Below are positions 1 through 64,000 of a DNA stretch of 64,000 nucleotides, piece by piece. The DNA is from Methanosarcina sp. DH2 (GTDB lineage: Archaea; Halobacteriota; Methanosarcinia; Methanosarcinales; Methanosarcinaceae): NCBI RefSeq assembly GCF_020804225.1, contig NZ_WJBI01000021.1, positions 1-64,000 of the forward strand. Reading direction: 5' to 3'. Under the pieces are notes generated by a model. The model searched no databases and was not told where the DNA came from. It saw only the letters and a program-made list of their open reading frames with translations. A program made the position numbers and the translations under genes. How positions within the stretch are numbered: the stretch's first letter is position 1; each line of letters begins with the position of its first letter.

Positions 1-374
1 CTGTTGATGGAGCAAATCGTCACGATAAAAAGCTTGTAAAAGAGACTTTAGATGCCATTATTTTTGAAAGAACTTCTCCAGATGATGTTATTCAGAATAT
101 GTGTATGGATAAAGGATATGATTTTCCTGATATCAGAGAACTGGTTAAAGAATATGGTTACACTGCCCATATCAAAAGCCGTGGGGAGGAAAAAGTAAGA
201 ATAGAGATACCAGGTTTTAGGGCAAGGAGGTGGGTTGTCGAAAGGACACATTCCTGGATAAACAGATTCAGAAGACTGCTTATAAGATGGGAAAAGAAAA
301 TTGAGAATTACCTTGCTATGCTACATTTAGCATGCGCATGGATAACACTCAGAGCAGCAGGACTTTTCGGATAG
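1..374 (+). mobile_element. IS5-type transposase, 3' part (5' end outside window)
   Basis: An open frame runs into the window from its left edge (first full codon at base 3) and ends with TAG at 372-374. The first in-frame ATG in the window (99) is internal. The protein shows VDGANRHD, then a DKGYD motif (usual second catalytic Asp of IS5-type DDE transposases), and the C-terminal signature RWVVERTHSWINRFRRLL, which carries the catalytic Glu. The stop codon lies inside the terminal repeat ACTTTTCGGATAGG at 362-375, as is usual for compact insertion sequences. Reading and domain order are intact in the visible part, so the copy may be functional. Family assignment to IS5 is by motif; the subgroup is not determined. 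Confidence 0.85.
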
Positions 375-382
375 GTTCTTAG
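362..382 (+). repeat. Right terminal inverted repeat of the IS
   Basis: ACTTTTCGGATAGG (362-375) followed by TTCTTAG. The same 14 bases recur in inverse orientation at 385-398 and in direct orientation at 496-509. It overlaps the transposase stop codon and marks the right end of the insertion sequence. Confidence 0.75.
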
Positions 383-384
383 TG

Positions 385-509
385 CCTATCCGAAAAGTCA
401 GTAATGCATGCTGGAAAGCCATAATAGGTCTATGATATCAGAGTACCAGTTGCGGTTTTGCATATTACCTAATGTAAAAGTTACAGCACGTAACCACTTT
501 TCGGATAGG
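385..509. mobile_element. MITE-like 125-bp element with IS ends
   Basis: CCTATCCGAAAAGT at 385-398 and its exact reverse complement at 496-509 bracket about 97 non-coding bases. The ends are identical to the right end of the adjacent IS5-type element, so this is probably a non-autonomous derivative (internally deleted copy) that the same transposase could recognise. An alternative is the remnant of an older tandem or nested IS insertion. It sits directly behind the stop codon of the regulator gene at 513-803. Confidence 0.6.
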
Positions 510-512
510 CTC

Positions 513-803
513 TTAATCTACCATCTGGTTGATTTTGTTGTAAAAATCTACTATTAAATTTGCTGCCTCGCTTTCCGTGTTTAGCTGGAAAGTTCGGATT
601 TGTTTTCCCAGTGGCTTTTCCAGGATAACGCCTGAACCGATCAAAGGTGTGATAACCCTTGATACGCTAGAATTAGACAATCCGGTTTCTTCGGCTATTC
701 CTGAAAGGTAAGTTGGTTCACTTTGTTGTTCGATCAGGTTCTTAAGGACTGTCATCTGTGCGGTTTTTCCAAATATTTTTTCCATTGAATCCATTGGTAT
801 CAT
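513..803 (-). CDS. Winged helix-turn-helix regulator, copy A
   Basis: A 96-residue protein with a predicted DNA-binding winged helix: residues 13-33 form the first helix, TYLSGIAEETGLSNSSVSRVITPL (about 31-54) is the HTH, and the wing is GVILEKPLGKQIRTFQL (58-74). It resembles small MarR/ArsR-like archaeal regulators; no ligand site is visible. By my alignment it differs from the protein at 3166-3456 at only 10 of 96 positions, and the upstream regions are also related, so the two arose by recent duplication around ilvD. Start: ATG at 803, with a GAGATGATACC-like leader. The stop is followed within a few bases by the mobile element at 385-509. Regulation of ilvD is a guess from position only. 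Confidence 0.8.
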   Translation of the reverse strand: MIPMDSMEKIFGKTAQMTVLKNLIEQQSEPTYLSGIAEETGLSNSSVSRVITPLIGSGVILEKPLGKQIRTFQLNTESEAANLIVDFYNKINQMVD

Positions 804-1031
804 CTCAGAGGTGGCTATTCTCTATAAGTGGTTCTCAGTTACAATAACTACCTGCGGTTATAAACTTCTTTCCTTATTGGACAGAATAGATGATCTGTAC
901 AAAATCCCCTCAATATTTGGAGATTCTGTTCTATCGAGAATGTGTTTAATCCCTCTGACTTAGTCTCAAATGCGTAAGTCGTATATGTCATAACTTTTAA
1001 CTCTCACAATGAAATTCTATGGAGATTTAAC

Positions 1032-2693
1032 ATGAGAAGCGATATCATCAAAAAGGGACCGGAACGAGCTCCCAACCGTTCACTCCTGAAAGCGACTGGC
1101 GTCACAGATTCGGAAATGAAAAAACCATTCATTGCAGTCGTCAATTCCTGGAACGATATAATTCCTGGCCATATGCACCTGAATAAACTTGCTGAGGCTG
1201 TAAAGGCTGGAATCAGGAATGCTGGAGGGGTTCCTTTTGAATTTCATACTGTAGGAGTTTGCGATGGGATCGCAATGGGACACGAAGGTATGAAATACTC
1301 TCTTCCTAGCAGGGAAATTATTGAAGACACAATCGAATTGATGGTCAGAGCCCACCAGTTTGACGGTATGGTCCTTATCCCCACATGTGACAAGATCGTG
1401 CCAGGACACCTTATGGCAGCAGGAAGGCTTGACATTCCTGCAATTGTTGTAACCGGAGGACCGATGCTCCCCGGATATGTTGATGACGATTACAGGGATT
1501 TGATTTCAGTTTCCGAAGGGGTGGGAGCTCATAGCGCAGGTAAAATTTCAGATGACGACCTTAACAGGCTTGAAAACTTTTCCTGTGCAGGAGCAGGGTC
1601 CTGTGCAGGAATGTTTACTGCGAATACCATGGCATGCATGACCGAAGCTCTCGGGCTGAGCCTTCCTGGCTGTGCAACTGCCCATGCGGTGGATGCAAAA
1701 AAGACGCGCATTGCCAAGGAATCAGGAGAGCGAATTGTGGAAATGGTCAGGGAGAACCTCACCCCGAAAAAGATTGTTACTCAAAGATCCTTTGAGAATG
1801 CCATAACGGTGGATATGGCAATCGGAGGGAGCACGAACAGTACTCTCCACCTTCCTGCTCTTGCCCATGAATTCGGACTAAAACTTCCTCTTGAAGCCTT
1901 TGACGAACTGAGCAGGACAACTCCCCATCTTATTTCCCTCAGGCCTGGCGGCCCTAATTTCATGCTGCACTTTGACAGGGCAGGCGGAGTTCAGGCAATT
2001 ATGCAGAGACTTTCTCCTAAACTCCATCTGGAACAGCTTACTGTTAATGGCAACACTATCGGAGAAAACCTGAACGAGCTGGATCTTGTCAACCCGAAGC
2101 TCAATAAAGAGATTATTGCAACTCTTGAAAACCCAATTCATGCCCAGGGAGGAATTGCAGTCTTAAAAGGCAGCCTTGCACCTGATGGCTCGGTTGTAAA
2201 ACAGGCTGCAGTTGATCCGGGGATGCATGTTCATACAGGTCCTGCCAGGGTTTATGACGGCGAAGAAGATGCTATGCAAAGTATTCTTGCAGGTGATGTG
2301 AAACCTGGAGACATTGTAATTGTAAGATACGAAGGTCCAAAAGGCGGCCCCGGAATGAGGGAAATGCTTGCAGCTACAGCCGCACTTGGAGGTATGGGAC
2401 TTCTAGAATCGGTAGCCCTGATCACTGATGGACGCTTCTCCGGAGGGACTCGAGGGCCGTGCATAGGGCATGTTTCTCCTGAAGCCAGTGAAGGAGGGCC
2501 AATTGCTCTTGTAAAAGATGGTGATATGATCGAAATCAATATCCCTGAAAGAGCCCTGAACCTTAAGATTTCTGAAGGAGAACTTAAGCAGCGAAAAGCT
2601 GCATTTGTGCCTCCGAAAACAGAAATCACAGGTTACCTTGCCAGGTACCAGCGTTCTGTCCACTCCGCAAATACGGGCGGGATAGTGGACTAA
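1032..2693 (+). CDS. ilvD: Dihydroxy-acid dehydratase
   Basis: A full-length IlvD/Edd family enzyme (553 residues) that dehydrates 2,3-dihydroxy acids to 2-keto acids in isoleucine and valine synthesis; it also feeds pantothenate and leucine routes. Landmarks are PTCDKIVPG (Fe-S cysteine), the central block [20 protein letters not shown] with its cysteines, [12 protein letters not shown], and the C-terminal [14 protein letters not shown] and [24 protein letters not shown] at 1032 is preceded by GGAGATTT, an adequate ribosome-binding site. It is a single-gene unit. A T-rich tandem repeat follows the stop codon, and two duplicated regulator genes, both on the opposite strand, flank it. Confidence 0.97.
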
Positions 2694-2760
2694 GTTTTTA
2701 TGGACTAAGTTTTTATGGACTAAGTTTTTATAGACAAGTTTTTATGGACAAAGTTTTTAG
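2687..2760 (+). repeat. T-rich tandem repeat overlapping the end of ilvD
   Basis: About five degenerate copies of a 13-16 base unit, (A)TGGACTAAGTTTTT, start with the last codons of ilvD and continue past its stop. Each copy brings another TAA or TAG-like triplet and a run of five T. Archaeal RNA polymerase terminates at oligo-T tracts, so the array may act as a multi-step terminator; that role is inferred. Confidence 0.7.
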
Positions 2761-3109
2761 TAATTTGTTTTGAAGTCTGTATTTATGGAGGATTTTTCCT
2801 CTATTATTTTCTTTAATTTTATTCATTTCAAGCATTTTGGGGACTTTCATCCAGGATGTCGTCCAGAAATGTATCGAATTTAATGCCGAAGGCTAGAATA
2901 AGAATATGTATAACAATCCTAAAAGGCCTTCTAGCAAATTAGTCTCAAGGCTTGAAGTTAGGTCTTAAGTATCTGGACAAGCCTTCGTTCAGGATTGCGA
3001 AGAATGGCGCAGTGCGTATTTCTGCCAAAGCTTAGAAACGAAAGTATCCCAAATACAGGCAAACATTTTAAAAAGTAGATTAGGAAGTTGGAACTTCCCA
3101 TGATTCTTA
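2761..3109. other. Intergenic region, no gene seen
   Basis: AT-rich sequence between the ilvD repeat and the second regulator gene. All frames are closed by stops, and I see no hairpin of note or similarity to the rest of the window. Confidence 0.5.
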
Positions 3110-3174
3110 TTATTCAGACTTAATCTACCTTGTTATTCAGACTTAATCTACTTTGTTATTCAGGTTTAATCTAC
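3110..3174. repeat. Tandem 23-bp repeat covering the stop of regulator copy B
   Basis: Three imperfect copies of TTATTCAGACTTAATCTAC plus four more bases. The copy nearest the gene contains its stop codon (TTA on this strand) and last codon. The array therefore looks like local amplification of the 3' end of the regulator gene at 3166-3456. Confidence 0.7.
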
Positions 3175-3456
3175 CAGCTGGTTGATTTTATTGTAAAAAT
3201 CTACTATTAAATTTGCTGCCTCGCTTTCCGTGTTTAGCTGGAAAGTTCGGATTTGTTTTCCGAGTGGTTTTTCCAGGATAACGCCTGACTCGACCAGGGG
3301 TGTGATAACCCTTGATACGCTGGAGTGAGACAAGCCGGTTGCTTCAGCTATTCCTGACAGGTAGGTTGGTTCGTTCTGATTTTCGATCAGGTTCTTAAGG
3401 ACTGTCATCTGTGCGGTTTTTCCAAAAATTTTTTCAAGTGGATCCATTGATATCAT
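3166..3456 (-). CDS. Winged helix-turn-helix regulator, copy B
   Basis: 96 residues, paralogous to the protein at 513-803 (10 substitutions by my alignment, the C-terminal third almost invariant). The HTH core is SGIAEATGLSHSSVSRVITPL, followed by the wing GVILEKPLGKQIRTF. Substitutions cluster in the N-terminus and around the recognition helix (E39A, N44H, I55V, G56E), which could change the operator recognised. The 5' leaders of both copies share CATCTCAGAGGTGGCT and following blocks (803-850 and 3456-3520), so promoter and gene were duplicated together. Transcribed toward ilvD. Target genes unknown. Confidence 0.8.
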   Translation of the reverse strand: MISMDPLEKIFGKTAQMTVLKNLIENQNEPTYLSGIAEATGLSHSSVSRVITPLVESGVILEKPLGKQIRTFQLNTESEAANLIVDFYNKINQLVD

Positions 3457-3723
3457 CTCAGAGGTGGCTGTTATCTGTAAGTAAGTTCAGTCCCAATAAC
3501 TGTCTACGGTTAATAAACTTATCTCTTTATTGAAATAGATAAGAGATATGTCTCTGCATAAATCATCGAAATCTTTTTATTTTTAACTTCTTGTGGTAGT
3601 ATGAGATCTTTTTTCTCAGTTTTCCAGGCTATCTTAACTAGAAAGCTTACTACTTCGTGGCATCCTTGAGTGTTATTCTCTTGTTTGCGATTTTCACTAA
3701 ATAACCCCAATTAGGCTTTATAC

Positions 3724-4743
3724 TTACCCCTTTTTTGGATCAGCAGGTCTTCCCTTGTGCCCCTCAAAAAATCTGCAGTATTCATCAGGACACTGTTCCT
3801 CAGGGCACTCACGGATATACCGCATTATATCGTCCATTTTTGCACTGGCCAGGGATACGGATGTATCCGCGCCTCCGTAATAGATTCGAATTTCATCGTT
3901 CACCACGACCCAGCCACAGGGAAAAACAACATCATTAACGTCGCCGCTGCGTTCATACGTCTCGTGAGGTCCGAAAACCCATCCTTCTGACCTGCGGAGC
4001 ACTTTCGTGGGATCTTTGAGATCAAGAAGAGCAAGCCCGAGCCGGTAACTTATTTTAGGCGTTGTCTGGCGTACTCCGTGATACATAATTAGCCAGCCCT
4101 CAGGTGTACGGATCGGCTGCGGGGATAAACCTATCTTGTGGGCATCCCACCATCCTCCCTCCCGGGCATACAGAAGGACCTCGTGCCATCCCCATGATTT
4201 CATATCTGTAGAAAAGGATATCCAGATATTTGCCTTCTTACTGTGGACAGTAGGCGCAGGCCTGTGTATCAGTGCCCATTTGCCATTAAATCTTGCAGGG
4301 AAGATAGCAGCATCTTTGTTATCAGGAGGCAGGGCAGGCCCTACTCTGTCAAACTTACGGAAATCCTCTGTAAGAGCAAGAGCTGGTAAGGGACCCGAAT
4401 CCGAAAAAGCAGTATATGCTACAGCCCACTTTTCCAGCTCATCTATGTAAGTTATACGCGGATCTTCAATTCCATATATCTCTTCAGGATAGTTTACAGG
4501 TTCTGGAGTAAAGGTAGGTTCAGTGTCAATTTCCCAGCCATCGATTCCATTATTACTCCTGGCTACCGTAAAATGAGAAAAGCCTCTGTGATCTTCAACT
4601 CGCACCAGTAACAGAGTTTTACCATCAACTATCGCAGCTGCAGGGTTAAATACCGAATTAGCCTTATATGGCCAATCTCCTATGGTAAGTATAGGATTTC
4701 TTTTATATCTTACAAACAGTTCTCCATGGTTTTTCCAGGTCAT
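3724..4743 (-). CDS. GH130-family beta-mannoside phosphorylase/hydrolase
   Basis: A 339-residue five-bladed beta-propeller protein of glycoside hydrolase family 130. Visible markers are RYKRNPILT near the N-terminus, FNPAAAIVDGKTLLLVRVEDHRG, the family motif YGIEDPRIT (about residues 91-99) with its catalytic Asp, KDAAIFPAR, WWDAHKIGLSPQPIRT, and GGADTSVSLASAKMDDI near the C-terminus. Family members phosphorolyse or hydrolyse beta-1,4- or beta-1,2-mannosides; the exact substrate cannot be read from sequence. No signal peptide, so it is cytosolic. ATG at 4743 follows GGGGGTAAGGGAG. It lies 191 bases downstream of the debranching enzyme on the same strand, suggesting a shared carbohydrate role. 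Confidence 0.85.
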   Translation of the reverse strand: MTWKNHGELFVRYKRNPILTIGDWPYKANSVFNPAAAIVDGKTLLLVRVEDHRGFSHFTVARSNNGIDGWEIDTEPTFTPEPVNYPEEIYGIEDPRITYIDELEKWAVAYTAFSDSGPLPALALTEDFRKFDRVGPALPPDNKDAAIFPARFNGKWALIHRPAPTVHSKKANIWISFSTDMKSWGWHEVLLYAREGGWWDAHKIGLSPQPIRTPEGWLIMYHGVRQTTPKISYRLGLALLDLKDPTKVLRRSEGWVFGPHETYERSGDVNDVVFPCGWVVVNDEIRIYYGGADTSVSLASAKMDDIMRYIRECPEEQCPDEYCRFFEGHKGRPADPKKG

Positions 4744-4865
4744 ATTGCTCCCTTACCCCCTTCTAAACTGTGTTTCCCTCATTCCCTTCCAGATAAATTA
4801 TTCCCTCATCTACTTGTAGATAAGATTATTCTCTCATTGAACCCGTTTCAAAGGCCATATGTGTA

Positions 4866-4930
4866 ATTTATAGTTTACACACAATTAGTTACAGTTTACA
4901 CACAATTATTTACAATTTACACACAATTAC
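4866..4930. repeat. Tandem repeat between GH130 and debranching genes
   Basis: Three near-identical copies of a roughly 20-base unit, TTACA(G/A)TTTACACACAATTA. The array sits between the two minus-strand sugar genes, immediately after the stop codon of the debranching enzyme, so it would lie in an intercistronic transcript or a terminator region. Confidence 0.7.
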
Positions 4931-4934
4931 TTTT

Positions 4935-6914
4935 TCAGGGCTTGATTCCAAGTACATCCTCTACGTATGCCCTGAGAATTTCCGCAACGCTCCATGCCTG
5001 GGCAATAGTACCGCCGGGAGAGTGAGGGTAGTCGCCATCAAACACCTCAGAAATGGTGCCTATGCCTGCGGTATCGAGATGTGAATCAAAGCCCTCGAGA
5101 AGGGCTCGCATATATTCAAGACTGCTGTTTGAATTACCATGGATTTTCAGGTAAGCTTTCACATAGGCTCCGAGGAGCCAGGGCCAGACTGTCCCGTTGT
5201 GATAGGCTGTATCCCTGTTCATGGCGTCTCCGCGATACTGTCCTTTATATAGGGGATGGTCACTCGAGAGACTTTTGAGTCCGAAGGGAGTTAGAAGATC
5301 TTTTTCAACCCTGTCTACAATCGCTTTTTCTTTTTCAGGAGAGAGCATAGTATAAGGGAGCGATACGGCAAAGATCTGGTTAGGACGGATTGCAGGATCT
5401 TTAACCTGGTTTCCTGCCTCATCCCGGTATATGAGGTCAAAGAGACAGTCAATTTCCGGGTTCCAGAAAGAATCCTCAAAATTCGAAGCTACCCCGGCTG
5501 CAAGAGTCTCATATGAGGAAATATCTTCGCCGAGAAGAGTACCCAGGTAAGAAGCTGTTTTCAGGGCATTATACCAGAGAGCATTTACCTCACAGGCTTT
5601 ACCCGCTCTTGGGGTCACTGCCCATTCCCCGATTTTAGCGTCCATCCAGGTTAGCTGAGGGCCCTGCTGGATAAGATAATCAGAATCCATGCCGATTCCA
5701 AAATCCGTGCCCTGGCAGTAATTGTCTAGAATCTCACCTACGGTATCCCAGATATCCGAGAGGAAAAGGAAGTCCTGTGTATATGCAAAATAGCGGTCCA
5801 GGGCATGAATAAACCAGAGGGGAGCATCCACTGTATTGTAAACCGGGTCTCCTCCGAAAGCCGGGAAAGTATTGGGGATTAAGCCTCTACGGCAGTACCT
5901 GGCAAAATTGTTGAGAGCGGACCTTGCCTCCTCGAAACGGTAAGGAATTAAAAACAGACCAGGCAGAGAGATCATTGCATCCCTTCCCCAGTCAGAGTAC
6001 CAGTGATATCCTGCAATCACTGTGTTTTCACCTGTAGAACGATTTTTCACTACAAAAGCGTCAGTCGCCCTGAGAAGCTTAAGAGCAAAAGGCTCGATAA
6101 GCTTTGAATCGAGAGCAAGAAGATTCTGGCGGTTTGCTTCCCTTATATAGAGCTTATCAACCTGCTCGAGAGTAAGGGAAGAAACATCTCCTGTTGAAGC
6201 AGCAATAAAAAAACGGGAAGTGCCCGGTTTGAGTTCACTTTCAAAATAACCTGGATTAAAGATATCTTCCTGGAAGTTAAGTCCCCTTTGCCTCTCAGTG
6301 TCATACTCCAGGTTATAGTGCCACACGGGCTCAGGGTGATACTGGAGATTAGATGAAAGTGAGAAAGTAAAACCGTTGGAGCTTGCCAGTTCCACTCCCG
6401 CCTGGCCAGCTTTCTGGAAAAAGGAAATGTACGCAGAGCGAGCAGTGAGATTAAAGTCTCTTGAGCTTACCAGAGGGAAAATCCTTAGCAAAGCCCCCTC
6501 TTTTCGGGATGTAATTTCATAGAGAACAAAGGTTGTGTTACTGTTATGAACCATGAAGACTTTTTTCTTTACGATAAAATCACCGGGTTGGTAAACCCAG
6601 TGAGGAAACGGGTTACGAACGAATTCAGAAAGGTAATTGAAGCCCGCAGGAGAAATAACTTCCGGATATTTATGGACCGCGAGTTTATAAATCTCTTCAT
6701 TGACAGAGATTTCCTCATCAAGGGAAGAAAGCACCAGAAGCCTCCCCGGAGAATTCTCCGGAGCTGCTACAAGCAGTCCGTGGTAAGTCCTTGTTCCTGC
6801 CCCTATAACTGTGGAGGAAGCATATCCTCCAAGCCCGTTTCCTATAACCCACTCTCTTTTTATTCCTTCCTCATATGTTGAAAGAAAATCTGCTCCAAGA
6901 CTAGCCCCACCCAT
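4935..6914 (-). CDS. Archaeal-type glycogen debranching enzyme (amylo-alpha-1,6-glucosidase)
   Basis: 659 residues in the layout of archaeal debranching enzymes. The N-terminal domain starts at REWVIGNGLGGYASSTVIGAGTRTYHGLL. The (alpha/alpha)6 GH133-like catalytic domain includes GYHWYSDWGRDAMISLPG (about 301-318), NTVDAPLWFIHALDRY, LTWMDAKIGEWAVTPRAGK, NALWYNAL, and the closing HNGTVWPWLLGAY with GTISEVFDGD. It removes alpha-1,6 branches during storage glycogen breakdown in the cytosol. Start: ATG at 6914 opens the conserved MGGASLGADF; no clear ribosome-binding site precedes it, so the message may have a short leader. The GH130 gene lies downstream on the same strand. Confidence 0.9.
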   Translation of the reverse strand: MGGASLGADFLSTYEEGIKREWVIGNGLGGYASSTVIGAGTRTYHGLLVAAPENSPGRLLVLSSLDEEISVNEEIYKLAVHKYPEVISPAGFNYLSEFVRNPFPHWVYQPGDFIVKKKVFMVHNSNTTFVLYEITSRKEGALLRIFPLVSSRDFNLTARSAYISFFQKAGQAGVELASSNGFTFSLSSNLQYHPEPVWHYNLEYDTERQRGLNFQEDIFNPGYFESELKPGTSRFFIAASTGDVSSLTLEQVDKLYIREANRQNLLALDSKLIEPFALKLLRATDAFVVKNRSTGENTVIAGYHWYSDWGRDAMISLPGLFLIPYRFEEARSALNNFARYCRRGLIPNTFPAFGGDPVYNTVDAPLWFIHALDRYFAYTQDFLFLSDIWDTVGEILDNYCQGTDFGIGMDSDYLIQQGPQLTWMDAKIGEWAVTPRAGKACEVNALWYNALKTASYLGTLLGEDISSYETLAAGVASNFEDSFWNPEIDCLFDLIYRDEAGNQVKDPAIRPNQIFAVSLPYTMLSPEKEKAIVDRVEKDLLTPFGLKSLSSDHPLYKGQYRGDAMNRDTAYHNGTVWPWLLGAYVKAYLKIHGNSNSSLEYMRALLEGFDSHLDTAGIGTISEVFDGDYPHSPGGTIAQAWSVAEILRAYVEDVLGIKP

Positions 6915-7289
6915 ATATATTTGATTAGGGTTGATTTATTAAATAGCTGTACGTTCGGAAAAAAACTATTATATCCGCAACTATTGGCTCATTTTGACAT
7001 ACTTGCGAATTATATATTCATCTTCGTATAAATTTAATTTATGAGATCTATACAGTGAGGAAAAAGCCACAAATTATGATCTGGCGATAGAAATCCTGAG
7101 ATTTTCATTCACCACATCAACTGCATTGCAGGTTACAAATGTACTTCAGGTGCGTTTTCATGATACATTATGGCTAGCAGTGATATAACGATGAAGTTAC
7201 CTTTGCAACTTGTGCAGGTCATTTTTCGAGAGATTTTGCCTCCTTTCTGAGAGAGATCCAGGTCGAAGCTGACCCGTCTTAATAATCGC
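6915..7289. other. Intergenic region between debranching enzyme and hydrolase
   Basis: About 375 bases upstream of the debranching gene and downstream of the hydrolase. No convincing gene is present; an open frame overlapping the hydrolase end has biased, non-coding composition. It should hold the debranching enzyme promoter (AT-rich around 6930-7030), but I cannot fix a TATA box. Confidence 0.4.
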
Positions 7290-8111
7290 TCACTCCTTGA
7301 TGAAAGCGAGCAGGTCCTTATTGACCTGGTCCTTGAGAGTCGAGGACAGGCCGTGCGGTGCACCTGGATATATTTTGAGCGTGGAGCCTTTAATCATCTT
7401 GGACGAAGCCAGGGACGAAGCGCCGATCGGCACAATCTGGTCGTCGTCGCCGTGGATAATGAGCGTAGGAATGTCGAACTTCTTGAGATCTTCAGTGAAA
7501 TCGGTCTCTGAGAAGGCTTTGATACAGTCGATGACGCCTTTGAAACCGGCCTGCATCCCCTGAAGCCAGAACGAGTCCCTCAGGCCTTGTGATACCCTCG
7601 CACCCGGCCTGTTGGCACCGTAGAACTGCGTGGGAAGGTCCTTGAAGAATTGCGAGCGGTCGGCGAGGACACTGGCACGGATACCGTCGAAGACCTCGAT
7701 CGGCAAGCCGCCAGGGTTGGTAGCTGTTTTAAGCATCAGCGGCGGCACCGCGCCGATCAGCACGGCTTTGGCTATACGTTTCGTGCCGTGACGGCCTATA
7801 TAGCGGGCAACTTCGCCACCTCCGGTGGAGTGACCGATAAGGATCACATTCTTCAGATCGAGCTTTTCGATCAGCGTCGCAAGGTCGTCGGCGTAAGTGT
7901 CCATGTCGTTGCCATTCCAGGGCTGGCTCGATCGGCCATGCCCGCGACGGTCATGGGCTATGCAGCGGTATCCGTGGGAAGCCAGAAAAACCATCTGGTC
8001 TTCCCATGCGTCCGCACTCAAAGGCCATCCATGGCTGAAGATTATTGGCTGTCCGTTCCCCCAGTCCTTATAATAGATTTTCGTGTCGTCTTTGGTCGTA
8101 ATCGTAGTCAT
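7290..8111 (-). CDS. Alpha/beta hydrolase, non-haem chloroperoxidase type
   Basis: 273 residues, the normal length for cofactor-free haloperoxidase/esterase-type alpha/beta hydrolases. The oxyanion-hole segment is [12 protein letters not shown] (25-36). GHSTGG carries the nucleophile Ser95, [10 protein letters not shown] the acid (Asp224 most likely), and APHG the catalytic His253. [12 protein letters not shown] is typical of the bacterial family. The gene is richer in G+C and uses CTG, GCC, GGC and CGT more than its neighbours, pointing to acquisition from bacteria. Start: ATG at 8111 opens MTTITTKDD; upstream GGAGCACATC offers a binding site. No partner genes. The natural substrate is unknown; perhydrolase activity is typical of the family. 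Confidence 0.88.
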
Positions 8112-8627
8112 GTGATGTGCTCCTTTTTCCGGTTATCAATAGTGCACTCTTTTCCATCTGATTTGTTTATTTCTTCTACAAATGCTCTGGTTGCTGGTTC
8201 GAGAAGTCGATTGTTTGATTCATGGATAAGTCCTCCCAGATGGTAATCTGACAATCTGACAACCCAGACCACTGAAAACCCGAACCAGTTTCTATCCGGT
8301 TATTATATTACCTGATTGCTTAGAATTTTGCCGTGGTATTTGCAGCATCCGTTATCAGCCTGGAAATAATACATAGATTATTGAGAAAGATATAAATCAA
8401 GTAGAATAAAATGTCCTTATTACTAATAATTTTAGGAAGTGCAAATAATATAAATTAAAAAAATGTTTGCCCTTCTACTCTTATAATCTTTACGAGCTGC
8501 CTTCAGAAATTCTGTTCCGGAGCAAAACTTTAATAGCTGTCGGGAGAATCTTTTCCATTAATATTTTGCATTTTTAATAAAAATTTTGGGGAGATCTAAA
8601 AGGATTTTTCAAGGGGAATTGAAAAGC
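8112..8627. other. Intergenic region between divergent hydrolase and dehydrogenase
   Basis: About 515 bases holding the promoters of two divergent genes. An open frame through 7650-8246 on the plus strand is the antisense shadow of the GC-rich hydrolase. The right half turns very AT-rich (8380-8600), as expected for the dehydrogenase promoter. Nothing else recognised. Confidence 0.4.
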
Positions 8628-9788
8628 ATGACAGAAAACAGGACATATACATATCTGAACCCGAAAGTGGCCCTTATGGGAGCTGGCTGCGTAAAAGAAA
8701 TCGGCAGGCACGCAAAAGATTTTGGGGCTACAAAAGCCCTGATAGTTTCAGGCAAAAGCAGGCATGGGGAAGAGCTTGCACGAGACATCTATTATATCCT
8801 TGAAGATGCAGGCCTGGAAGCGACAATCTTTGCAGGAGCAGACCCGAACCCGACTGATACTTCAGTTATGGAAGGAGCAGACATTTACAGAAAAGAAGAC
8901 TGTAATATGATAATTGCTGTCGGAGGGGGAAGCCCTATGGATTGTGCAAAGGCAGTTGGCATTGTAGTATATAATGGTGGAATGATTAATGATTACGAAG
9001 GCGTGGGGAAAGTTACGAAAGGGATTCCTCCGCTCATTACGGTAAACACGACTGCGGGTACTGCAAGTGAGATGACGAGTTTTACAATTATTACGGACAC
9101 AGACAGACACATCAAAATGGCAATTGTTGACCCGCGAATTACACCCGATGTAGCAGTTAACGACCCTGAACTGATGGTTAGTATGCCACCAGCGCTGACA
9201 GCTGCAACAGGGATGGACGCTCTGACCCATGCGGTTGAAGCTTATGTTTCCACGATGGCTACCCCTACAACCGATGCGGCTGCTATCAAGGCAATCGAGC
9301 TTATCTCAAAATACTTGCCGGAAGCCGTCGCCCATGGGGAAGATATAAGAACAAGGGACATGATGGCACACGCCGAATATCTTGCAGGCATTGCTTTCAA
9401 TAACGCAAGCCTCGGTTACGTGCACTCCATGGCTCACCAGCTCGGAGGCTTTTATAACCTTCCGCATGGAGTCTGCAACGCAATCCTCCTGCCATATGTG
9501 GAGATGTACAACAAGCAGGTCTGCCCCGAGCGTTTTTCTGATATCGCAAAGGCAATGGGGGAAAAAGTCGAGGGATTGAGCCCGGATACAGCCGCAGATA
9601 AAGCAATAGATGCCATCAAAAAGCTTGCATCAGACATTGGAATCCCCTCCGGCTTAAAAGAGCTGGGGGCAAGGGAAGAAGACCTTGAACTTCTGGCTGA
9701 AAATGCCATGCAGGACATTTGCCGCCTGACTAATCCCAGAGAGCTTTCAAAAGAGGATATCGTTGAGATTTACAGGAAAGCTATGTGA
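8628..9788 (+). CDS. Iron-containing alcohol dehydrogenase (group III)
   Basis: Fe-ADH family protein, 386 residues from the chosen ATG. The Rossmann part has ALIVSGKS and the NAD(P)-binding GGGSPMDCAK (about 95-104). The metal-binding half has TTAGTASEMTSFTII, GMDALTHAVEAYVS and HSMAHQLGGFYNLPHG with the conserved metal-ligand His residues. It interconverts alcohols and aldehydes with NAD(P)H in the cytosol; the substrate is not readable from sequence. An in-frame TTG at 8586 would add 14 residues, but ATG at 8628 follows AAGGGGAATT and begins the region common to the family. Monocistronic. Confidence 0.9.
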   Translation: MTENRTYTYLNPKVALMGAGCVKEIGRHAKDFGATKALIVSGKSRHGEELARDIYYILEDAGLEATIFAGADPNPTDTSVMEGADIYRKEDCNMIIAVGGGSPMDCAKAVGIVVYNGGMINDYEGVGKVTKGIPPLITVNTTAGTASEMTSFTIITDTDRHIKMAIVDPRITPDVAVNDPELMVSMPPALTAATGMDALTHAVEAYVSTMATPTTDAAAIKAIELISKYLPEAVAHGEDIRTRDMMAHAEYLAGIAFNNASLGYVHSMAHQLGGFYNLPHGVCNAILLPYVEMYNKQVCPERFSDIAKAMGEKVEGLSPDTAADKAIDAIKKLASDIGIPSGLKELGAREEDLELLAENAMQDICRLTNPRELSKEDIVEIYRKAM

Positions 9789-10017
9789 AAAATATCTGAA
9801 AAGAGCAACTGAAATCGAAAACTCAAATTGCTGATAGTGGATATCGTTGACAGCAGACATTAATATAAAGGCCAGTCTTTCAGCAGCCTGGTTCGTGATT
9901 TGTTTCCCCTTGATGAAAGGTGAACCATTATTAACTTTCCAGATTCTATGATAGGATTAATAAGCCATTTCTTCAAGGAAGGTATCAAGACTGCATAAAC
10001 ATAGGGAGTGATTTTTG

Positions 10018-10542
10018 ATGAGATTATTTGGGGGCCGTGGGGGCCATGAGGAGGAGAAAGGACATGTCTATAAAATGCATGAAAAACTCGTTTCCATCGG
10101 AGACGATTACTGGATAGAAGACGAAACCGGAGAGCGAGCATTCCATGTTGATGGAAAGGCGCTCCGCATTCGCAACACTCTCATTTTCAAAGATCTGCGT
10201 GGAAATGACCTTTATAAAATTCAGGAAAAATTACTCAGGATCAGGGATACAATGGACATCAAAAAAGCAGATGATGGCCTGGCTGCAACAGTTAAAAAAG
10301 ATCTCATTAATATTTTGCGGGATAAATGGAAAGTTGAAATTCCAGACGGGCCTGATATGGAAATCCGCGGCAATATTCTGGATCACGAGTATGAGATTGA
10401 GTCTGAAGGGAGGAAAATTGCAGACATCTCAAAAAAATGGTTCCGAATAAGAGATACCTATGGAGTGGAGATTGAGCCCGGACAGGACAATGCGCTTATC
10501 CTGGCAATTGCGGCTGCGCTTGATCAGATGGCACACGATTGA
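10018..10542 (+). CDS. LURP-one-related (LOR/DUF567-like) protein
   Basis: 174 residues with the repeated beta-hairpin pattern of the LOR/tubby-like fold: KLVSIGDDYWIEDETGERAFHVDGKALRIRNT, followed by DLRGNDLYKIQEKLLRIRDTM, then EIRGNILDHEYEIESEGRKIADISKKWFRIRDTYGVEI and a hydrophobic C-terminal helix LILAIAAALDQMAHD. Members are small soluble proteins proposed to bind membranes or lipids; function in archaea is unknown. ATG at 10018 directly follows an in-frame TTG; GGGAGTG upstream supports the ATG. It precedes the AI-2E transporter gene by about 170 bases on the same strand, so both may belong to one membrane-related cluster. Confidence 0.75.
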   Translation: MRLFGGRGGHEEEKGHVYKMHEKLVSIGDDYWIEDETGERAFHVDGKALRIRNTLIFKDLRGNDLYKIQEKLLRIRDTMDIKKADDGLAATVKKDLINILRDKWKVEIPDGPDMEIRGNILDHEYEIESEGRKIADISKKWFRIRDTYGVEIEPGQDNALILAIAAALDQMAHD

Positions 10543-10715
10543 GTTAGTTCACCTTAGAAGAACATCACAGCAAAACACGAACTAAACTGGCTAAGACAGC
10601 CTGGAAAGAGACTGTACAAATATTGGCGAATAGCCGGGTGGCGAGTGTTAAGAGAAGCTTTATTTCCACACGAGCACTAGTAAACGGATCATAAAAAAAT
10701 GATTAGGAAAGTACT

Positions 10716-11774
10716 ATGAATACAAATAGTCATTCAACACCAGCCAGAATTCTGCTCTACGGTACCGCTGCGGTTATTCTAACTATCGGTATGCAGCAGA
10801 TAGCAACTATACTCGTGCCCATTTTTTTCTCGATTTTCGCCTTTCTAATTTTTTCCCCTCTCGTCCACTGGCTCCAGAAAAAAGGGGTTCCTAGCACTGT
10901 TAGCGTCGGTCTGGCTATCCTTTTTTTCATTGTTGTTGCCATGGGCACCGGGTTTCTGGTTATAGGATCTTTACTTCAGCTCAGCAGCCGTATCCCAAAC
11001 TATGAAACCCAGTTAATGGAAACTCTGGAAAACCTTTCAATATATCTACCATCCGTCGGATTCTCTGTAGAATCAATCCTGCGTAATGTGGGAGCATTTG
11101 CTTTCAGTCTTACAGCGGGAATTCTTACCGGAGTTTTAGATGCCGGGACAACAACCGGGCTTATCATTGTCACGACAACGTTTTTGCTACTGGATGCTGC
11201 CGGAGCCCCGAAAAAGGTGCAGAAGGAGGCTGAAAAACAGTCTCTCCTGCTATCGCAGACCACCGAATTTGGCAGAAGCCTTGTGAACTACATTGTCATA
11301 CGGACTGAAACCAATCTGATAGGAGGTATCGGGACTGCCGTACTTCTCCTTATCGGGGGCATTGATTTTGCAATTCTCTGGGGTTTCCTGACATTCCTGC
11401 TCGGTTATATTCCCTACCTGGGTTTTATTCTGGCTGCTCTTCCTCCAATGCTCCTTGCACTTTTTAAATACGGAGTTCTAGGAGCACTGGCTGTCCTTGT
11501 CGGCATCTCGCTCGTCAACGCTCTTGTAGAAAATGTCCTTTTTCCCTCCCTTGCAGGAAAAGGCCTTAAGTTATCTCCGTCTGTCGTGTTTCTCTCTTTA
11601 TTCTACTGGTCTTATGTGCTGGGAACTCCGGGGGCATTGATTGCGGTACCTCTTACAATGGTTGTGAAGATAATCCTGGAAAGTTTCGAAGAAACGCGCT
11701 GGCTGGCGAAACTGATGGAATCAAGTGGGAGTGAGGATAAGGATGAAAAAAAAGCGGGAGAAAACGCACTTTGA
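10716..11774 (+). CDS. AI-2E family transporter, copy 1
   Basis: 352 residues of the AI-2E/PerM-type family (PF01594). N-terminal paired helices (14-75) are followed by a soluble segment with LSIYLPSVGFSVESIL, then five or so further membrane helices. The diagnostic GGIDFAILWGFLTFLLGYIPYLGFILAALPPMLLAL and the NALVENVLFPSLAGKGLKLSP block are both present, as is the closing LIAVPLTMVVKIILES. Known members export autoinducer-2 or act as Na+(Li+)/H+ antiporters; the substrate here is unknown. The charged C-terminus contains DKDEKKAGENAL. A second copy at 13599-14657 is clearly paralogous, with the same termini. ATG is at 10716. Confidence 0.9.
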   Translation: MNTNSHSTPARILLYGTAAVILTIGMQQIATILVPIFFSIFAFLIFSPLVHWLQKKGVPSTVSVGLAILFFIVVAMGTGFLVIGSLLQLSSRIPNYETQLMETLENLSIYLPSVGFSVESILRNVGAFAFSLTAGILTGVLDAGTTTGLIIVTTTFLLLDAAGAPKKVQKEAEKQSLLLSQTTEFGRSLVNYIVIRTETNLIGGIGTAVLLLIGGIDFAILWGFLTFLLGYIPYLGFILAALPPMLLALFKYGVLGALAVLVGISLVNALVENVLFPSLAGKGLKLSPSVVFLSLFYWSYVLGTPGALIAVPLTMVVKIILESFEETRWLAKLMESSGSEDKDEKKAGENAL

Positions 11775-11998
11775 AAACCCCGGAAGATGCTCCAGCAGGA
11801 CCGGTATGCAAATAAGTTGATTATCCGGCATCCCGTTCACAGACTATTTTTTTGAAAAAATGATCTGGATATAGGTAAAATTACAAGTTCGTTTAAATAT
11901 GGTGGTGACCATTTATTATGTACCGATAGCCACGCCTCTTTTGCTCTCAGGGGTTACAATAAGCCCTGGAACACAGCACAAAGTATCTCATCCTGCTA

Positions 11999-12448
11999 AT
12001 GCTTCTTCCACTGAAGCTCGTCCTGTTCATCCGGGCCAAGTACAAAGAAGTTGCCAGCGGGCTCCCTACTCTTGATGGCCCAGGCTGCCTTTCCTCGCTT
12101 GTCCTTTTTGTAGCTTTCTTTGTGGTCTACATTTCCGATCTCATAGGTGTTATCGGCAGTACCGCAATTATTGCGGCAGTAGTTCTCCTGCTGACTTCAT
12201 GTTTCATCGCCTATTTTCTCGGAGAGTTTCAGTGCTGCTCTTTATATTCAGCCCTGCATCCCGAAATATCTCAGGTACTTGCCATTGCCTCTCTGATTTT
12301 TATGGCAGTCAGACTGATGCTCAGCCCTGAAGGGCTCGAGCCTGTTGGTTTCTCTCCAGACAATAGTCTCATTCTACTAACCGCTGAGCTGGATCTTGTC
12401 CGACTTTATTCTCGAATGCCTCAAAGATTGAGCTGCATACTCTGTTGA
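11999..12448 (+). pseudogene. Decayed membrane-protein remnant
   Basis: An open frame of 149 codons with two or three hydrophobic stretches (LSSLVLFVAFFVVYISDLIGVIG, STAIIAAVVLLLTSCFIAYFLGE, QVLAIASLIFMAVRL), then a non-membrane tail that looks out of frame. The middle is reminiscent of sodium/bile-acid-symporter-like helices, but I do not recognise it with confidence. In another frame just downstream (12445-12540) the translation GRLLILGTLLTIVLKFVLKSF resembles the end of the neighbouring AI-2E transporters. I read the stretch as residues of one or two decayed transporter genes. No convincing ribosome-binding site. Confidence 0.4.
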
Positions 12449-12540
12449 GTGAAGAAAAGATTCCAGGCCGACTCCTTATTCTTGGCACGCTGCTTACAAT
12501 AGTTTTGAAGTTTGTCCTGAAGAGTTTTAGTAATATGAAA
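12445..12540 (+). pseudogene. C-terminal remnant resembling an AI-2E transporter
   Basis: The translation ends LTIVLKFVLKSFSNMK before TAG. The intact neighbours end LTMVVKIILESFEE and LTLVVKIILESTEG. The preceding 600 bases do not encode the rest of such a protein. The match is short, so this is a suggestion. Confidence 0.35.
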
Positions 12541-12932
12541 TAGTTGATCAGATTAATGTATCCACCGGGAAACGGAGCACGAGGTTGAGAGAGCGGAAGA
12601 CAGGAAGAAGGAAATTGAAATCCTGGCGGATGAGAAGCACTCTGGAGCTATAAAGTCTGGTAAAAAGTCGATTAACCCGATCCTCGTCTTTTTACCGGCT
12701 TAATCTTAATTTTACACATGCTCATTTATATATATTCTAAATTTTATATATATTCTATATAATAACGCTGTGACTGTTTTTTGATTGTAGAGTTTCGGAT
12801 AGAAAGGGGAGGAAAGCTATCGGAAGCGCATGTGGATTCCGATCTCATTTATGCGACTACCGACCGCCTTTGAAGTGCAGTACAATAAAAATGGAAAAAC
12901 AGAAGTAGAACTTCGAATGGGGGAATAAATGA
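12541..12932. other. Intergenic region before the DUF6325-like gene
   Basis: About 390 bases. A short charged frame around 12570-12702 (EVERAEDRKKEIEILADEK) has no start codon and may be another remnant. A very AT-rich block at 12725-12770 (repeated TATATATTCTA) is a plausible promoter region for the next gene. Confidence 0.35.
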
Positions 12933-13517
12933 ATGGAGGAAGCAATATATGGACCGAGGCAACTCTTAGTCATCGTATTCGGTAATCCTAACTTCCACGG
13001 TCAGATCCGGCGTGAACTTGAAGCAGTCATGAATAAAGAAATGGTCAGGCTCATTGACCTGCTGTTCGTATGGAAAGACTAAGAAGGGAATATCAAGTAT
13101 ATGGAAACTACACAGCTGGATGAAGAAGAAAAAATGCTTTTTGGAGCCTTTATTGGAGGACTTATCGGGTATGGAGCCGGCGGCAAAGAAGGAGCGAGGG
13201 AAGGCATGGAGGCAGGAATCCTGGCAGCAACCCAGGAAAAATACGGAATTACAGAGGAAGATATTCTGGAGATAACCGAAGCCATTCCTGAAGGTACTGC
13301 TGCTGTTCTTATTATCGAACACCTCTGGGCAAAGAGCCTGAAACAGGCGGTCCGGGATGCAGGTGGTGTACTTGTGTCCCAGGGTATGTTTACATCTGAA
13401 TTGCTTATTGCAGTTGGAGAAGAACTGGCAGAAGAGGTTAAATTTGCAGAGAAGAAAAAACCGGGATCCAGGGTTGAGTCTGCGTCTGAATGGCTGCTCA
13501 CTCGAATTCCTATATAA
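12933..13517 (+). pseudogene. DUF6325-like gene interrupted by an in-frame TAA
   Basis: ATG at 12933, after a GGGGG ribosome-binding site, opens MEEAIYGPRQLLVIVF and continues FHGQIRRELEAVMNKEM, then VRLIDLLFVWKD. TAA follows at 13080-13082, and the same frame goes on EGNIKYMETTQLDEEE to the stop at 13517. The joined protein (about 194 codons) has the DUF6325 layout: N-terminal ferredoxin-like half with LIDLLFVxKD, glycine-rich middle, then IPEGTAAVLIIEHLWAKSL and a C-terminal coiled segment. Length and conservation show one gene split by a nonsense codon in place of the usual small/acidic residue. A downstream ATG at 13101 could still make a 138-residue fragment. TAA is not the pyrrolysine codon. 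Confidence 0.75.
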
Positions 13518-13598
13518 AAAAGATTTAGTACCGGAAGCTTTGCTCCAAATTATTATAGAAGAAAGTTAGCAGTAAGAGAAAGATTGGGGGATGTAAAT

Positions 13599-14657
13599 AT
13601 GAATGCAAATACCAGTTCAACACCAGCCAAAATTCTAATTTACAGCACTGCTGCAGTTCTCCTTACACTTGGCATGAGGGCGATTTCAGATATACTGTTG
13701 CCGGTTTTTTTCGCTCTTTTTGCCTTTCTAATCTTTTCCCCTCTGGTTCACTGGCTCATGAAGAAAGGGGTTCCTGGAAAAGTTAGTGTTCTTCTGGTGA
13801 TCCTTCTTTTCATATTTGTTTTTGTTGGAACCGCAATTCTGTTTGCAAGCTCTTTACTCCAGCTCAGTGGCAGGATGCCAAGCTATGAAAATCAGTTGCA
13901 GGGTGTTCTGAACAGTGTTTCAACATATTTGCCTGAAGCCGGAGTTTCCCTGGAATCGATCCTGAGCGATATTGCAGCATTTGCTTTCAGAGTGTCCGGG
14001 AGCATTGTTACGGGAGCCTTAAACGCCGGATCAACAATTGTGCTCATTTTTATCACGACAACGTTTTTACTTCTGGATGCTGCAGGTGCGCCAGAAAAAG
14101 TGCAGAGGGAAGTTGAAGATCAACCAGTCTATCTTTCGCGGTTTACCGAGTTAAGCAGAACCGTCGTAAATTACATGATCCTGAGGACTGAGACCAATCT
14201 GGTTGGAGGCATTGGAGTTGCCATACTTCTCTTTATTGGAGGCATAGATTTTGCTATTCTCTGGGGCCTCTTGTTCTTCATTTTTGGTTATATCCCTTAT
14301 CTGGGCTTTTATCTGGCCGCTGTTCCACCTATACTCCTTGGTCTGTTCGAATACGGGCCTATAGGGGCAGTGGGTGTCCTTGTCGCCATCACTGTTGTCA
14401 ATATGCTCGTAGAAAATATCATTTTCCCATCTCTTGCTGGAAAAGGCCTTAAATTATCTCCGACGATTGTATTTCTTTCTTTATTTTACTGGTCTTATGT
14501 GCTTGGGACAGCAGGTGCGCTGATTGCCGTACCACTTACACTAGTTGTAAAGATAATTCTGGAAAGTACCGAGGGGACACGCTTGATGGCTAAACTGATG
14601 GAATCAAGTGAGGATAGAGATCAGGATGAGGAAAAAGCAGGCGAAAATGTACTCTAA
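13599..14657 (+). CDS. AI-2E family transporter, copy 2
   Basis: 352 residues, paralogous along the whole length to the protein at 10716-11774 and ending almost identically (AKLMESS ... EEKAGENVL). Same signature blocks: GGIDFAILWGLLFFIFGYIPYLGFYLAAVPP, then NMLVENIIFPSLAGKGLKLSPTIVFLSLFYW. About seven membrane helices. ATG at 13599 follows TTGGGGGAT and matches the start of copy 1 (M-N-x-N); an in-frame TTG at 13584 lies on the ribosome-binding site and is rejected. It lies 81 bases after the DUF6325-like gene on the same strand, perhaps in one transcript. Substrate unknown. Confidence 0.9.
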   Translation: MNANTSSTPAKILIYSTAAVLLTLGMRAISDILLPVFFALFAFLIFSPLVHWLMKKGVPGKVSVLLVILLFIFVFVGTAILFASSLLQLSGRMPSYENQLQGVLNSVSTYLPEAGVSLESILSDIAAFAFRVSGSIVTGALNAGSTIVLIFITTTFLLLDAAGAPEKVQREVEDQPVYLSRFTELSRTVVNYMILRTETNLVGGIGVAILLFIGGIDFAILWGLLFFIFGYIPYLGFYLAAVPPILLGLFEYGPIGAVGVLVAITVVNMLVENIIFPSLAGKGLKLSPTIVFLSLFYWSYVLGTAGALIAVPLTLVVKIILESTEGTRLMAKLMESSEDRDQDEEKAGENVL

Positions 14658-15077
14658 AATGACCCTGCATCGCGTCCGAGATAATCAGGTCCCTGTAAGT
14701 ATACTCGATAAAATATACTAACCTGTATATAATAATATACATAAAAATGGCTGTATATTATAGCATTGTTTTATTTGAACCTGCATGTGGGGGCTTGCAG
14801 GCTCTGTAAAGGGTGAGAGGGAAATAATAATATCGAAATTATCGAATGGAAAGCTTGCATACCGCTTTCCGGCGTTCTCGGACAAATGTCTGGCAAACAC
14901 CTGTCTATCTTTTGTCTATCTTATCTGATCTTGTGAGAAATCCTCTGGTTAGAAATCCTTGCATCACCCGAAGAAAAAACGTTCCTGCCCTTTCTAATTT
15001 AGCTGTCAGGCTGTTGCAGGCTGACATGAAAAATAACCAGTAAATTGAACCCGTAAGCAGAAAAGGAGATTCAAGGA
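14658..15077. other. Intergenic region before the DUF1269 gene
   Basis: About 420 bases. An AT-rich segment at 14700-14770 with several TATA-like strings is followed by stop-rich sequence. A near-duplicate pair of short strings (TCTGGTTAGAAATCC and TTGTGAGAAATCC) lies around 14935-14960. No gene seen. Confidence 0.4.
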
Positions 15078-15578
15078 ATGGCAACATTAACCGTTTTGAA
15101 GTTTGAAACCGCAGAAGGTGCAGAAAAAGCACTTGAGGTGGTAAAGGACTTGAGCAAGCAACATTTGATAAACCTTCATGATGCAGCAATAGTCACATGG
15201 CCTGAGGGTAAAAAGAAGCCAAAAACGGAACAGTTAACTAATTTAACCGGTGCAGGTGCACTGAGCGGCGCTTTCTGGGGCATGCTATTTGGCCTGATTT
15301 TCTTTATTCCTATATTTGGCATGGTTGTTGGGGCCACAATGGGGGCAATGACCGGTTCCATGACCGATGTCGGCATTAATGATGAGTTCATCAAGTCGAT
15401 CCGCGGCAAAGTGACTGAAGGTACCTCAGCTCTCTTCTTGATGACAAGTGATGCAGTGAAGGATAAAGTAGCGGAAGCTGCCAGGGGGATGAATTTTGAA
15501 CTCATTGCCTCCAACCTGTCCAAGGAAGAAGAAGATAAGCTGCGTGCTGCCTTCGAAGACGAATATTCACAGCAGTAA
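15078..15578 (+). CDS. DUF1269 family protein
   Basis: 166 residues in the DUF1269 pattern. An N-terminal alpha/beta domain, LTVLKFETAEGAEKALEVVKDL and LHDAAIVTWPEGKKKPK, is followed by a glycine-rich hydrophobic hairpin GALSGAFWGMLFGLIFFIPIFGMVVGATMGAMTGSMTDVG. The C-terminal domain is FIKSIRGKVTEGTSALFLMTSDAVKDKV and ends ELIASNLSKEEEDKLRAAF. The hairpin looks like a membrane-inserting segment. Function unknown; such proteins are common near stress and membrane genes. ATG at 15078 follows AAAGGAGATTC. Related in general architecture to the broken DUF6325-like gene at 12933. Confidence 0.88.
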   Translation: MATLTVLKFETAEGAEKALEVVKDLSKQHLINLHDAAIVTWPEGKKKPKTEQLTNLTGAGALSGAFWGMLFGLIFFIPIFGMVVGATMGAMTGSMTDVGINDEFIKSIRGKVTEGTSALFLMTSDAVKDKVAEAARGMNFELIASNLSKEEEDKLRAAFEDEYSQQ

Positions 15579-16036
15579 AACCAGGCTTGACCAGGGAGTT
15601 TACTCTCTGGTATCATTTTAATTTTTCTGAATCAATAACAATGTAAAAAGAATCAATAACAATGTAAAAAAGTTAAGTTAGTAGGCCATAATGAAGTACC
15701 TGTGACGACTCCCTTTTATGCCGGGGCTGGCCAGTAGAGTCGCATGTGGCTCAGCCCACAGATTTTCGGTCATATCCGACTGCCAGCCGGCATCCCTTTG
15801 AGTTCATGGATACAATTACGTGTAACCGTGGATGTCAGCGACAAACTGATCGGGGATAAGGAAGTTGAGAACGCATGATCATGACCCGGCAGTAAATGAT
15901 AACATAGCCTGAGCATCCGGCACTGCCAGTCCTATCACAGAGAGAGAAATCATAAGGATAAACAGCTTCGAAGCGACTTTGCCAGGAGCGCAATGCGCAT
16001 TGAGCCTGGTCATTCTGTCGCAAGGAGGAAGTGTTG
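15579..16036. other. Intergenic region with possible secreted-protein remnant
   Basis: About 460 bases. It starts with two copies of a 20-base unit, (A)GAATCAATAACAATGTAAAA, at 15627-15670. On the minus strand, 15879-16079 reads as a short frame with a signal-peptide-like stretch LFILMISLSVIGLAVPDAQA, but it ends after eight more residues and overlaps the next gene; if real it is only a remnant. The base composition is richer in G+C than other spacers, like the sulfatase block that follows. Confidence 0.35.
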
Positions 16037-17380
16037 ATGACAAAAAACTACCTGCCTTCCCGCATCCATGTACTGGCAAAACCTACCGGAGCTATTTGCA
16101 ACCTTGCCTGCTCTTACTGCTTTTTTCTGGACAAGGAGTTGTTCTATCCGGGCAGCAGATTCCGCATGTCAGACGAAGTGCTGGAGAACTACATCCGGCA
16201 GCTTATCGCAGCCCACCGCAGCCCTCAGGTAACTGTTGCCTGGCAGGGAGGCGAGCCCACGCTTATGGGCATTGACTTTTACCGGCGTGCAATCGAGCTG
16301 CAGGAAAAGTACAGAAAGCCAGGCATGACTTTCGAAAATACAATGCAAACTAACGGCACGCTGCTGGACGACGAATGGTGCCAGTTATTTAAGGAAAACA
16401 ATTTTCTAATAGGGATCAGCATCGACGGCCCTCGTAAACTGCACGACGCCTACAGGGTGGATAAAAAAGGGGAGGGGAGCTTTGAGAGGGTCATGAATGG
16501 GCTTCGCTTCCTGCAAAAACACGGTGTGGAATATAATGTCCTGACAACAGTAAACAGGGTCAATGCCGATTATCCGCTGGAAGTCTACCGTTTCCTGAGA
16601 GATGAAGCAAAAACAGACTGGATTCAGTTTATTCCGGTTATTGAGAGGATCAATGATGAAGGGCGTACCCTTTACCAGCAAGGAGACAGAGTCTCGGACC
16701 GTTCTGTGCAGCCCGAACAATTTGGAAGTTTCCTGAGCCGCATTTTCGACGAATGGGTGAGAAATGATGTCGGAAGGGTATTCGTGCAAACTTTTGAGGC
16801 TTCTGCGCGCAGATGGCTGGGGCTGCCTTCCGGCATGTGCGTTTTTGAGGAAACATGCGGGACGGGGCTTGCCCTGGAGCATAATGGGGACCTCTATTCA
16901 TGCGATCATTTTGTGGAACCGGACTACCTGCTGGGCAATATCATGGAAACAGAGATAGGCGAGCTTGCCGCTTCGGAAAAGCAGTATAGGTTCGGGCAGG
17001 ACAAATGCGACACTCTCCCGCAGGTATGCCATGAATGCGATGTGCTCTTTGCCTGCAGGGGAGAATGTCCTAAAAACCGCTTCCTGACAACTTCTACCGG
17101 AGAAACCGGCCTGAACTACCTGTGCGAAGGCTGGAAAGCTTTCTTCAGGCACATCGACTTTCCGATGCAGATCCTTGCAGGCCTGATACGCAGGGATTAC
17201 CCTGCACAGGAGGTGATGAGGGTCCTGGCTCTGGAGGCGGCTTTTGAAAGGGCAGGACGAAATGACCCATGTCCCTGCGGCAGCGGGCTAAAATTCAAAC
17301 GCTGCCACGGCCGCGAGAAAAAAGTACCTGAAAGGAAGGACCGGAAGCAGATAAAACACAGGATTCAGCTTCAGTCTTGA
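16037..17380 (+). CDS. Anaerobic sulfatase-maturating enzyme (radical SAM) with SEC-C tail
   Basis: 447 residues from the chosen ATG. The radical SAM cluster motif CNLACSYC (Cys21, 25, 28) and WQGGEPTLMG are followed by the SPASM region with auxiliary-cluster cysteines: CVFEETCGTG, CDHF, and CHECDVLFACRGECPKNR. It converts an active-site Cys or Ser of sulfatases to formylglycine without oxygen, using SAM; the substrate is very probably the sulfatase encoded just downstream. The C-terminus carries an added SEC-C zinc motif, RNDPCPCGSGLKFKRCHG. GTG (16031), TTG (16034) and ATG (16037) are consecutive in-frame starts; AAGGAGGA at 16022-16029 best suits the ATG. Higher G+C than flanking genes suggests transfer. 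Confidence 0.92.
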   Translation: MTKNYLPSRIHVLAKPTGAICNLACSYCFFLDKELFYPGSRFRMSDEVLENYIRQLIAAHRSPQVTVAWQGGEPTLMGIDFYRRAIELQEKYRKPGMTFENTMQTNGTLLDDEWCQLFKENNFLIGISIDGPRKLHDAYRVDKKGEGSFERVMNGLRFLQKHGVEYNVLTTVNRVNADYPLEVYRFLRDEAKTDWIQFIPVIERINDEGRTLYQQGDRVSDRSVQPEQFGSFLSRIFDEWVRNDVGRVFVQTFEASARRWLGLPSGMCVFEETCGTGLALEHNGDLYSCDHFVEPDYLLGNIMETEIGELAASEKQYRFGQDKCDTLPQVCHECDVLFACRGECPKNRFLTTSTGETGLNYLCEGWKAFFRHIDFPMQILAGLIRRDYPAQEVMRVLALEAAFERAGRNDPCPCGSGLKFKRCHGREKKVPERKDRKQIKHRIQLQS

Positions 17381-17532
17381 CCTAGTATGCGATTTCGAAA
17401 AAAACAAAGTGGGGAGTTAAGAAGAAAAAAGCCATATTTTTTATATTCAGCACCGTAAGGCTTCTTAAAATTGCTGATCGAGATATTCATTAATCAACCA
17501 TCAATCAACCAATTTATCCTGGGGAATTAAGA

Positions 17533-19023
17533 ATGGCAGAAAAGAAACCAAACATACTGGTCATTTGGGGAGATGACATCGGGGTTAGCAACCTCAGTTG
17601 CTACAGCGACGGTCTGATGGGCTACAGAACACCCAACATTGATAGGATCGCTAACGAAGGTATCAGGTTTACGGACTCTTACGGGGAGCAGAGCTGTACA
17701 GCCGGCAGGGCATCTTTTATCACAGGGCAGAGTGCCTTCCGTACGGGGCTGAGCAAAGTGGGCATGCCAGGGGCTAAGATAGGAATCCAGTCCGAGGACC
17801 CTACAATTGCCGAACTTCTGAAACCGCTGGGTTATGCCACGGGCCAGTTTGGAAAGAACCATCTTGGAGACCGGGACGACCACCTTCCCACCAACCATGG
17901 TTTTGACGAGTTCTTTGGAAACCTCTACCATCTGAATGCGGAAGAGGAACCTGAAAACCCCGACTATCCACCTGAGGAGGATTTCCCAAATTTCCGTAGG
18001 AACTATGCTCCCAGGGGTGTAATCCACAGTTATGCCGACGGACGCATCGAGGACACAGGCCCGCTGACCAGGAAACGCATGGAGGCAGTGGATCTGGAGT
18101 TTCTAAATGCAGCCATCGATTTTATCAAACGCCAGCATGAGGTGGGCAAGCCATTTTTCGTCTGGTTCAATACCACCTGGATGCACTTCAGGGTCCACAT
18201 TCCGGACAGGATAAGGGGGCAATCGGGACGCTGGCAATCGGAATATCACGATGGAATGATAGAACACGACCGGCAGGTGGGAATGCTTCTGAATTTGCTG
18301 GACGAACTTGGCATCGCAGAGGATACCATCGTTGCCTACAGCACGGACAACGGCCCGCACATGAACACCTGGCCCGATGCAGCCATGACCCCGTTCAGGA
18401 ACGAGAAAAACTCCTGCTGGGAAGGAGCTTTCCGCGTTCCGGAGGTAGTACGCTGGCCTGGAAAGATCCCGGCAGGCATGATTTCTAACGAGATTGTAAG
18501 CCACCTTGATTGGCTGCCAACTTTCCTTGCAGCAGCTGGAGAGCCGGATATTAAGGAAAAACTCAAAAAAGGCTACAAAGAAGGGGACAGGACTTTCACC
18601 GTGCATCTTGACGGTTACAACCTGCTTCCCTACCTTACCGGGAAGGAGAAGAAATCCCCGCGCATCGAGTTCTTTTACTTCTCGGACGACGGAGACCTGG
18701 TAGCTCTGAGGTACGACAACTGGAAAATGGTCTTTATGGAGCAGCGTGCCATCGGCACATTACAGGTCTGGGCTGAACCTTTTGTCCCGCTGCGCGTACC
18801 AAAAATATTCAACCTGCGTACAGATCCTTATGAAAGAGCGGACCAGACCTCAAATACTTACTACGATTGGCTCCTCGACCATGCCTTCTTGCTTGTGCCT
18901 GCCCAGGGTGTCGTGGGAGACTTTATGTCAACGTTTAAAGAGTTTCCTCCGCGTCAGAAAGCGGCCAGCTTTACCGTCGATCAGGTAATGGACAAGCTTT
19001 TGCAGGGAATAGGAAGCACCTGA
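17533..19023 (+). CDS. Cys-type sulfatase (arylsulfatase family)
   Basis: 496 residues of the alkaline-phosphatase-superfamily sulfatases. Metal-binding aspartates are in IWGDDIG (14-15). The sulfatase signature SCTAGRASF has Cys55 as the residue converted to formylglycine, GKNHLGDRD holds further catalytic Lys/His, and STDNGPH completes the metal site. It hydrolyses sulfate esters; the substrate is unknown. No signal peptide, so it appears cytosolic, unusual since many bacterial sulfatases are exported. ATG at 17533 follows TGGGGAATTAAGA. The maturase gene ends about 150 bases upstream on the same strand, giving a complete sulfatase/maturase pair suited to anaerobic life. Confidence 0.93.
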   Translation: MAEKKPNILVIWGDDIGVSNLSCYSDGLMGYRTPNIDRIANEGIRFTDSYGEQSCTAGRASFITGQSAFRTGLSKVGMPGAKIGIQSEDPTIAELLKPLGYATGQFGKNHLGDRDDHLPTNHGFDEFFGNLYHLNAEEEPENPDYPPEEDFPNFRRNYAPRGVIHSYADGRIEDTGPLTRKRMEAVDLEFLNAAIDFIKRQHEVGKPFFVWFNTTWMHFRVHIPDRIRGQSGRWQSEYHDGMIEHDRQVGMLLNLLDELGIAEDTIVAYSTDNGPHMNTWPDAAMTPFRNEKNSCWEGAFRVPEVVRWPGKIPAGMISNEIVSHLDWLPTFLAAAGEPDIKEKLKKGYKEGDRTFTVHLDGYNLLPYLTGKEKKSPRIEFFYFSDDGDLVALRYDNWKMVFMEQRAIGTLQVWAEPFVPLRVPKIFNLRTDPYERADQTSNTYYDWLLDHAFLLVPAQGVVGDFMSTFKEFPPRQKAASFTVDQVMDKLLQGIGST

Positions 19024-19123
19024 TGGTGGAGGCGAGAAGAGAACTGGTCAGGAACTTCAGGGCTGAAACCTGTTCCCTTCCTGAGATGCAGTAGCCAAAT
19101 TTAGAGAAAATGGGGAGAAATAT

Positions 19124-19860
19124 ATGAACGCTGAACAGTTACGTTTGATTGAAGCCAGGGACAAGAAGGTACCCTGGCGTATGTGGGGACCTTATCTCAG
19201 TAAAAGACAATGTGGAACAGTACGGGAGGACTACAGTAAATCAGGAGATGCCTGGAACTATTTTCCTCATGACCATGCGCGTTCCCAGAATGAGTTCGAA
19301 TATGAGCTTCTCGATACTGGAATCTTTGATGACGACCGATACTTTGATGTATTTGTTGAGTATGCAAAAGCTACTCTGGAAGACCTGTTGATCCGGATTA
19401 CCGTCTAGAACCGCGGACCTGAGGAGACAATGCTTCATATCCTGCCCACTGTCTGGTTCCTCAACACCTGGGCCTGGGCTGAGAATGTGTCAAAACCGCT
19501 CTTACAGACTGCAGAAAGTCCGGGTGGTATGTAAATTATCCGGGCATCCCATCCAGAACTGGGAGAACGTTTTTTCTGCGCTGAAGGAGGACCGGAACTC
19601 CTTTTCACCGAAGATGAGACAAACTGCAAGGCATTTTCGGCACCTCGAATGCCCTACGCTATGTGAAAGATGCATTTCACAAGTACCTTGTGAACGGACA
19701 GGCAGGTGCGGTAAACCTGGAAAGGCAGGGACGAAATCTGCAGCCCACTACACTCTGGCCATGGGAGCCGGCAAAAGCACCGTTTTCCGCCTGCGCCTGG
19801 GAAATTCGGTTTCGGGAAAAGACAGTTTTGGAGTACGGCAGTTTGAAATGAACAGTAAGT
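19124..19860 (+). pseudogene. Shattered MGH1-like glycoside hydrolase gene
   Basis: ATG at 19124 (after TGGGGAGAAATAT) opens MNAEQLRLIEARDKK and LSKRQCGTVREDYSK, GDAWNYFPHDHARS, which match the N-terminus of large MGH1/GH63-type glucosidase-like proteins. The frame then jumps over several hundred residues to EYELLDTGIFDDDRYFDVF and stops at TAG (19406). In the same frame after TAG it reads NRGPEETMLHILPTVWFLNTWAW to 19533. Later pieces in other frames read HPELGERFFCAEGGPELLFTE, YVKDAFHKYLVNGQAGAVN and GAGKSTVFRLRLGNS. The gene therefore has a large internal deletion, at least two frameshifts, an internal stop and no 3' half. Confidence 0.8.
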
Positions 19861-20051
19861 TGCAAATACACGCAGGCTGAAACATCAGCGAAATAAAATA
19901 TATAAAAGTATTCTTATAAATATTGACGAGTAAATAGATTAGAGATCGAACCGTAGAACCGCGAGCCAGGGAGTTGTCTTGCAGGTTCTGAAAGAGTGGG
20001 AGATATAAAAACAGACAGTTATCGGCTCACAACCAGAGAAGGGAGATTCAC

Positions 20052-20780
20052 ATGAACTTAACTCGTCAATTCTTAGCAGAGTTTATAGGCACTTTCTGGC
20101 TGGTTCTTGGCGGCTGTGGCAGTGCAGTTCTGGCGGCTGGCTTCCCTGAGCTTGGTATCGGCTTTGCAGGTGTTGCCCTGGCATTCGGACTGACAGTCCT
20201 GACGATGGCTTACGCAATTGGTCACATCTCGGGCTGCCACCTCAACCCCGCTGTCACAATCGGCCTGTCTATAGGCGGTCGCTTTTCCTCAAAGGACATC
20301 GGCCCATACATCGTTGCACAGCTGGCAGGAGCCATCATTGCTGCGTTCGTGCTATCGCTGATCGCAAACGGTCAGCCCGGCTTCGATCTTGTCGAAAGCG
20401 GCTTTGCGGCCAACGGTTATGGGGAATACTCACCCGGAGGGTACTCATTGTTCGCAGCGCTGGTCTGCGAGCTTGTGATGACCTTCATGTTCCTCTTCAT
20501 CATTCTTGGCTCGACTGATTACCGCGCTCCATCCGGTTTCGCACCGATAGCCATCGGTCTGGGGCTGACTCTGATTCACCTGATAAGCATTCCGGTGACA
20601 AATACTTCAGTAAATCCGGCCCGCAGCACATCGCAGGCACTATTCGTCGGCGGCTGGGCAATTCAACAGCTGTGGCTGTTCTGGGTAGCGCCGATTGTTG
20701 GAGCTATTCTGGCTGGCATCGCATATCGTGCGGTCGGCAGTGACAACGAATCAGGCTTGGCAGACCGTCACTCTCAGTGA
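20052..20780 (+). CDS. aqpZ: Aquaporin Z-type water channel
   Basis: 242 residues, six membrane helices and two half-helices with NPA boxes: [15 protein letters not shown] (about 62-76) and [12 protein letters not shown] (about 187-198). The N-terminus [47 protein letters not shown] closely resembles bacterial AqpZ, not the AqpM type usual in methanogens. The conserved aromatic/arginine filter residue (Arg after NPA) is present, consistent with a water-selective channel in the cytoplasmic membrane. ATG at 20052 follows GAAGGGAGATTCAC. Codon use is rich in GGC, CTG and ATC, and the gene follows a degraded bacterial-type glycosidase, supporting recent acquisition of this block. Confidence 0.93.
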
Positions 20781-20941
20781 GGGTTGCAGCTCGACCTCTC
20801 GGTAAGACCGATAAAAGAGTATAAAATTTAACTGAAATGGTTAATAAAACAGTAATTTAGCGTTGATTGGAGCGGTAGCTCTACCGAGTTCCCACCCGAA
20901 AAAACTTGATACAAGTAGATTCCGTGAACAGTAGTTTTTAA

Positions 20942-22462
20942 TCAGCGATAACTTTTCAGTAGATTTTCCAGGAAAACCCAGACCTTCTCGATAGAGGGAA
21001 TGAAAATTCTTTCAGCCGGAGAATGAGGGTCTTTGATTGTTGGCCCGAAAGAAATCATTTCAATGCACTCGCATTTTGAGCCAATTACCCCGCACTCAAG
21101 TCCGGCATGCACGACCCTTATTTCCGGCTCTTTCTCAAAGGTACCAGTATAAACCTGCCTGCACTTCATAAGTAACCCGGCCTGAAGGTCAGGTTCCCAG
21201 GCAGGATATCCGCATTCATGTTCAGCCTGTGCTCCTGCCAATTTTGCAACGGTTTCCACCTTTCCTGTGACTTCAGCCAGCCTTGACATAACAGAACTGC
21301 GCTGGCTCGAGAGAATTCTTACTTCATTTTCCTCTGTTCTTACTGTTGCCAGATTGTTTGAAGTCTCAACAAGTCCCGGGATTGTGTCCGAGAGCCTGTG
21401 AACCCCATGAGGCAGCCCGAGAAGGAGCCCGAGAAGCCTCTCTTCCGTTCCTGCCGAAAAGACCTTTCCCAAAGGCAATTCTTTTCTGGCGACCTTACCT
21501 CCGGCTGTCTCAAAAATAGCTCTATTCTCAACCTCTTTAAGATCAAGGACAATTTCAGGATCTGATTCTGCATACTCATCCCTGAGAGTCTGCATAAACC
21601 CTGAGACAAAGTCTTCTGCCCGCCCTTCTTTACTCCTCAGGAGTGCAATAAATGCCTCTGCACGGTTTGGAATCGCGTTATGGACGCTCCCTCCACTGAA
21701 AAAGACTAGTCTGAGGTTGTCAGATCCGATTTTCTCCTTCAAGCCTGCCAGAAGCCGGGCAAGCAACTGAATTCCATTTGCCCTCTGCCTGTGAATCTCA
21801 ACTCCGGAGTGCCCTCCTTCAAGCCCTTCAACCGAGAGCCTGAAGAACCCGAACCCACCTTCCTTTCCGTAGTCAAACAGCTCCCATTCAACAGGCAGGG
21901 TAACCCGTGAATTCTGCCCTCCTGCGCACCCTACTATAAACATTCCTTCATCCTCAGAGTCCAGGTTCAGCAGGATTCTGCCTTCAAAAAAACCTTCTTC
22001 AAGCCCGCTGGCTCCTGTAAGTCCTGTTTCCTCGTCAACCGTAAAGAGCAGCTCGAGCGGCGGATGCTCTATCTCTCCTTTCTTTCCGGCTTCTGCCAGC
22101 ACAAGCCCCATTGCAATTGCAATTCCGTTGTCCGCCCCGATAGAAGTCCCATCTCCTCGCAGCCACTCCCCATCATACACACACCTGATAGGGTCTTTCG
22201 AAAAATCGTGCTCTGACTCTTTGCACTTCTCGCAGACCATATCCATATGCCCCTGCAGCACAATCCCGGGAGAGTTTTCATACCCCGGAGTAGGAGGGAC
22301 TTTGATCAGGACATTGTTTGTAGCATCGGTTTTTGCTTCAAAGTTGCGGTTTCCTGCCCATTCCAGTAGCCATAAGGCAAGTTTTTCTTCATTTTTAGAA
22401 CGGCGTGGGATTTTATTGATTTCTTCGAAAGTTTTAAGGATCTGTCGGGTTTTCGGGTGCAT
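20942..22462 (-). CDS. pepD: Aminoacyl-histidine dipeptidase (Xaa-His dipeptidase)
   Basis: 506 residues of the M20 metallopeptidase PepD branch. Zinc ligands and catalytic residues are seen in VLQGHMDMVCEK (His72), GADNGIAIA (Asp111) and TVDEETGLTGASGL (Glu144/145), with the lid domain in the middle (FFRLSVEGLEGGHSGVEIH) and LECGVIGSKCECIEMISFGP near the C-terminus. It cleaves dipeptides with C-terminal histidine and possibly others in the cytosol. ATG at 22462 is the start; the upstream GATCCCCC gives no obvious ribosome-binding site. It is a single gene between long spacers. Confidence 0.92.
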   Translation of the reverse strand: MHPKTRQILKTFEEINKIPRRSKNEEKLALWLLEWAGNRNFEAKTDATNNVLIKVPPTPGYENSPGIVLQGHMDMVCEKCKESEHDFSKDPIRCVYDGEWLRGDGTSIGADNGIAIAMGLVLAEAGKKGEIEHPPLELLFTVDEETGLTGASGLEEGFFEGRILLNLDSEDEGMFIVGCAGGQNSRVTLPVEWELFDYGKEGGFGFFRLSVEGLEGGHSGVEIHRQRANGIQLLARLLAGLKEKIGSDNLRLVFFSGGSVHNAIPNRAEAFIALLRSKEGRAEDFVSGFMQTLRDEYAESDPEIVLDLKEVENRAIFETAGGKVARKELPLGKVFSAGTEERLLGLLLGLPHGVHRLSDTIPGLVETSNNLATVRTEENEVRILSSQRSSVMSRLAEVTGKVETVAKLAGAQAEHECGYPAWEPDLQAGLLMKCRQVYTGTFEKEPEIRVVHAGLECGVIGSKCECIEMISFGPTIKDPHSPAERIFIPSIEKVWVFLENLLKSYR

Positions 22463-23490
22463 GGGGGATCAACTCAAAGATATGTCAAGGTAAAAAAATT
22501 ATTATAGCCAAGATCTATGCTTTAATTAGTATTCCTTTCAGAGTTCAGTTCTTGCACTCCTATTGTTAGAACAGAGATTTAAGTGTAGTTCCGGTTTCAG
22601 TTTTTTCAGTTAATCGATTGCTATTCTTCCTGTGTTTCCAGATAAGTCTGATACTATAAAAAATTTAGAGGGTTTTCTGCCTGGCTGAAAAGCATTTCCC
22701 CTGGCCATAGAAGCCTTTTTTGAGCTCAAGTTTCTCTGGAAATAAAGTATACAGGAAATGCAATTAAGACAGAATAAAATATTACTTAAAAAATGCTATT
22801 TTCCAGTTTATTTTATCGCTTTTTACCACTTCGTCAAGTCTCTTTTTTGGTCTTTTTTGGGCAGACCGCTCTCTTTTGTCGAGTGCAACAGAAATAACAG
22901 GTATAGCGAGTACGGCTGTACTGGTCAACACCCATTTTTGATCTTATAAAGCTTTAACCGATCTTTCAGCAGGCTTCATGGAGAATAGCTCGTCTGGTTA
23001 GAAAAATAGTTTTTTGTTCCCTCCAACTAATTTTTACTCTATAATATCGGACTTCTCCGCCAGCTTGTCTGGCGGCTCTTCCCAAAAAGAAGAAAGAAGC
23101 AGACAGCAGTATAGAGAAGGAAGAAAAGAATACAAAGAAAGCAAAAAGAAGAGCCTATGAAAAAATCAAAGTTGCGGTGGCGCACCCCACTGCAAGCAAC
23201 AGGGTATGTTCACACCACCGCTCCAAATTCCGTTAAAGTAGACGATAGCCCTAAAAAATTTAGTTTGAGCAGAAATTAACAACCAAAAAATGGAATTGAT
23301 AAATCGTACTATCATTAACGATTACCGAGGAAGTATTCCATCCTCGCAGCAAGCTAGCGGGATATTTAACTGAAATAAACCTGGACTTAAGAAAGGAGAT
23401 CTCAGGTTCAGTTTCCGGATCTACTGAGAAAACAAAAATTTAATTGGCGCTGGATAGCGCCGTCGCCTGAACTAAAAAACCTTGCTTTAG
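22463..23490. other. Long intergenic region with hairpins, no gene
   Basis: About 1,030 bases. Frames such as 22758-22949 have no binding site and no recognisable content. Two inverted repeats stand out: CCGCCAG/CTGGCGG with a 5-base loop at 23057-23075, and GCGGTGG (23174-23180) paired with CCACCGC (23215-23221). Purine-rich runs occur at 23085-23160. The pattern suggests a degraded dispersed element or a non-coding RNA, but nothing decides it. Confidence 0.4.
23057..23075. repeat. Perfect 7-bp inverted repeat (hairpin)
   Basis: CCGCCAG CTTGT CTGGCGG, stem of seven G+C-rich pairs in an otherwise AT-rich spacer. No T-run follows, so it does not look like a classical terminator. Confidence 0.5.
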
Positions 23491-23492
23491 AT

Positions 23493-24743
23493 TCACATAG
23501 GTGGTGCTGGTCTTCCAGTCATAAGATCTTCTGTGCGCTTGGCTACCTGATTCTTAAACTGTTTGATGTCTTTAGCCTGGTCGCGCTGTGCCAGCTCGCT
23601 TTTAGCTTTGCCAACTACTTCTTCACTGGGCACACCTGCTTTATTCATCTTCCACTGGAACCTGAACGTGGACCATTCATCTGCAATCTCCCTGAATCTC
23701 AGGTACTCCATGTTCTGAGGCGTAAGGTCAAGCTGCTCTTCAATTACCCGATTTACATAATCCTTGTTCGACTCAAAAACCACCAGCGGCTCGATAACAT
23801 CAGCCTGTACGATATTCCTGATATCACGGCCTTCATATTTTTCAAGAAGATTGGCACATGCCTCAAAGTGGGAGATTTCCATCCTCATAAAGTCCTCCCA
23901 GATAGCTCTTATCCTGGAATCGCTTTCAGTCTGCGCGCAGGAGAAATAAACATAAGCTTCACAGAGCTGCATGAGCGCTGACTTTTCAAGCATTGTCTCC
24001 CGAGGATCGCCGAGTAATCCATACTGGGTCACATGCTCTTCTTCAACGTCAGCAATCTCGGAATAAAGCTGCCGTGCAAGTTCATCAGAATACATGTTCC
24101 CATGAGTTTTATAGAAAAGCTCGGTCTGCTGCTCACCTGCAACAATGGTGAGGCAATTCATTTTGGTTTTGATATCAGCCGTATCTTTATTATAGTGTTT
24201 TCGCATGGTGTCGTCCGGGTGGCGGTGCTCGACACTTGTGGGTCTTCCGGGCTTCACCTCTGTTTTTCCCTGTACAACAGTATCATAGTCGCCTCCTTCC
24301 AGATAATCATAGAGGCAACTGTAGCGGTAGAGGTGATCGAAGTCCTCAAGAAGAGCGAAATCCAGAGTCTGTTTTACGTATGGATCGGACTCGTTCCTTG
24401 CAAGGTTAGCAGTGAGATCGACAGCCACCTGTTCGTACCCAAGTGTAGTCTCTATAATAGTCTGATTAGCCGGATTTAACCAGTCAACCGTTTGCTGCTG
24501 CATGGAGTCAATGCGCCGTATCAAAGCCATCTGACGCTTGATCTCTGGATCGACAGTCATTCGTTCCATGGCATGGGACATAAGAACTGAGGCATTCTCA
24601 ATCCCATTCATGAGAATTACGCGTGTCCTTGTGTATGCATCTACAGAGTTTCTGTCATACGGAGCTTTGACTATTTCCTTCCAGTTCATGAACTGCTCTT
24701 CTATCGGTATACTATCCATATTAAAAGGTTTAAACTGTGCCAT
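23493..24743 (-). CDS. Ferritin-like superfamily protein, conserved hypothetical
   Basis: 416 residues, unrecognised at gene level but with repeated di-iron-type helical motifs. GYEQVAVDL is followed about 30 residues later by LLEDFDHLYRYS. Later GEQQTELFYKTHG pairs with IADVEEEHVTQYG (ExxH), and LMQLCEAYVYFSCAQTES pairs with MRMEISHFEACANLLEKYEG (ExxH). That suggests up to three helical-bundle units of the ferritin/rubrerythrin type, possibly binding iron. No signal peptide or membrane segment. Start: two in-frame ATGs (24749 and 24743); GGAGG lies eight bases before the second, so 24743 is preferred. Divergent from the tandem membrane-protein genes at 25292 onward, which may be functionally linked. 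Confidence 0.7.
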   Translation of the reverse strand: MAQFKPFNMDSIPIEEQFMNWKEIVKAPYDRNSVDAYTRTRVILMNGIENASVLMSHAMERMTVDPEIKRQMALIRRIDSMQQQTVDWLNPANQTIIETTLGYEQVAVDLTANLARNESDPYVKQTLDFALLEDFDHLYRYSCLYDYLEGGDYDTVVQGKTEVKPGRPTSVEHRHPDDTMRKHYNKDTADIKTKMNCLTIVAGEQQTELFYKTHGNMYSDELARQLYSEIADVEEEHVTQYGLLGDPRETMLEKSALMQLCEAYVYFSCAQTESDSRIRAIWEDFMRMEISHFEACANLLEKYEGRDIRNIVQADVIEPLVVFESNKDYVNRVIEEQLDLTPQNMEYLRFREIADEWSTFRFQWKMNKAGVPSEEVVGKAKSELAQRDQAKDIKQFKNQVAKRTEDLMTGRPAPPM

Positions 24744-24749
24744 TCCCAT

Positions 24750-25291
24750 ATCCTCCAGAATTCTTTACCAGCAGGGCTCTCTGCAGGTGGCGGGTGGTCA
24801 GAACCGGTATAATTCCAGTTGCTAAATATAGAACCTGCCAAAGAGCAAAACCGTAACCTGTTGCCATAATTGCTTCGCAGAATGCCCCACACATCTGCAA
24901 TAATTCCTGCCTTAAGCTTCAACCCCGGCCGCAGGCAAGGCAACTGGCATGTAACTGGTCTTTTTTAGTTATTTTAGTGTATATTAATCTTGCTTAAATC
25001 GATTAATAGGATATATGTATAAATTTGATCTATATAAAATCCATCGTATAATAATTCCAAAATGAGTAAAGGTTTCGAGATGAGTAAACTTCAAAATAAG
25101 TAAACTTCAAAATAAGTAAACTTCAAAATAAGCAAACTTCGAGATGAGTAATATAGTTTCGATATTAGTATAATAACGAAATACTATAAAATTAACTAAA
25201 GGTACTATAACAGCGTGTTCCAGCCGGTAATGGACATGAAAACTGGGTTCTCAGGGGAAAGTAGAGCCTAAAAGGGGGAAGCAAACTTACA
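24750..25291. other. Divergent intergenic region
   Basis: About 540 bases between the ferritin-like gene and the first membrane-protein gene. It contains the tandem repeat at 25063-25151 and a very AT-rich stretch at 24965-25060 with TATATA-like strings suited to promoters. No gene. Confidence 0.4.
25063..25151 (+). repeat. 16-bp tandem repeat, about five copies
   Basis: Unit TAAGTAAACTTCAAAA, with copies at 25081, 25097, 25113 and 25129 plus partial copies at both ends (TGAGTAAAGGTTTCGAGA at 25063 and TGAGTAA at 25145). It lies 140 bases upstream of the first of three paralogous membrane-protein genes. The string AAACTTC also occurs in the ribosome-binding leaders of two of those genes. Confidence 0.75.
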
Positions 25292-26377
25292 ATGGTAGAT
25301 ACTTCAGATATGGTGATTTTCTGGGCTGTAGTTATGGCCCGCTTCTTGATACCGCTCACCATTCCTCGTTACCCTCTCCCCGGCGTGCTGGCATGCCTGA
25401 TCCTGGACGGTATCGACCAGACGATCTTCCAGCTGTTCACGAGCCTGCCTCTTGAAGGCTATCAGAGCTACGATAAATCCCTTGATGTCTATTACCTGAC
25501 CATTACGTATCTTTCGACCCTGCGCAACTGGTCGAACCTCTATGCCTTCAAGCTAAACCGCTTCCTTTTCTATTACCGTCTGGTCGGCGTCGCTGTCTTC
25601 GAACTCACACAACTACGCCCTCTGCTGCTCGTTTTCCCTAACACTTTTGAGTACTTCTTTATCTTCTATGAAACCATCCGCCTGAAATGGGATCCGAAGG
25701 TGCTGACAAAAAGCAAATTGATAACTGCTGCAGCCCTTATCTGGATTTTCGTCAAGCTGCCTCAGGAATACTGGATACACGTCGCCCAGCTGGACACCAC
25801 TGACTGGATCAGGGCAAATCCTTCAAACGCCATCATACTGATCGCCTACGCAGCGTTCCTGCTCGGTATGGCCTGGTGGTTGGTCCGGGACCTTCCTCCC
25901 ACCCGCCCGGGCCTGGAAATTGCCGCCACCCCCGTGGTAGCTGCCCCGGCTGTCCCACCCACGCCTAAAATAGGGAATGAACAGCGGGAACGCCTCATCG
26001 ATAACTCCGTGATCGAAAAAATCGTGCTGATCTCTCTCATTACCATCATTTTCGCCCAGATACTTCCGGGCGTGCGGGCAAGCAATCTCCAGCTCGCAAC
26101 AGGCATGGCTGTCCTCATCATAATAAACACAGCATTGAGCCACTGGCTTGCCAGACGTGGAACTCACTGGAAATCAATCATGAGGGAATTTGTCGTGATG
26201 TCCGCAGTAAACCTCGGTATAGTGCTTGCTTTTAATTTTCTGCTGCCCAGGTACGACGGCTCAATCAACCTCTTCAACACTCTATTTTTTGTCCTCCTCC
26301 TGACCCTGAATATAACTCTCTATGACAGGTACAAGGTTTTACATGTCAGGAACCATAAGACAGAGATAGGCAGTTGA
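25292..26377 (+). CDS. Unrecognised polytopic membrane protein, tandem copy 1
   Basis: 361 residues, about nine to ten hydrophobic segments. Blocks shared by all three copies: FWAVVMARFLIPL, IPRYPLPG, LDGIDQTIFQLFT, YDKSLDVYYLTITYLSTLRNWSN, FLFYYRLVGV, FPNTFEYFFIFYE, ALIWIFVKLPQEYWIH, then a variable proline/charged loop (about 205-235), EKIVLISLITIIFAQILPGVRA, NTALSHWLARRG and LFFVLLLTLNITLYDRY. Conserved charged and aromatic residues inside helices (Arg14, Asp36, Glu/Tyr of PQEYW) suggest a catalytic or transport role, but no named family is recognised. ATG at 25292 follows GGGGGAAGCAAACTTACA. First of three tandem paralogs, likely produced by duplication. Confidence 0.85.
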   Translation: MVDTSDMVIFWAVVMARFLIPLTIPRYPLPGVLACLILDGIDQTIFQLFTSLPLEGYQSYDKSLDVYYLTITYLSTLRNWSNLYAFKLNRFLFYYRLVGVAVFELTQLRPLLLVFPNTFEYFFIFYETIRLKWDPKVLTKSKLITAAALIWIFVKLPQEYWIHVAQLDTTDWIRANPSNAIILIAYAAFLLGMAWWLVRDLPPTRPGLEIAATPVVAAPAVPPTPKIGNEQRERLIDNSVIEKIVLISLITIIFAQILPGVRASNLQLATGMAVLIIINTALSHWLARRGTHWKSIMREFVVMSAVNLGIVLAFNFLLPRYDGSINLFNTLFFVLLLTLNITLYDRYKVLHVRNHKTEIGS

Positions 26378-26471
26378 TTTTGAGCCAAAATAATTGAGAC
26401 GTCAGGCGGAGAAAATATGGTCAGACAGCGAACTCTTTCAAGGGAACTGAACTACAAATATTTCTTACCCG

Positions 26472-26679
26472 TGAAGCTTCATTCGCTACACTGAATAGTC
26501 CCTGTCACGCTCGAATAGGGCTTAGGGATCACAGGAAATCGGAGATTTTCTGGGAGTTGCACTGCAAGTGCAACAGTATGCTGTCCTTTTCGCTCCGCTT
26601 CGCTCAAGAGGACTAAATTACGATTTCTTTTATCTGTGCAGCTTCATTCACTATACTGAGTCGTTCTTGTCACGCTCGC
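26472..26679. repeat. Local direct repeat pair around a dispersed element
   Basis: GCTTCATTCGCTACACTGA at about 26477 and GCTTCATTCACTATACTGA at about 26641, each followed by a TCCTTGTCACGCTCG-like string, flank the hairpin element at 26525-26625. The second copy continues into CGCCTGCGAGCG, a short inverted repeat. The arrangement may be a composite repeat element. Confidence 0.5.
26525..26625 (+). repeat. Dispersed repeat with perfect hairpin, copy 1
   Basis: A block beginning GGGATCACAGGAAATC and containing GTTGCACTGCAAGTGCAAC (perfect 8-bp stem, 3-base loop), then TTCGCTCCGCTTCGCTCAAGAG and ACTAAATTA. The same blocks in the same order occur at 53408-53565, 27 kb away, with only a few substitutions and an extra 60 bases between the two blocks. 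Probably a genus-typical non-coding repeat; not linked to any transposase here. Confidence 0.7.
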
Positions 26680-27035
26680 CTGCGAGCGGCCTTTCCCGTA
26701 AAAAAGAAGAGAAAAGGTGGAAGGAAAAACAATTAAAACCAGAAAGTTAAACAGCCAAAAACCCTTTCTGGATGCAAATAAAAAAGAACTAAAAATTTCT
26801 AAAAATTACTTATTTTGCTTTTCTCATTAGTCTCAGTTTCCTTCTGCTTTTTTCTTTTGAAGACATTCCAGACTGGCTGGCTGAGGGCTTATATTTGCTG
26901 AACTGAAAAGAAATGGTCTCGGGGTTAAGGATGAAATTTGTCTGGCTGACAGGCGAGCCAGGAACCATTCAGCATGTGAAGAGGGAACTGAAAGCTTTTC
27001 TCCTTTGTTCCGAAACAGATTAAACAGGTAATCAT

Positions 27036-27080
27036 AGACTACCAGTGCAGAGACTACCGGTGCAGAGACTACCAGTGGCA
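27036..27080 (+). repeat. 15-bp tandem repeat, three copies
   Basis: AGACTACCAGTGCAG at 27036, AGACTACCGGTGCAG at 27051 and AGACTACCAGTGGCAG at 27066. It is non-coding, upstream of membrane-protein copy 2. Confidence 0.7.
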
Positions 27081-27313
27081 GGGAAAATTCGCAAAAACTG
27101 ATTTAAACCCTGGAGGAAAATCAAGATATTGTGACACATCCGCAGGTAATATGTTAGTGTCGTGAGGGATAAAAATATCAAAATATAAAATTAAATAGAG
27201 AATAGTACAAATTAAGTAAAGAGATTTTAAGAGCCATTTTTCAGGCTGGACAAACTGGAAACAATAACAAACCCTTTCCGATTGGGTATTTAAGAAGGGA
27301 GGCAAACTTCATA

Positions 27314-28450
27314 ATGGTAGCTACCTCGGATATGTTGATTTTCTGGGCTGTAGTCATGGCTCGTTTTTTTATACCGCTCTCTATTCCAAAGTACCCTCTT
27401 CCCGGAATAATAGCTTCTCTGCTCCTTGACGCTGTTGACCAGACAATTTTCCAATTGTTTACGGACCTGCCTCTTGAGGGCTATCAGGGCTATGACAAGG
27501 CTCTTGATGTCTATTACCTGGCTATCACATACCTTTCAACCATGCGGAACTGGTCAAATCACTTCGCTTTTGAGGTAAATCGTTTCCTTTTCTATTACAG
27601 GCTGGTAGGAGTTGCTCTCTTCGAGTTGACCAACCTTCGTTCACTGCTACTTATCTTTCCAAACACCTTCGAGTACTTCTTTATTTTTTACGAGGCAGTC
27701 CGCATGAAATGGGACCCTAGGGTGCTTACAAAAGACAAATTAATAATTACAGCAGCCCTGATATGGATTTTCGTCAAACTGCCGCAGGAATACTGGATAC
27801 ATATAGCGAAAATGGATACAACCGACTGGATCAGAGCCAATCCTTCAAATGTATTCATTTTGATTGGGTGGACTGCAGTCATGATCGGCATGGCGTGGTG
27901 GCTGCTCAGAGATTTTCCTCCCATGAGATCGGGCTTCTCGATTGCTGCTCATCATGCAACTTTCAGATTTGACAGTTTACGAGCTGCCCGTGTGAAGGAT
28001 AATTACACGAGTAAGAGATTTTTTGATGATTTCATACACCACGAATTGATCGAGAAGATTGTGCTGGTCTCTCTTCTTAGCATAATCTTTGCACAGATTC
28101 TTCCCGAAGTCCGGGCAAACGACGTCCAGATTGCATTCGGTATGTCTATCCTTATCATAATAAACACCGAGTTAAGCCAGTGGCTTGCCAGACGCGGGAC
28201 ACAATGGAGATCAATTGTGAAGGAGTTCATCGTAATGTCTATTGTAAACCTCATCCTTGTCCTGCTCTTTGATTTCCTTCTGGCAAGGTACGAGGGTTCG
28301 ATCGACCTTCTTAACACTCTATTCTTCGTTCTTCTCCTTACCCTGAACGTAACTCTCTATGACAGATATCGGCGCGTGCATCTCTGGAGTCACGCGACAA
28401 TAACTGAGTTTGAAGAATCAAAAAAAGGGATTGAGATTAAAAATAATTGA
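27314..28450 (+). CDS. Unrecognised polytopic membrane protein, tandem copy 2
   Basis: 378 residues, homologous along the whole length to the genes at 25292 and 28649. Same landmark blocks: FWAVVMARFFIPLSIPKYPLPG, AVDQTIFQLFT, ITYLSTMRNWSN, FLFYYRLVGVALFELT, FPNTFEYFFIFYEAVRMKWDP, WIFVKLPQEYWIH, then a longer hydrophilic loop (HHATFRFDSLRAARVKDNY, about 212-235), EKIVLVSLLSIIFAQILPEVRA and LFFVLLLTLNVTLYDRYRRVH. The loop differs in length and sequence from the other copies, while the helices are kept. ATG at 27314 follows GGGAGGCAAACTTCATA. Function unknown. Confidence 0.85.
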   Translation: MVATSDMLIFWAVVMARFFIPLSIPKYPLPGIIASLLLDAVDQTIFQLFTDLPLEGYQGYDKALDVYYLAITYLSTMRNWSNHFAFEVNRFLFYYRLVGVALFELTNLRSLLLIFPNTFEYFFIFYEAVRMKWDPRVLTKDKLIITAALIWIFVKLPQEYWIHIAKMDTTDWIRANPSNVFILIGWTAVMIGMAWWLLRDFPPMRSGFSIAAHHATFRFDSLRAARVKDNYTSKRFFDDFIHHELIEKIVLVSLLSIIFAQILPEVRANDVQIAFGMSILIIINTELSQWLARRGTQWRSIVKEFIVMSIVNLILVLLFDFLLARYEGSIDLLNTLFFVLLLTLNVTLYDRYRRVHLWSHATITEFEESKKGIEIKNN

Positions 28451-28648
28451 GATCAAAAAGGATTGAAGTTCAAAGGGATTGAAGAGGAGACCGAATGTGA
28501 GAATCTGGCAGGCCAGTAAGGTTTTATGAGAAACGGAGATCACTTTTTAAGTATTTCAGTAAAATCTAGATATAAATCTGGTTTGGCCTTGAAATAAAAC
28601 TGGGAAGTTATCTGTTAAAAGGAGAGAAAAAGGGAGGCAAACTTCAAA

Positions 28649-29761
28649 ATGCCGGACGCGTCAGATATATTTATTTTCTGGGCTGTAGTTATGGCTCGCT
28701 TCTTAATACCACTCTCTATTCCGAAATATCCTCTCCCCGGAATAATAGCTTCCCTGGTCCTTGACGCTGTTGACAGGACAATTTTCCAACTTTTTACGGG
28801 CCTGCCTCTGGATGACTACCAGGGCTATGATAAAGCCCTTGACATTTATTATCTGACCATTACATACCTTTCAACCCTTAGAGACTGGTCGAACCTTTTT
28901 GCCTTCAGATTGAGCCGTTTCCTTTTCTACTACAGGTTGGTCGGCGCAGCCCTTTTCGGGATAACACATCTGCGAGCACTGCTGTTTATCTTCCCGAATG
29001 TCTTTGAATATTTCTTCATTTTTTATGAGGCAGTCCGCCTAAAATGGAACCCGCTGGTGCTTACAAAAAATAAATTGATTATCACGGCAGCTCTGATATG
29101 GATTTTCGTCAAAGTACCGCAGGAATACTGGATACATATCGCTGAAATGAGCACAACCGATTGGGTCATGGAAAATCCCGCAAACACACTCTTCTTGATT
29201 GCCTGGGATTCGGTCCTGCTTTTTATGGTTTGGTGGCTCTTGAAGGACCTACCCCCTGCCCGGCCGGGTTTTTCATTTGCTGCAGACCCTATCCCCTCCT
29301 TCCTGTCTGACGGTGCTGAAAGTGCCAGAACAAGGGAGGAGCATAAGCAGATGAAAATAGTCAATAAACTGTTATCCGAAAAGCTCGTAACCCGTGAACT
29401 CGCCGAGAAGATCATACTTATCTCTCTCCTGAGCATCATTTTTGCCGAGGTGCTCCCAGGCGTTCGGGCAAACAGCCTCCAGGTGGCAGCCGGTGTATCT
29501 ATTCTCATAGTGATTAACACCGCATTGAGCCAGTGGCTTGTCAGGCGCGGGAGGCAATGGAGGTCTATTATTCAGGAATTTGTTGTAATGTCAGTTGTAA
29601 ACTTCGGTCTTGTCCTGTTCTTTGACCTCGTGCTACCCTTACTTAATGGTTCGATTGACCTTTCTAATACCTTATTTTTTGTCCTTCTCCTTACCCTGAA
29701 CGTTACACTCTATGACAGGTACAGGCGCACGCATATCTGGAGCTATAACAACAAAAGGTGA
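28649..29761 (+). CDS. Unrecognised polytopic membrane protein, tandem copy 3
   Basis: 370 residues, third paralog of the array. FWAVVMARFLIPLSIPKYPLPG, AVDRTIFQLFTGLPLDDYQGYDKALDIYY, LSTLRDWSN, FLFYYRLVGAALFGIT, FPNVFEYFFIFYEAVRLKWNP, WIFVKVPQEYWIH and LFFVLLLTLNVTLYDRYRRTH are retained. The central loop is the longest (ESARTREEHKQMKIVNKLLSEK) and strongly charged, possibly a short helical arm. ATG at 28649 follows AAAGGGAGGCAAACTTCAAA, almost identical to the leader of copy 2. The 198-base gap from copy 2 could be cotranscribed or have its own promoter. Confidence 0.85.
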   Translation: MPDASDIFIFWAVVMARFLIPLSIPKYPLPGIIASLVLDAVDRTIFQLFTGLPLDDYQGYDKALDIYYLTITYLSTLRDWSNLFAFRLSRFLFYYRLVGAALFGITHLRALLFIFPNVFEYFFIFYEAVRLKWNPLVLTKNKLIITAALIWIFVKVPQEYWIHIAEMSTTDWVMENPANTLFLIAWDSVLLFMVWWLLKDLPPARPGFSFAADPIPSFLSDGAESARTREEHKQMKIVNKLLSEKLVTRELAEKIILISLLSIIFAEVLPGVRANSLQVAAGVSILIVINTALSQWLVRRGRQWRSIIQEFVVMSVVNFGLVLFFDLVLPLLNGSIDLSNTLFFVLLLTLNVTLYDRYRRTHIWSYNNKR

Positions 29762-29996
29762 TTTTGCAGGTGTCAAAGACAAACAAATGAAAAATAATTT
29801 TAACTCTTGTAATGTTAGGGTACAATGGTGCAGGTGATGGTCAATCAAGAAAAAATCCATAAAAAAAGTTATAGTAATGATCCGAAAGAACGCGGCGGAG
29901 CGGTAGAACAACTGAGAAGAAGTTTTAGTTCCTTGCCAGACAAACACGCTGCCTGGGAGATCTGAACAGGCTGGCCCCGGATTAAAACATAACCTT

Positions 29997-30305
29997 TTAC
30001 TTACTATCCCTTTCTTTCAGCTCATAATATCTATCCAGTATTTTGAGCGTATTCTCAGAAACCCGCACCTCCATATCCCTTCCGGGCCTGAAATACGCAA
30101 AATGGTGAATCTCCATTCCCGGCTCTGGATCCCCTTTCGCCCGAATCCTGAAAACCTTTGACGCATGAAACTTGAAAAGGTACCTGACATCATAAGCCCG
30201 AAGCCCGGTCTCTTCCCTGAGCTCCCGGATTGCAGCTTCGATGCTCGCTTCCCCCTTTTCCGGTTTTCCTCCGGGAAGCCTGAAGTAAGACCCCGAACTG
30301 CTCAC
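29997..30305 (-). CDS. Nudix hydrolase, N-terminus uncertain or truncated
   Basis: 102 residues from the GTG at 30305. The Nudix box GGKPEKGEASIEAAIRELREETGL is complete, with the REExxEE metal-binding glutamates, and is followed by FKFHASKVFRI and MEIHHFAYFRP. Nudix proteins hydrolyse nucleoside diphosphate derivatives; the substrate is unknown. The first strand of the fold appears upstream in the same frame (RRGSAIVETEKGVLLV, about 30306-30353), but there is no ATG, GTG or TTG before a TAG at about 30408. Either a non-standard start is used or the 5' end has been lost. The GTG lies inside a strand of the fold, so that start would give a trimmed domain. Confidence 0.75.
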   Translation of the reverse strand: MSSSGSYFRLPGGKPEKGEASIEAAIRELREETGLRAYDVRYLFKFHASKVFRIRAKGDPEPGMEIHHFAYFRPGRDMEVRVSENTLKILDRYYELKERDSK

Positions 30306-30553
30306 AAGCAGGACCCCTTTTTCGGTTTCAACAATTGCCGAGCCTCTGCGGTTGTCGTATGCGCTTGGAATATTTTTGCCCCCGCTAAATAGTTGTATTT
30401 TACAGGTTTGCTACTTATGGATTGGTTTTATTTCTGAAATTATTTAAAGCTTCAATGAGGCTGGTTGTTTCCTTTCTCCTTTGTTTCCTTTCTCCTATTT
30501 TTTATCACGCCTTGACCGCTATTCATGTCCCTAATAAAATCAACACGGATTCC

Positions 30554-30563
30554 TATAAAATAT
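30554..30563 (+). promoter_or_regulatory. Possible TATA box for hsdM
   Basis: TATAAAATAT at 30554-30563 in an AT-rich setting, about 80 bases before the hsdM start, which would give a leader of roughly 50 bases. Archaeal TATA boxes have this form; no upstream BRE purine run is clear. Tentative. Confidence 0.3.
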
Positions 30564-30639
30564 TTTTTCGACATTTTAGCAACATATTTATGTTAATTCA
30601 GTGATGAGAACTAAAAACAAGTTCAAAAGATGATAAAAA

Positions 30640-32166
30640 ATGGCAGGCAACAATAACGAAACTGAAAAAAGGTTATGGGACGTGGCTAACGAACTCCGGG
30701 CAAATTCCGGCTTGAAAGCCTCGGAATACTCCGTCCCTGTACTCGGGTTAATTTTTTTAAGATACGCTGAGTTCAAATTCGCTCAGGCAGAACAGGAATT
30801 AAAACTGGAGCTGGAAAACAACTCATCCAGCCGGAGAAGGAAAAACGAAATCTCAAAAGTGGATTTTCAGGCAAAAGGAGTCCTTTACCTTTCTGAAAAA
30901 GCCAGATACTCTTATTTACTGGACCTGCCGGAAAGTGAAAACACAGGAAAAGCTGTCAATGAAGCAATGGAAGCAATTGAAGCCGAAAATCCTGAACTGA
31001 CCAACATCCTGCCAAAAAACTACACATCTTTTGAAAATGACCTGCTCGTTGCCCTTTTAAAAGCCTTCAAACTGCCCACGGACATCCAGGGAGATGCCTT
31101 CGGCAAGATCTACGAGTATTTCCTCGGCAAATTCGCAATGGCTGAAGGCCAGAAAGGCGGGGAGTTCTTCACCCCCATATCCCTTGTCAAATTGATTGTA
31201 GAAGTCATCGAGCCCTACCACGGAAAAATCCTTGATCCTGCCTGCGGGTCAGGCGGCATGTTTGTCCAGAGCGCCCATTTTGTTGAAAACCACCACCGAA
31301 AAGCCAGTTCCGAAATCTCTGTCTACGGCCAGGAAAAAGTAGCCGATACCGTCCGGCTCTGCAAAATGAACCTTGCAGTCCACGGGCTATCAGGGGATAT
31401 TAAAGAAGGCAACACCTATTATGAAAACATTCACAATTCGGTCGATACTTTCGATTTCGTAATGGCAAATCCCCCCTTCAACGTGAAAAAAGTCGATTTT
31501 GAAAAGGTCAAAGGCGACAAAAGGCTCCCACTCGGCACCCCTTCAACTGATAACGCAAACTACCTCTGGATCCAGCACTTCTGGTCAGCCTTAAACGAAA
31601 AAGGCAGAGCCGGTTTCGTCATGGCAAACTCCGCCTCCGATGCCAGAGGCACAGAAGCTGAAATAAGAAAACAGCTCATCGAAAGTAGTGCAGTTGACGT
31701 AATGGTCTCCATCGGCTCAAACTTTTTCTACACTGTCACCCTCCCCTGCACCCTCTGGTTCCTGGACAAAGGTAAAGCCGGAACCGGCCGAAAAGATAAG
31801 ATTCTCTTCATTGACGCCAGGGAGATTTTCACGCAGGTCGACCGGGCGCACAGGGAGTTTACCGCAGAGCAGATCGAAAAAATCGCAGGAATCGTCAGGA
31901 GCTACCGCGAAGAAGAAGGAAGCGAACCTTACGAGGATGTCAAGGGTTTGTGTAAGGTTGTAACTCTTGATGAGGTCAGAGAGCAGGGATATTCTCTAAA
32001 TCCGGGCCGGTATGTAGGGGTTGCCGAGGCCATTGAAGAGGATTTTAATTTTACGGAGCGGTTGCAAGAGTTAAATGAAGAACTTGAAGGGCTGAATCTC
32101 GAAGCAAGGGAGCTGGAAGAAGAGATTGGTGAAAATATAGAGAAACTATTGGGGAAGAAAGTATGA
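30640..32166 (+). CDS. hsdM: Type I restriction-modification system methylase subunit HsdM
   Basis: 508 residues. The N-terminal helical domain ([31 protein letters not shown]) is followed by the SAM-binding motif [16 protein letters not shown] (about 199-214) and the catalytic N6-adenine motif NPPF in [14 protein letters not shown] (about 276-289). The C-terminus is a coiled coil rich in Glu/Leu that contacts HsdS. With HsdS it methylates adenine in the recognition site; with HsdR it forms the restriction complex. ATG at 30640. The stop overlaps the hsdS start by four bases (ATGA, 32163-32166), indicating translational coupling. Complete and intact. Confidence 0.95.
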
Positions 32167-33380
32167 GAACGTCGGAATGGAAAAGTGTAAAGTTAGGAGA
32201 TGTGATAACATTCCAAAGAGGTTTTGATCTTCCAAAAGGCAAAAGAGAGAAGGGAACCATTCCAATAATATCATCTTCAGGAACTGATGGCTTTCACAAC
32301 GAGTCAAAAGTTAAAGGACCCGGCGTAGTTACAGGTCGATATGGAACTTTAGGGAAGGTATTTTTTGTTGAAGAGGACTTTTGGCCACTTAATACAACTC
32401 TATATGTAAGAGACTTCAAAGAAAATGATCCAAAATTCGTAAGTTATTTTTTATCCACTCTAAACCTTGCCAATCAAAATACAGCAGGTGCGGTTCCAGG
32501 ATTGAATCGTAATGCTCTCCACCTCATAAATGTAGAAGTACCAGTTATCGGAATTCAAAAAAAAATCGCTTCCATCCTCTCCAGCTACGATGACCTTATA
32601 GAAAACAACAAACGGAGAATAGAAATCCTTGAACATATGGCAAAGCTAATTTATGAGGAATGGTTCGTTAAGTTCAGGTTTCCGGGGCATGAAAATGTAA
32701 AAATGATTTCTTCTGAATTGAGGGAGATCCCAGAGGGATGGAAAATTTGTAGGGTTGGAAGCTTACTAAGTTCTCTAGAATCTGGAAGTCGACCAAAAGG
32801 TGGTGTTGGAGATCTAGGTGAAGGGATTCCAAGTATAGGGGCAGAAAATATTATTGGTCTAGGAATTTATGATTTTTCTAAAGAGAAATATGTATCTTCC
32901 GAATTTTTCAATAAAATGAAAAAAGGAATTGTAAAACATAAAGACGTACTTTTGTATAAAGATGGCGCAAAAATTGGTAGAAAAACGATGTTTTGTGATA
33001 ATTTTCCTCATGGAAAATGTTGTATAAATGAGCACGTTTTTATCCTAAGGTCAAAAGATCAGAAATGTCAAAATTATCTTTATTTTTGGTTAGATCTGGA
33101 TTTTATGACAGAAAACATAAAAAATCTAAATTCAAATGCAGCTCAACCTGGTATTAATCAAGAAGATGTTAAATCCTTACCAATTTTAATCCCACCCATT
33201 GAAATTATAGAGGAAATCAATAAAATACTGGAACCTATTTTGAACCAGATATTTATTCTAGCCAAAAAGAATCAAAATCTCCGCAAAACCCGCGACCTTC
33301 TTCTCCCCAAACTGATCTCAGGGGAAATAGATGTTTCTGATCTGGATATTCACATAAGAAACGAGTTTCAGGAATCATAA
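32163..33380 (+). CDS. hsdS: Type I restriction-modification specificity subunit HsdS
   Basis: 405 residues with two target-recognition domains separated by conserved helices. The first TRD starts [21 protein letters not shown] and ends in the spacer helix [29 protein letters not shown]. The second starts [26 protein letters not shown] and ends [46 protein letters not shown]. The two halves set a bipartite DNA target, which cannot be read from sequence. The second TRD (32780-33200) is markedly more AT-rich than hsdM, as is common for exchanged TRDs. Overlaps hsdM by four bases. Confidence 0.94.
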
Positions 33381-33401
33381 TTCAACCTTCGAAGCCGTAG
33401 T

Positions 33402-33986
33402 ATGCAACATGGTCTGGATTTAAGGTGGTTTGACTTAAAAAAGACTCTGCAGAATGCAGACAAAAAAGAGCTTATCAATATTATCCAGAATCTTTACAGG
33501 CTTTCCGAAGAAAACAGATGGTGTTTGCTTGCAGGAAGCATGGAGCCAGAAGCTGAGCCAGGAGTACTGGAAGCTTACCGGGAAATAATAAAAAATGAGT
33601 TTTTCCCGGAAAAGGGGCATGGGACGCTCAGGTATTCTGTAGCTGAAAAGGAGATAGACAGTTATTCAAAGGCATCAGGGGATTTTGAAGGGAAATTGGA
33701 GCTAATGCTTTTCTATGTTGAAAACGGGGTGGATTTTACCAACGAATATGGGGACATAGATGAGAAATTCTACAACAAAATTGTTGACATGCTCGAAAAG
33801 TTCTGTAATCTCTTAAAAACACCTGAAGGAAAACCCCTTTACCCCCGGTTTAAGAAGAGGCTTTTTGAAATTAGAAAAAAGTCAGAAGGGATAGGCTGGG
33901 GATTTGAGGATGACGTAGAGTTACTTGTAACAGATATCGAGGATTTTTTTGATAATCCCGCAAGAAGCCTTCATAGCCACGTATAA
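33402..33986 (+). CDS. DUF6155-like protein inside the R-M locus
   Basis: 194 residues, wholly helical by appearance: LKKTLQNADKKELINIIQNLYRLSEENRW near the N-terminus resembles DUF6155 proteins, followed by SYSKASGDFEGKLELMLFYVENGVDFTNEYGDIDEKFYNKIVDMLEKFCNLL and a charged C-terminus. It follows hsdS by 21 bases, so it is probably transcribed with the R-M genes. ATG at 33402 has no strong binding site, as expected for a coupled gene. Function unknown; family assignment is by pattern only. Confidence 0.6.
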   Translation: MQHGLDLRWFDLKKTLQNADKKELINIIQNLYRLSEENRWCLLAGSMEPEAEPGVLEAYREIIKNEFFPEKGHGTLRYSVAEKEIDSYSKASGDFEGKLELMLFYVENGVDFTNEYGDIDEKFYNKIVDMLEKFCNLLKTPEGKPLYPRFKKRLFEIRKKSEGIGWGFEDDVELLVTDIEDFFDNPARSLHSHV

Positions 33987-34019
33987 ATATTTCCAGACCC
34001 AAAATAACCATGAGGGAAT

Positions 34020-34226
34020 ATGATCGAGACGGAGCTGCTAAAGAAAATATCGGATGACCTGGATTTCCTGAAAACAAAAATTCTCGAAATCGAGGAAAGC
34101 CTTGAGCTAATTGACAGCGAACTGCACCCTGTAAGAGAAGAATACCTTGAGAGGCTGGACGAGATCAAAAAAGAGGGAACTATTTCAGGAAGCGAATTTG
34201 AAAAGAAATTCGGGGTAAAGCTTTGA
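34020..34226 (+). CDS. Putative antitoxin of RelE-type pair 1
   Basis: 68 residues, highly charged, mostly one coiled helix (LLKKISDDLDFLKTKILEIEESLELIDSEL) and a C-terminal tail GTISGSEFEKKFGVKL that probably wraps the toxin. It resembles small archaeal antitoxins encoded before RelE-like toxins, including the copy at 45754-45954. ATG at 34020 follows GAGGGAATATG. Its last four bases overlap the toxin start (TTGA), so the two are coupled. Neutralisation of the next gene product is inferred from this arrangement. Confidence 0.75.
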   Translation: MIETELLKKISDDLDFLKTKILEIEESLELIDSELHPVREEYLERLDEIKKEGTISGSEFEKKFGVKL

Positions 34227-34495
34227 GATATTCGTATGAAATCAGCAGGCACCTTGAAAGAGATCTGGAAAAAATCCAGAAAAAAGACAAAGAGCGTTTT
34301 GAAATCCTGCTGAACAAAATGAGTGAAATCCTTGACAACCCTCACCGTTTCAAACCTTTAAGGCACGATATGAAAGGTTTGAGGCGAGTACATATTGATA
34401 AGTCATTTGTTCTCGTTTTTGAGATTGTTGAACCGGAAAATAAGGTAATATTCTGGGATTTTGCGCATCATGACGGCGTTTACAGAACGTCCTGA
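34223..34495 (+). CDS. RelE/ParE-family toxin, pair 1
   Basis: 90 residues with the RelE fold order: YSYEISRHLERDLEKIQKKDKERFEILLNKMSEI, then DNPHRFKPLRHDMKGLRRVHIDKSFVLVFEI, then VIFWDFAHHDGVY at the C-terminus, where His/Tyr residues usually act in ribosome-dependent mRNA cleavage. TTG start at 34223 overlaps the antitoxin stop. It lies between hsdS and hsdR; such pairs in R-M loci may stabilise the locus or guard it. A broken near-copy occurs after hsdR at 38739-38880. Confidence 0.85.
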   Translation: MRYSYEISRHLERDLEKIQKKDKERFEILLNKMSEILDNPHRFKPLRHDMKGLRRVHIDKSFVLVFEIVEPENKVIFWDFAHHDGVYRTS

Positions 34496-34576
34496 TATTA
34501 CAAAAAATCTCCTCCAGCTCATTGACGTATTTTTTGAAGAAGCACAGAGTTGCTAAACATAATTTTTTAACTTATT

Positions 34577-35290
34577 TTATACGTTGATTATAAGCCTTTT
34601 GTACTTGTTTTTATAATTACGGAGAATTTGTTCCAGCAGATTCTTTGTGTTCTCATTTTTAGCCAGGAAGAAGAATATAATCTCATTGTCCGAAATATAT
34701 AGTGGCAAACCTGCTGTTAATTCTTTTAACTCCTGAGACCGCGTAGATAGATAATCACGATGCTTTATTCTCGGGAAATGCTGGTATATCATTATAATGG
34801 AATTCTGATCCATGCGGTTGTAAAGGCTCTTTGCCTCGCTGTACAGCAGATGTTTCTCTCTGGAACGCTGAACTTCCAATCCGATATCTGGATCTATGAA
34901 AATTAAAGATTTGATTAGCGATTCGTCAGGTATCCCACTAAAATACTTTTTTCGGACTTGTTGCTCAAAATATAGGCCTTTCTGCCCGTTGTAAATAGAA
35001 ATTTTGTGGCCTGCTGAGTTAAAGTGAGACTCAATGTAACCTATACTTCTTTCATCAACTGTTACATCTTTATATTGTTCAAGGAATTTCACGAGTTCTC
35101 CATTGCCAGTGCCGGGGGAATTGCAACTCTTCGCATTACAGAAATCCCTCTTGTTTCCTTCATTGAGAGAATCATTTTTGGTCAGCATAGGGATGAAAGT
35201 TAGCTGTTGCAAATCTATCCGGTCTAGGATGTGGAGGATCAAATCGTACTTGAATAGGTCTCTCAGGTCTCCAAAGTACTGATTTTTCAT
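34577..35290 (-). CDS. Hypothetical protein with DPD-GLE motif, opposite strand in R-M locus
   Basis: 237 residues. The N-terminus YFGDLRDLFKYDLILHIL and the centre SLIFIDPDIGLEVQ, together with IIMIYQHFPRIKHRDY, recall a family of uncharacterised proteins related in motif layout to Rossmann-type methyltransferase or TcmP-like proteins found near defence genes. I do not recognise a precise family. No signal peptide. ATG at 35290 lacks a clear binding site. It is the only gene on the minus strand between hsdS and hsdR, with the AT-rich composition of the second HsdS domain; likely an inserted accessory gene. Confidence 0.6.
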   Translation of the reverse strand: MKNQYFGDLRDLFKYDLILHILDRIDLQQLTFIPMLTKNDSLNEGNKRDFCNAKSCNSPGTGNGELVKFLEQYKDVTVDERSIGYIESHFNSAGHKISIYNGQKGLYFEQQVRKKYFSGIPDESLIKSLIFIDPDIGLEVQRSREKHLLYSEAKSLYNRMDQNSIIMIYQHFPRIKHRDYLSTRSQELKELTAGLPLYISDNEIIFFFLAKNENTKNLLEQILRNYKNKYKRLIINV

Positions 35291-35430
35291 AATAGGTTTT
35301 CGATGTCAAAGAAATATAAGTTTTTAGAAATTGACGCTCAAAAATAACATTAAATCAATATAATTTAAATAAACGAGTAATCTTAACAAAGGATAAGAAT
35401 TTTGGAAAAGCCAGGGGAAAAATAGAAGTC

Positions 35431-38400
35431 GTGTTAAAAATGGTTGCCGAAATAAAAAGCAATGAGGAATTGTTGAGAAATAAATCATCAAGAGAGGAAA
35501 ACGTTCCGGATGATAATGATTATAGTGAAAACTCTCTTGTAGAAAAGTCCGCAATCCTGGAATTCAAAAAGCTGGGCTACACTCCCTTAAACTGTTTCCA
35601 TGAAAAGTTCGGGCTCGATGGGAAAGGGACTCTGGGGAGAAAAATACAATCAGAAGTGATTCTTTTCCGGAAACTGAGCGAGGCAATAAAAAAACTTAAT
35701 CCTGACATCTGCGACGAGGCTGAAGAGCTGGCAATCCAGGAACTGGCAAAGGATAGGAGCAGGCTTAGCCCTGTAAAAGCAAATCAGGAAGTTTATTTGC
35801 TAATCAAAAACGGAGTCAAGGTCAAAGTCAGGAATGAAAAAGGGGAAATTGAAGACCAGACCGTAAAAGTTATCGACTTTGACAGTCCCGAAAACAACGA
35901 CTTATTTTTAGCCTCCCAGTTCTGGATTACCGGAGAAATGAGTCCCAGACGAACTGACCTTTTAGGCTTTATAAACGGAATTCCTCTCATCTTTATCGAG
36001 CTAAAAGCTACTGGCAGACGGGTCAAAGAAGCTTTTGACGATAACCTTACGGACTATAAAGAAGCAATTCCCCAGCTTTTCTGGTACAACGCTTTCATAA
36101 TCCTTTCCAACGGCAGGGAATCAAAAATCGGGACCATTACAAGTGGGTTTGAGCACTTTGGCGAATGGAAACGGGTCAACGACGAAAATGAAGCCGGAGA
36201 CACTTTGCTGGACACAATGATAAAGGGCAGCTGTGAACCAAGTCGCTTCCTTGATATTCTGGAAAATTTCACTCTTTTTTCAAGCAGCGAAGGGCACCCT
36301 GTAAAGATAATTGCCAAAAATCACCAGTACCTTGGGGTCAATAACGCCATAGAATCCTTTAAGAAACAAAGAGAAAACGAAGGGAAAATAGGAGTCTTCT
36401 GGCACACTCAAGGTTCGGGAAAAAGCTATTCCATGATCTTTTTTGCACAAAAAATCATGCGGAAATTTCCGGGCAACTATACCTTTGTGGTTGTGACCGA
36501 CAGGGAAGAACTGGACGAGCAGATCTACCAGAACTTCCAGAACGCAGGCGCAATAAGCGAGGTCGGTGTACAGGCCAGAAGCGGGGAACATCTCAAACAG
36601 CTGCTCACCGAAGACCACAGGCTTGTCTTTACTCTTATCCACAAATTCGGGACCAGGAAAGGCGTAAAACATCCTTTGCTTTCGGACAGGGATGACATCA
36701 TAATAATTGCGGACGAAGCCCACAGGACTCAGTATGATACCCTCGCCCAGAATATGAAGGATGCCCTGCCGAATGCGGGCTTTATCGGCTTTACTGGCAC
36801 GCCGTTAATAGTGGAAGAAGAAAAGACAAGAGCCACATTCGGAGATTATGTTAGCATCTACAACTTCATGCACTCCATAGAAGACGGGGCAACTGTCCCT
36901 CTTTATTATGAAAACCGTATGCCTGAAGTCCAGTTGAAAAACGATAACCTCAATGATGATATTTACCGGGAAATTGAAGAAGCCAGCCTTGATGATGACG
37001 AAGAGTCCAAGCTTGCCATAGAGTTTTCAAAAGAGTATCATATCATCGTAAGAGAGGACCGCCTTGAAACAATTGCAAAAGATATTGTGGAGCACTATGT
37101 TACACGGGGTTATACCGGAAAAGCTCTTGTCGTATCTATAGATAAGCTCACAACAGTAAAAATGTACGATAAGGTCCGGAAGTACTGGAACCAGTATATT
37201 AGTGAACTAAAGGAGCAGAAAAGAGCCACATCCAGAAGTGAAGAAGCCAAAGCTCTGGAAAAATTGATCTCCGAATTTGAAAGCGTGGACATGGCTGTCG
37301 TTGTCAGCGAAGGGCAGAATGAGATAAAAAAGTTTGAGAAAAAAGGGCTGGATATAAGGCCTCACAGAAAAAGAATGAATGAGGAAGATCTGGAAAAGAT
37401 TTTCAAGGACTCAAAGAGCAAGCTCAAAATTGTTTTCGTATGCAGCAAATGGAGAGAGGGCTTCGATGTCCCCTCGCTTTCAACAATTTACCTTGACAGG
37501 CCCATGAGAGGTCACAGCCTCATGCAAACAATTGCCAGAGCTAACAGAGTCTTTGGGGAAAAGGCCGGAGGTTTTATTGTTGATTATGTCGGTATATTCG
37601 GAAACCTTGAACAGGCCCTAAAAATATACGCCTCACCCAAGTCCGAAGGAATTGAAGCCCCTATAAAGCCGAAAGAAAAACTTCTGGAAGCTCTTGAACA
37701 GAAGGTCAAAGAGATAAATAAATTCCTGTCCGGACTCTCTGTAGACTCACAAAAAATTATTAAGACAAAGTCGGGTTTTGAGAAAATAAGACTCTTGAAA
37801 AATGCCACTGATGCCATCCTCAAGAACGAGTCAACAAAAAAGAAGTTTTTAACTGAAGCTGGGACCGCCCTAAAAATATACAAATCCTTATTGCCTCACA
37901 AAAGGGCTTCAGAGTTTCTTTCACAGATGACTCTTTACGAGGAGCTGGTAAAAGAAATTCGTTCTCTAGATCCTGAAGTTGACATTTCAAGAGTGATCGA
38001 CAGGATACAGGGAGTTCTTGATAAATCAATCGGGTCCAAAGAATACATTATAGAGGAGTCAAAGAAAGGTAGAATAGTTGCTCTTAAAGATATCAATTTT
38101 GATGCTCTGGCAGACAGATTTGACAAACAGCACAAGAACACTGAATTTGAATGGTTGAAAAATCTTGTCTCTTACAAACTAAGAGAAATGATTAAATTAA
38201 ATAGCATCCGCCTTGATTACCAGAAGAAATTCGAAACCCTGATCGAAGAGTATAATTCAGGTTCTGCAAATGTAGACCAGTCTTACAAAGAACTGATAGA
38301 ATTTGCTAAAGCGTTGAAAAAGGAAGATGAGAGGGCAATTATGGAAAATTTAACTGAAGAAGAACTCTCTCTCTTCGACAAGCTGAGAAAACCTGACCTG

Positions 38401-38661
38401 AACGAAAAAGAGAAGAGCCAGGTAAGGAAAGTTGCAAAAGAGCTCCTTGCTACCTTAAAAGCTGAGAAACTGGTTCTGGACTGGAGAAAAAAGCAACAGG
38501 CAGTTGCCGCAGTCAAAAAAGAAATCGAAGATGAACTGGATAGAGGGTTGCCCGAATCATATGATTTAATGACTTATGAAGAGAAATGCAGCATGGTTTT
38601 CCAGCATATCTATGATTCTTATGCAGGTGATAACCACAGTATCTATGAAGCAGTAGCCTGA
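35431..38661 (+). CDS. hsdR: Type I restriction enzyme HsdR (helicase/endonuclease)
   Basis: 1,076 residues. The N-terminal nuclease domain has PRRTDLLGFINGIPLIFIELKATG with the PD-(D/E)xK residues (Asp and ELK, about residues 170-195). The motor has HTQGSGKSYSM (Walker A, about 323-333), IIADEAHRTQYD (motif II), GFTGTPL (motif III), and IVFVCSKWREGFDVPSLSTIYLDRPMRGHSLMQTIARANR (motifs V/VI). The C-terminal third is helical for HsdM/S binding. It translocates DNA with ATP and cleaves unmodified DNA. GTG at 35431 or ATG at 35440 are alternative starts. Reading frame intact, so a complete system can be assembled with hsdM and hsdS. Confidence 0.95.
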   Translation: MLKMVAEIKSNEELLRNKSSREENVPDDNDYSENSLVEKSAILEFKKLGYTPLNCFHEKFGLDGKGTLGRKIQSEVILFRKLSEAIKKLNPDICDEAEELAIQELAKDRSRLSPVKANQEVYLLIKNGVKVKVRNEKGEIEDQTVKVIDFDSPENNDLFLASQFWITGEMSPRRTDLLGFINGIPLIFIELKATGRRVKEAFDDNLTDYKEAIPQLFWYNAFIILSNGRESKIGTITSGFEHFGEWKRVNDENEAGDTLLDTMIKGSCEPSRFLDILENFTLFSSSEGHPVKIIAKNHQYLGVNNAIESFKKQRENEGKIGVFWHTQGSGKSYSMIFFAQKIMRKFPGNYTFVVVTDREELDEQIYQNFQNAGAISEVGVQARSGEHLKQLLTEDHRLVFTLIHKFGTRKGVKHPLLSDRDDIIIIADEAHRTQYDTLAQNMKDALPNAGFIGFTGTPLIVEEEKTRATFGDYVSIYNFMHSIEDGATVPLYYENRMPEVQLKNDNLNDDIYREIEEASLDDDEESKLAIEFSKEYHIIVREDRLETIAKDIVEHYVTRGYTGKALVVSIDKLTTVKMYDKVRKYWNQYISELKEQKRATSRSEEAKALEKLISEFESVDMAVVVSEGQNEIKKFEKKGLDIRPHRKRMNEEDLEKIFKDSKSKLKIVFVCSKWREGFDVPSLSTIYLDRPMRGHSLMQTIARANRVFGEKAGGFIVDYVGIFGNLEQALKIYASPKSEGIEAPIKPKEKLLEALEQKVKEINKFLSGLSVDSQKIIKTKSGFEKIRLLKNATDAILKNESTKKKFLTEAGTALKIYKSLLPHKRASEFLSQMTLYEELVKEIRSLDPEVDISRVIDRIQGVLDKSIGSKEYIIEESKKGRIVALKDINFDALADRFDKQHKNTEFEWLKNLVSYKLREMIKLNSIRLDYQKKFETLIEEYNSGSANVDQSYKELIEFAKALKKEDERAIMENLTEEELSLFDKLRKPDLNEKEKSQVRKVAKELLATLKAEKLVLDWRKKQQAVAAVKKEIEDELDRGLPESYDLMTYEEKCSMVFQHIYDSYAGDNHSIYEAVA

Positions 38662-38738
38662 GACCCGATTTTCGAATAATCTTCCGTCCATAGCCGCTAT
38701 AAGTATTGATCCGATCATGAAAACTGGACGATTTGAGC

Positions 38739-38880
38739 CTCTTTAAACCTTTAAAGCTCGATATGAAAGGCTTGAGGCGCTTACACATTGATAAATCATT
38801 TATCTTTATTTTTGACAGAGCAAACCAGAAAATAAAATTATTATCCTGAGTTTTGTTTATCATGATGCATTAATAAAATA
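38739..38880 (+). pseudogene. Broken RelE-family toxin remnant
   Basis: The translation LFKPLKLDMKGLRRLHIDKSFIFIF matches the middle of the toxin at 34223-34495 (RFKPLRHDMKGLRRVHIDK). A frameshift follows: the matching end IIILSFVYHDA is read in another frame (compare IFWDFAHHDG). Start and N-terminal third are absent. It lies 78 bases after hsdR, so a second TA pair once stood here or a piece was copied. Confidence 0.75.
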
Positions 38881-39927
38881 CCTTAATCCTCTTAACCGCC
38901 CCAGGCTTTGCAATAAAAATATTACTGTTTGCAGATAATATCACTCGTGATAATTCATAAATACGGGCTTTTTATAAACTTGTTCGTCTATTAAAGGTTA
39001 CTCAGTTCAACAATCTCACCTTTCGACTATGAAAAACACATTTCTGGAAAGAGCGGAAAGTATCTAAGAAAGTATTCTATCATAAACCACAAGACGACTG
39101 AAAGTCTGTAAACAGAGAAAAAAAATTAAATATGAAAAAAGCGTTTGTAAGTACATGGAGACAAAATTCAGGAATAATCTACTCTCAGCTATTGGATGGT
39201 TTATTATCTGGCTTGTTGTCAGGATGTATTTGAATATTTAAGTTCCTTAACTTATTCTACAGCACAAAAAAATCCAGAAGAGATCCGGAAGATGCGGAGC
39301 TTTAGACTCATTTATTCAATGATTCAATAATTCAATAATTCAATAATTCAATATATTAAAGAGAAGACTCTGATAAAAGGATTATAAAACAGGGTTCTGA
39401 TAAGTTCACTCCAAAGAACAATGCTGTTCTGAAAAGTCATTTTTGAAATATCATCTGAAAATTCTCTAGAATAGAATTTTTCGTACTGTAAAAAGAAACC
39501 TTTGGTCTCTTTCAACAGTAATATAATAGAAATTCAACAGCAAAATAACAGAAATTACAACAATTTATTATATTCAAAATCCGATTCACCCCTCATGGCT
39601 ACCTCCTGGTTTCTATCCCACAGCCTTAGAACAAAAAGTTACCTGAAACCAGAGCCTTTTTTTACTGACTCTTCATCCCTTACAAGCGACACTGCAATAT
39701 CTTCTTCAATTCGGTCAAGAGTAATTTAGAAGCTTCCCACTTTCATCTCGCCAGTGTAGAGACCAGCTTTCCACTCTCATTATAGAAATATGCTGCGTCT
39801 CCGTCATTATTCCGGATGGAGCTATCCGATCTCTAATAAAGTATAGTAGCTGAGTTTGTGCATTTTTCAGTATGTGTCGCTACGGTAGTTCCAGGATCCA
39901 GCGTGTAATGGCGGAAAAGGTACCAGG
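38881..39927. other. Long AT-rich spacer, mostly non-coding
   Basis: About 1,050 bases between the toxin remnant and the kinase remnant. Contains the 9-bp tandem repeat at 39314-39352. An open frame at 39502-39729 starts without a binding site and shows no domain; it is not called. The later part (39840-39927) may belong to the kinase remnant that follows. Confidence 0.4.
39314..39352 (+). repeat. 9-bp tandem repeat
   Basis: About four copies of ATTCAATAA (first copy ATTCAATGA). Non-coding, in the spacer between hsdR and the kinase remnant. Confidence 0.65.
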
Positions 39928-40120
39928 TACACTCTTATAGTTTCAGATAATGGAGCTGGTATTCACGAAAAAATTGATCTGAAAAATCCAGATACAAATC
40001 CAGATCGCTCGGTCTGTAGCTTGTAAGCATTCTTGTTGATCAATTAGACGGTAAGATCGGACTAAAAGGAATGGGACTGAATTTATTATAGAGTTTGATG
40101 TAGAAGAAAAAGAAAATTAA
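39928..40120 (+). pseudogene. Histidine-kinase ATPase-domain remnant
   Basis: One frame reads YTLIVSDNGAGIHEKIDLKNPD (the N- to G1-box of a HATPase domain, as in DNGIGIPE). A second reads SILVDQLDGKIGLK and a third TEFIIEFDVEEKEN to the TAA at 40120. Joined, these give the C-terminal end of an archaeal HisKA_2-type kinase like the one at 61819. At least two frameshifts are needed and the rest of the gene is missing. Confidence 0.75.
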
Positions 40121-40625
40121 TAAAACTCCCTTTACTTTTGATATTTCCCTCCGTACAAATTATTACTCTAATCAATCTTGAGCCTGAACTATTTTTGAAC
40201 CTCTGAATTTACGATAAATCCGGGTAAAGGGAAATTATATCAGATAATCAAGGATCTCTTTTTAAGGAATTTTCAACATTTATTTTGCCGGGATATATAA
40301 GCTTGATTGAATATTTTTACTTTTTGTATTATAGATAAAACATAGATTACTTATTGCAAATGATTTTCAGATTACTAGCTTAAAAATTAATATATGATAA
40401 GTTTCATAAAATATGCCTAAAAGCAAATTAACGATTGCCAGAAAGACAAAATTGCTTGGAGAGAATTCTGGCATGATATTGTTGGGGATTTGCCTGGATC
40501 ATATTTACGTGAATTATGTCTTACGTGAATTCTGTCTTACGTGAATTCGGTCAGGCAAAAAGATCAGACAAAAGAGGATTTAATTGAGGTATTAATGCCT
40601 TCTTTTAAGGCAGGGTTGGGGACTT
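40121..40625. other. Promoter region of the large kinase
   Basis: About 500 bases, very AT-rich at 40250-40440, with the 16-bp tandem repeat at 40504-40552. No gene seen; likely carries the kinase promoter. Confidence 0.4.
40504..40552 (+). repeat. 16-bp tandem repeat, three copies
   Basis: TTACGTGAATTATGTC, TTACGTGAATTCTGTC and TTACGTGAATTCGGTC in direct succession, ending 74 bases before the kinase start. Regular spacing near a promoter would suit a multi-site regulator; alternatively simple slippage. Confidence 0.75.
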
Positions 40626-43600
40626 ATGATTGATTATGAACGACTGAGTGCCGAAGAACTGGAAGTTCGAGTGCAGAAACGGATAGCTGAACTGAAACAA
40701 GCCAATCAAGCTTTACGCGCCGAGATCCTCGAAAGCGCATGCTCCGAAGAAGCCGTACGCAAATCGGAAGAAAAATACCGCACGTTGTTCAATTCTATTG
40801 ACGAGGGCTTCTTCCTTATAGAGATAATCTTCGACGACAACGGAAAGTCGGTAGACTACCGAATTCTTGAGGCTGACCAGTCGCATGAAATGATAATAGG
40901 ACTCCGTAATGTGGTAAACAAGCATGCTCATGAGCCTGTTTCTGATACAGAGGATAATTGGATCAAGAGTTTCGGCCAGGTCGCTTTAACTGGCGAGTCA
41001 GTCCGGTTCGAATATCTGGCGGAAGGTATAGACAGATTGTTTGATATTTATGCCTCGCGCATTGAGGGTGAGTACAGCCGAAAAGTCGCTGTCCTTTTCA
41101 GAGACATTACCGAGCGCAAGAAAGCCGAAAAATCATTGATAAGAAGTGAGAATGAATTCCGTACATTGGCTGAAAATTCTCCTGATGTGATTGCTCGTTT
41201 TGATAGGCAATACCGCCATTTATATGCCAATCATGCAGCTGCGGATACTTGTGATTGTTCTCAAGAAGAAATTATCGGGAAAACTCACGCTGAGATGGGC
41301 ATGGACCCTGAGGAGGCAGAGTTCTGGGAAGAAAACAATAAAAAACTTTTCACTACAAGCAAACCCGAAACAATGGAATACCGGTACGTATCGCCTCAGG
41401 GAAAAGAATACTGCTTTAATACACAGGTAGTACCCAGGTTTATTGACGGCGAAGTTGCCTCTATTTTTGCTATTTCCCGTGACATTACAGACATAAAAGA
41501 AGCAGAAATTAAGCTGAAAGAAACACTCGATAATTTAGAAGAACTGGTTGAAGACCGGACTTCTCAGCTTGAAAAGGCTTACGGATCATTAAAAGAAAGT
41601 GAAAAAGGTCTTGCCGAAGCTCAAAAAATAGCACATCTTGGAAACTGGAACTGGAACATTGTAACCAATGAATTATACTGGTCTGATGAAATCTATCGTA
41701 TTTTCGGGCTCAGTCCTCAGGAATTTGGGGCAACTTACGATGCATTTTTGAGTTATGTGCATTCGAAAGATCGAGATTATGTGAACAATGCCGTAAACGG
41801 AGCTTTCGATGGAAAACCTTACAGCATTGATCACAGGATTATCCTGGCAAGTGGAGAAGAACGGGTAGTCCATGAACAGGGTGAAGTTATTTTTGACGGG
41901 AATATCCCTGTCCGGATGATGGGAATCGTTCAGGACATTACCGGGAGGAAAAAAACTGAAAAAGCACTGGAGTTCGCTAATACATATAATCGCAGTCTGA
42001 TTGAAGCCAGTCTGGATCCGCTGGTTACTATAGGTCCTGACGGGAAGATAACCGATGTAAATAAAGCTACCGAACTGGTTACAGGTTATAACAGAAGCGA
42101 ATTGATTGGAACTGATTTTTCGGATTACTTTACGGAGCCTGAAAAAGCCAGGGAAGGATATAAGCATGTATTCCAGGAAGGATCAATTCTTGATTATGCT
42201 CTTGAAATCCAGCACAGGAGTAGAAAAACGATCCCTGTTCTGTATAATGCTTCTGTTTATCGGGGTGAAAATGGAGAAGTTATCGGTATTTTTGCTGCAG
42301 CCCGCGATGTCACCGAACTTAAAAAAGCAGAAAAGGAACTTCAACTTGCCAGCAAGTACAACCGCAGCCTGATTGAAGCCAGTCTGGACCCTCTGGTTAC
42401 CATTGGTCCTGATGGAAAAATTACCGATGTAAATAAAGCTACGGAGTCTGTCACCGGATATTCCCGGAAAGAACTTATTGGCACTGACTTTTCGGACTAT
42501 TTTACCGAATCTGAAAAAGCTAAGGAAGGATATAAACAGGTATTCAGGGAAGGACTGGTAAGGGATTACGCTCTGGAAATCCAGCATCGGGATGGACATA
42601 CTATACCTGTTTTATATAACGCATCCGTCTATCGGGATGAAGACGGTGAGGTTATTGGGATCTTTGCTGCAGCCCGTGATATTACTGCACTTAAAAAAGC
42701 AGAAGAGAAGATTCAGACACTTGCGAATGTTGTTGAATCATCGAACGATGCTATTATAACCGAATCTCTTGATGGTATTATTACCAGCTGGAATAAAGGG
42801 GCAGAGCAGGTTTATGGTTATTTAGCTGAAGAAGTTCGGGGAAAAAACATGTCTATACTTGAACCAGACAATCTTAAAGGGGAAATAAAGCAATTATCTG
42901 ACAGGATTAAACAGGGAAAAAAAGTCAAGCATCATGAAACTTTAAGGTTGAAGAAAGATGGTACAATATTAAATATTTCAGTAACTCTTTCTCCGGTTTT
43001 TGATGTATCTGGAAAACTTGTTGCTATCAGTAATATTGCAGGAGATATTACGGAAAAGAAAATCACAGAAAATCTGCTTCATGAAAAACAAATGGTTGAA
43101 GTCGCAAACCGTACCAAGAACGATTTTCTTGCAAATATGAGCCATGAGCTCAGGACCCCACTCAACTCAATAATAGGGTTCTCTGACATGCTTTATGAAC
43201 AGGCATATGGAGAATTGAATAAAATACAACTGAGAGCCGTAGGAAATATTTCTAACAGCGGGAAGCATCTTCTGAACCTGATCAATGGCATCCTGGATCT
43301 TTCTAAAATAGAAGCAAACAAAATGGAGCTTAATTATAGAGAATTTGAGCTTGCTACTAAGCTTGATCTGATACGAAACGTCCTATATCCCATAGCAGAT
43401 AAAAAAAATATCGAAATTAAAATCGATATGGATAGCAAGCTTACGAGAATCCGTGCAGATGAGGATAAATTTACCCGGATAATGTATAACCTTGTAGACA
43501 ACGCTATAAAGTTCTCTTATGAAAATAGCCTTGTAAAAATAGGAGCAAGAAAAAAGGGAGATCTGGTTGAAATAACGGTTAAGGATACGGGAATAGGAAT

Positions 43601-43823
43601 AAAAGCTGAAGACCAGCACAAACTTTTCAAGCCCTTCAGCCAGGTTAACTCATTCTCTTCAAAAAAATTCCAGGGCACCGGGCTTGGTCTCTCACTGGTT
43701 AAGCAGATTGTTAACCTGCATGGGGGTTATGTCTGGTTCAGGAGCGATCAGGGGAAAGGGAGCACCTTTGCTTTCGCAATTCCGATAACAACAAAGGTGA
43801 AAGTATTCGCCTGCTGTCATTAA
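40626..43823 (+). CDS. Multi-PAS sensor histidine kinase (soluble)
   Basis: 1,065 residues, no membrane helix. Order: N-terminal coil (1-45); PAS 1 (about 50-170); PAS 2 (175-290, FRTLAENSPDVIARFDRQY); coiled coil (290-330); PAS 3 of PAS_3 type (335-450, LGNWNWNIVTNELYWSDEI); PAS 4 (455-575) and PAS 5 (580-700), which are near duplicates (SLIEASLDPLVTIGPDGKI in both); PAS 6 (705-820); HisKA with NMSHELRTP and phospho-accepting His840; HATPase (about 930-1060) with DNAIKF, DTGIGI and GTGLGLSLV. Predicted cytosolic autokinase; ligands unknown. ATG at 40626 follows GGTTGGGGACTT. No response regulator adjacent. Confidence 0.93.
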   Translation: MIDYERLSAEELEVRVQKRIAELKQANQALRAEILESACSEEAVRKSEEKYRTLFNSIDEGFFLIEIIFDDNGKSVDYRILEADQSHEMIIGLRNVVNKHAHEPVSDTEDNWIKSFGQVALTGESVRFEYLAEGIDRLFDIYASRIEGEYSRKVAVLFRDITERKKAEKSLIRSENEFRTLAENSPDVIARFDRQYRHLYANHAAADTCDCSQEEIIGKTHAEMGMDPEEAEFWEENNKKLFTTSKPETMEYRYVSPQGKEYCFNTQVVPRFIDGEVASIFAISRDITDIKEAEIKLKETLDNLEELVEDRTSQLEKAYGSLKESEKGLAEAQKIAHLGNWNWNIVTNELYWSDEIYRIFGLSPQEFGATYDAFLSYVHSKDRDYVNNAVNGAFDGKPYSIDHRIILASGEERVVHEQGEVIFDGNIPVRMMGIVQDITGRKKTEKALEFANTYNRSLIEASLDPLVTIGPDGKITDVNKATELVTGYNRSELIGTDFSDYFTEPEKAREGYKHVFQEGSILDYALEIQHRSRKTIPVLYNASVYRGENGEVIGIFAAARDVTELKKAEKELQLASKYNRSLIEASLDPLVTIGPDGKITDVNKATESVTGYSRKELIGTDFSDYFTESEKAKEGYKQVFREGLVRDYALEIQHRDGHTIPVLYNASVYRDEDGEVIGIFAAARDITALKKAEEKIQTLANVVESSNDAIITESLDGIITSWNKGAEQVYGYLAEEVRGKNMSILEPDNLKGEIKQLSDRIKQGKKVKHHETLRLKKDGTILNISVTLSPVFDVSGKLVAISNIAGDITEKKITENLLHEKQMVEVANRTKNDFLANMSHELRTPLNSIIGFSDMLYEQAYGELNKIQLRAVGNISNSGKHLLNLINGILDLSKIEANKMELNYREFELATKLDLIRNVLYPIADKKNIEIKIDMDSKLTRIRADEDKFTRIMYNLVDNAIKFSYENSLVKIGARKKGDLVEITVKDTGIGIKAEDQHKLFKPFSQVNSFSSKKFQGTGLGLSLVKQIVNLHGGYVWFRSDQGKGSTFAFAIPITTKVKVFACCH

Positions 43824-43949
43824 AAGAGTAATTAGATGTCCGTATTCGGGGTGATAACGATTGGATAGCTATGCCGTTTCGAACTTTATTACTTAAAAAC
43901 AGATTTTGAAGCCGAGTCTTAAAGTTTGGAATGGAAAATAATTATACAT

Positions 43950-44615
43950 TATCTTTTAGGCACGAATTCACGTACGTTTTCTACTTTCGAACTTTCCATA
44001 AAATTGATGAGATAGCGACCGTTAATTGAATAAAATGTAAATGAATTTGCTTTTATAATTTGCTTTTATATACTCCGTATTTTTTATCGTTAAAGGTTTC
44101 TTAAATGACCATAATCGTTGCGTATTTCCTTTTATTTGTGTTGAAGATTTATCCAGAAAACTATGATATATTGCTCATCTGGACCAATATATGCTGGAAT
44201 TGTTTCTGCTAACTTTTTTAAAACTTTTTCGGCGTTTTCAGGCATTCCGTACTCAAAAGTATATGGTTTTGAGTGGTACGTGTTAAAACTATGCAGTATA
44301 ACTCCTATTTGCTTCTGTGAATACTTTACATCATATTTTTCCTTTATTAGCTCCAGAACTTCTCTTCTAGTCAAGTAATCCTTTTTTCTAATAATGTTCT
44401 TAATTCTTTTATTTGCTCATTGGCAAGCTTGAACTTTCTTCCTCCACTTAAATTTGGTATTAAGGCTGCATAGTCGCCTTTAGTTCAGCAATCCTGCCGG
44501 TAATATCCTGTTTTTAGTCACTCCAACTTTAGTAGCTGCTTCTTCGAGAGAATCTCTTAAACACCTAAATTTAACAAAATTTTCAAACCTCTTCCTTTTA
44601 CTTATTTCCTCCTTA
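43950..44615 (-). pseudogene. IS630-family transposase remnant
   Basis: Read on the minus strand from about 44615 with several frame changes: FVKFRCLRDSLEEAATKVGVTK (N-terminal HTH), then KLANEQIKELRTLLEKKDYLTRREVLELI (intact frame 44132-44374), SQKQIGVILHSF and PENAEKVLKKLAE (IS630 wHTH region), EQYIIVF, then in another frame FLDKSSTQIKGNTQRLWSFKKP (first catalytic Asp of the DDE domain) and FYSINGRYLINFMESSKVENV. It matches IS630/mariner-type transposase order but has multiple frameshifts, and the rest of the catalytic domain is gone. No terminal repeats identified. Confidence 0.75.
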
Positions 44616-44718
44616 TACTTTTATTGGAAAATGCCGCCAGACAAGCTGAGAATGCATTTGTTTACCTATGGATTAAAAAAAGGTTTTCAAGGTAAAAAAA
44701 ACATTTCTGGTTCCGAAA

Positions 44719-45207
44719 TTAAGGATTATACACATTTCCAACTATTTTTTCTGCAAGATCCCCTATTATCGGCAGTCTATATCTCATTCCCTTATATGCT
44801 GTATACATCAGGAAAAGCCAGAGCAAAAATGGAATCAGGCTTAGAACCAGCAGGCCATCTATCAACTGGTCATAAATTGCGACAGGATTGTGAAGGAAAA
44901 GGTAAGGAAGCAGTGGCGGGTTGAGATTAATCAGGAAATAATCGATAAATTTATCAACCCCGAAAAAGGTTTGCAGGGCACTGAGCACTATTGAGAGAAT
45001 CGTAAAGGTCAGAAAAGATTGCATTGCATGAAATCTAACGAATCTATTTTTAGTCTCAAGTACAAAGAAAATCAGGCCTGTTAACCAGGTAAGAGTATAA
45101 CATAAAAACCCTTCTATATTTTCTTTTAAACCCAGAGATGTCCTGGAAGATGTAATCTCACTTCCAATTTCACTTTCCGGTTCAGTTTTCAATACTAGAC
45201 CCCCCAT
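44719..45207 (-). CDS. DUF4870-like small membrane protein
   Basis: 162 residues. A soluble N-terminus (1-28) precedes TSLGLKENIEGFLCYTLTWLTGLIFFVLETKNRFVRFHAMQSFLTF, the DUF4870-type signature of a first helix, a loop with FVRFHAxQ, and a second helix. A third helix spans LSLIPFLLWLFLMYTAYKG, followed by RYRLPIIGDLAEKI. Predicted integral cytoplasmic-membrane protein; function unknown. ATG at 45207; GGGGGTCTAG lies inside the coding start rather than upstream. The 287-base spacer upstream contains two copies of CGGGACAGTATAAAATGA. Confidence 0.8.
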   Translation of the reverse strand: MGGLVLKTEPESEIGSEITSSRTSLGLKENIEGFLCYTLTWLTGLIFFVLETKNRFVRFHAMQSFLTFTILSIVLSALQTFFGVDKFIDYFLINLNPPLLPYLFLHNPVAIYDQLIDGLLVLSLIPFLLWLFLMYTAYKGMRYRLPIIGDLAEKIVGNVYNP

Positions 45208-45358
45208 AACTGAAATTTTTCCAATAAATACGATTTACTGTGGATGTAGTTCGCAAATCATCTTACAATTCTTAAATTAAGTATTTTTAACCATTAATTA
45301 TTTATTATAATTCTAATTATACAAAAATCGTTCTTATAAAAATTAATTTTATCAATTG

Positions 45359-45394
45359 CGGGACAGTATAAAATGACGGGACAGTATAAAATGA
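45359..45394 (+). repeat. 18-bp direct repeat, two copies
   Basis: CGGGACAGTATAAAATGA at 45359-45376 and 45377-45394 (the first copy starts with CG from GCGGG). Each copy contains a TATAAAAT string, so it may duplicate a promoter element. Confidence 0.6.
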
Positions 45395-45494
45395 GAAAGC
45401 CGGAAAGCCAGCAGAGTAATTTGTACAATCGAAGAGGCAGTAAAAGGAAGGTAGACAGAAGAAGGAATTGCCAGTAAAAACCCTTACTATCAAT

Positions 45495-45752
45495 TCAACG
45501 GTACATGCGACTCAGAGGTTCTATTGTAATCACTACAAGGGTTAATTTTTCATAGTCTATTCTATAAAGCAGCCTTAAATGCCTGGACCGAAATCGGAAT
45601 ATTTTTTCCTGGCTTTCGATTATTCTTTTTGCGCCCTGTGGGACTGGATCAAAAGAAAGCTCTTCAAGTACTTCCTTGACACGGGAATGCGTACTCTCAT
45701 CTGCCTTCTTCATAAAATCCTGTGCAGGAAGATCAAAAAAAACTTCGAACAT
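45495..45752 (-). CDS. RelE/ParE-family toxin, pair 2
   Basis: 85 residues, RelE/ParE layout: FEVFFDLPAQDFMKKADESTHSRVKEVLEEL, then GAKRIIESQEKIFRFRSRHLRLLYRIDYEKLTLVVITIEPLSRMYR. The RFRSRHLRLLYRID strand and the C-terminal Arg/Tyr are typical of mRNA interferases. ATG at 45752 follows the antitoxin stop with a one-base gap. Not closely similar to toxin 1 at 34223. Activity inferred from family. Confidence 0.85.
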   Translation of the reverse strand: MFEVFFDLPAQDFMKKADESTHSRVKEVLEELSFDPVPQGAKRIIESQEKIFRFRSRHLRLLYRIDYEKLTLVVITIEPLSRMYR

Positions 45753-45753
45753 T

Positions 45754-45954
45754 TCAGAGCCTCATTTCTTCAAGCTTCTTTAATGGTACAAGCCTTCCTC
45801 TTGCCTCATTTTCAAAACTTCTGAAAACAAGCTCTTTTTCTTCTGCGGTGAGCAGGGCATCTATATCTACCATATGCTCTTTTATTTCTGCAAGCTGCTT
45901 CTTTATGAAATTAAGCTCTTCAAAGATTTTTCTATCAATTTTTTCCCCGGTCAT
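45754..45954 (-). CDS. Putative antitoxin of pair 2
   Basis: 66 residues from the second ATG (45954); the first in-frame ATG at 45963 adds three residues. Charged helical protein (GEKIDRKIFEELNFIKKQLAEIKEHMVDIDALLTAEEKELVFRSF) with a C-terminal tail RLVPLKKLEEMRL. Overall pattern is like the antitoxin at 34020. Upstream of the toxin by one base; probable autorepressing operon, not visible in sequence. Confidence 0.75.
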   Translation of the reverse strand: MTGEKIDRKIFEELNFIKKQLAEIKEHMVDIDALLTAEEKELVFRSFENEARGRLVPLKKLEEMRL

Positions 45955-45963
45955 AAGAATCAC

Positions 45964-46367
45964 TGCCTTTGCTTATATAACTTGGAAACTATTATCTGCT
46001 ACTCAGGGCTTACAAGCAGCATCAAGGAGTTATCCTGTAATATAGAGTCCCCCATAATATAGAGTCCGATCTATAGAGTCACATGATACAGAGCCGTCAC
46101 ATGATATAGAGCGTCTCCTGATAGAGAGTTATCTTCTTACTTCTTCATCAAAGTATCGTGAACTAAGACTTTATGGGAAACTTTAAATTCAGGATGTCCA
46201 GATTCAGGATATTCAGTTACATAATTTAAATTTTATATTTCGACTTTAAGATAAACAAATACAAAAAATACAAATACAAAAAATCAGCAAAATTCAAAAG
46301 GTAAATATTATAAGAATGACAAAATTATATGCAAAACCTGGAGATCTGTAAAAGGGCGGGAGAAAAA
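45964..46367. other. Intergenic region with degenerate repeats
   Basis: About 400 bases between divergent genes. At 46035-46130 there are five degenerate copies of a roughly 20-base unit built around ATATAGAGTC. The remainder is AT-rich, with AATACAAAAAATACAAATACAAAAAATC around 46257-46286. Holds the promoters for toxin pair 2 and the MarC gene. Confidence 0.45.
46035..46130 (+). repeat. Degenerate tandem repeat with ATAGAG core
   Basis: ATATAGAGTCCCCC, ATATAGAGTCCGATC, TATAGAGTCACATG, ATACAGAGCCGTCACATG and ATATAGAGCGTCTCC follow each other at 15-20-base spacing. Could be a binding array or slippage product. Confidence 0.5.
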
Positions 46368-47006
46368 ATGGTAAACGAAAACCTCGGGTTTTTCATCTAT
46401 GTGTTCTCATCCATTTTTGTGGTTGTAAGCCCTATCAGCGGAGTTGTAACTTTTATCTCCCTGACAAGCAAGATGACACGGAAAGAAAAAAATGATGTCG
46501 CAAAAAAAGCAGTGGTGCTTGCGTGTATAATTGCCCTATCTTTTGCAATTACCGGAAGCATGATACTCAAGTTATTCAGCATCAGTGTAGACTCACTTCG
46601 GGTTGCCGGAGGACTCCTGCTTTTTAGTATTGCATTTGACATGATGCATGCAAAAGTCTCAAGGGAGAGCATTACTGAAGAAGAAATCAGTCAGTCCCAG
46701 GAACGGGAAGATATCTGGGTCTTTCCGATCGGCCTTCCGCTCCTTACAGGGCCGGGTACGATCAGCACAGTAATTGTCCTTATGGGGGTGGCAGACGGCG
46801 TTCAACAAAAAGCAATCGTTCTCATATCGATTATATCTACATTCATACTTTGCCTGTTTATCTTCCTCTTCTCAAGGAGGATCCACAAGTTTATAGGATA
46901 TAACGGAATGCTTGTCTTTACAAGGCTTATGGGGCTTCTACTTGCGGCTCTTGCAGTGGACTTGACTGCTACGGGAATAATAAATATATTCGGGCGGGTA
47001 ATTTGA
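46368..47006 (+). CDS. MarC-family integral membrane protein
   Basis: 212 residues from ATG 46368. Six hydrophobic segments in the UPF0056/MarC order: FFIYVFSSIFVVVSPISGVVTFISLT, AVVLACIIALSFAITGSMIL, VDSLRVAGGLLLFSIAFDMM, IWVFPIGLPLLTGPGTISTVIVLM, IVLISIISTFILCLFIFLFS, GLLLAALAVDLTATGI. The two half-repeats with SPISG and LTGPGTIS are diagnostic. Function of the family is unresolved (once linked to multiple antibiotic resistance). An upstream in-frame ATG (46329) has no binding site, while GGGCGGGAG precedes 46368. Confidence 0.88.
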   Translation: MVNENLGFFIYVFSSIFVVVSPISGVVTFISLTSKMTRKEKNDVAKKAVVLACIIALSFAITGSMILKLFSISVDSLRVAGGLLLFSIAFDMMHAKVSRESITEEEISQSQEREDIWVFPIGLPLLTGPGTISTVIVLMGVADGVQQKAIVLISIISTFILCLFIFLFSRRIHKFIGYNGMLVFTRLMGLLLAALAVDLTATGIINIFGRVI

Positions 47007-47130
47007 AGCCTTCAGGTTTGAGAGTTCAAAACTCTTAAACCTTTCCAAATTCCGGCGCATGCAAGTTAAGCAGGCAGGACTATCAGAAAGGATTACTAGC
47101 AGGATATCAGCGGATTATAAGGCGAGTTGA

Positions 47131-48393
47131 TTAAGCCTTTCCGTTATACCGTCTGTTCACGTATTCTATCAGTTTACTACCTGTGAGCCTTTCGCTTGAT
47201 GGACCTATACGGATATAGAACTCTTCGTCATTTCGGTCCGGTTTGAGGAAAACAGCTTCATCGCTTTTTTTGCAGTCGATTTCCAGAATTTTTTTGCCGT
47301 TTACAGGCACAAGAGTATACTCTATCATTGAAGCGTAATTGAGGCCTATGTGCTGCTTTATGAGCTGTTTGAAATGCAGGAGGAACCTGTCCTCGTTCGG
47401 GAAACCATCATTTTTTATTCCCAGGACTTCCCCGCTGTTAGAGACGCCGACGAGAAGAATGCCGCCATCGGTGTTCAGGTAAGCAACAATTGTCTTCATG
47501 ACGGCATGTTCTATATTCCAGTCAGGCTTTCCGGTGATAAGGTTCATTCGCAGTGTGGATTTGAACTCAAGTTTTTTGCTCTCCCCCCGCCGGATCAGCT
47601 CCAGAATGTAGTCGGAATCATTTGCAAGCTTCACTGCCTCCCGGATAAGTTCGAGCTTTTTGCGAATATGTGTTATGCTCTTGGGATAGGTTGAAAGCCT
47701 GCACTCGAACACACCTAGCTGGGAAATAAGTTCCTTTGTAAGAGCTTTGATTTTAAGGACCTCAAGCTGGACCTGCAGGTCAGGAAGATAGAGTTTGCTA
47801 TGTGTAAGAGAATCGAGGTCCACATTCGGAAGAGATAAAACTCCGGGAAAGAAAGGAACAGCTGCACCTGAAAGTACAGAAGCGCTCTCACCGTTTTCCT
47901 CACACATATTCTCAACCGAAGCCTTGCTTTCAAATGCGATTTCACCTGCCGTAAGGGAGGAGACTTCTGCGAATCCAGACCCTCCTGAAAAATGAGCGGA
48001 TGAGGCTGTACCGTTCAGGGAATTTACCACAGAGGGCACCGAAACCGGCGCTTCAGGTTCCCGGGTTTCGGGTCTCAGGATAAAGCCTCTCGCTTCCCAG
48101 GCCTTCCGGATTTTCAGGCCGAGAGGATTGTTGAAAAAGTCCGCAAGGTACTCAGAACTTACCTTATCGGGGTCGAGAACAAGCTGGATGTAAACCCGAA
48201 AATCACCTTCTCCGGGGAAAGAACTGGCTGCACTCAGTTCCTGGTAAAGAGGGAGATAAAGGGAATTTTCTTCTCCGGTAAAGCCGTACTCCAAGTCCGG
48301 GTCGGGAAAATTGACCTTTAACGTAAGGTCCGAGAGATTTGTCGGCTTCAGGCCATACTGACTGCATAAAGAGTCTATTTCTTTTTCAACCAT
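47131..48393 (-). CDS. Schlafen AlbA_2-domain protein
   Basis: 420 residues from ATG 48393 (an in-frame TTG at 48447 would add 18). The N-terminal third (about 1-110) is unrecognised and the middle is low-complexity serine-rich. The C-terminus (about 275-415) is the AlbA_2/Schlafen domain: RRGESKKLEFKSTLRMNL, then KTIVAYLNTDGGILLVGVSNSGEVLGI, EYTLVPVNGKKILEIDCKKS and EEFYIRIGPSSERLTGSKLIEYVNRR. This module binds nucleic acid or acts as an RNase in relatives. Cytosolic. Not in an operon. Ribosome-binding sites are weak for either start. Confidence 0.82.
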   Translation of the reverse strand: MVEKEIDSLCSQYGLKPTNLSDLTLKVNFPDPDLEYGFTGEENSLYLPLYQELSAASSFPGEGDFRVYIQLVLDPDKVSSEYLADFFNNPLGLKIRKAWEARGFILRPETREPEAPVSVPSVVNSLNGTASSAHFSGGSGFAEVSSLTAGEIAFESKASVENMCEENGESASVLSGAAVPFFPGVLSLPNVDLDSLTHSKLYLPDLQVQLEVLKIKALTKELISQLGVFECRLSTYPKSITHIRKKLELIREAVKLANDSDYILELIRRGESKKLEFKSTLRMNLITGKPDWNIEHAVMKTIVAYLNTDGGILLVGVSNSGEVLGIKNDGFPNEDRFLLHFKQLIKQHIGLNYASMIEYTLVPVNGKKILEIDCKKSDEAVFLKPDRNDEEFYIRIGPSSERLTGSKLIEYVNRRYNGKA

Positions 48394-48447
48394 GGGGATC
48401 AAACAGAGAGGGTTTCTGGTATTAATGCTGCTTTCAGGTTTATGCAA

Positions 48448-49005
48448 TTTTTGAGGTTAATGCTGCTTATTGAATTTAAAACTCATATACCTTTTTCTTT
48501 TCAAGTTGCTCAAAATTTAATTCTCCGATTAGAAACCAGAAAAACAGGAGGGAAAAAGTTAGAAAATAAAGAGTAAAATAAAGAGTAAAGTAAAGAGTAA
48601 AATAAAGAGTAAAATAAAAAGAAAGAGCCGAAAAACCTTCTCCGACTGCGCGATTATATTCCGGAATCCAAACTGTGCCAATGCAGTCAGTTTGTGTTTT
48701 GCTTTTCACTATGTGCAGGCAGGCTTAAGCGGCACACAGAATATGGAAAGAAAAAACGCAGGATCTTACCGGGTGTTTTCGGAATAATACTGGCAAGTAA
48801 ACCCGGGAGTACCTGGAAAAATAAATAAACTCAAAAATATGGACCCGGCCCTAAATTCATATAGCGATTAGATCAGAGCCAGGTTTGCCTGAGATTTGTT
48901 TTAAGATTCACAGTTCAGATATCAACTATCTCTACATTATCTTCCGCCTGCAGGTACGTTGATATCCGTTTAGCCTTGAAAATCAGTTATTCGCTTAATA
49001 TTGAC
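48448..49005. other. Intergenic region with 12-bp repeats
   Basis: About 560 bases. An open minus-strand frame at 48476-48709 owes its YFTLYFTL pattern to a 12-bp tandem repeat and is not called. The remaining sequence shows no gene. Confidence 0.45.
48566..48620 (+). repeat. 12-bp tandem repeat
   Basis: Four to five copies of AATAAAGAGTAA (variants AGTAAAGAGTAA, AATAAAAAGAAA). Non-coding, in the spacer upstream of the Schlafen-domain gene. Confidence 0.7.
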
Positions 49006-49218
49006 TTAAATGTGGGCTATTTCCTGAACTGCAGATTGAGCGGATGCATTAACAGATGTAACCGAAGATGTAACTGAGGATGTAACTGAGGATGTAACTG
49101 AGGATGTGGACCCGCATTTTCTGCAGTAGTAAAAATTATTCGAGCCGATTACCTGTTTTTTAAGGGTTGTGCCGCACCTGACACATTTTGAAGGGAAATC
49201 AAACATATCTAAACTCAC
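49006..49218 (-). CDS. Small zinc-ribbon protein with SSVT repeat tail
   Basis: 70 residues. Two CxxC knuckles, CVRCG and CRKCG (about 12-16 and 32-36), form a zinc ribbon. The C-terminus contains SSVT four times, encoded by a 12-bp tandem repeat (GATGTAACTGAG and variants, 49048-49100). The tail ends ASAQSAVQEIAHI. Function unknown. ATG overlaps the stop of the next minus-strand gene upstream by four bases (49215-49218), so the two are coupled. Confidence 0.7.
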   Translation of the reverse strand: MSLDMFDFPSKCVRCGTTLKKQVIGSNNFYYCRKCGSTSSVTSSVTSSVTSSVTSVNASAQSAVQEIAHI

Positions 49219-49409
49219 TCCAGAATCATCAGCGGTTCAAGCCTTGCAGTTTCTTTTCTTGTCCAGTATCCGCACACGGTACAGTATTGAAAACCTCTGA
49301 AAAGATCGTTTTCGAGTTCGGAATGACATTCAGGACATCTTTTTAAAAAAAGCGTATGGCCTGGCTCTTTTTTATCCCCTATATTTTGTGTTCTGTTTAT
49401 TTTCTCCAT
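49215..49409 (-). CDS. Small zinc-ribbon protein
   Basis: 64 residues with CPECHSEL and CTVCGYWT as the two zinc knuckles. N-terminal MEKINRTQNIGDKK and C-terminal RKETARLEPLMILE are charged. It resembles small archaeal zinc-ribbon proteins of unknown role. ATG at 49409 is preceded by AAAGGAAGCAATTAATT. It precedes and overlaps the gene at 49006, giving a two-gene operon of metal-binding mini-proteins. Confidence 0.7.
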   Translation of the reverse strand: MEKINRTQNIGDKKEPGHTLFLKRCPECHSELENDLFRGFQYCTVCGYWTRKETARLEPLMILE

Positions 49410-49632
49410 AATTAATTGCTTCCTTTAAATTTTTCACACTCAATATGTATATTTACTGCATTACATATATAGATTTTCCAGCAGTATGATATTTTCGATG
49501 CAGGTATAGTTATATTCTGCAAACACGTACAGAGATTCACAGGCAGCCGCAGATAAACCGCAACTGCCAATTCCCGGTTGAAATTTGGCCAGCCTCATAA
49601 AAAAGGAGTTGACAGGCCCCCAGGAAGTTATT

Positions 49633-52050
49633 TCAGCGCCTTCTGAGCTCTTTTTCAGTTTCGAGGACCTTAAGGGTGATTTTCATAACAGAGTCCGGAT
49701 TAAGGGAAATTGAATCGATTCCCTCTCTTACCAGAAATTCTGCAATCTCAGGGAAATCACTTGGAGCCTGACCGCAGATCCCGCTGTGCCTTCCGTTACG
49801 TTTTGCCCCCTGCACTGCCATTGACATAATTTTCATGACTCCCGGATCTCGCTCATCGAATTCTGCGGCAAGCAGTTCGGAATCACGATCAACCCCGAGG
49901 GTCAGCTGAGTCAGATCATTTGAGCCTATGGAAAAGCCATCAAAGAATTTACTGAACTCATCGACAAGCAGGACGTTATTCGGAATTTCGCACATAACGT
50001 AGACTTGAAGCCCATTTTCTCCGCGCCTGAGCCCGTTTTGTTCCATCTCGACAATGACTTTCTTCGCTTCCTCAACGGTCCGGCAGAAGGGGATCATAAG
50101 AATGAGGTTTGTAAGTCCCATTTCCCCCCTGACCTTTTTCATAGCCCTGCACTCAAGGGCAAAGCCCTCCCTGTAACGCTCATCAAAGTAGCGGGAAGCC
50201 CCTCTGAACCCTATCATGGGATTGTTTTCTTCCATTTCAAAATAGCTGCCCCCAACAAGGCTTGCATATTCATTGGTTTTGAAATCGCTCATCCTGACCA
50301 CGACAGGTTTAGGGTAAAAAGCTGCAGCAATCATCCCGACGCCTCTGGCAAGCTGTTCGACAAAATAATCTTCCTTTTTCGCATACCCCCGTGTCAGTTT
50401 TTCGATCTCCCGGATCTCTCCCGGAGCTTTGACCTTTTCCGGGTGCACAAGCGCCATTGGATGAACTTTGATATAGCTTGTGATAATGAACTCGAGCCTT
50501 GCAAGCCCTATCCCGTCATTAGGGATCATGGAAAAAGCAAAAGCGCTGTCCGGGTTTCCAAGGTTCATCATAATCTCGGTTTCGGGGCGTTCAAGGTCTT
50601 TCAGGCTCAGGGTATCTTTATGGAAGGGGAGGATGCCTGCGTATACAAGCCCGTCTTCTCCCTCGGCACAGCTCACAGTAATTTCCCTGCCTGTCTCAAG
50701 GACTTCAGTCGCATTTTCAGCTCCGACAACTGCAGGGATTCCGAGTTCCCGGCTGACAATAGCCGCATGACAGGTCCGACCTCCCTTGTTTGTGACAATT
50801 GCAGCCGCAGTTTTCATAACCGGCTCCCAGTCGGGCGTGGTTGTATCAGCAATCAGGATCTCACCGGGCCTGAAAGAGGGCAGGTCAGAGACATCAGGGA
50901 TCACACGGGCTTTTCCTGAAGCGATCTTATCTCCAACGCTCCTGCCTTTTGCAAGGACTTCTGACTTCTCTTCAAGGACATAGGTTTCCAGAACATCCTT
51001 TTCTCTCTGGGACTGGACGGTTTCGGGCCTTGCCTGCACTATGAAGATTTCCCCTGTTATGCCGTCCTTTGCCCATTCGATGTCCATGGGCCTGGATTCC
51101 CTATACTTGTTAGAATAATGGTCTTCGATGTCGATTGCATACCCGGCAAGTTTGAGCACTTCTTCATCATTAATACAGAAGCGCTGCCTGTCAGCCTCAG
51201 GGACCTCCACATTTCGCGTGAGTACTTTTGAGTCACCCCTGCCATAGATCATCTTGATTTCTTTGCTTCCGATCTTCTTCTGGATAATTGGTTTATACCC
51301 TGCCCGGAAAGCAGGCTTGAAAACATAGAACTCATCAGGGTTGACCTGCCCCTGCACGATATTCTCTCCAAGCCCGTATGCCCCGGTAATGAAAACGACA
51401 TCTCTGAAGCCTGTTTCCGTATCAAGAGTAAAAATCACACCGCTTGAAGCCAGGTCAGACCTGATCATCTTCATGATTCCTATGGAAAGGGCTACTTTGA
51501 AGTGGTCAAACTTGTTAGTTACGCGGTAGGAGATGGCCCTATCCGTAAAAAGAGAAGCGAAACAGCGTATACAGGCATCCCGGAGCCCAGGATAACCCCT
51601 TATATTGAGATAAGTCTCCTGCTGCCCCGCAAAGGAAGCAGTTGGCAGGTCCTCAGCCGTTGCCGAGCTCCTTACAGCTACGTCCGTATCCTCTCCGTAC
51701 TGCTCGCAGAGGCGGTCATAAGCATCTTTAATCTCCTCCCACAGGTCGTCAGGAATTCCCGCACCAAGAATCAGGTCTCTTGCAGCCTTTCCCCTCTTTG
51801 AAAGCTCGGATACATCCGAAGTATCAAGCCCTTCCATTGTTTTTTTAAGCTTTTCCAGAACCCCTCCTTCCTTCAGCATGTGCCAGTAAGCATCAGAAGT
51901 AACTGAAAAGCCGTTAGGGATTTTCACCCCTTTTGAAGTGAGTTCCCTGTACATCTCCCCTATGGAAGCATTCTTCCCGCCAACCAGCGGGACATCCTCG
52001 ATCGTAGTCTCTTCAAACCAGCGGATGTATTTGTTTTTATCTCCAGGCAT
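49633..52050 (-). CDS. ppsA: Phosphoenolpyruvate synthase
   Basis: 805 residues. N-terminal ATP-grasp: GGKNASIGEMYREL, VAVRSSATAEDLPTASFAGQQETYLN, then ASSGVIFTLD. The phosphohistidine domain has GGRTCHAAIVSRELGIPAVVG with His428. The C-terminal TIM barrel has NDGIGLARLEFI, KPVVVRMSDFKTNEY, GFRGASRY, GSNDLTQLTLGVDRDS and RHSGICGQAPSD. It makes phosphoenolpyruvate from pyruvate and ATP, needed for gluconeogenesis in a methanogen. ATG at 52050; upstream rc TATGCC follows GGGGAA. Monocistronic. Confidence 0.96.
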   Translation of the reverse strand: MPGDKNKYIRWFEETTIEDVPLVGGKNASIGEMYRELTSKGVKIPNGFSVTSDAYWHMLKEGGVLEKLKKTMEGLDTSDVSELSKRGKAARDLILGAGIPDDLWEEIKDAYDRLCEQYGEDTDVAVRSSATAEDLPTASFAGQQETYLNIRGYPGLRDACIRCFASLFTDRAISYRVTNKFDHFKVALSIGIMKMIRSDLASSGVIFTLDTETGFRDVVFITGAYGLGENIVQGQVNPDEFYVFKPAFRAGYKPIIQKKIGSKEIKMIYGRGDSKVLTRNVEVPEADRQRFCINDEEVLKLAGYAIDIEDHYSNKYRESRPMDIEWAKDGITGEIFIVQARPETVQSQREKDVLETYVLEEKSEVLAKGRSVGDKIASGKARVIPDVSDLPSFRPGEILIADTTTPDWEPVMKTAAAIVTNKGGRTCHAAIVSRELGIPAVVGAENATEVLETGREITVSCAEGEDGLVYAGILPFHKDTLSLKDLERPETEIMMNLGNPDSAFAFSMIPNDGIGLARLEFIITSYIKVHPMALVHPEKVKAPGEIREIEKLTRGYAKKEDYFVEQLARGVGMIAAAFYPKPVVVRMSDFKTNEYASLVGGSYFEMEENNPMIGFRGASRYFDERYREGFALECRAMKKVRGEMGLTNLILMIPFCRTVEEAKKVIVEMEQNGLRRGENGLQVYVMCEIPNNVLLVDEFSKFFDGFSIGSNDLTQLTLGVDRDSELLAAEFDERDPGVMKIMSMAVQGAKRNGRHSGICGQAPSDFPEIAEFLVREGIDSISLNPDSVMKITLKVLETEKELRRR

Positions 52051-52392
52051 ATTCCCCGAAACCCCTCATAAGATTTTGTCTGAACTAAATAAGTACTGCA
52101 ACACATTTAAAGTTTAATGCTGTTGTGAGAAAGTTATCCAGAAGCGCATAAGATATGTACCAAAACAGAAACTTTCCCAAATTAAATTTAATACCCCATT
52201 TAATAGTTACGTTCTAATGAAAGAAATGAGTTTGCCTACTTATAAAAAATTAAGATAAAGCCCCCATACGAAATGAAAAACAAGAGAAAATAGGGTTCAA
52301 ATGAGGTTTTATCCATAAGGCTTTTTATATCAAGTAAATTTTCGTATTGATCTAAAAAGAGAAGTTAAGCCCGTTTTTATGTTCAGACAGGC
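52051..52392. other. Promoter region of ppsA
   Basis: About 340 AT-rich bases between ppsA and the deaminase gene, both on the minus strand. The ppsA promoter should lie here. A TTTAAA string near 52107-52112 is compatible with a TATA-like box, but I cannot fix it. No gene. Confidence 0.35.
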
Positions 52393-52866
52393 TCAGTATT
52401 CCACCTTATTCTCAGATTCTTCCCATGCCCTGAAAGCTTCAAGGGCTTCTTCCCGCAGAAGCTGTTTGAACTCGATTTTTCGTTCCTGAAGAGGGCGTGA
52501 AATTTCCTCGTATATGAAGGAATCATCAAAGCCGATATTTTCAGCATCAGACCTTGTGTTGGCAAAGAAAACTTTATCTATCCTTGCCCAGTAGATGGCC
52601 CCAAAGCACATAGGACAGGGCTCGCAGGAAATATAGATATTACATCCGCTAAGATCAAAGGTATTCAGTTTCCGGGCTGCCTGTCTTATAGCACCTATTT
52701 CGGCATGGGCAGTCGGATCATTAAGTACGGTAACCTGGTTGCAGCTTTCCGAAACTATGTCCCCGTTTTTCGTTATCACGGCACCAAAAGGCCCTCCCCC
52801 TCTTTTTATACTTTCTAAGGAAAGTTCAATGGCGCGTCTTATAAACAAAGAGTCTTTTTCTGACAT
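52393..52866 (-). CDS. guaD: Guanine deaminase / CDA-fold nucleobase deaminase
   Basis: 157 residues. Zinc-dependent deaminase fold: GGGPFGAVITKNGDIV, TAHAEIGAIRQAAR (His54 ligand, Glu56 proton shuttle) and CEPCPMCFGAIYWARIDKVFFANT (Cys84 and Cys87 ligands). The C-terminal half has DDSFIYEEIS and ends LLREEALEAFRAWEES, typical of bacterial-type GuaD. It deaminates guanine to xanthine; the tRNA-specific TadA class lacks this C-terminus. Gene symbol is by family resemblance. ATG at 52866; no obvious partners. Confidence 0.85.
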   Translation of the reverse strand: MSEKDSLFIRRAIELSLESIKRGGGPFGAVITKNGDIVSESCNQVTVLNDPTAHAEIGAIRQAARKLNTFDLSGCNIYISCEPCPMCFGAIYWARIDKVFFANTRSDAENIGFDDSFIYEEISRPLQERKIEFKQLLREEALEAFRAWEESENKVEY

Positions 52867-53050
52867 GTGTCGCTCTCTGATTTATGTATTCATCTAGATG
52901 ATAAATATAATGATAGGATATGTCCTTTAACGGCAGGATATGCTTTTTATGAAAAAATAAAATCATTTTGTGAAATGAAAATTAAAAAACGGACATTTTG
53001 CAGGACAAAACTTAAGTACAAAACATATCAAACCATTAACTGGAGTGATA

Positions 53051-53329
53051 ATGTTGACAACCAAAAGTTTTACCGCTGAAGAAGCAAAGGCAGTCGGGGA
53101 AAAACTGGGACTAACCTGGGATAAGTTCGATGTTGACCAGTTCCGCAGAGGCATGGACGTGGAGCTTGAACACGGGACAAGAGACCCCGCTACAAACGTT
53201 ACAAACGACGACCCCATAATGACAGGAAAGATTGCCCTGGCTCATCTTAACGAATTTCCGGACTATTACGACAGGCTGGAAGAAATGGAAGAGGAAGCTG
53301 AGGAATACTGGGAAAAAACTGAAAACTGA
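53051..53329 (+). CDS. DUF5661 family protein
   Basis: 92 residues. LTTKSFTAEEAKAVGEKLGLTWDKFDVDQFRRGMDVELEHG, then TNVTNDDPIMTGKIALAHLNEFPDYYDRLEEMEEEAEEYW. Both conserved blocks of DUF5661 are complete. Probably a small helical cytosolic protein of unknown function. ATG at 53051 follows GGAGTGATA; GTG at 53045 overlaps the binding site and is rejected. Confidence 0.85.
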   Translation: MLTTKSFTAEEAKAVGEKLGLTWDKFDVDQFRRGMDVELEHGTRDPATNVTNDDPIMTGKIALAHLNEFPDYYDRLEEMEEEAEEYWEKTEN

Positions 53330-54286
53330 ACTTAAAAAACAGAATCTCATTTTTTTAATTTTCATTTCAATTTTCGCTTCCCGCGTTTCGCTGCCCGAGT
53401 TTCGTTTCGGGATCACAGGAAATCGAAGATTTTCTGGGAGTTGCACTGCAAGTGCAACAGCACGATGTCTTCTTCGCCCCGAATTGCGCCTCGCCCGAAT
53501 TGCTCCTCGGGAGTACGCGGTCATTTTCGCTACGCTTCTCTTCGCTCAAGAGAACTAAATTATAAGTGTAACAATAATCTGAGCTCAAGTAGAAAGATTA
53601 AAAATACCAATAGATGGCGGAGACGCTTGTATTTATCGGAAATCGAAAGACGGGTCCGAGGGATAGGAAAACTATTGTTTCGGTCTGAGGATATTCTTTC
53701 GTGTTTTGTCTCTCATAATTGTGAGGTTGGTTTGCCGATTATTTGTGATCTGGCTGACGACCGGTCTAAGACCAGTGCGGCGTGGGGAGAGAACTAAAAG
53801 ATTTCCTGCGGGACCCCGGCATGCATCAACCAATTGGTAAGGAATCACCCATTTTTTGAATTCACCTTAGATTCCTTTTAATCTCGAAATTTTTACCCAT
53901 TTTAACTTAATCCAGCCTTCAGTCTCAATCAGGCCTATTTCAGGCAAACAGTCTTAAATAAATTTTAATAAAGAAGAGAATAAGATGTAAAATCATCACA
54001 CTACAGAAAAAAATATTATAATTAGTTTGCATTGACTTTCCTGACTGATTCCGGAAAAATAGTTCATGAAACCTTAAGAAAGAGCAACAGGAAAAAAGGA
54101 ATTTAGAGTTTATAACATATGATTTTTCACTTAAGAAAAATAAAAGGGGTAAAAAAAAGCCGATGAAAATAGGTTCTCACTGAAAACTCCTTAATTTTTT
54201 GCAGGAAAAGAAATTATATAAGTTAAAGATCATACATATAGTAAATCTATATAAGATTTTCCCATTAGTTGCAAAAACCATGAAAA
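53330..54286. other. Spacer with dispersed repeat, no gene
   Basis: About 950 bases before the hybrid kinase. Contains the second copy of the hairpin repeat (53408-53565). A short frame around 53613-53685 (MAETLVFIGNRKTGPRDRK) lacks a binding site and match. The rest is AT-rich, with a likely kinase promoter near 54210-54260. Confidence 0.45.
53408..53565 (+). repeat. Dispersed repeat with perfect hairpin, copy 2
   Basis: Same blocks as at 26525-26625: GGGATCACAGGAAATC, the hairpin GTTGCACTGCAAGTGCAAC, then TTCGCTACGCTTC and TTCGCTCAAGAGAACTAAATTA. About 60 bases of GC-rich insert (CGCCTCGCCCGAATTGC) separate the two conserved blocks. Confidence 0.7.
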
Positions 54287-56587
54287 ATGGTATTCAAGAT
54301 GATCGAATTGTACGCTTCCGATAAACCAAAAGTTCTCATAATTGATGACGAGAGAGATCAGGTAGAACTACTATGTTTACAGCTCGAGGATGAATATATT
54401 CCGATTCCTGCATATACCGGAAAAGAAGCCATTGAACTGGTGAAAACTAAGCTCCCTGATTTAATTTTATTAGACCTGATGCTGCCTGAATGCGACGGGT
54501 ATGAAATATGCAGCATACTCAAAAGTAATCCAGGCTCCAGGTTCATACCTATAATCATAATTTCCGGATTTTTTGAGAAGCCGAACAAAATAAAAGCAAC
54601 TCAATGCGGAGCTGATGATTTTATTCACAAACCGATAGATAGGTTTGAGCTTAAGACAAGGATAAAATCTCTAATCAGGATAAAAAAGAATTACGAAGCT
54701 CTGCATGAAAGCGAGAATCGGTATAAACAGCTTTTTAATAACAGTCCGGCTGTCACACTTCTCGTAGATCCGCTCAATTACCATATTGTCGATGCAAACG
54801 AACCTGCATGTACTTACTACGGGTACACTTATGAAGAGATGACTGCAAAAAAAATCACTGATATTGATACGTTTTCTCAGGAAAGGAATAGAGAAATCAG
54901 CCAGCAGGTTTTTTCCGAAAAGAAAGGCCATTTCTATTCCTGCCATAAACTTGCCAGTGGAGAAATAAGGCATGTAGAGATGTATATTAATACAATTAAT
55001 ATCAGAGGTCAGGAACTTCTTTTTACAAACGTCTATGATGCTACTGCCAGCAAGAAGACAGAAAGGGAACTTGCAGAATCGGAAGAAAAATTCAAACAGG
55101 TAGTAGAACTTTCAATTGATGCCATAGTCATAGGATCAAGTAGTGGAAAGATTGTTGACTGTAATAGGGCAGCCTGCAAAATTTTCGGGTACGATAAAGA
55201 AGAAATGCTGGGTCTGAAAATAGTTGATCTCCTTCATGAGGGCTTCAGAAGTAACTTCCCAGATGAAACACCCAATAAAGAAATAATAGAGGGCAAAAAC
55301 GTAGAGATAATAAACAAAAGAAAGGACGGTACGCTCTTCATAGCTGAAACTGCAACCAGAACATTCAAACTGGGAGATAAAGAAAGGCTGATAGTGTATG
55401 TCCGGGATGTTACAGAGCGTAAAAGAGCTGAAGAGGCATTGAAATCAAGTGAACAGAATTTCCGCACTCTTGTTAACAATACTCTCGATGGACTACTTAT
55501 ACTTGATTTTGAAGGAAGGATTCTAGCTGCAAACGCTGCCGTTGGAAAAATGTTTGATCTCGAGCTCGAAGAAGTAACAGGTATGAGCATTGCAAAATAC
55601 CTCGCTCCCGAGTCAGTGCCCATTGCAATTCAAGACCAGATAAATGTCCTCAATGACAGGGGAGGCTACCTCAGTGTTTACAAAGCAGTTTCTTCCAGAG
55701 GAGAGCCGTTATGGATTGAAGGTCTTGGTACTAAAATAATTTACCAGAATCAGCCGGCAAATATTGTGGTTATAAGGGATATAACCGTTAGAAAAAAAGC
55801 AGAAGAGGCTTTAATAAATGCAAAAACAGCTGCAGAAACCGCAAACCGGACAAAAAGCGAGTTTTTAACCAACATGAGTCACGAACTGAAAACCCCTTTA
55901 AACTCCATAATAGGGTTTTCGGACCTGCTAAAAGAAGGAATTGCAGGGTCCTTGAATGAAAAGCAATCCAGATATGTTCAGTTCATTTCGTCAAGCGGAA
56001 AAAACCTACTCGAGATTATCAATGACATACTAGATTTATCAAAAGCAGAAGCTGGAAATGAAGATCTCAACATCGAAGAATTTTCTATCAATGAATCTAT
56101 CAATAAAGTTATCTCAATAATTCTCCCACAAGCCCAGGAGAAGAATATTAAATTAAATTACAATTCAGAAAATAGAACATTATGGATCGCTGCTGATGAA
56201 AGTAAGTTTCAACAGATCATGGGCAACTTATTAAGTAATGCTCTAAAGTTCACACCTGCAGACGGCTCAATTAATGTAACCTTAAAACAGGAAAGAGACC
56301 GTGTAATTATTACGGTAAAAGATACGGGAATAGGAATCGCTGAAGATAGCCTTGAGAAAATTTTTAAGCCATTTATCCAGGTAGATTCTTCTTTAAGCCG
56401 GACTTTCGAAGGTACGGGACTGGGGCTAACCCTTGTAAAAAAGTATGTTGAAATGCACGGCGGCAACATATATGTTGAAAGCAAAATAGGAGAAGGTTCG
56501 TCTTTTAGATTTGAACTGCCAGTAACCCGACAGAGAACAGGTGAACCCGTTCTGAAAGTACTGGAGAAACAAAAAGTCGATAGCTGA
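54287..56587 (+). CDS. Response regulator-PAS-histidine kinase hybrid
   Basis: 766 residues, no membrane helix. Receiver domain (13-130): LIIDDERDQ, phospho-accepting Asp63 in LDLMLPECDG, and FIHKP. Three PAS domains follow (about 143-255, 265-375 and 385-500); HisKA has NMSHELKTPLNS with His532; HATPase (about 600-745) has NLLSNALKF, DTGIGI and GTGLGLTLVKKYVEMHGG. The receiver at the N-terminus suggests input from another kinase. ATG at 54287, or ATG at 54299 four codons later; no clear binding site for either. Confidence 0.93.
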   Translation: MVFKMIELYASDKPKVLIIDDERDQVELLCLQLEDEYIPIPAYTGKEAIELVKTKLPDLILLDLMLPECDGYEICSILKSNPGSRFIPIIIISGFFEKPNKIKATQCGADDFIHKPIDRFELKTRIKSLIRIKKNYEALHESENRYKQLFNNSPAVTLLVDPLNYHIVDANEPACTYYGYTYEEMTAKKITDIDTFSQERNREISQQVFSEKKGHFYSCHKLASGEIRHVEMYINTINIRGQELLFTNVYDATASKKTERELAESEEKFKQVVELSIDAIVIGSSSGKIVDCNRAACKIFGYDKEEMLGLKIVDLLHEGFRSNFPDETPNKEIIEGKNVEIINKRKDGTLFIAETATRTFKLGDKERLIVYVRDVTERKRAEEALKSSEQNFRTLVNNTLDGLLILDFEGRILAANAAVGKMFDLELEEVTGMSIAKYLAPESVPIAIQDQINVLNDRGGYLSVYKAVSSRGEPLWIEGLGTKIIYQNQPANIVVIRDITVRKKAEEALINAKTAAETANRTKSEFLTNMSHELKTPLNSIIGFSDLLKEGIAGSLNEKQSRYVQFISSSGKNLLEIINDILDLSKAEAGNEDLNIEEFSINESINKVISIILPQAQEKNIKLNYNSENRTLWIAADESKFQQIMGNLLSNALKFTPADGSINVTLKQERDRVIITVKDTGIGIAEDSLEKIFKPFIQVDSSLSRTFEGTGLGLTLVKKYVEMHGGNIYVESKIGEGSSFRFELPVTRQRTGEPVLKVLEKQKVDS

Positions 56588-56595
56588 AACTCTGT

Positions 56596-56668
56596 AGCTG
56601 AAAAATATCATCTGAGGAATCATCAGCTAAAAAATATCAGTTGAGGGATTATTAGCTGAGAAATTATT
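56596..56668 (+). repeat. 29-bp tandem repeat
   Basis: Two full copies and a partial third. Units begin AGCTGAAAAATATC (56596), AGCTAAAAAATATC (56625) and AGCTGAGAAATTATT (56654). Directly downstream of the hybrid kinase stop codon. Confidence 0.7.
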
Positions 56669-56828
56669 GTATGGATTTTGTCGAGTGTATCGGTTACCGA
56701 CTGACTGCTCTTTTTGTTATTCTGTATTATTCGTCTCTGAGGCACAGGTTATGGAAACAAAGTTTCCTGTGTGAAGTGTCCTGATTTGAAGATATCCTTA
56801 TATCCTTACCCCATCATAGCACAGCTCA

Positions 56829-57596
56829 ATGGCAAGCTACAAAGTTCTGGTAAGGGATGTTATAAAAAAAGCTGATGTCCTTCTTGAGGTCATAGACGCC
56901 CGGTTTCCGGAAGAGACCCGAAACAGTGAGGTTGAAAAGGATATTATTCGTTTAAAGAAGCCTTTCATAATAGTCATTAATAAGTGCGACCTCGTATCAA
57001 AAGAGAAACTTGAGAAAACCAAATCCATCCTCTCCAAAATTGCCCCTACGATTTTTATATCCAGCAAGGACAGATCCGGAACAACCATGTTAAGGCACCA
57101 GATACTTGCATCCGCCTGCTATATAAAAGATCGTGATATCCTTGTCGGCACCCTCGGCTATCCCAATGTAGGCAAGTCCTCCGTAATCAATGGCGTTACT
57201 GGCAGGCACAGGGCGGGCACCTCTCCCATATCCGGCCACACAAAAGGAGTGCAGCACGTGGGCGCAGGTTCGCGTATCATGTTTATTGATACACCGGGAG
57301 TCATCCCTTTCGATGAAAACGATGAATATGTTCAGGGCTTGCTCGGGATAAAGGATGTAACTCACCTGCGGGATCCACTCGGTGTTGCCCTTAAGATAAT
57401 AGAAAAACTGCTCGCCGAAAACAAAACTTCCATAGAGTCATTTTACAATATCACAATCGAAGACCAGAAATCTTACCCTGTAATTGAACTGATAGGCAAA
57501 CAGTGCAATTTCTTGCAAAAGAAAGGCGAGATAGATGAAATGAGAACAGCTACCAGAATAATCAATGACTGGCAAAACGGGCTGCTCTTGATATAA
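56829..57596 (+). CDS. Circularly permuted GTPase (YlqF/NOG-like)
   Basis: 255 residues with permuted G-motif order: G4 NKCD (51-54) comes first, then G5-like SSKD, G1 GYPNVGKSSV (110-119), G2 around GHTKG, and G3 DTPG (154-157). The C-terminal region (200-255) is helical. Permuted GTPases of this group act in ribosome assembly; the exact role in archaea is not settled. ATG at 56829 with little binding site (TAGCACAGCTCA). No linked ribosomal genes. Confidence 0.9.
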   Translation: MASYKVLVRDVIKKADVLLEVIDARFPEETRNSEVEKDIIRLKKPFIIVINKCDLVSKEKLEKTKSILSKIAPTIFISSKDRSGTTMLRHQILASACYIKDRDILVGTLGYPNVGKSSVINGVTGRHRAGTSPISGHTKGVQHVGAGSRIMFIDTPGVIPFDENDEYVQGLLGIKDVTHLRDPLGVALKIIEKLLAENKTSIESFYNITIEDQKSYPVIELIGKQCNFLQKKGEIDEMRTATRIINDWQNGLLLI

Positions 57597-57729
57597 AAAA
57601 ATTGAGAAACCTTAGGGTTCAGGAATAAAATATGGACAAGATCCGGGTTACGGTTTTCCCGGATAAAAAGGAAAAATTATTCAAGTTTCAAAAAGAAATT
57701 AACATAAAAAAGGATAAGGAACGAAAAGA

Positions 57730-57891
57730 ATGGCCGAAAGTCTGGAGCGAAAATCTGAAAAAGACGAAAAACCGGAAGAAAACAAAAAACCAGAAAAAGA
57801 AAGGATATTGAGGAACAAACTAATTCTGGTTACCTCAAAACTTTTGATCATAGTTTTAGCGATCCTGTTAGCTATACTCTCCCAGAAGTAA
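57730..57891 (+). CDS. Small tail-anchored membrane protein
   Basis: 53 residues: a charged Lys/Glu-rich N-terminus (MAESLERKSEKDEKPEENKK) followed by RNKLILVTSKLLIIVLAILLAILSQK, a single hydrophobic segment at the C-terminus. Probable tail-anchored protein. ATG at 57730 follows AAGGAACGAAAAGA. A second open frame (ATG 57618) overlaps it but is a Lys-rich sequence without domain, so the hydrophobic one is preferred. No function known. Confidence 0.5.
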   Translation: MAESLERKSEKDEKPEENKKPEKERILRNKLILVTSKLLIIVLAILLAILSQK

Positions 57892-58231
57892 AGCAGGATG
57901 CGGCAAACAGGGCATGTTTATCCAGTCAGCTTACTTTTTTCTTTGACCAGACAGGAAGCTCTACAATAGTACCCGACTCTGGATTTTCCCGGCCGTCATA
58001 ACAGATAAAGATAATAAGTTACGTAGTACATTTCCTATGTTTCAAAAAATGTATTGAAGTTAATGTTCGGGCAGGTAAATATCGGTAGCGTGGACATTAT
58101 CGGCAAAATAATCCGTTTGAAGAAACTACTTATAATTATTCAGACTTTTCAGGCTTGCAGAAGAATATGTGAACAGAAGCAGAACAGAAGCGGAACTGGA
58201 CCAGCAATACCCACGCCTGGAATAATTAGTT

Positions 58232-58759
58232 TCATCCCAGCTCTCTGAAGAGACAGTCTGCGATTCTTTCAGGCAATCCATCCCGGTTCTCCCTGTCAAC
58301 CGTCAAAATCTCAAACTCTTTTCTAATCCTCTGCGCCAGCGGGTGCCTGCTTGAATGGTGCAGTACAACCAGAATAGATTTATCTGATTCCAGAACCTTC
58401 TCAACCGCAGAAACGAAAGGCTCGGAAATAAGTTCCATCGGCCCGATCTCATCGATTACCACGAGATCGCAGGAAAGGGAATTCCTGATGGCGCTTGCTC
58501 CTATTCTTTCAAGATCTTCCAGGTTAACGTGATATTTTCCAAACCTGGGCCCACTGCCTCTAATATAGCTAAGGGTTCCTGACTTTCCTGTCTCGAGGTC
58601 CATGATCGAAAAACCTTCCCTCCGTACTTCCTTTCGTATCTCAACTGTCTGGATGCCGCCTACCTTGAAACCAGGCTGGTTGCCAAATTTTTCGACAGCT
58701 TTTGCCACGACTGTTGATTTTCCAACACCTGGACTGCCAGTTACTGCAATTCTCAGCAT
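58232..58759 (-). CDS. Nucleoside-triphosphatase, THEP1 family
   Basis: 175 residues. Walker A GSPGVGKST (8-16), then KVGGIQTVEIRKEVRREGFSIMDLETGKSGTL, Walker B DLVVIDEIGPMELIS (about 102-116) and LVVLHHSSRHPLAQRI. The length and blocks fit archaeal THEP1/NTPase-like proteins that hydrolyse nucleoside triphosphates; the physiological role is unclear. ATG at 58759 follows AAGAAGAGATT. Isolated gene. Confidence 0.92.
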   Translation of the reverse strand: MLRIAVTGSPGVGKSTVVAKAVEKFGNQPGFKVGGIQTVEIRKEVRREGFSIMDLETGKSGTLSYIRGSGPRFGKYHVNLEDLERIGASAIRNSLSCDLVVIDEIGPMELISEPFVSAVEKVLESDKSILVVLHHSSRHPLAQRIRKEFEILTVDRENRDGLPERIADCLFRELG

Positions 58760-58935
58760 AATCTCTTCTTTCCATACCTTTGTTTCCTTTCTACAGAAAA
58801 AAAATAGACGTGATTTTATTTAAATCAGCCAGCAGTACAATCCTACGTTGATTATAAGAACCTTGTAAAATATAGGAATACACATTAAAAACTTATATTA
58901 TGCTAGCTCTCGTATACACATAAGGAGATGGAATT

Positions 58936-59091
58936 GTGACTATGGACCAGGAAGTTCTTGCCAGACTGCAGGAAATCGAGAAGAGAATGGAAAAGATAGA
59001 AGCCACGCTGGAAAGCATTAACAGTGTCCTTAAGAAAGTAGAACAAAATACCTATTTCGGATGCTACGTCGAGGGAGAAAAACTGGAATAA
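58936..59091 (+). CDS. Small coiled-coil protein
   Basis: 51 residues: LARLQEIEKRMEKIEATLESINSVLKKVEQNTYFGCYVEGEKLE. One amphipathic helix with heptads (about 7-38) and a short tail containing one Cys. GTG at 58936 (M-T-M) or ATG at 58942; AAGGAGATGG at 58922-58931 gives a good binding site. Likely an oligomerising small protein; no function known. Confidence 0.6.
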   Translation: MTMDQEVLARLQEIEKRMEKIEATLESINSVLKKVEQNTYFGCYVEGEKLE

Positions 59092-59643
59092 AATTTATGA
59101 TTTTTCACTTGAAATCAAACTACTTTCGCCACCCCATCCTTCAGGATAGAAAATGCTGCCGGGCATCGTCCCCGGTATCTCAAAAACTATCGAGTCTCAT
59201 TTGCCTGGATTTCCTTAACCTATATCAAAAGATCAACCAATTAGCAGTAGCAATCCATTTTTTCCATTGAAGGGATTAAGAATCCGTATTCTGTGAGCTT
59301 TTTTCAATTTGTTTTTATTTTCATGACTTATTTGCAGCGGCGCTGGTGCTTTTTTGACCTTTACATCCTTTATAGTACGCCATTTTTCCACTTATGTTGA
59401 TAAGGAAATAATGGCATTTGCATGTGAAAAATGGTTCATTAAGAATCTAAATATGAGTAAGTAATTATATATGTCCTTTAATAAAAATAGGTATCAACTA
59501 AAAACAAGTATCAACAAAGGATTGGCTATCGTAACTTCATAAAGACTATTGTTACAACAGCTATTATTCCCGATAGCCTGTCTTTGTAAGAAAGGAAGCC
59601 TGTATGAATGGGACTGAGAAACAGGCTATTAAGGGGGTTAATA
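59092..59643. other. Intergenic region
   Basis: About 550 bases between the coiled-coil gene and the LiaF-like gene. A frame at 59061-59270 is overlapping and has no domain. An AT-rich zone at 59440-59520 with repeated AATAGGTATCAACTAAAAA-like strings probably contains the next promoter. No gene. Confidence 0.4.
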
Positions 59644-60329
59644 GTGGCTAAAATTTCATATCAGACAATATTTGGGGCTATCATACTGATTTTTGGAATC
59701 CTCTTACTGTTCAGAACTACCGGAATATATGACACCGGCCAGCTGTTGAGGTACATCCCTTCTTTATTCGTATTATTGGGGATCTATGCGCTCTGGAAAA
59801 CGGTTTTTCCAACATAGCAGGGCCTATTATTTTAATAACGATCTTCACAACCCTCCAATTGCTGATTCTTGACCTCATTTCCTGGGAGACTATTTCTCGC
59901 TGGTGGCCGGCCCTGGTTATATTAATGGGAATTGGAATTCTAGTTAACAGGAAAGGGCGCCCATTCCCTTCCAGAAAGGGCACTGAAACCGTAGATCTGC
60001 TCGCAATTTTAAGTGGAGTGGATGCTGACAGCAGCTCCGAATATTTTAGGGGAGGGGACATTACTGCAATCTTCGGAGGAGTGGACCTTGACCTGAGGGG
60101 TTCCAAAATTAAAGAACCGCCCGCAAGAATAAATGTGATCTCCATGTTTGGAGGTATTGATGTGAGGGTTCCTGAAGAATGGCAGATCGAAATGGATGTG
60201 CTGCCTATACTGGGTAGTGCTGAGGATGAAAGACCACGAAACTCCGTACGCAAGGAAAACAGTACAGGAAAACCCGATCTGATCGTCACAGGATTCGCTG
60301 CATTTGGCGGATTTTCCATAAAGGACTGA
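59644..60329 (+). pseudogene. LiaF-like membrane protein gene with a -1 frameshift
   Basis: GTG at 59644 follows TAAGGGGG and opens VAKISYQTIFGAIILIFGILLLFRTTGIYDTGQLLRYIPSLFVLLGIYALWK; the frame then stops at TAG (59817). From about 59799, the frame one base back continues NGFSNIAGPIILITIFTTLQLLILDLISWETISRWWPALVILMGIGILVNRK, followed by the LiaF-type C-terminal domain (TAIFGGVDLDLRGSKI, VISMFGGIDVRVPEEWQIE, GFAAFGGFSIKD). The two parts form one conserved 228-residue protein. One A is missing in TGGAAAACGG compared with the expected TGGAAAAACGG, giving the break. A gene fragment starting at 59859 could still be expressed. Confidence 0.75.
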
Positions 60330-60517
60330 CCGGTTCTGTAATTCGTTTCGGTTTCCTGCTTTCCCGAGAAAGCTCTAATGCAGTGTTCTTGCGGTTTTTG
60401 AAGCTTTATAGCTCTGGAATTTGATGTAACTCAATCGGTTATGGTCCTTTTTGCTGCGAAAACATTCTATTTTTTTGACGAAAAATTTCTTTTTTCTGCA
60501 AAACAGGACATATGAAT

Positions 60518-60907
60518 TTATTTCCTGCGTACATATCTCAGTGATACTTTTCCGTCCTCATCGTACTTTGTCCATACCGTGGTATTTGTATCCTGTGACC
60601 ACATGTACTCGAATCTGGTAGTATTTTCTTCGCTTCCGGATTCTATCACGGCTTTGCAAAAGGTTTTGTTTTCAAACTCTTCAGTGCCGGTAATTGTCAT
60701 GTTCAGAACTCTTCCGGTGGTTGGATTTTTAACCTGGACCTGGGAACCGACAGGGCATCTGTTGCCTTCAGCTTGCTCGGAGAGGCTGATATTTATTTCG
60801 GTATCATTACCTGAAATTGATAGTTTTGTTCCGTCCTCGCCCATACAGCCTGAAGCCATGAGGGCTGCTGTTAGAAGTAATATAAGCAACACTTGTTTTT
60901 TTGACAA
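60518..60907 (-). CDS. Predicted lipoprotein
   Basis: 129 residues. Signal peptide of positive start and hydrophobic core (SKKQVLLILLLTAALMASGC) with the lipobox LMASGC and lipid-anchored Cys21. The mature part is rich in Asn/Thr/Ser with sequons (NDTEINIS, NMTITG, ENKTF, NTTRF, DTNTTVW), so it may be glycosylated on the outside of the membrane; the disulphide candidates are the two remaining Cys. No family recognised. TTG start at 60907 after CGGGTGATAAAAA. Confidence 0.75.
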   Translation of the reverse strand: MSKKQVLLILLLTAALMASGCMGEDGTKLSISGNDTEINISLSEQAEGNRCPVGSQVQVKNPTTGRVLNMTITGTEEFENKTFCKAVIESGSEENTTRFEYMWSQDTNTTVWTKYDEDGKVSLRYVRRK

Positions 60908-61818
60908 TTTTTATCACCCGAGTTTTATCAAAACCTTATTTCCTATTAAAAAATCCATATGGATCAGAATAGTAAAGAATTCTATATAATAAAGAGTTCT
61001 TTACGATGAACTCAAAAGACAAAGAATTCTAAACGAGGAAGAACTTCAAACGGCAAGAATTTTAAATTCGTGGAACTTTAAATTCGAGTAGGATTTCTGC
61101 TTTTATCAGACTATTATTTCTTGCAATTTGTTTTTCTAATTAAAGATAAGAGACAGCCATAAAAACTATTCTATACTTTCGTATAAAATAGGATATTCGC
61201 AGGGAAAAGGGAAGTTCTCAGCACCTGACCTGTTTTCCCGGCATATGCTTAAATATTCTTACTCTATTTAAGGAGTTTAATTTATTACTTTATTAATAAA
61301 TATATTCTGCCTGAAATCTTTTTTATGCAGATCCACCAATATCTACACACAACAACAGGTAATTCGGTAGCAAGCGGGGAGAGTCAGGTATAGTTGTTAC
61401 TGCAGGAAATATGGATGGTAGGAACTATGGAAGAGTAAGCCTCAAATAGGAACCATGGAAGAGTAAGCCTCAAATAGGAACCATGGAAGAGTAAGCCTCA
61501 ATAGAATGCGTCACCTACTCTTTACAAACCCTTATTCTATAATAGGAGCTACTATGGTAGCTTGAAAAGATGGAATTGCACTCTTCCAAACGAAGCACCC
61601 CATTTATCGGGATATGAGAATAAAATATGACAAAAAATTTCTTTGTCAATTATTCCTTTGGAAATTCTTCCTTTGCAAATTCTTCTTTCTGTTTGGAGAG
61701 AAGACAGGAAGAAAGAAGCTTTAAACATTGAAGTAAAAAGGAATAAAAAAGGATACTTATCACTCCTATACCGACGGAAAACAGATATATACACATCTAC
61801 AGAGTGGGCTTTACTTCC
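60908..61818. other. Long intergenic region with 28-bp repeats
   Basis: About 910 bases, mostly AT-rich, divergent between the lipoprotein and the next kinase. Contains the tandem repeat at 61420-61502. A minus-strand frame at 61552-61794 has no binding site and odd composition and is not called. Confidence 0.45.
61420..61502 (+). repeat. 28-bp tandem repeat, three copies
   Basis: Unit AGGAACYATGGAAGAGTAAG followed by CCTCAAAT, at 61420-61447, 61448-61475 and 61476-61502. The first two copies differ at one base and the third lacks one base. Each copy contains ATG GAA GAG TAA, a mini start-stop pair, but no protein is implied. No spacers between copies, so it is not a CRISPR array. Confidence 0.8.
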
Positions 61819-63600
61819 ATGAATGCAGAAAAGAAAACATTATCTACGCAGGAAAAACAGCAAGGAGCGCTTTCTGAAGCCTTGGTGGACAGGACTGCAG
61901 AGATGGTAGCTTCTGCTCTCAAAGCAGAGTTCTGCAGAATTTCCAAGTTTTTTCACGACTATTTTGACTCTCTGGAAAATCGGCCTTTTATTCAGGAAAT
62001 CGGATGTTTTGGACAGCCTGATAAGTTAGATAAGCTTGCAGGCGGGATCAGTGTCTTTGTAAGAAGCCAGGGAAAAACCGATGCGGTTGTAACGCTTTAC
62101 AGAACCAGACAGAATGAGTTTGCCCCCGAAGAAGTACGTTTTTTGAGGTATGTCCTGGTTCTGGTCCGTAAAGTCCAGAAATGTAAAAAAATTGATACGG
62201 AGCTTCAGGACAGGATAGGTTTTTTAGAATCCCTGCTCAAGGAAGTGCCGAATCCAGCTTATTTTAAAGATGTAAGCCAGACTTTTCAGGACCACAGTGA
62301 GCTTTTCACCGGGAAAGCTGCTTATTCTCCCGATAGAAAAATCTCAGGGTATTCCATGCATGAGCTGGAAGAAGTAATTCCAAAGGGGCTTACCGCTATC
62401 TACAAAAGGAAAAATGGAAAGGTTTCGGGTGTCTCAGAGGAGTTCGGGATGATGCCTGGTATCTGCAGTATGTTCAGGGAAAGTGAAGAGGCATTGGAAA
62501 TAGCCCTCGAAGTACAGAAAGTGCTCTGGACAGTCATAAATAACAGCCCTGCAGTCGTATTTTTATGGCAAAATGAGGAAAAATGGCCCGCTGATTTCGT
62601 GTCTGAAAATATCTCCCAGTTCGGGTATGAGGTTGAAGACTTCACATCCGGAAGGATCCTTTACGGAGACATAGTCCACATAGAGGATATAAAAAATGTT
62701 ACTGAACAGCTTACCCGCTGCATTGACGATAACTGTGAGGGCTTCAAAATGGAGTACCGCATCTTCACAAAAGGAGGGGAATTGCGCTGGGTTGATGAAA
62801 GGACTTTTATCCAGAGGAATGCAGAGGGAAGAGCGACTCATTTACAGGGAGTTGTCATTGACATTACCGAAAGGAAGGCTGCAGAAGAAGCTCTTGCAAG
62901 AGCCGAGCAGCTCCGAAAAAAAGAGATCAACCACAGGATTAAAAATAACCTGCAAATAGTTTCTTCCCTGCTTGACCTGCAGGCTGGACAGTTCAGTGAC
63001 AGAAAGGTTATCGAAGCTTTCAGGGAAAGTGAAAGCCGAATCATTTCAATGTCGCTTATACACGAAGAACTTTATGAATCAGGAAACCTTGATGTTCTTG
63101 ATTTCTCGTCTTATATCTGCAAGTTAATAGCCGATCTCCGCACATCATACAGTACCGAGAGTTCAGCTATCCGGGTAAACCTTAATGTGGGAAAAGTTTT
63201 TCTCGGAGTTGACACAGCAGTTTCTCTGGGCATTATAATCAATGAACTTTTCACCAACGCTATCAAATATGCTTTTCCCCAGGGCAGAGGAGGAGAAATA
63301 AACGTCGGACTTTTTGGGGGAGGAACCGGAGAAGCACTAAACGAAAAGGAAGTCTCAGGTAAGGTCCCTGCCCGGAAGACTCCCGATGAATGTAAGGATA
63401 TGCATGAACGGTTTACTCTTGTTTTTGCAGATAACGGGATAGGTTTTCCTGAAGGACTTGATATCAGAAACCCGGGATCTCTTGGCTTACAGCTTGTAAA
63501 CGCCCTTGTGGACCAGATAGAAGGCAGCCTTGAACTGGAAAGAAAGAAAGGCGCGAAATTTAAGATCAAATTCAGGGATAATGTTCTGGAAACAGGCTGA
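61819..63600 (+). CDS. GAF/PAS sensor histidine kinase of HisKA_2 type
   Basis: 593 residues from ATG 61819 (an in-frame GTG at 61804 would add five). A divergent GAF-like domain covers about 15-125 (ALVDRTAEMVASALKAEF, GISVFVRSQGK, FLRYVLVLV). A degenerate PAS (about 140-230) and a clear PAS (240-350, DFVSENISQFGYEVEDFTSG) follow, then HisKA_2 with EINHRIKNNLQIVSSLLDLQAG (phospho-acceptor His372), and a HATPase domain (about 460-585) with LFTNAIKYAFP, FADNGIGFPEGLD and LGLQLVNALVDQIEG. No membrane helix. No cognate regulator nearby. Weak binding site. Confidence 0.92.
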   Translation: MNAEKKTLSTQEKQQGALSEALVDRTAEMVASALKAEFCRISKFFHDYFDSLENRPFIQEIGCFGQPDKLDKLAGGISVFVRSQGKTDAVVTLYRTRQNEFAPEEVRFLRYVLVLVRKVQKCKKIDTELQDRIGFLESLLKEVPNPAYFKDVSQTFQDHSELFTGKAAYSPDRKISGYSMHELEEVIPKGLTAIYKRKNGKVSGVSEEFGMMPGICSMFRESEEALEIALEVQKVLWTVINNSPAVVFLWQNEEKWPADFVSENISQFGYEVEDFTSGRILYGDIVHIEDIKNVTEQLTRCIDDNCEGFKMEYRIFTKGGELRWVDERTFIQRNAEGRATHLQGVVIDITERKAAEEALARAEQLRKKEINHRIKNNLQIVSSLLDLQAGQFSDRKVIEAFRESESRIISMSLIHEELYESGNLDVLDFSSYICKLIADLRTSYSTESSAIRVNLNVGKVFLGVDTAVSLGIIINELFTNAIKYAFPQGRGGEINVGLFGGGTGEALNEKEVSGKVPARKTPDECKDMHERFTLVFADNGIGFPEGLDIRNPGSLGLQLVNALVDQIEGSLELERKKGAKFKIKFRDNVLETG

Positions 63601-63962
63601 GAAAGGTCTGACCGGAAATCTATACTAACCTTTAAAAATAATCTTTTACAGGAATGCTAATCTATAGATGAAGTACTATTTTCTGATCCTACCAGCTCGA
63701 AAAAGGTAGAGAATATCCTGACGCAAAGAAAACCAGACAATTGATCGCCAGGAAATGTAATAACTTTTTGTTATTTAGTATTTAAGCTCAGTACAACTTT
63801 TCTACAGAATTTCCTAATTAAAATAAAAGGCAGAATAAAATTATCTTTTCAATATATTTTATATTTATCCTAAATTTTATATAGTTTTCTCCCTTTGTTG
63901 TATATTGGTCTGGAATACGGGTATTGAACTCTTTTTAATTTTCAAATCAGGGGGTATGTGTA
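63601..63962. other. Intergenic region before the last gene
   Basis: About 360 AT-rich bases after the kinase. Repeated TATTTTATATTTATCC-like strings at 63850-63890 provide candidate promoter elements. GGGGGG at 63950-63955 is the binding site for the gene that starts at 63963. Confidence 0.4.
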
Positions 63963-64000
63963 ATGGATATTGGCAAAAAAGTTCTCATAATAACTCTGTT
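63963..64000 (+). CDS. 5' end of an unidentified gene, cut by window end
   Basis: ATG at 63963 after a strong GGGGGG site opens MDIGKKVLIITL, a positively charged start into a hydrophobic stretch, as in membrane sensor proteins. Only 12 codons are visible, so no family can be named. Confidence 0.6.
   Translation, partial: MDIGKKVLIITL

Follow-up and report, generated by a model that had tools for sequence, protein, structure and literature searches.

A putative tandem ferritin-like protein encoded beside a membrane-protein array in Methanosarcina sp. DH2

A gene on the reverse strand of contig NZ_WJBI01000021.1 of Methanosarcina sp. DH2 raises the question of whether its product is a metal protein made of fused ferritin-like helical bundles and whether it works together with the membrane proteins encoded divergently next to it, as had been proposed from the sequence alone (hereafter, the sequence-only reading). 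We analysed the window, meaning the whole 64,000-nt stretch that forms positions 1 to 64,000 of this contig, together with homologues from archaeal genomes and, for bacteria, from a plasmid collection. The roles of ferritin-superfamily members in methanogens are described as unclear (PMC8351635).

Gene product and duplicated fold

The open reading frame is real and, counted from its first ATG, extends from 23493 to 24749 (-) and encodes 418 residues. Since the GGAGG sequence lies 8 nt from the ATG at 24743 and 2 nt from that at 24749, and since most homologues begin at the same residue (MAQF, ATG 24743), we consider 24743 the better start. The 416-residue form given by the sequence-only reading is thus preferred, and its numbering is used throughout. 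Methanosarcina records match the window protein at 80–82% identity. The Kyte-Doolittle maximum of the 416-residue protein is only 0.79 (window size 19), indicating a soluble protein, in agreement with the earlier reading.

Table 1. Features of the ferritin-like gene, its predicted product and the adjacent array
Feature	Coordinates	Strand	Residues	Description	Basis
Tandem ferritin-like protein gene	23493..24743	-	416 aa	Preferred ATG 24743; in-frame alternative ATG 24749	ORF; start and sequence conserved in 11 Methanosarcina orthologues, 80–87% identity
Likely ribosome-binding site	24752..24756	-		GGAGG, 8 nt before ATG 24743	Sequence
Bundle 1	24297..24638	-	36–149	Helices 36–62, 66–87, 96–116, 121–149; candidate variant site E49, D79/Q82, E104, D134/H137	AlphaFold (helices pLDDT mostly 80–95); column counts
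Inter-bundle linker	24174..24296	-	150–190	PGRPT and EHRHPDD stretch; spurious ExxH at 172	
Bundle 2	23832..24173	-	191–304	Helices 191–217, 221–243, 251–272, 276–304; canonical ligand set E204, E234/H237, E262 (E/Q259), E289/H292	AlphaFold; conservation in 19 members
C-terminal extension	23496..23831	-	305–416	Variable; low confidence beyond about residue 340; missing from short subfamily	
Three tandem paralogues	25292-29761	+	about 361–378 aa	Multi-spanning membrane proteins; no Pfam match	

Structure prediction, which had been suggested as a check for repeated four-helix bundles, returned two of them (Table 1). The AlphaFold model, built with 18 homologues, has a mean pLDDT of 78.6, with values mostly between 80 and 97 in the helices of both bundles (an earlier shallow model had reached 61.8); residues 338–389 are disordered or unreliable in it. 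When the two halves of the protein were aligned with hhalign, they matched over 120 columns (E=3.7e-12), with no gap over the first ~98 columns and a 3-residue indel near the end. The resulting register pairs E49 with E204, D79 with E234, Q82 with H237 and E98 with E253, and it pairs D134/H137 with E289/H292 if read without the indel. The claim of fused helical bundles is therefore borne out by the two predicted bundles, the internal duplication and the ferritin-type ligand motifs. Fold and duplication are well supported, and a ferritin-like tandem fold is, on the model, very probable.

The predicted links between helices B and C (residues 88–95 in bundle 1 and 244–250 in bundle 2) are ~7–8 residues long. 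Because such a short link spans ~30 Å at most, compared with a helix of 33 Å, an up-down-up-down topology would be more likely for the modelled bundles.

All four helical hairpins carry an acid-x29-[DE]xx[HQ] pattern, and the hairpins of one bundle are exactly 55 residues apart. The E-to-ExxH spacing of 30 is the same as that of the Pyrococcus encapsulated ferritin (EncFtn) PFC_05175 in the profile-search alignment. Comparison of AB with CD hairpins by hhalign gave E values of 3e-4 to 0.015, which overlap those of reversed controls (0.008 to 0.2), so homology at the hairpin level is only suggestive. An origin of the protein from four EncFtn-like hairpins, fused via two successive duplications, is conceivable and in our estimate unlikely; if true, the protein would represent a living intermediate on the way from two-helix half-ferritins to four-helix bundles, with two non-equivalent di-metal sites per chain. 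With its degenerate bundle 1 and its hairpin spacing, the protein would lend itself naturally to testing how bundles of the ferritin type are duplicated and diverge.

Ligand columns and distant relatives

Conservation was followed in 19 members comprising long archaeal, bacterial and short forms, 20–87% identical to the window protein. E49, E98, H137, E234, H237, E253 and E262 are invariant in all 19, whereas columns 204 and 289 hold E or D and column 292 holds H with a single Q. At position 259 the window protein has Q where many members have E, and the invariant E262 follows one turn later. The bundle-2 set of E204, E234xxH237, E262 and E289xxH292 is shared by archaeal and bacterial members that are about 40% identical, and from the conservation of these columns a full ferritin-type set is present in nearly all members. 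Judged from these residues, bundle 2 most likely binds metal. The one departure at column 292, where Gln replaces the otherwise invariant His of helix D, was seen at locus L056.

The order E, ExxH, E, ExxH along helices A–D is found in bundle 2 of the 19 members (with one H292Q) and in a variant form in bundle 1. In the window protein, bundle 1 has no ExxH, its equivalents being D79xxQ82 and D134xxH137; across the long forms, the corresponding residues are E49, D/E79, Q82 (H in one member), E104, D134 and H137. Bundle 1 of the short forms differs, since residues 133–135 are missing from the alignment despite an ExxH at 79–82. The sequence-only reading had counted at least three spaced ExxH pairs. 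Three ExxH strings are indeed present, at 172, 234 and 289, of which E234/H237 and E289/H292 are genuine helix motifs, but E172/H175 falls inside the linker and is not conserved among homologues. The ordered E..ExxH..E..ExxH ladder is rare in shuffled sequences (P=0.006) and weighs more than the bare count of strings.

Scans against Pfam and NCBIfam gave no curated family above cut-off, the ferritin, bacterioferritin and Dps profiles included. The Pfam profiles below threshold included Rubrerythrin (PF02915, best score 18.3 bits against a cut-off of 22.8), EncFtn-like, Ferritin_2 and Mn_catalase (PF05067, E=0.12 in one member); PF22277, a likeness to encapsulated ferritin, reached a sub-threshold E=0.0009 in one member, and PF11553, relevant to the DUF3231 proteins, remained below cut-off at E=0.02 in one short-form member alone. 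Sub-threshold profile matches to PDB sequences comprised MJ0754 (E=0.002), EncB, symerythrin, bacterioferritin, the Pyrococcus and Nitrosomonas encapsulated ferritins and a DF1-type designed four-helix bundle, and also unrelated helical proteins such as TRF1. Taken together, the matches suggest a ferritin-like protein in a weak but consistent manner. Three matches were set aside: TRF1 as a chance likeness of helical profiles, ZinT (E=0.05 in Pfam, 1.4 in PDB) as a chance match outside the motif logic, and MbfA, which gave E=0.0003 yet scored 20 bits against a cut-off of 450 and has only the ExxH helix in common. Foldseek returned no match at E<=0.001 with either the shallow or the deeper model; recognisable neighbours of the deeper model included the Mn catalase KatB, a Pyrococcus ferritin-like protein, bacterioferritin and Rv2844. 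A literature search found no paper on tandem ferritin-like proteins.

Distribution and gene neighbourhoods

Within Methanosarcina, a near-complete gene was found in 12 of 31 genomes, and remnants in several more. The gene is also present in a Methanoculleus-like family (31 of 40 genomes, 32 including one fragment), in the order of genome G193 (one of four) and in one Methanosarcinales genus (5 of 31, with both long and short forms), three groups that we tentatively take to be Methanoculleus, Methanocella and Methanoperedens. Bacterial homologues of about 40% identity occur on seven plasmid records (Nonomuraea, Tistrella, Streptantibioticus, Subdoligranulum and Pandoraea), where they are annotated as hypothetical or not at all. 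A viral or phage origin was rejected, the only such match being one IMG/VR contig and no phage record. In the tree the archaeal long forms cluster with moderate support, and long branches meet there. The family is unnamed, uncurated and common to archaea and bacteria; it reaches most Methanoculleus-like genomes and about half of the complete Methanosarcina genomes.

In seven genomes (G022, G173, G142, G138, G139, G024 and G011) the gene is present as a frameshifted copy or as short pieces, some of these in fragmented assemblies. This pattern fits an accessory gene that is frequently lost.

In the window, the gene lies among genes for a dipeptidase, an aquaporin and the membrane array, whereas redox genes are found beside distant relatives. 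In the Methanosarcinales genus a short form and catalase HPII are encoded divergently, at two loci a gene for a CoA-disulfide-reductase-like flavoprotein follows the short form 29–32 bp downstream, and MerA-like flavoproteins are encoded near the long forms. The G193 locus has a lipoamide-dehydrogenase-like flavoprotein and a flavodoxin near the gene. At bacterial loci, the next gene encodes a hemerythrin (two loci) or a hemerythrin-DUF892 fusion, or is a ferritin-like gene followed by DUF892; overall, hemerythrin, DUF892, ferritin and DUF4142 genes are found at distances of a few to about 110 bp, or one gene away. The Tistrella homologue is adjoined by genes for a DUF2391 membrane protein and a DUF4142 protein (L090, 5404-6956).

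No clear redox neighbour was seen at the Methanoculleus-like loci. A conserved sensor kinase, a response regulator, a trehalose-synthase-like glycosyltransferase and an Hsp20-like gene occur near the gene there (L057-L060, L074, L075), hinting at a general stress setting.

Full-length catalase is encoded in 11 of the 12 Methanosarcina genomes with the gene and in 8 of the 19 without it (P=0.008, kinship ignored). Among genomes at least 90% complete, the counts are 11 of 11 and 6 of 13 (P=0.006, kinship again ignored).

Possible functions and comparison with known systems

The explanation that we favour as a whole, and consider reasonably probable, is that of a cytoplasmic protein with two tandem, duplicated ferritin-like four-helix bundles. 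Bundle 2 would hold a carboxylate-bridged di-iron (or Mn/Fe) site and bundle 1 a modified one, in which one His is replaced by Gln in most long forms and two Glu by Asp in the archaeal ones. Judging from genomic context, the protein may react with O2 or H2O2 and reduce it as rubrerythrin does, using electrons from a flavoprotein, and would as such be an accessory oxidative-stress protein. A role in O2 or peroxide handling, or in iron chemistry linked to it, is fairly likely from the distant neighbours, and a peroxidase rather than a ferroxidase is suggested tentatively. Several observations weigh against this explanation: the redox neighbours stem from distant relatives, the gene has other neighbours in the window, the Methanoculleus-like loci show no clear redox gene nearby, the family and Foldseek searches stayed below their thresholds, the B–C loops are unlike the long crossover of classical ferritins, and the co-occurrence P values ignore kinship. 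If the explanation is correct, the means of oxygen defence in methanogens would be extended by a di-metal protein with two sites.

Alternatively, the protein could be a ferroxidase or iron buffer that oxidises Fe(II) and transiently sequesters iron together with the ferritin, DUF892 and hemerythrin neighbours. The sub-threshold matches to encapsulated ferritins, EncB and bacterioferritin are in line with this, as is the Pandoraea locus, in which the gene is followed by two ferritin-like genes. However, an encapsulin shell gene (PF04454) is absent from this genome (G000; 0 matches, with a positive M. acetivorans control), there is no sign of cage assembly, and the flavoprotein and catalase neighbours suit redox chemistry at least equally, making this alternative rather unlikely. 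A manganese-catalase-like dismutase, whose Mn site disproportionates H2O2 without an electron donor, would fit the catalase and DUF892 context and the place of KatB among the top Foldseek matches; with KatB TM-scores of only 0.25–0.43 of target and the single poor Mn_catalase sequence match, we regard it as improbable. Still more doubtful is a substrate-specific di-iron oxygenase, or another biosynthetic enzyme, with a structural bundle 1. Foldseek also lists an aldehyde-deformylating oxygenase and PaaC, where one of the subunit bundles is catalytically degenerate, and bundle 1 is altered here too, but the neighbourhoods examined contain no biosynthetic cluster and the hosts are mostly anaerobes.

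The sequence-only reading had described the gene as divergent from unknown membrane proteins and as their possible partner. The arrangement is as described, with a gap of 543 bp, and it recurs in at least 8 Methanosarcina genomes. Members of the membrane family occur in 30 of 186 genomes of the order. Phyletic co-occurrence was compared within Methanosarcina: presence of the family is not associated with that of the gene (P=0.46), and an association is seen only for arrays with at least two tandem copies (P=0.007; kinship ignored in both). Moreover, four Methanosarcina genomes have the gene without the array, at least seven others and four genomes of another genus have the family without the gene, and G148 has both on different contigs. 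The plasmid collection holds no homologue of the membrane family though seven of its records carry relatives of the gene. A partnership with the array is therefore very improbable, and that part of the proposal is not supported. That the ExxH motifs are coincidental in an ordinary, metal-free helical protein is hardly credible, for although the three strings alone are near chance (shuffle P=0.03) and the composition is glutamate-rich, the ligand columns are conserved across two domains of life, the duplication is in register and the ferritin-like profile matches converge.

The favoured tandem ferritin-like protein resembles rubrerythrin and symerythrin in its helix ligand order E, ExxH, E(xxE), ExxH and in its redox flavoprotein context; it differs in that no rubredoxin domain is seen, two bundles are fused, the B–C loop is short and the match is under the family cut-off. 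With ferritin, bacterioferritin and Dps it shares a four-helix bundle with a di-metal ligand motif, but those proteins have a single bundle of about 140–200 residues with a long B–C crossover (PMC13168243), whereas two bundles with links of 7–8 residues in place of that crossover are found here. The pattern E-x29-[DE]xx[HQ] in each hairpin is common to encapsulated ferritins (Pyrococcus PFC_05175, Myxococcus EncB), which are two-helix subunits compared with eight helices per chain in this protein; a role as encapsulin cargo was rejected, this genome having no shell gene. DUF892 (YciF) and hemerythrin HHE proteins are likewise small helical metal proteins and adjoin the bacterial homologues, although family members have no Pfam match to either. 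The duplicated DUF3231 proteins of Bacillus are possibly duplicated ferritin-like proteins of similar size as well.
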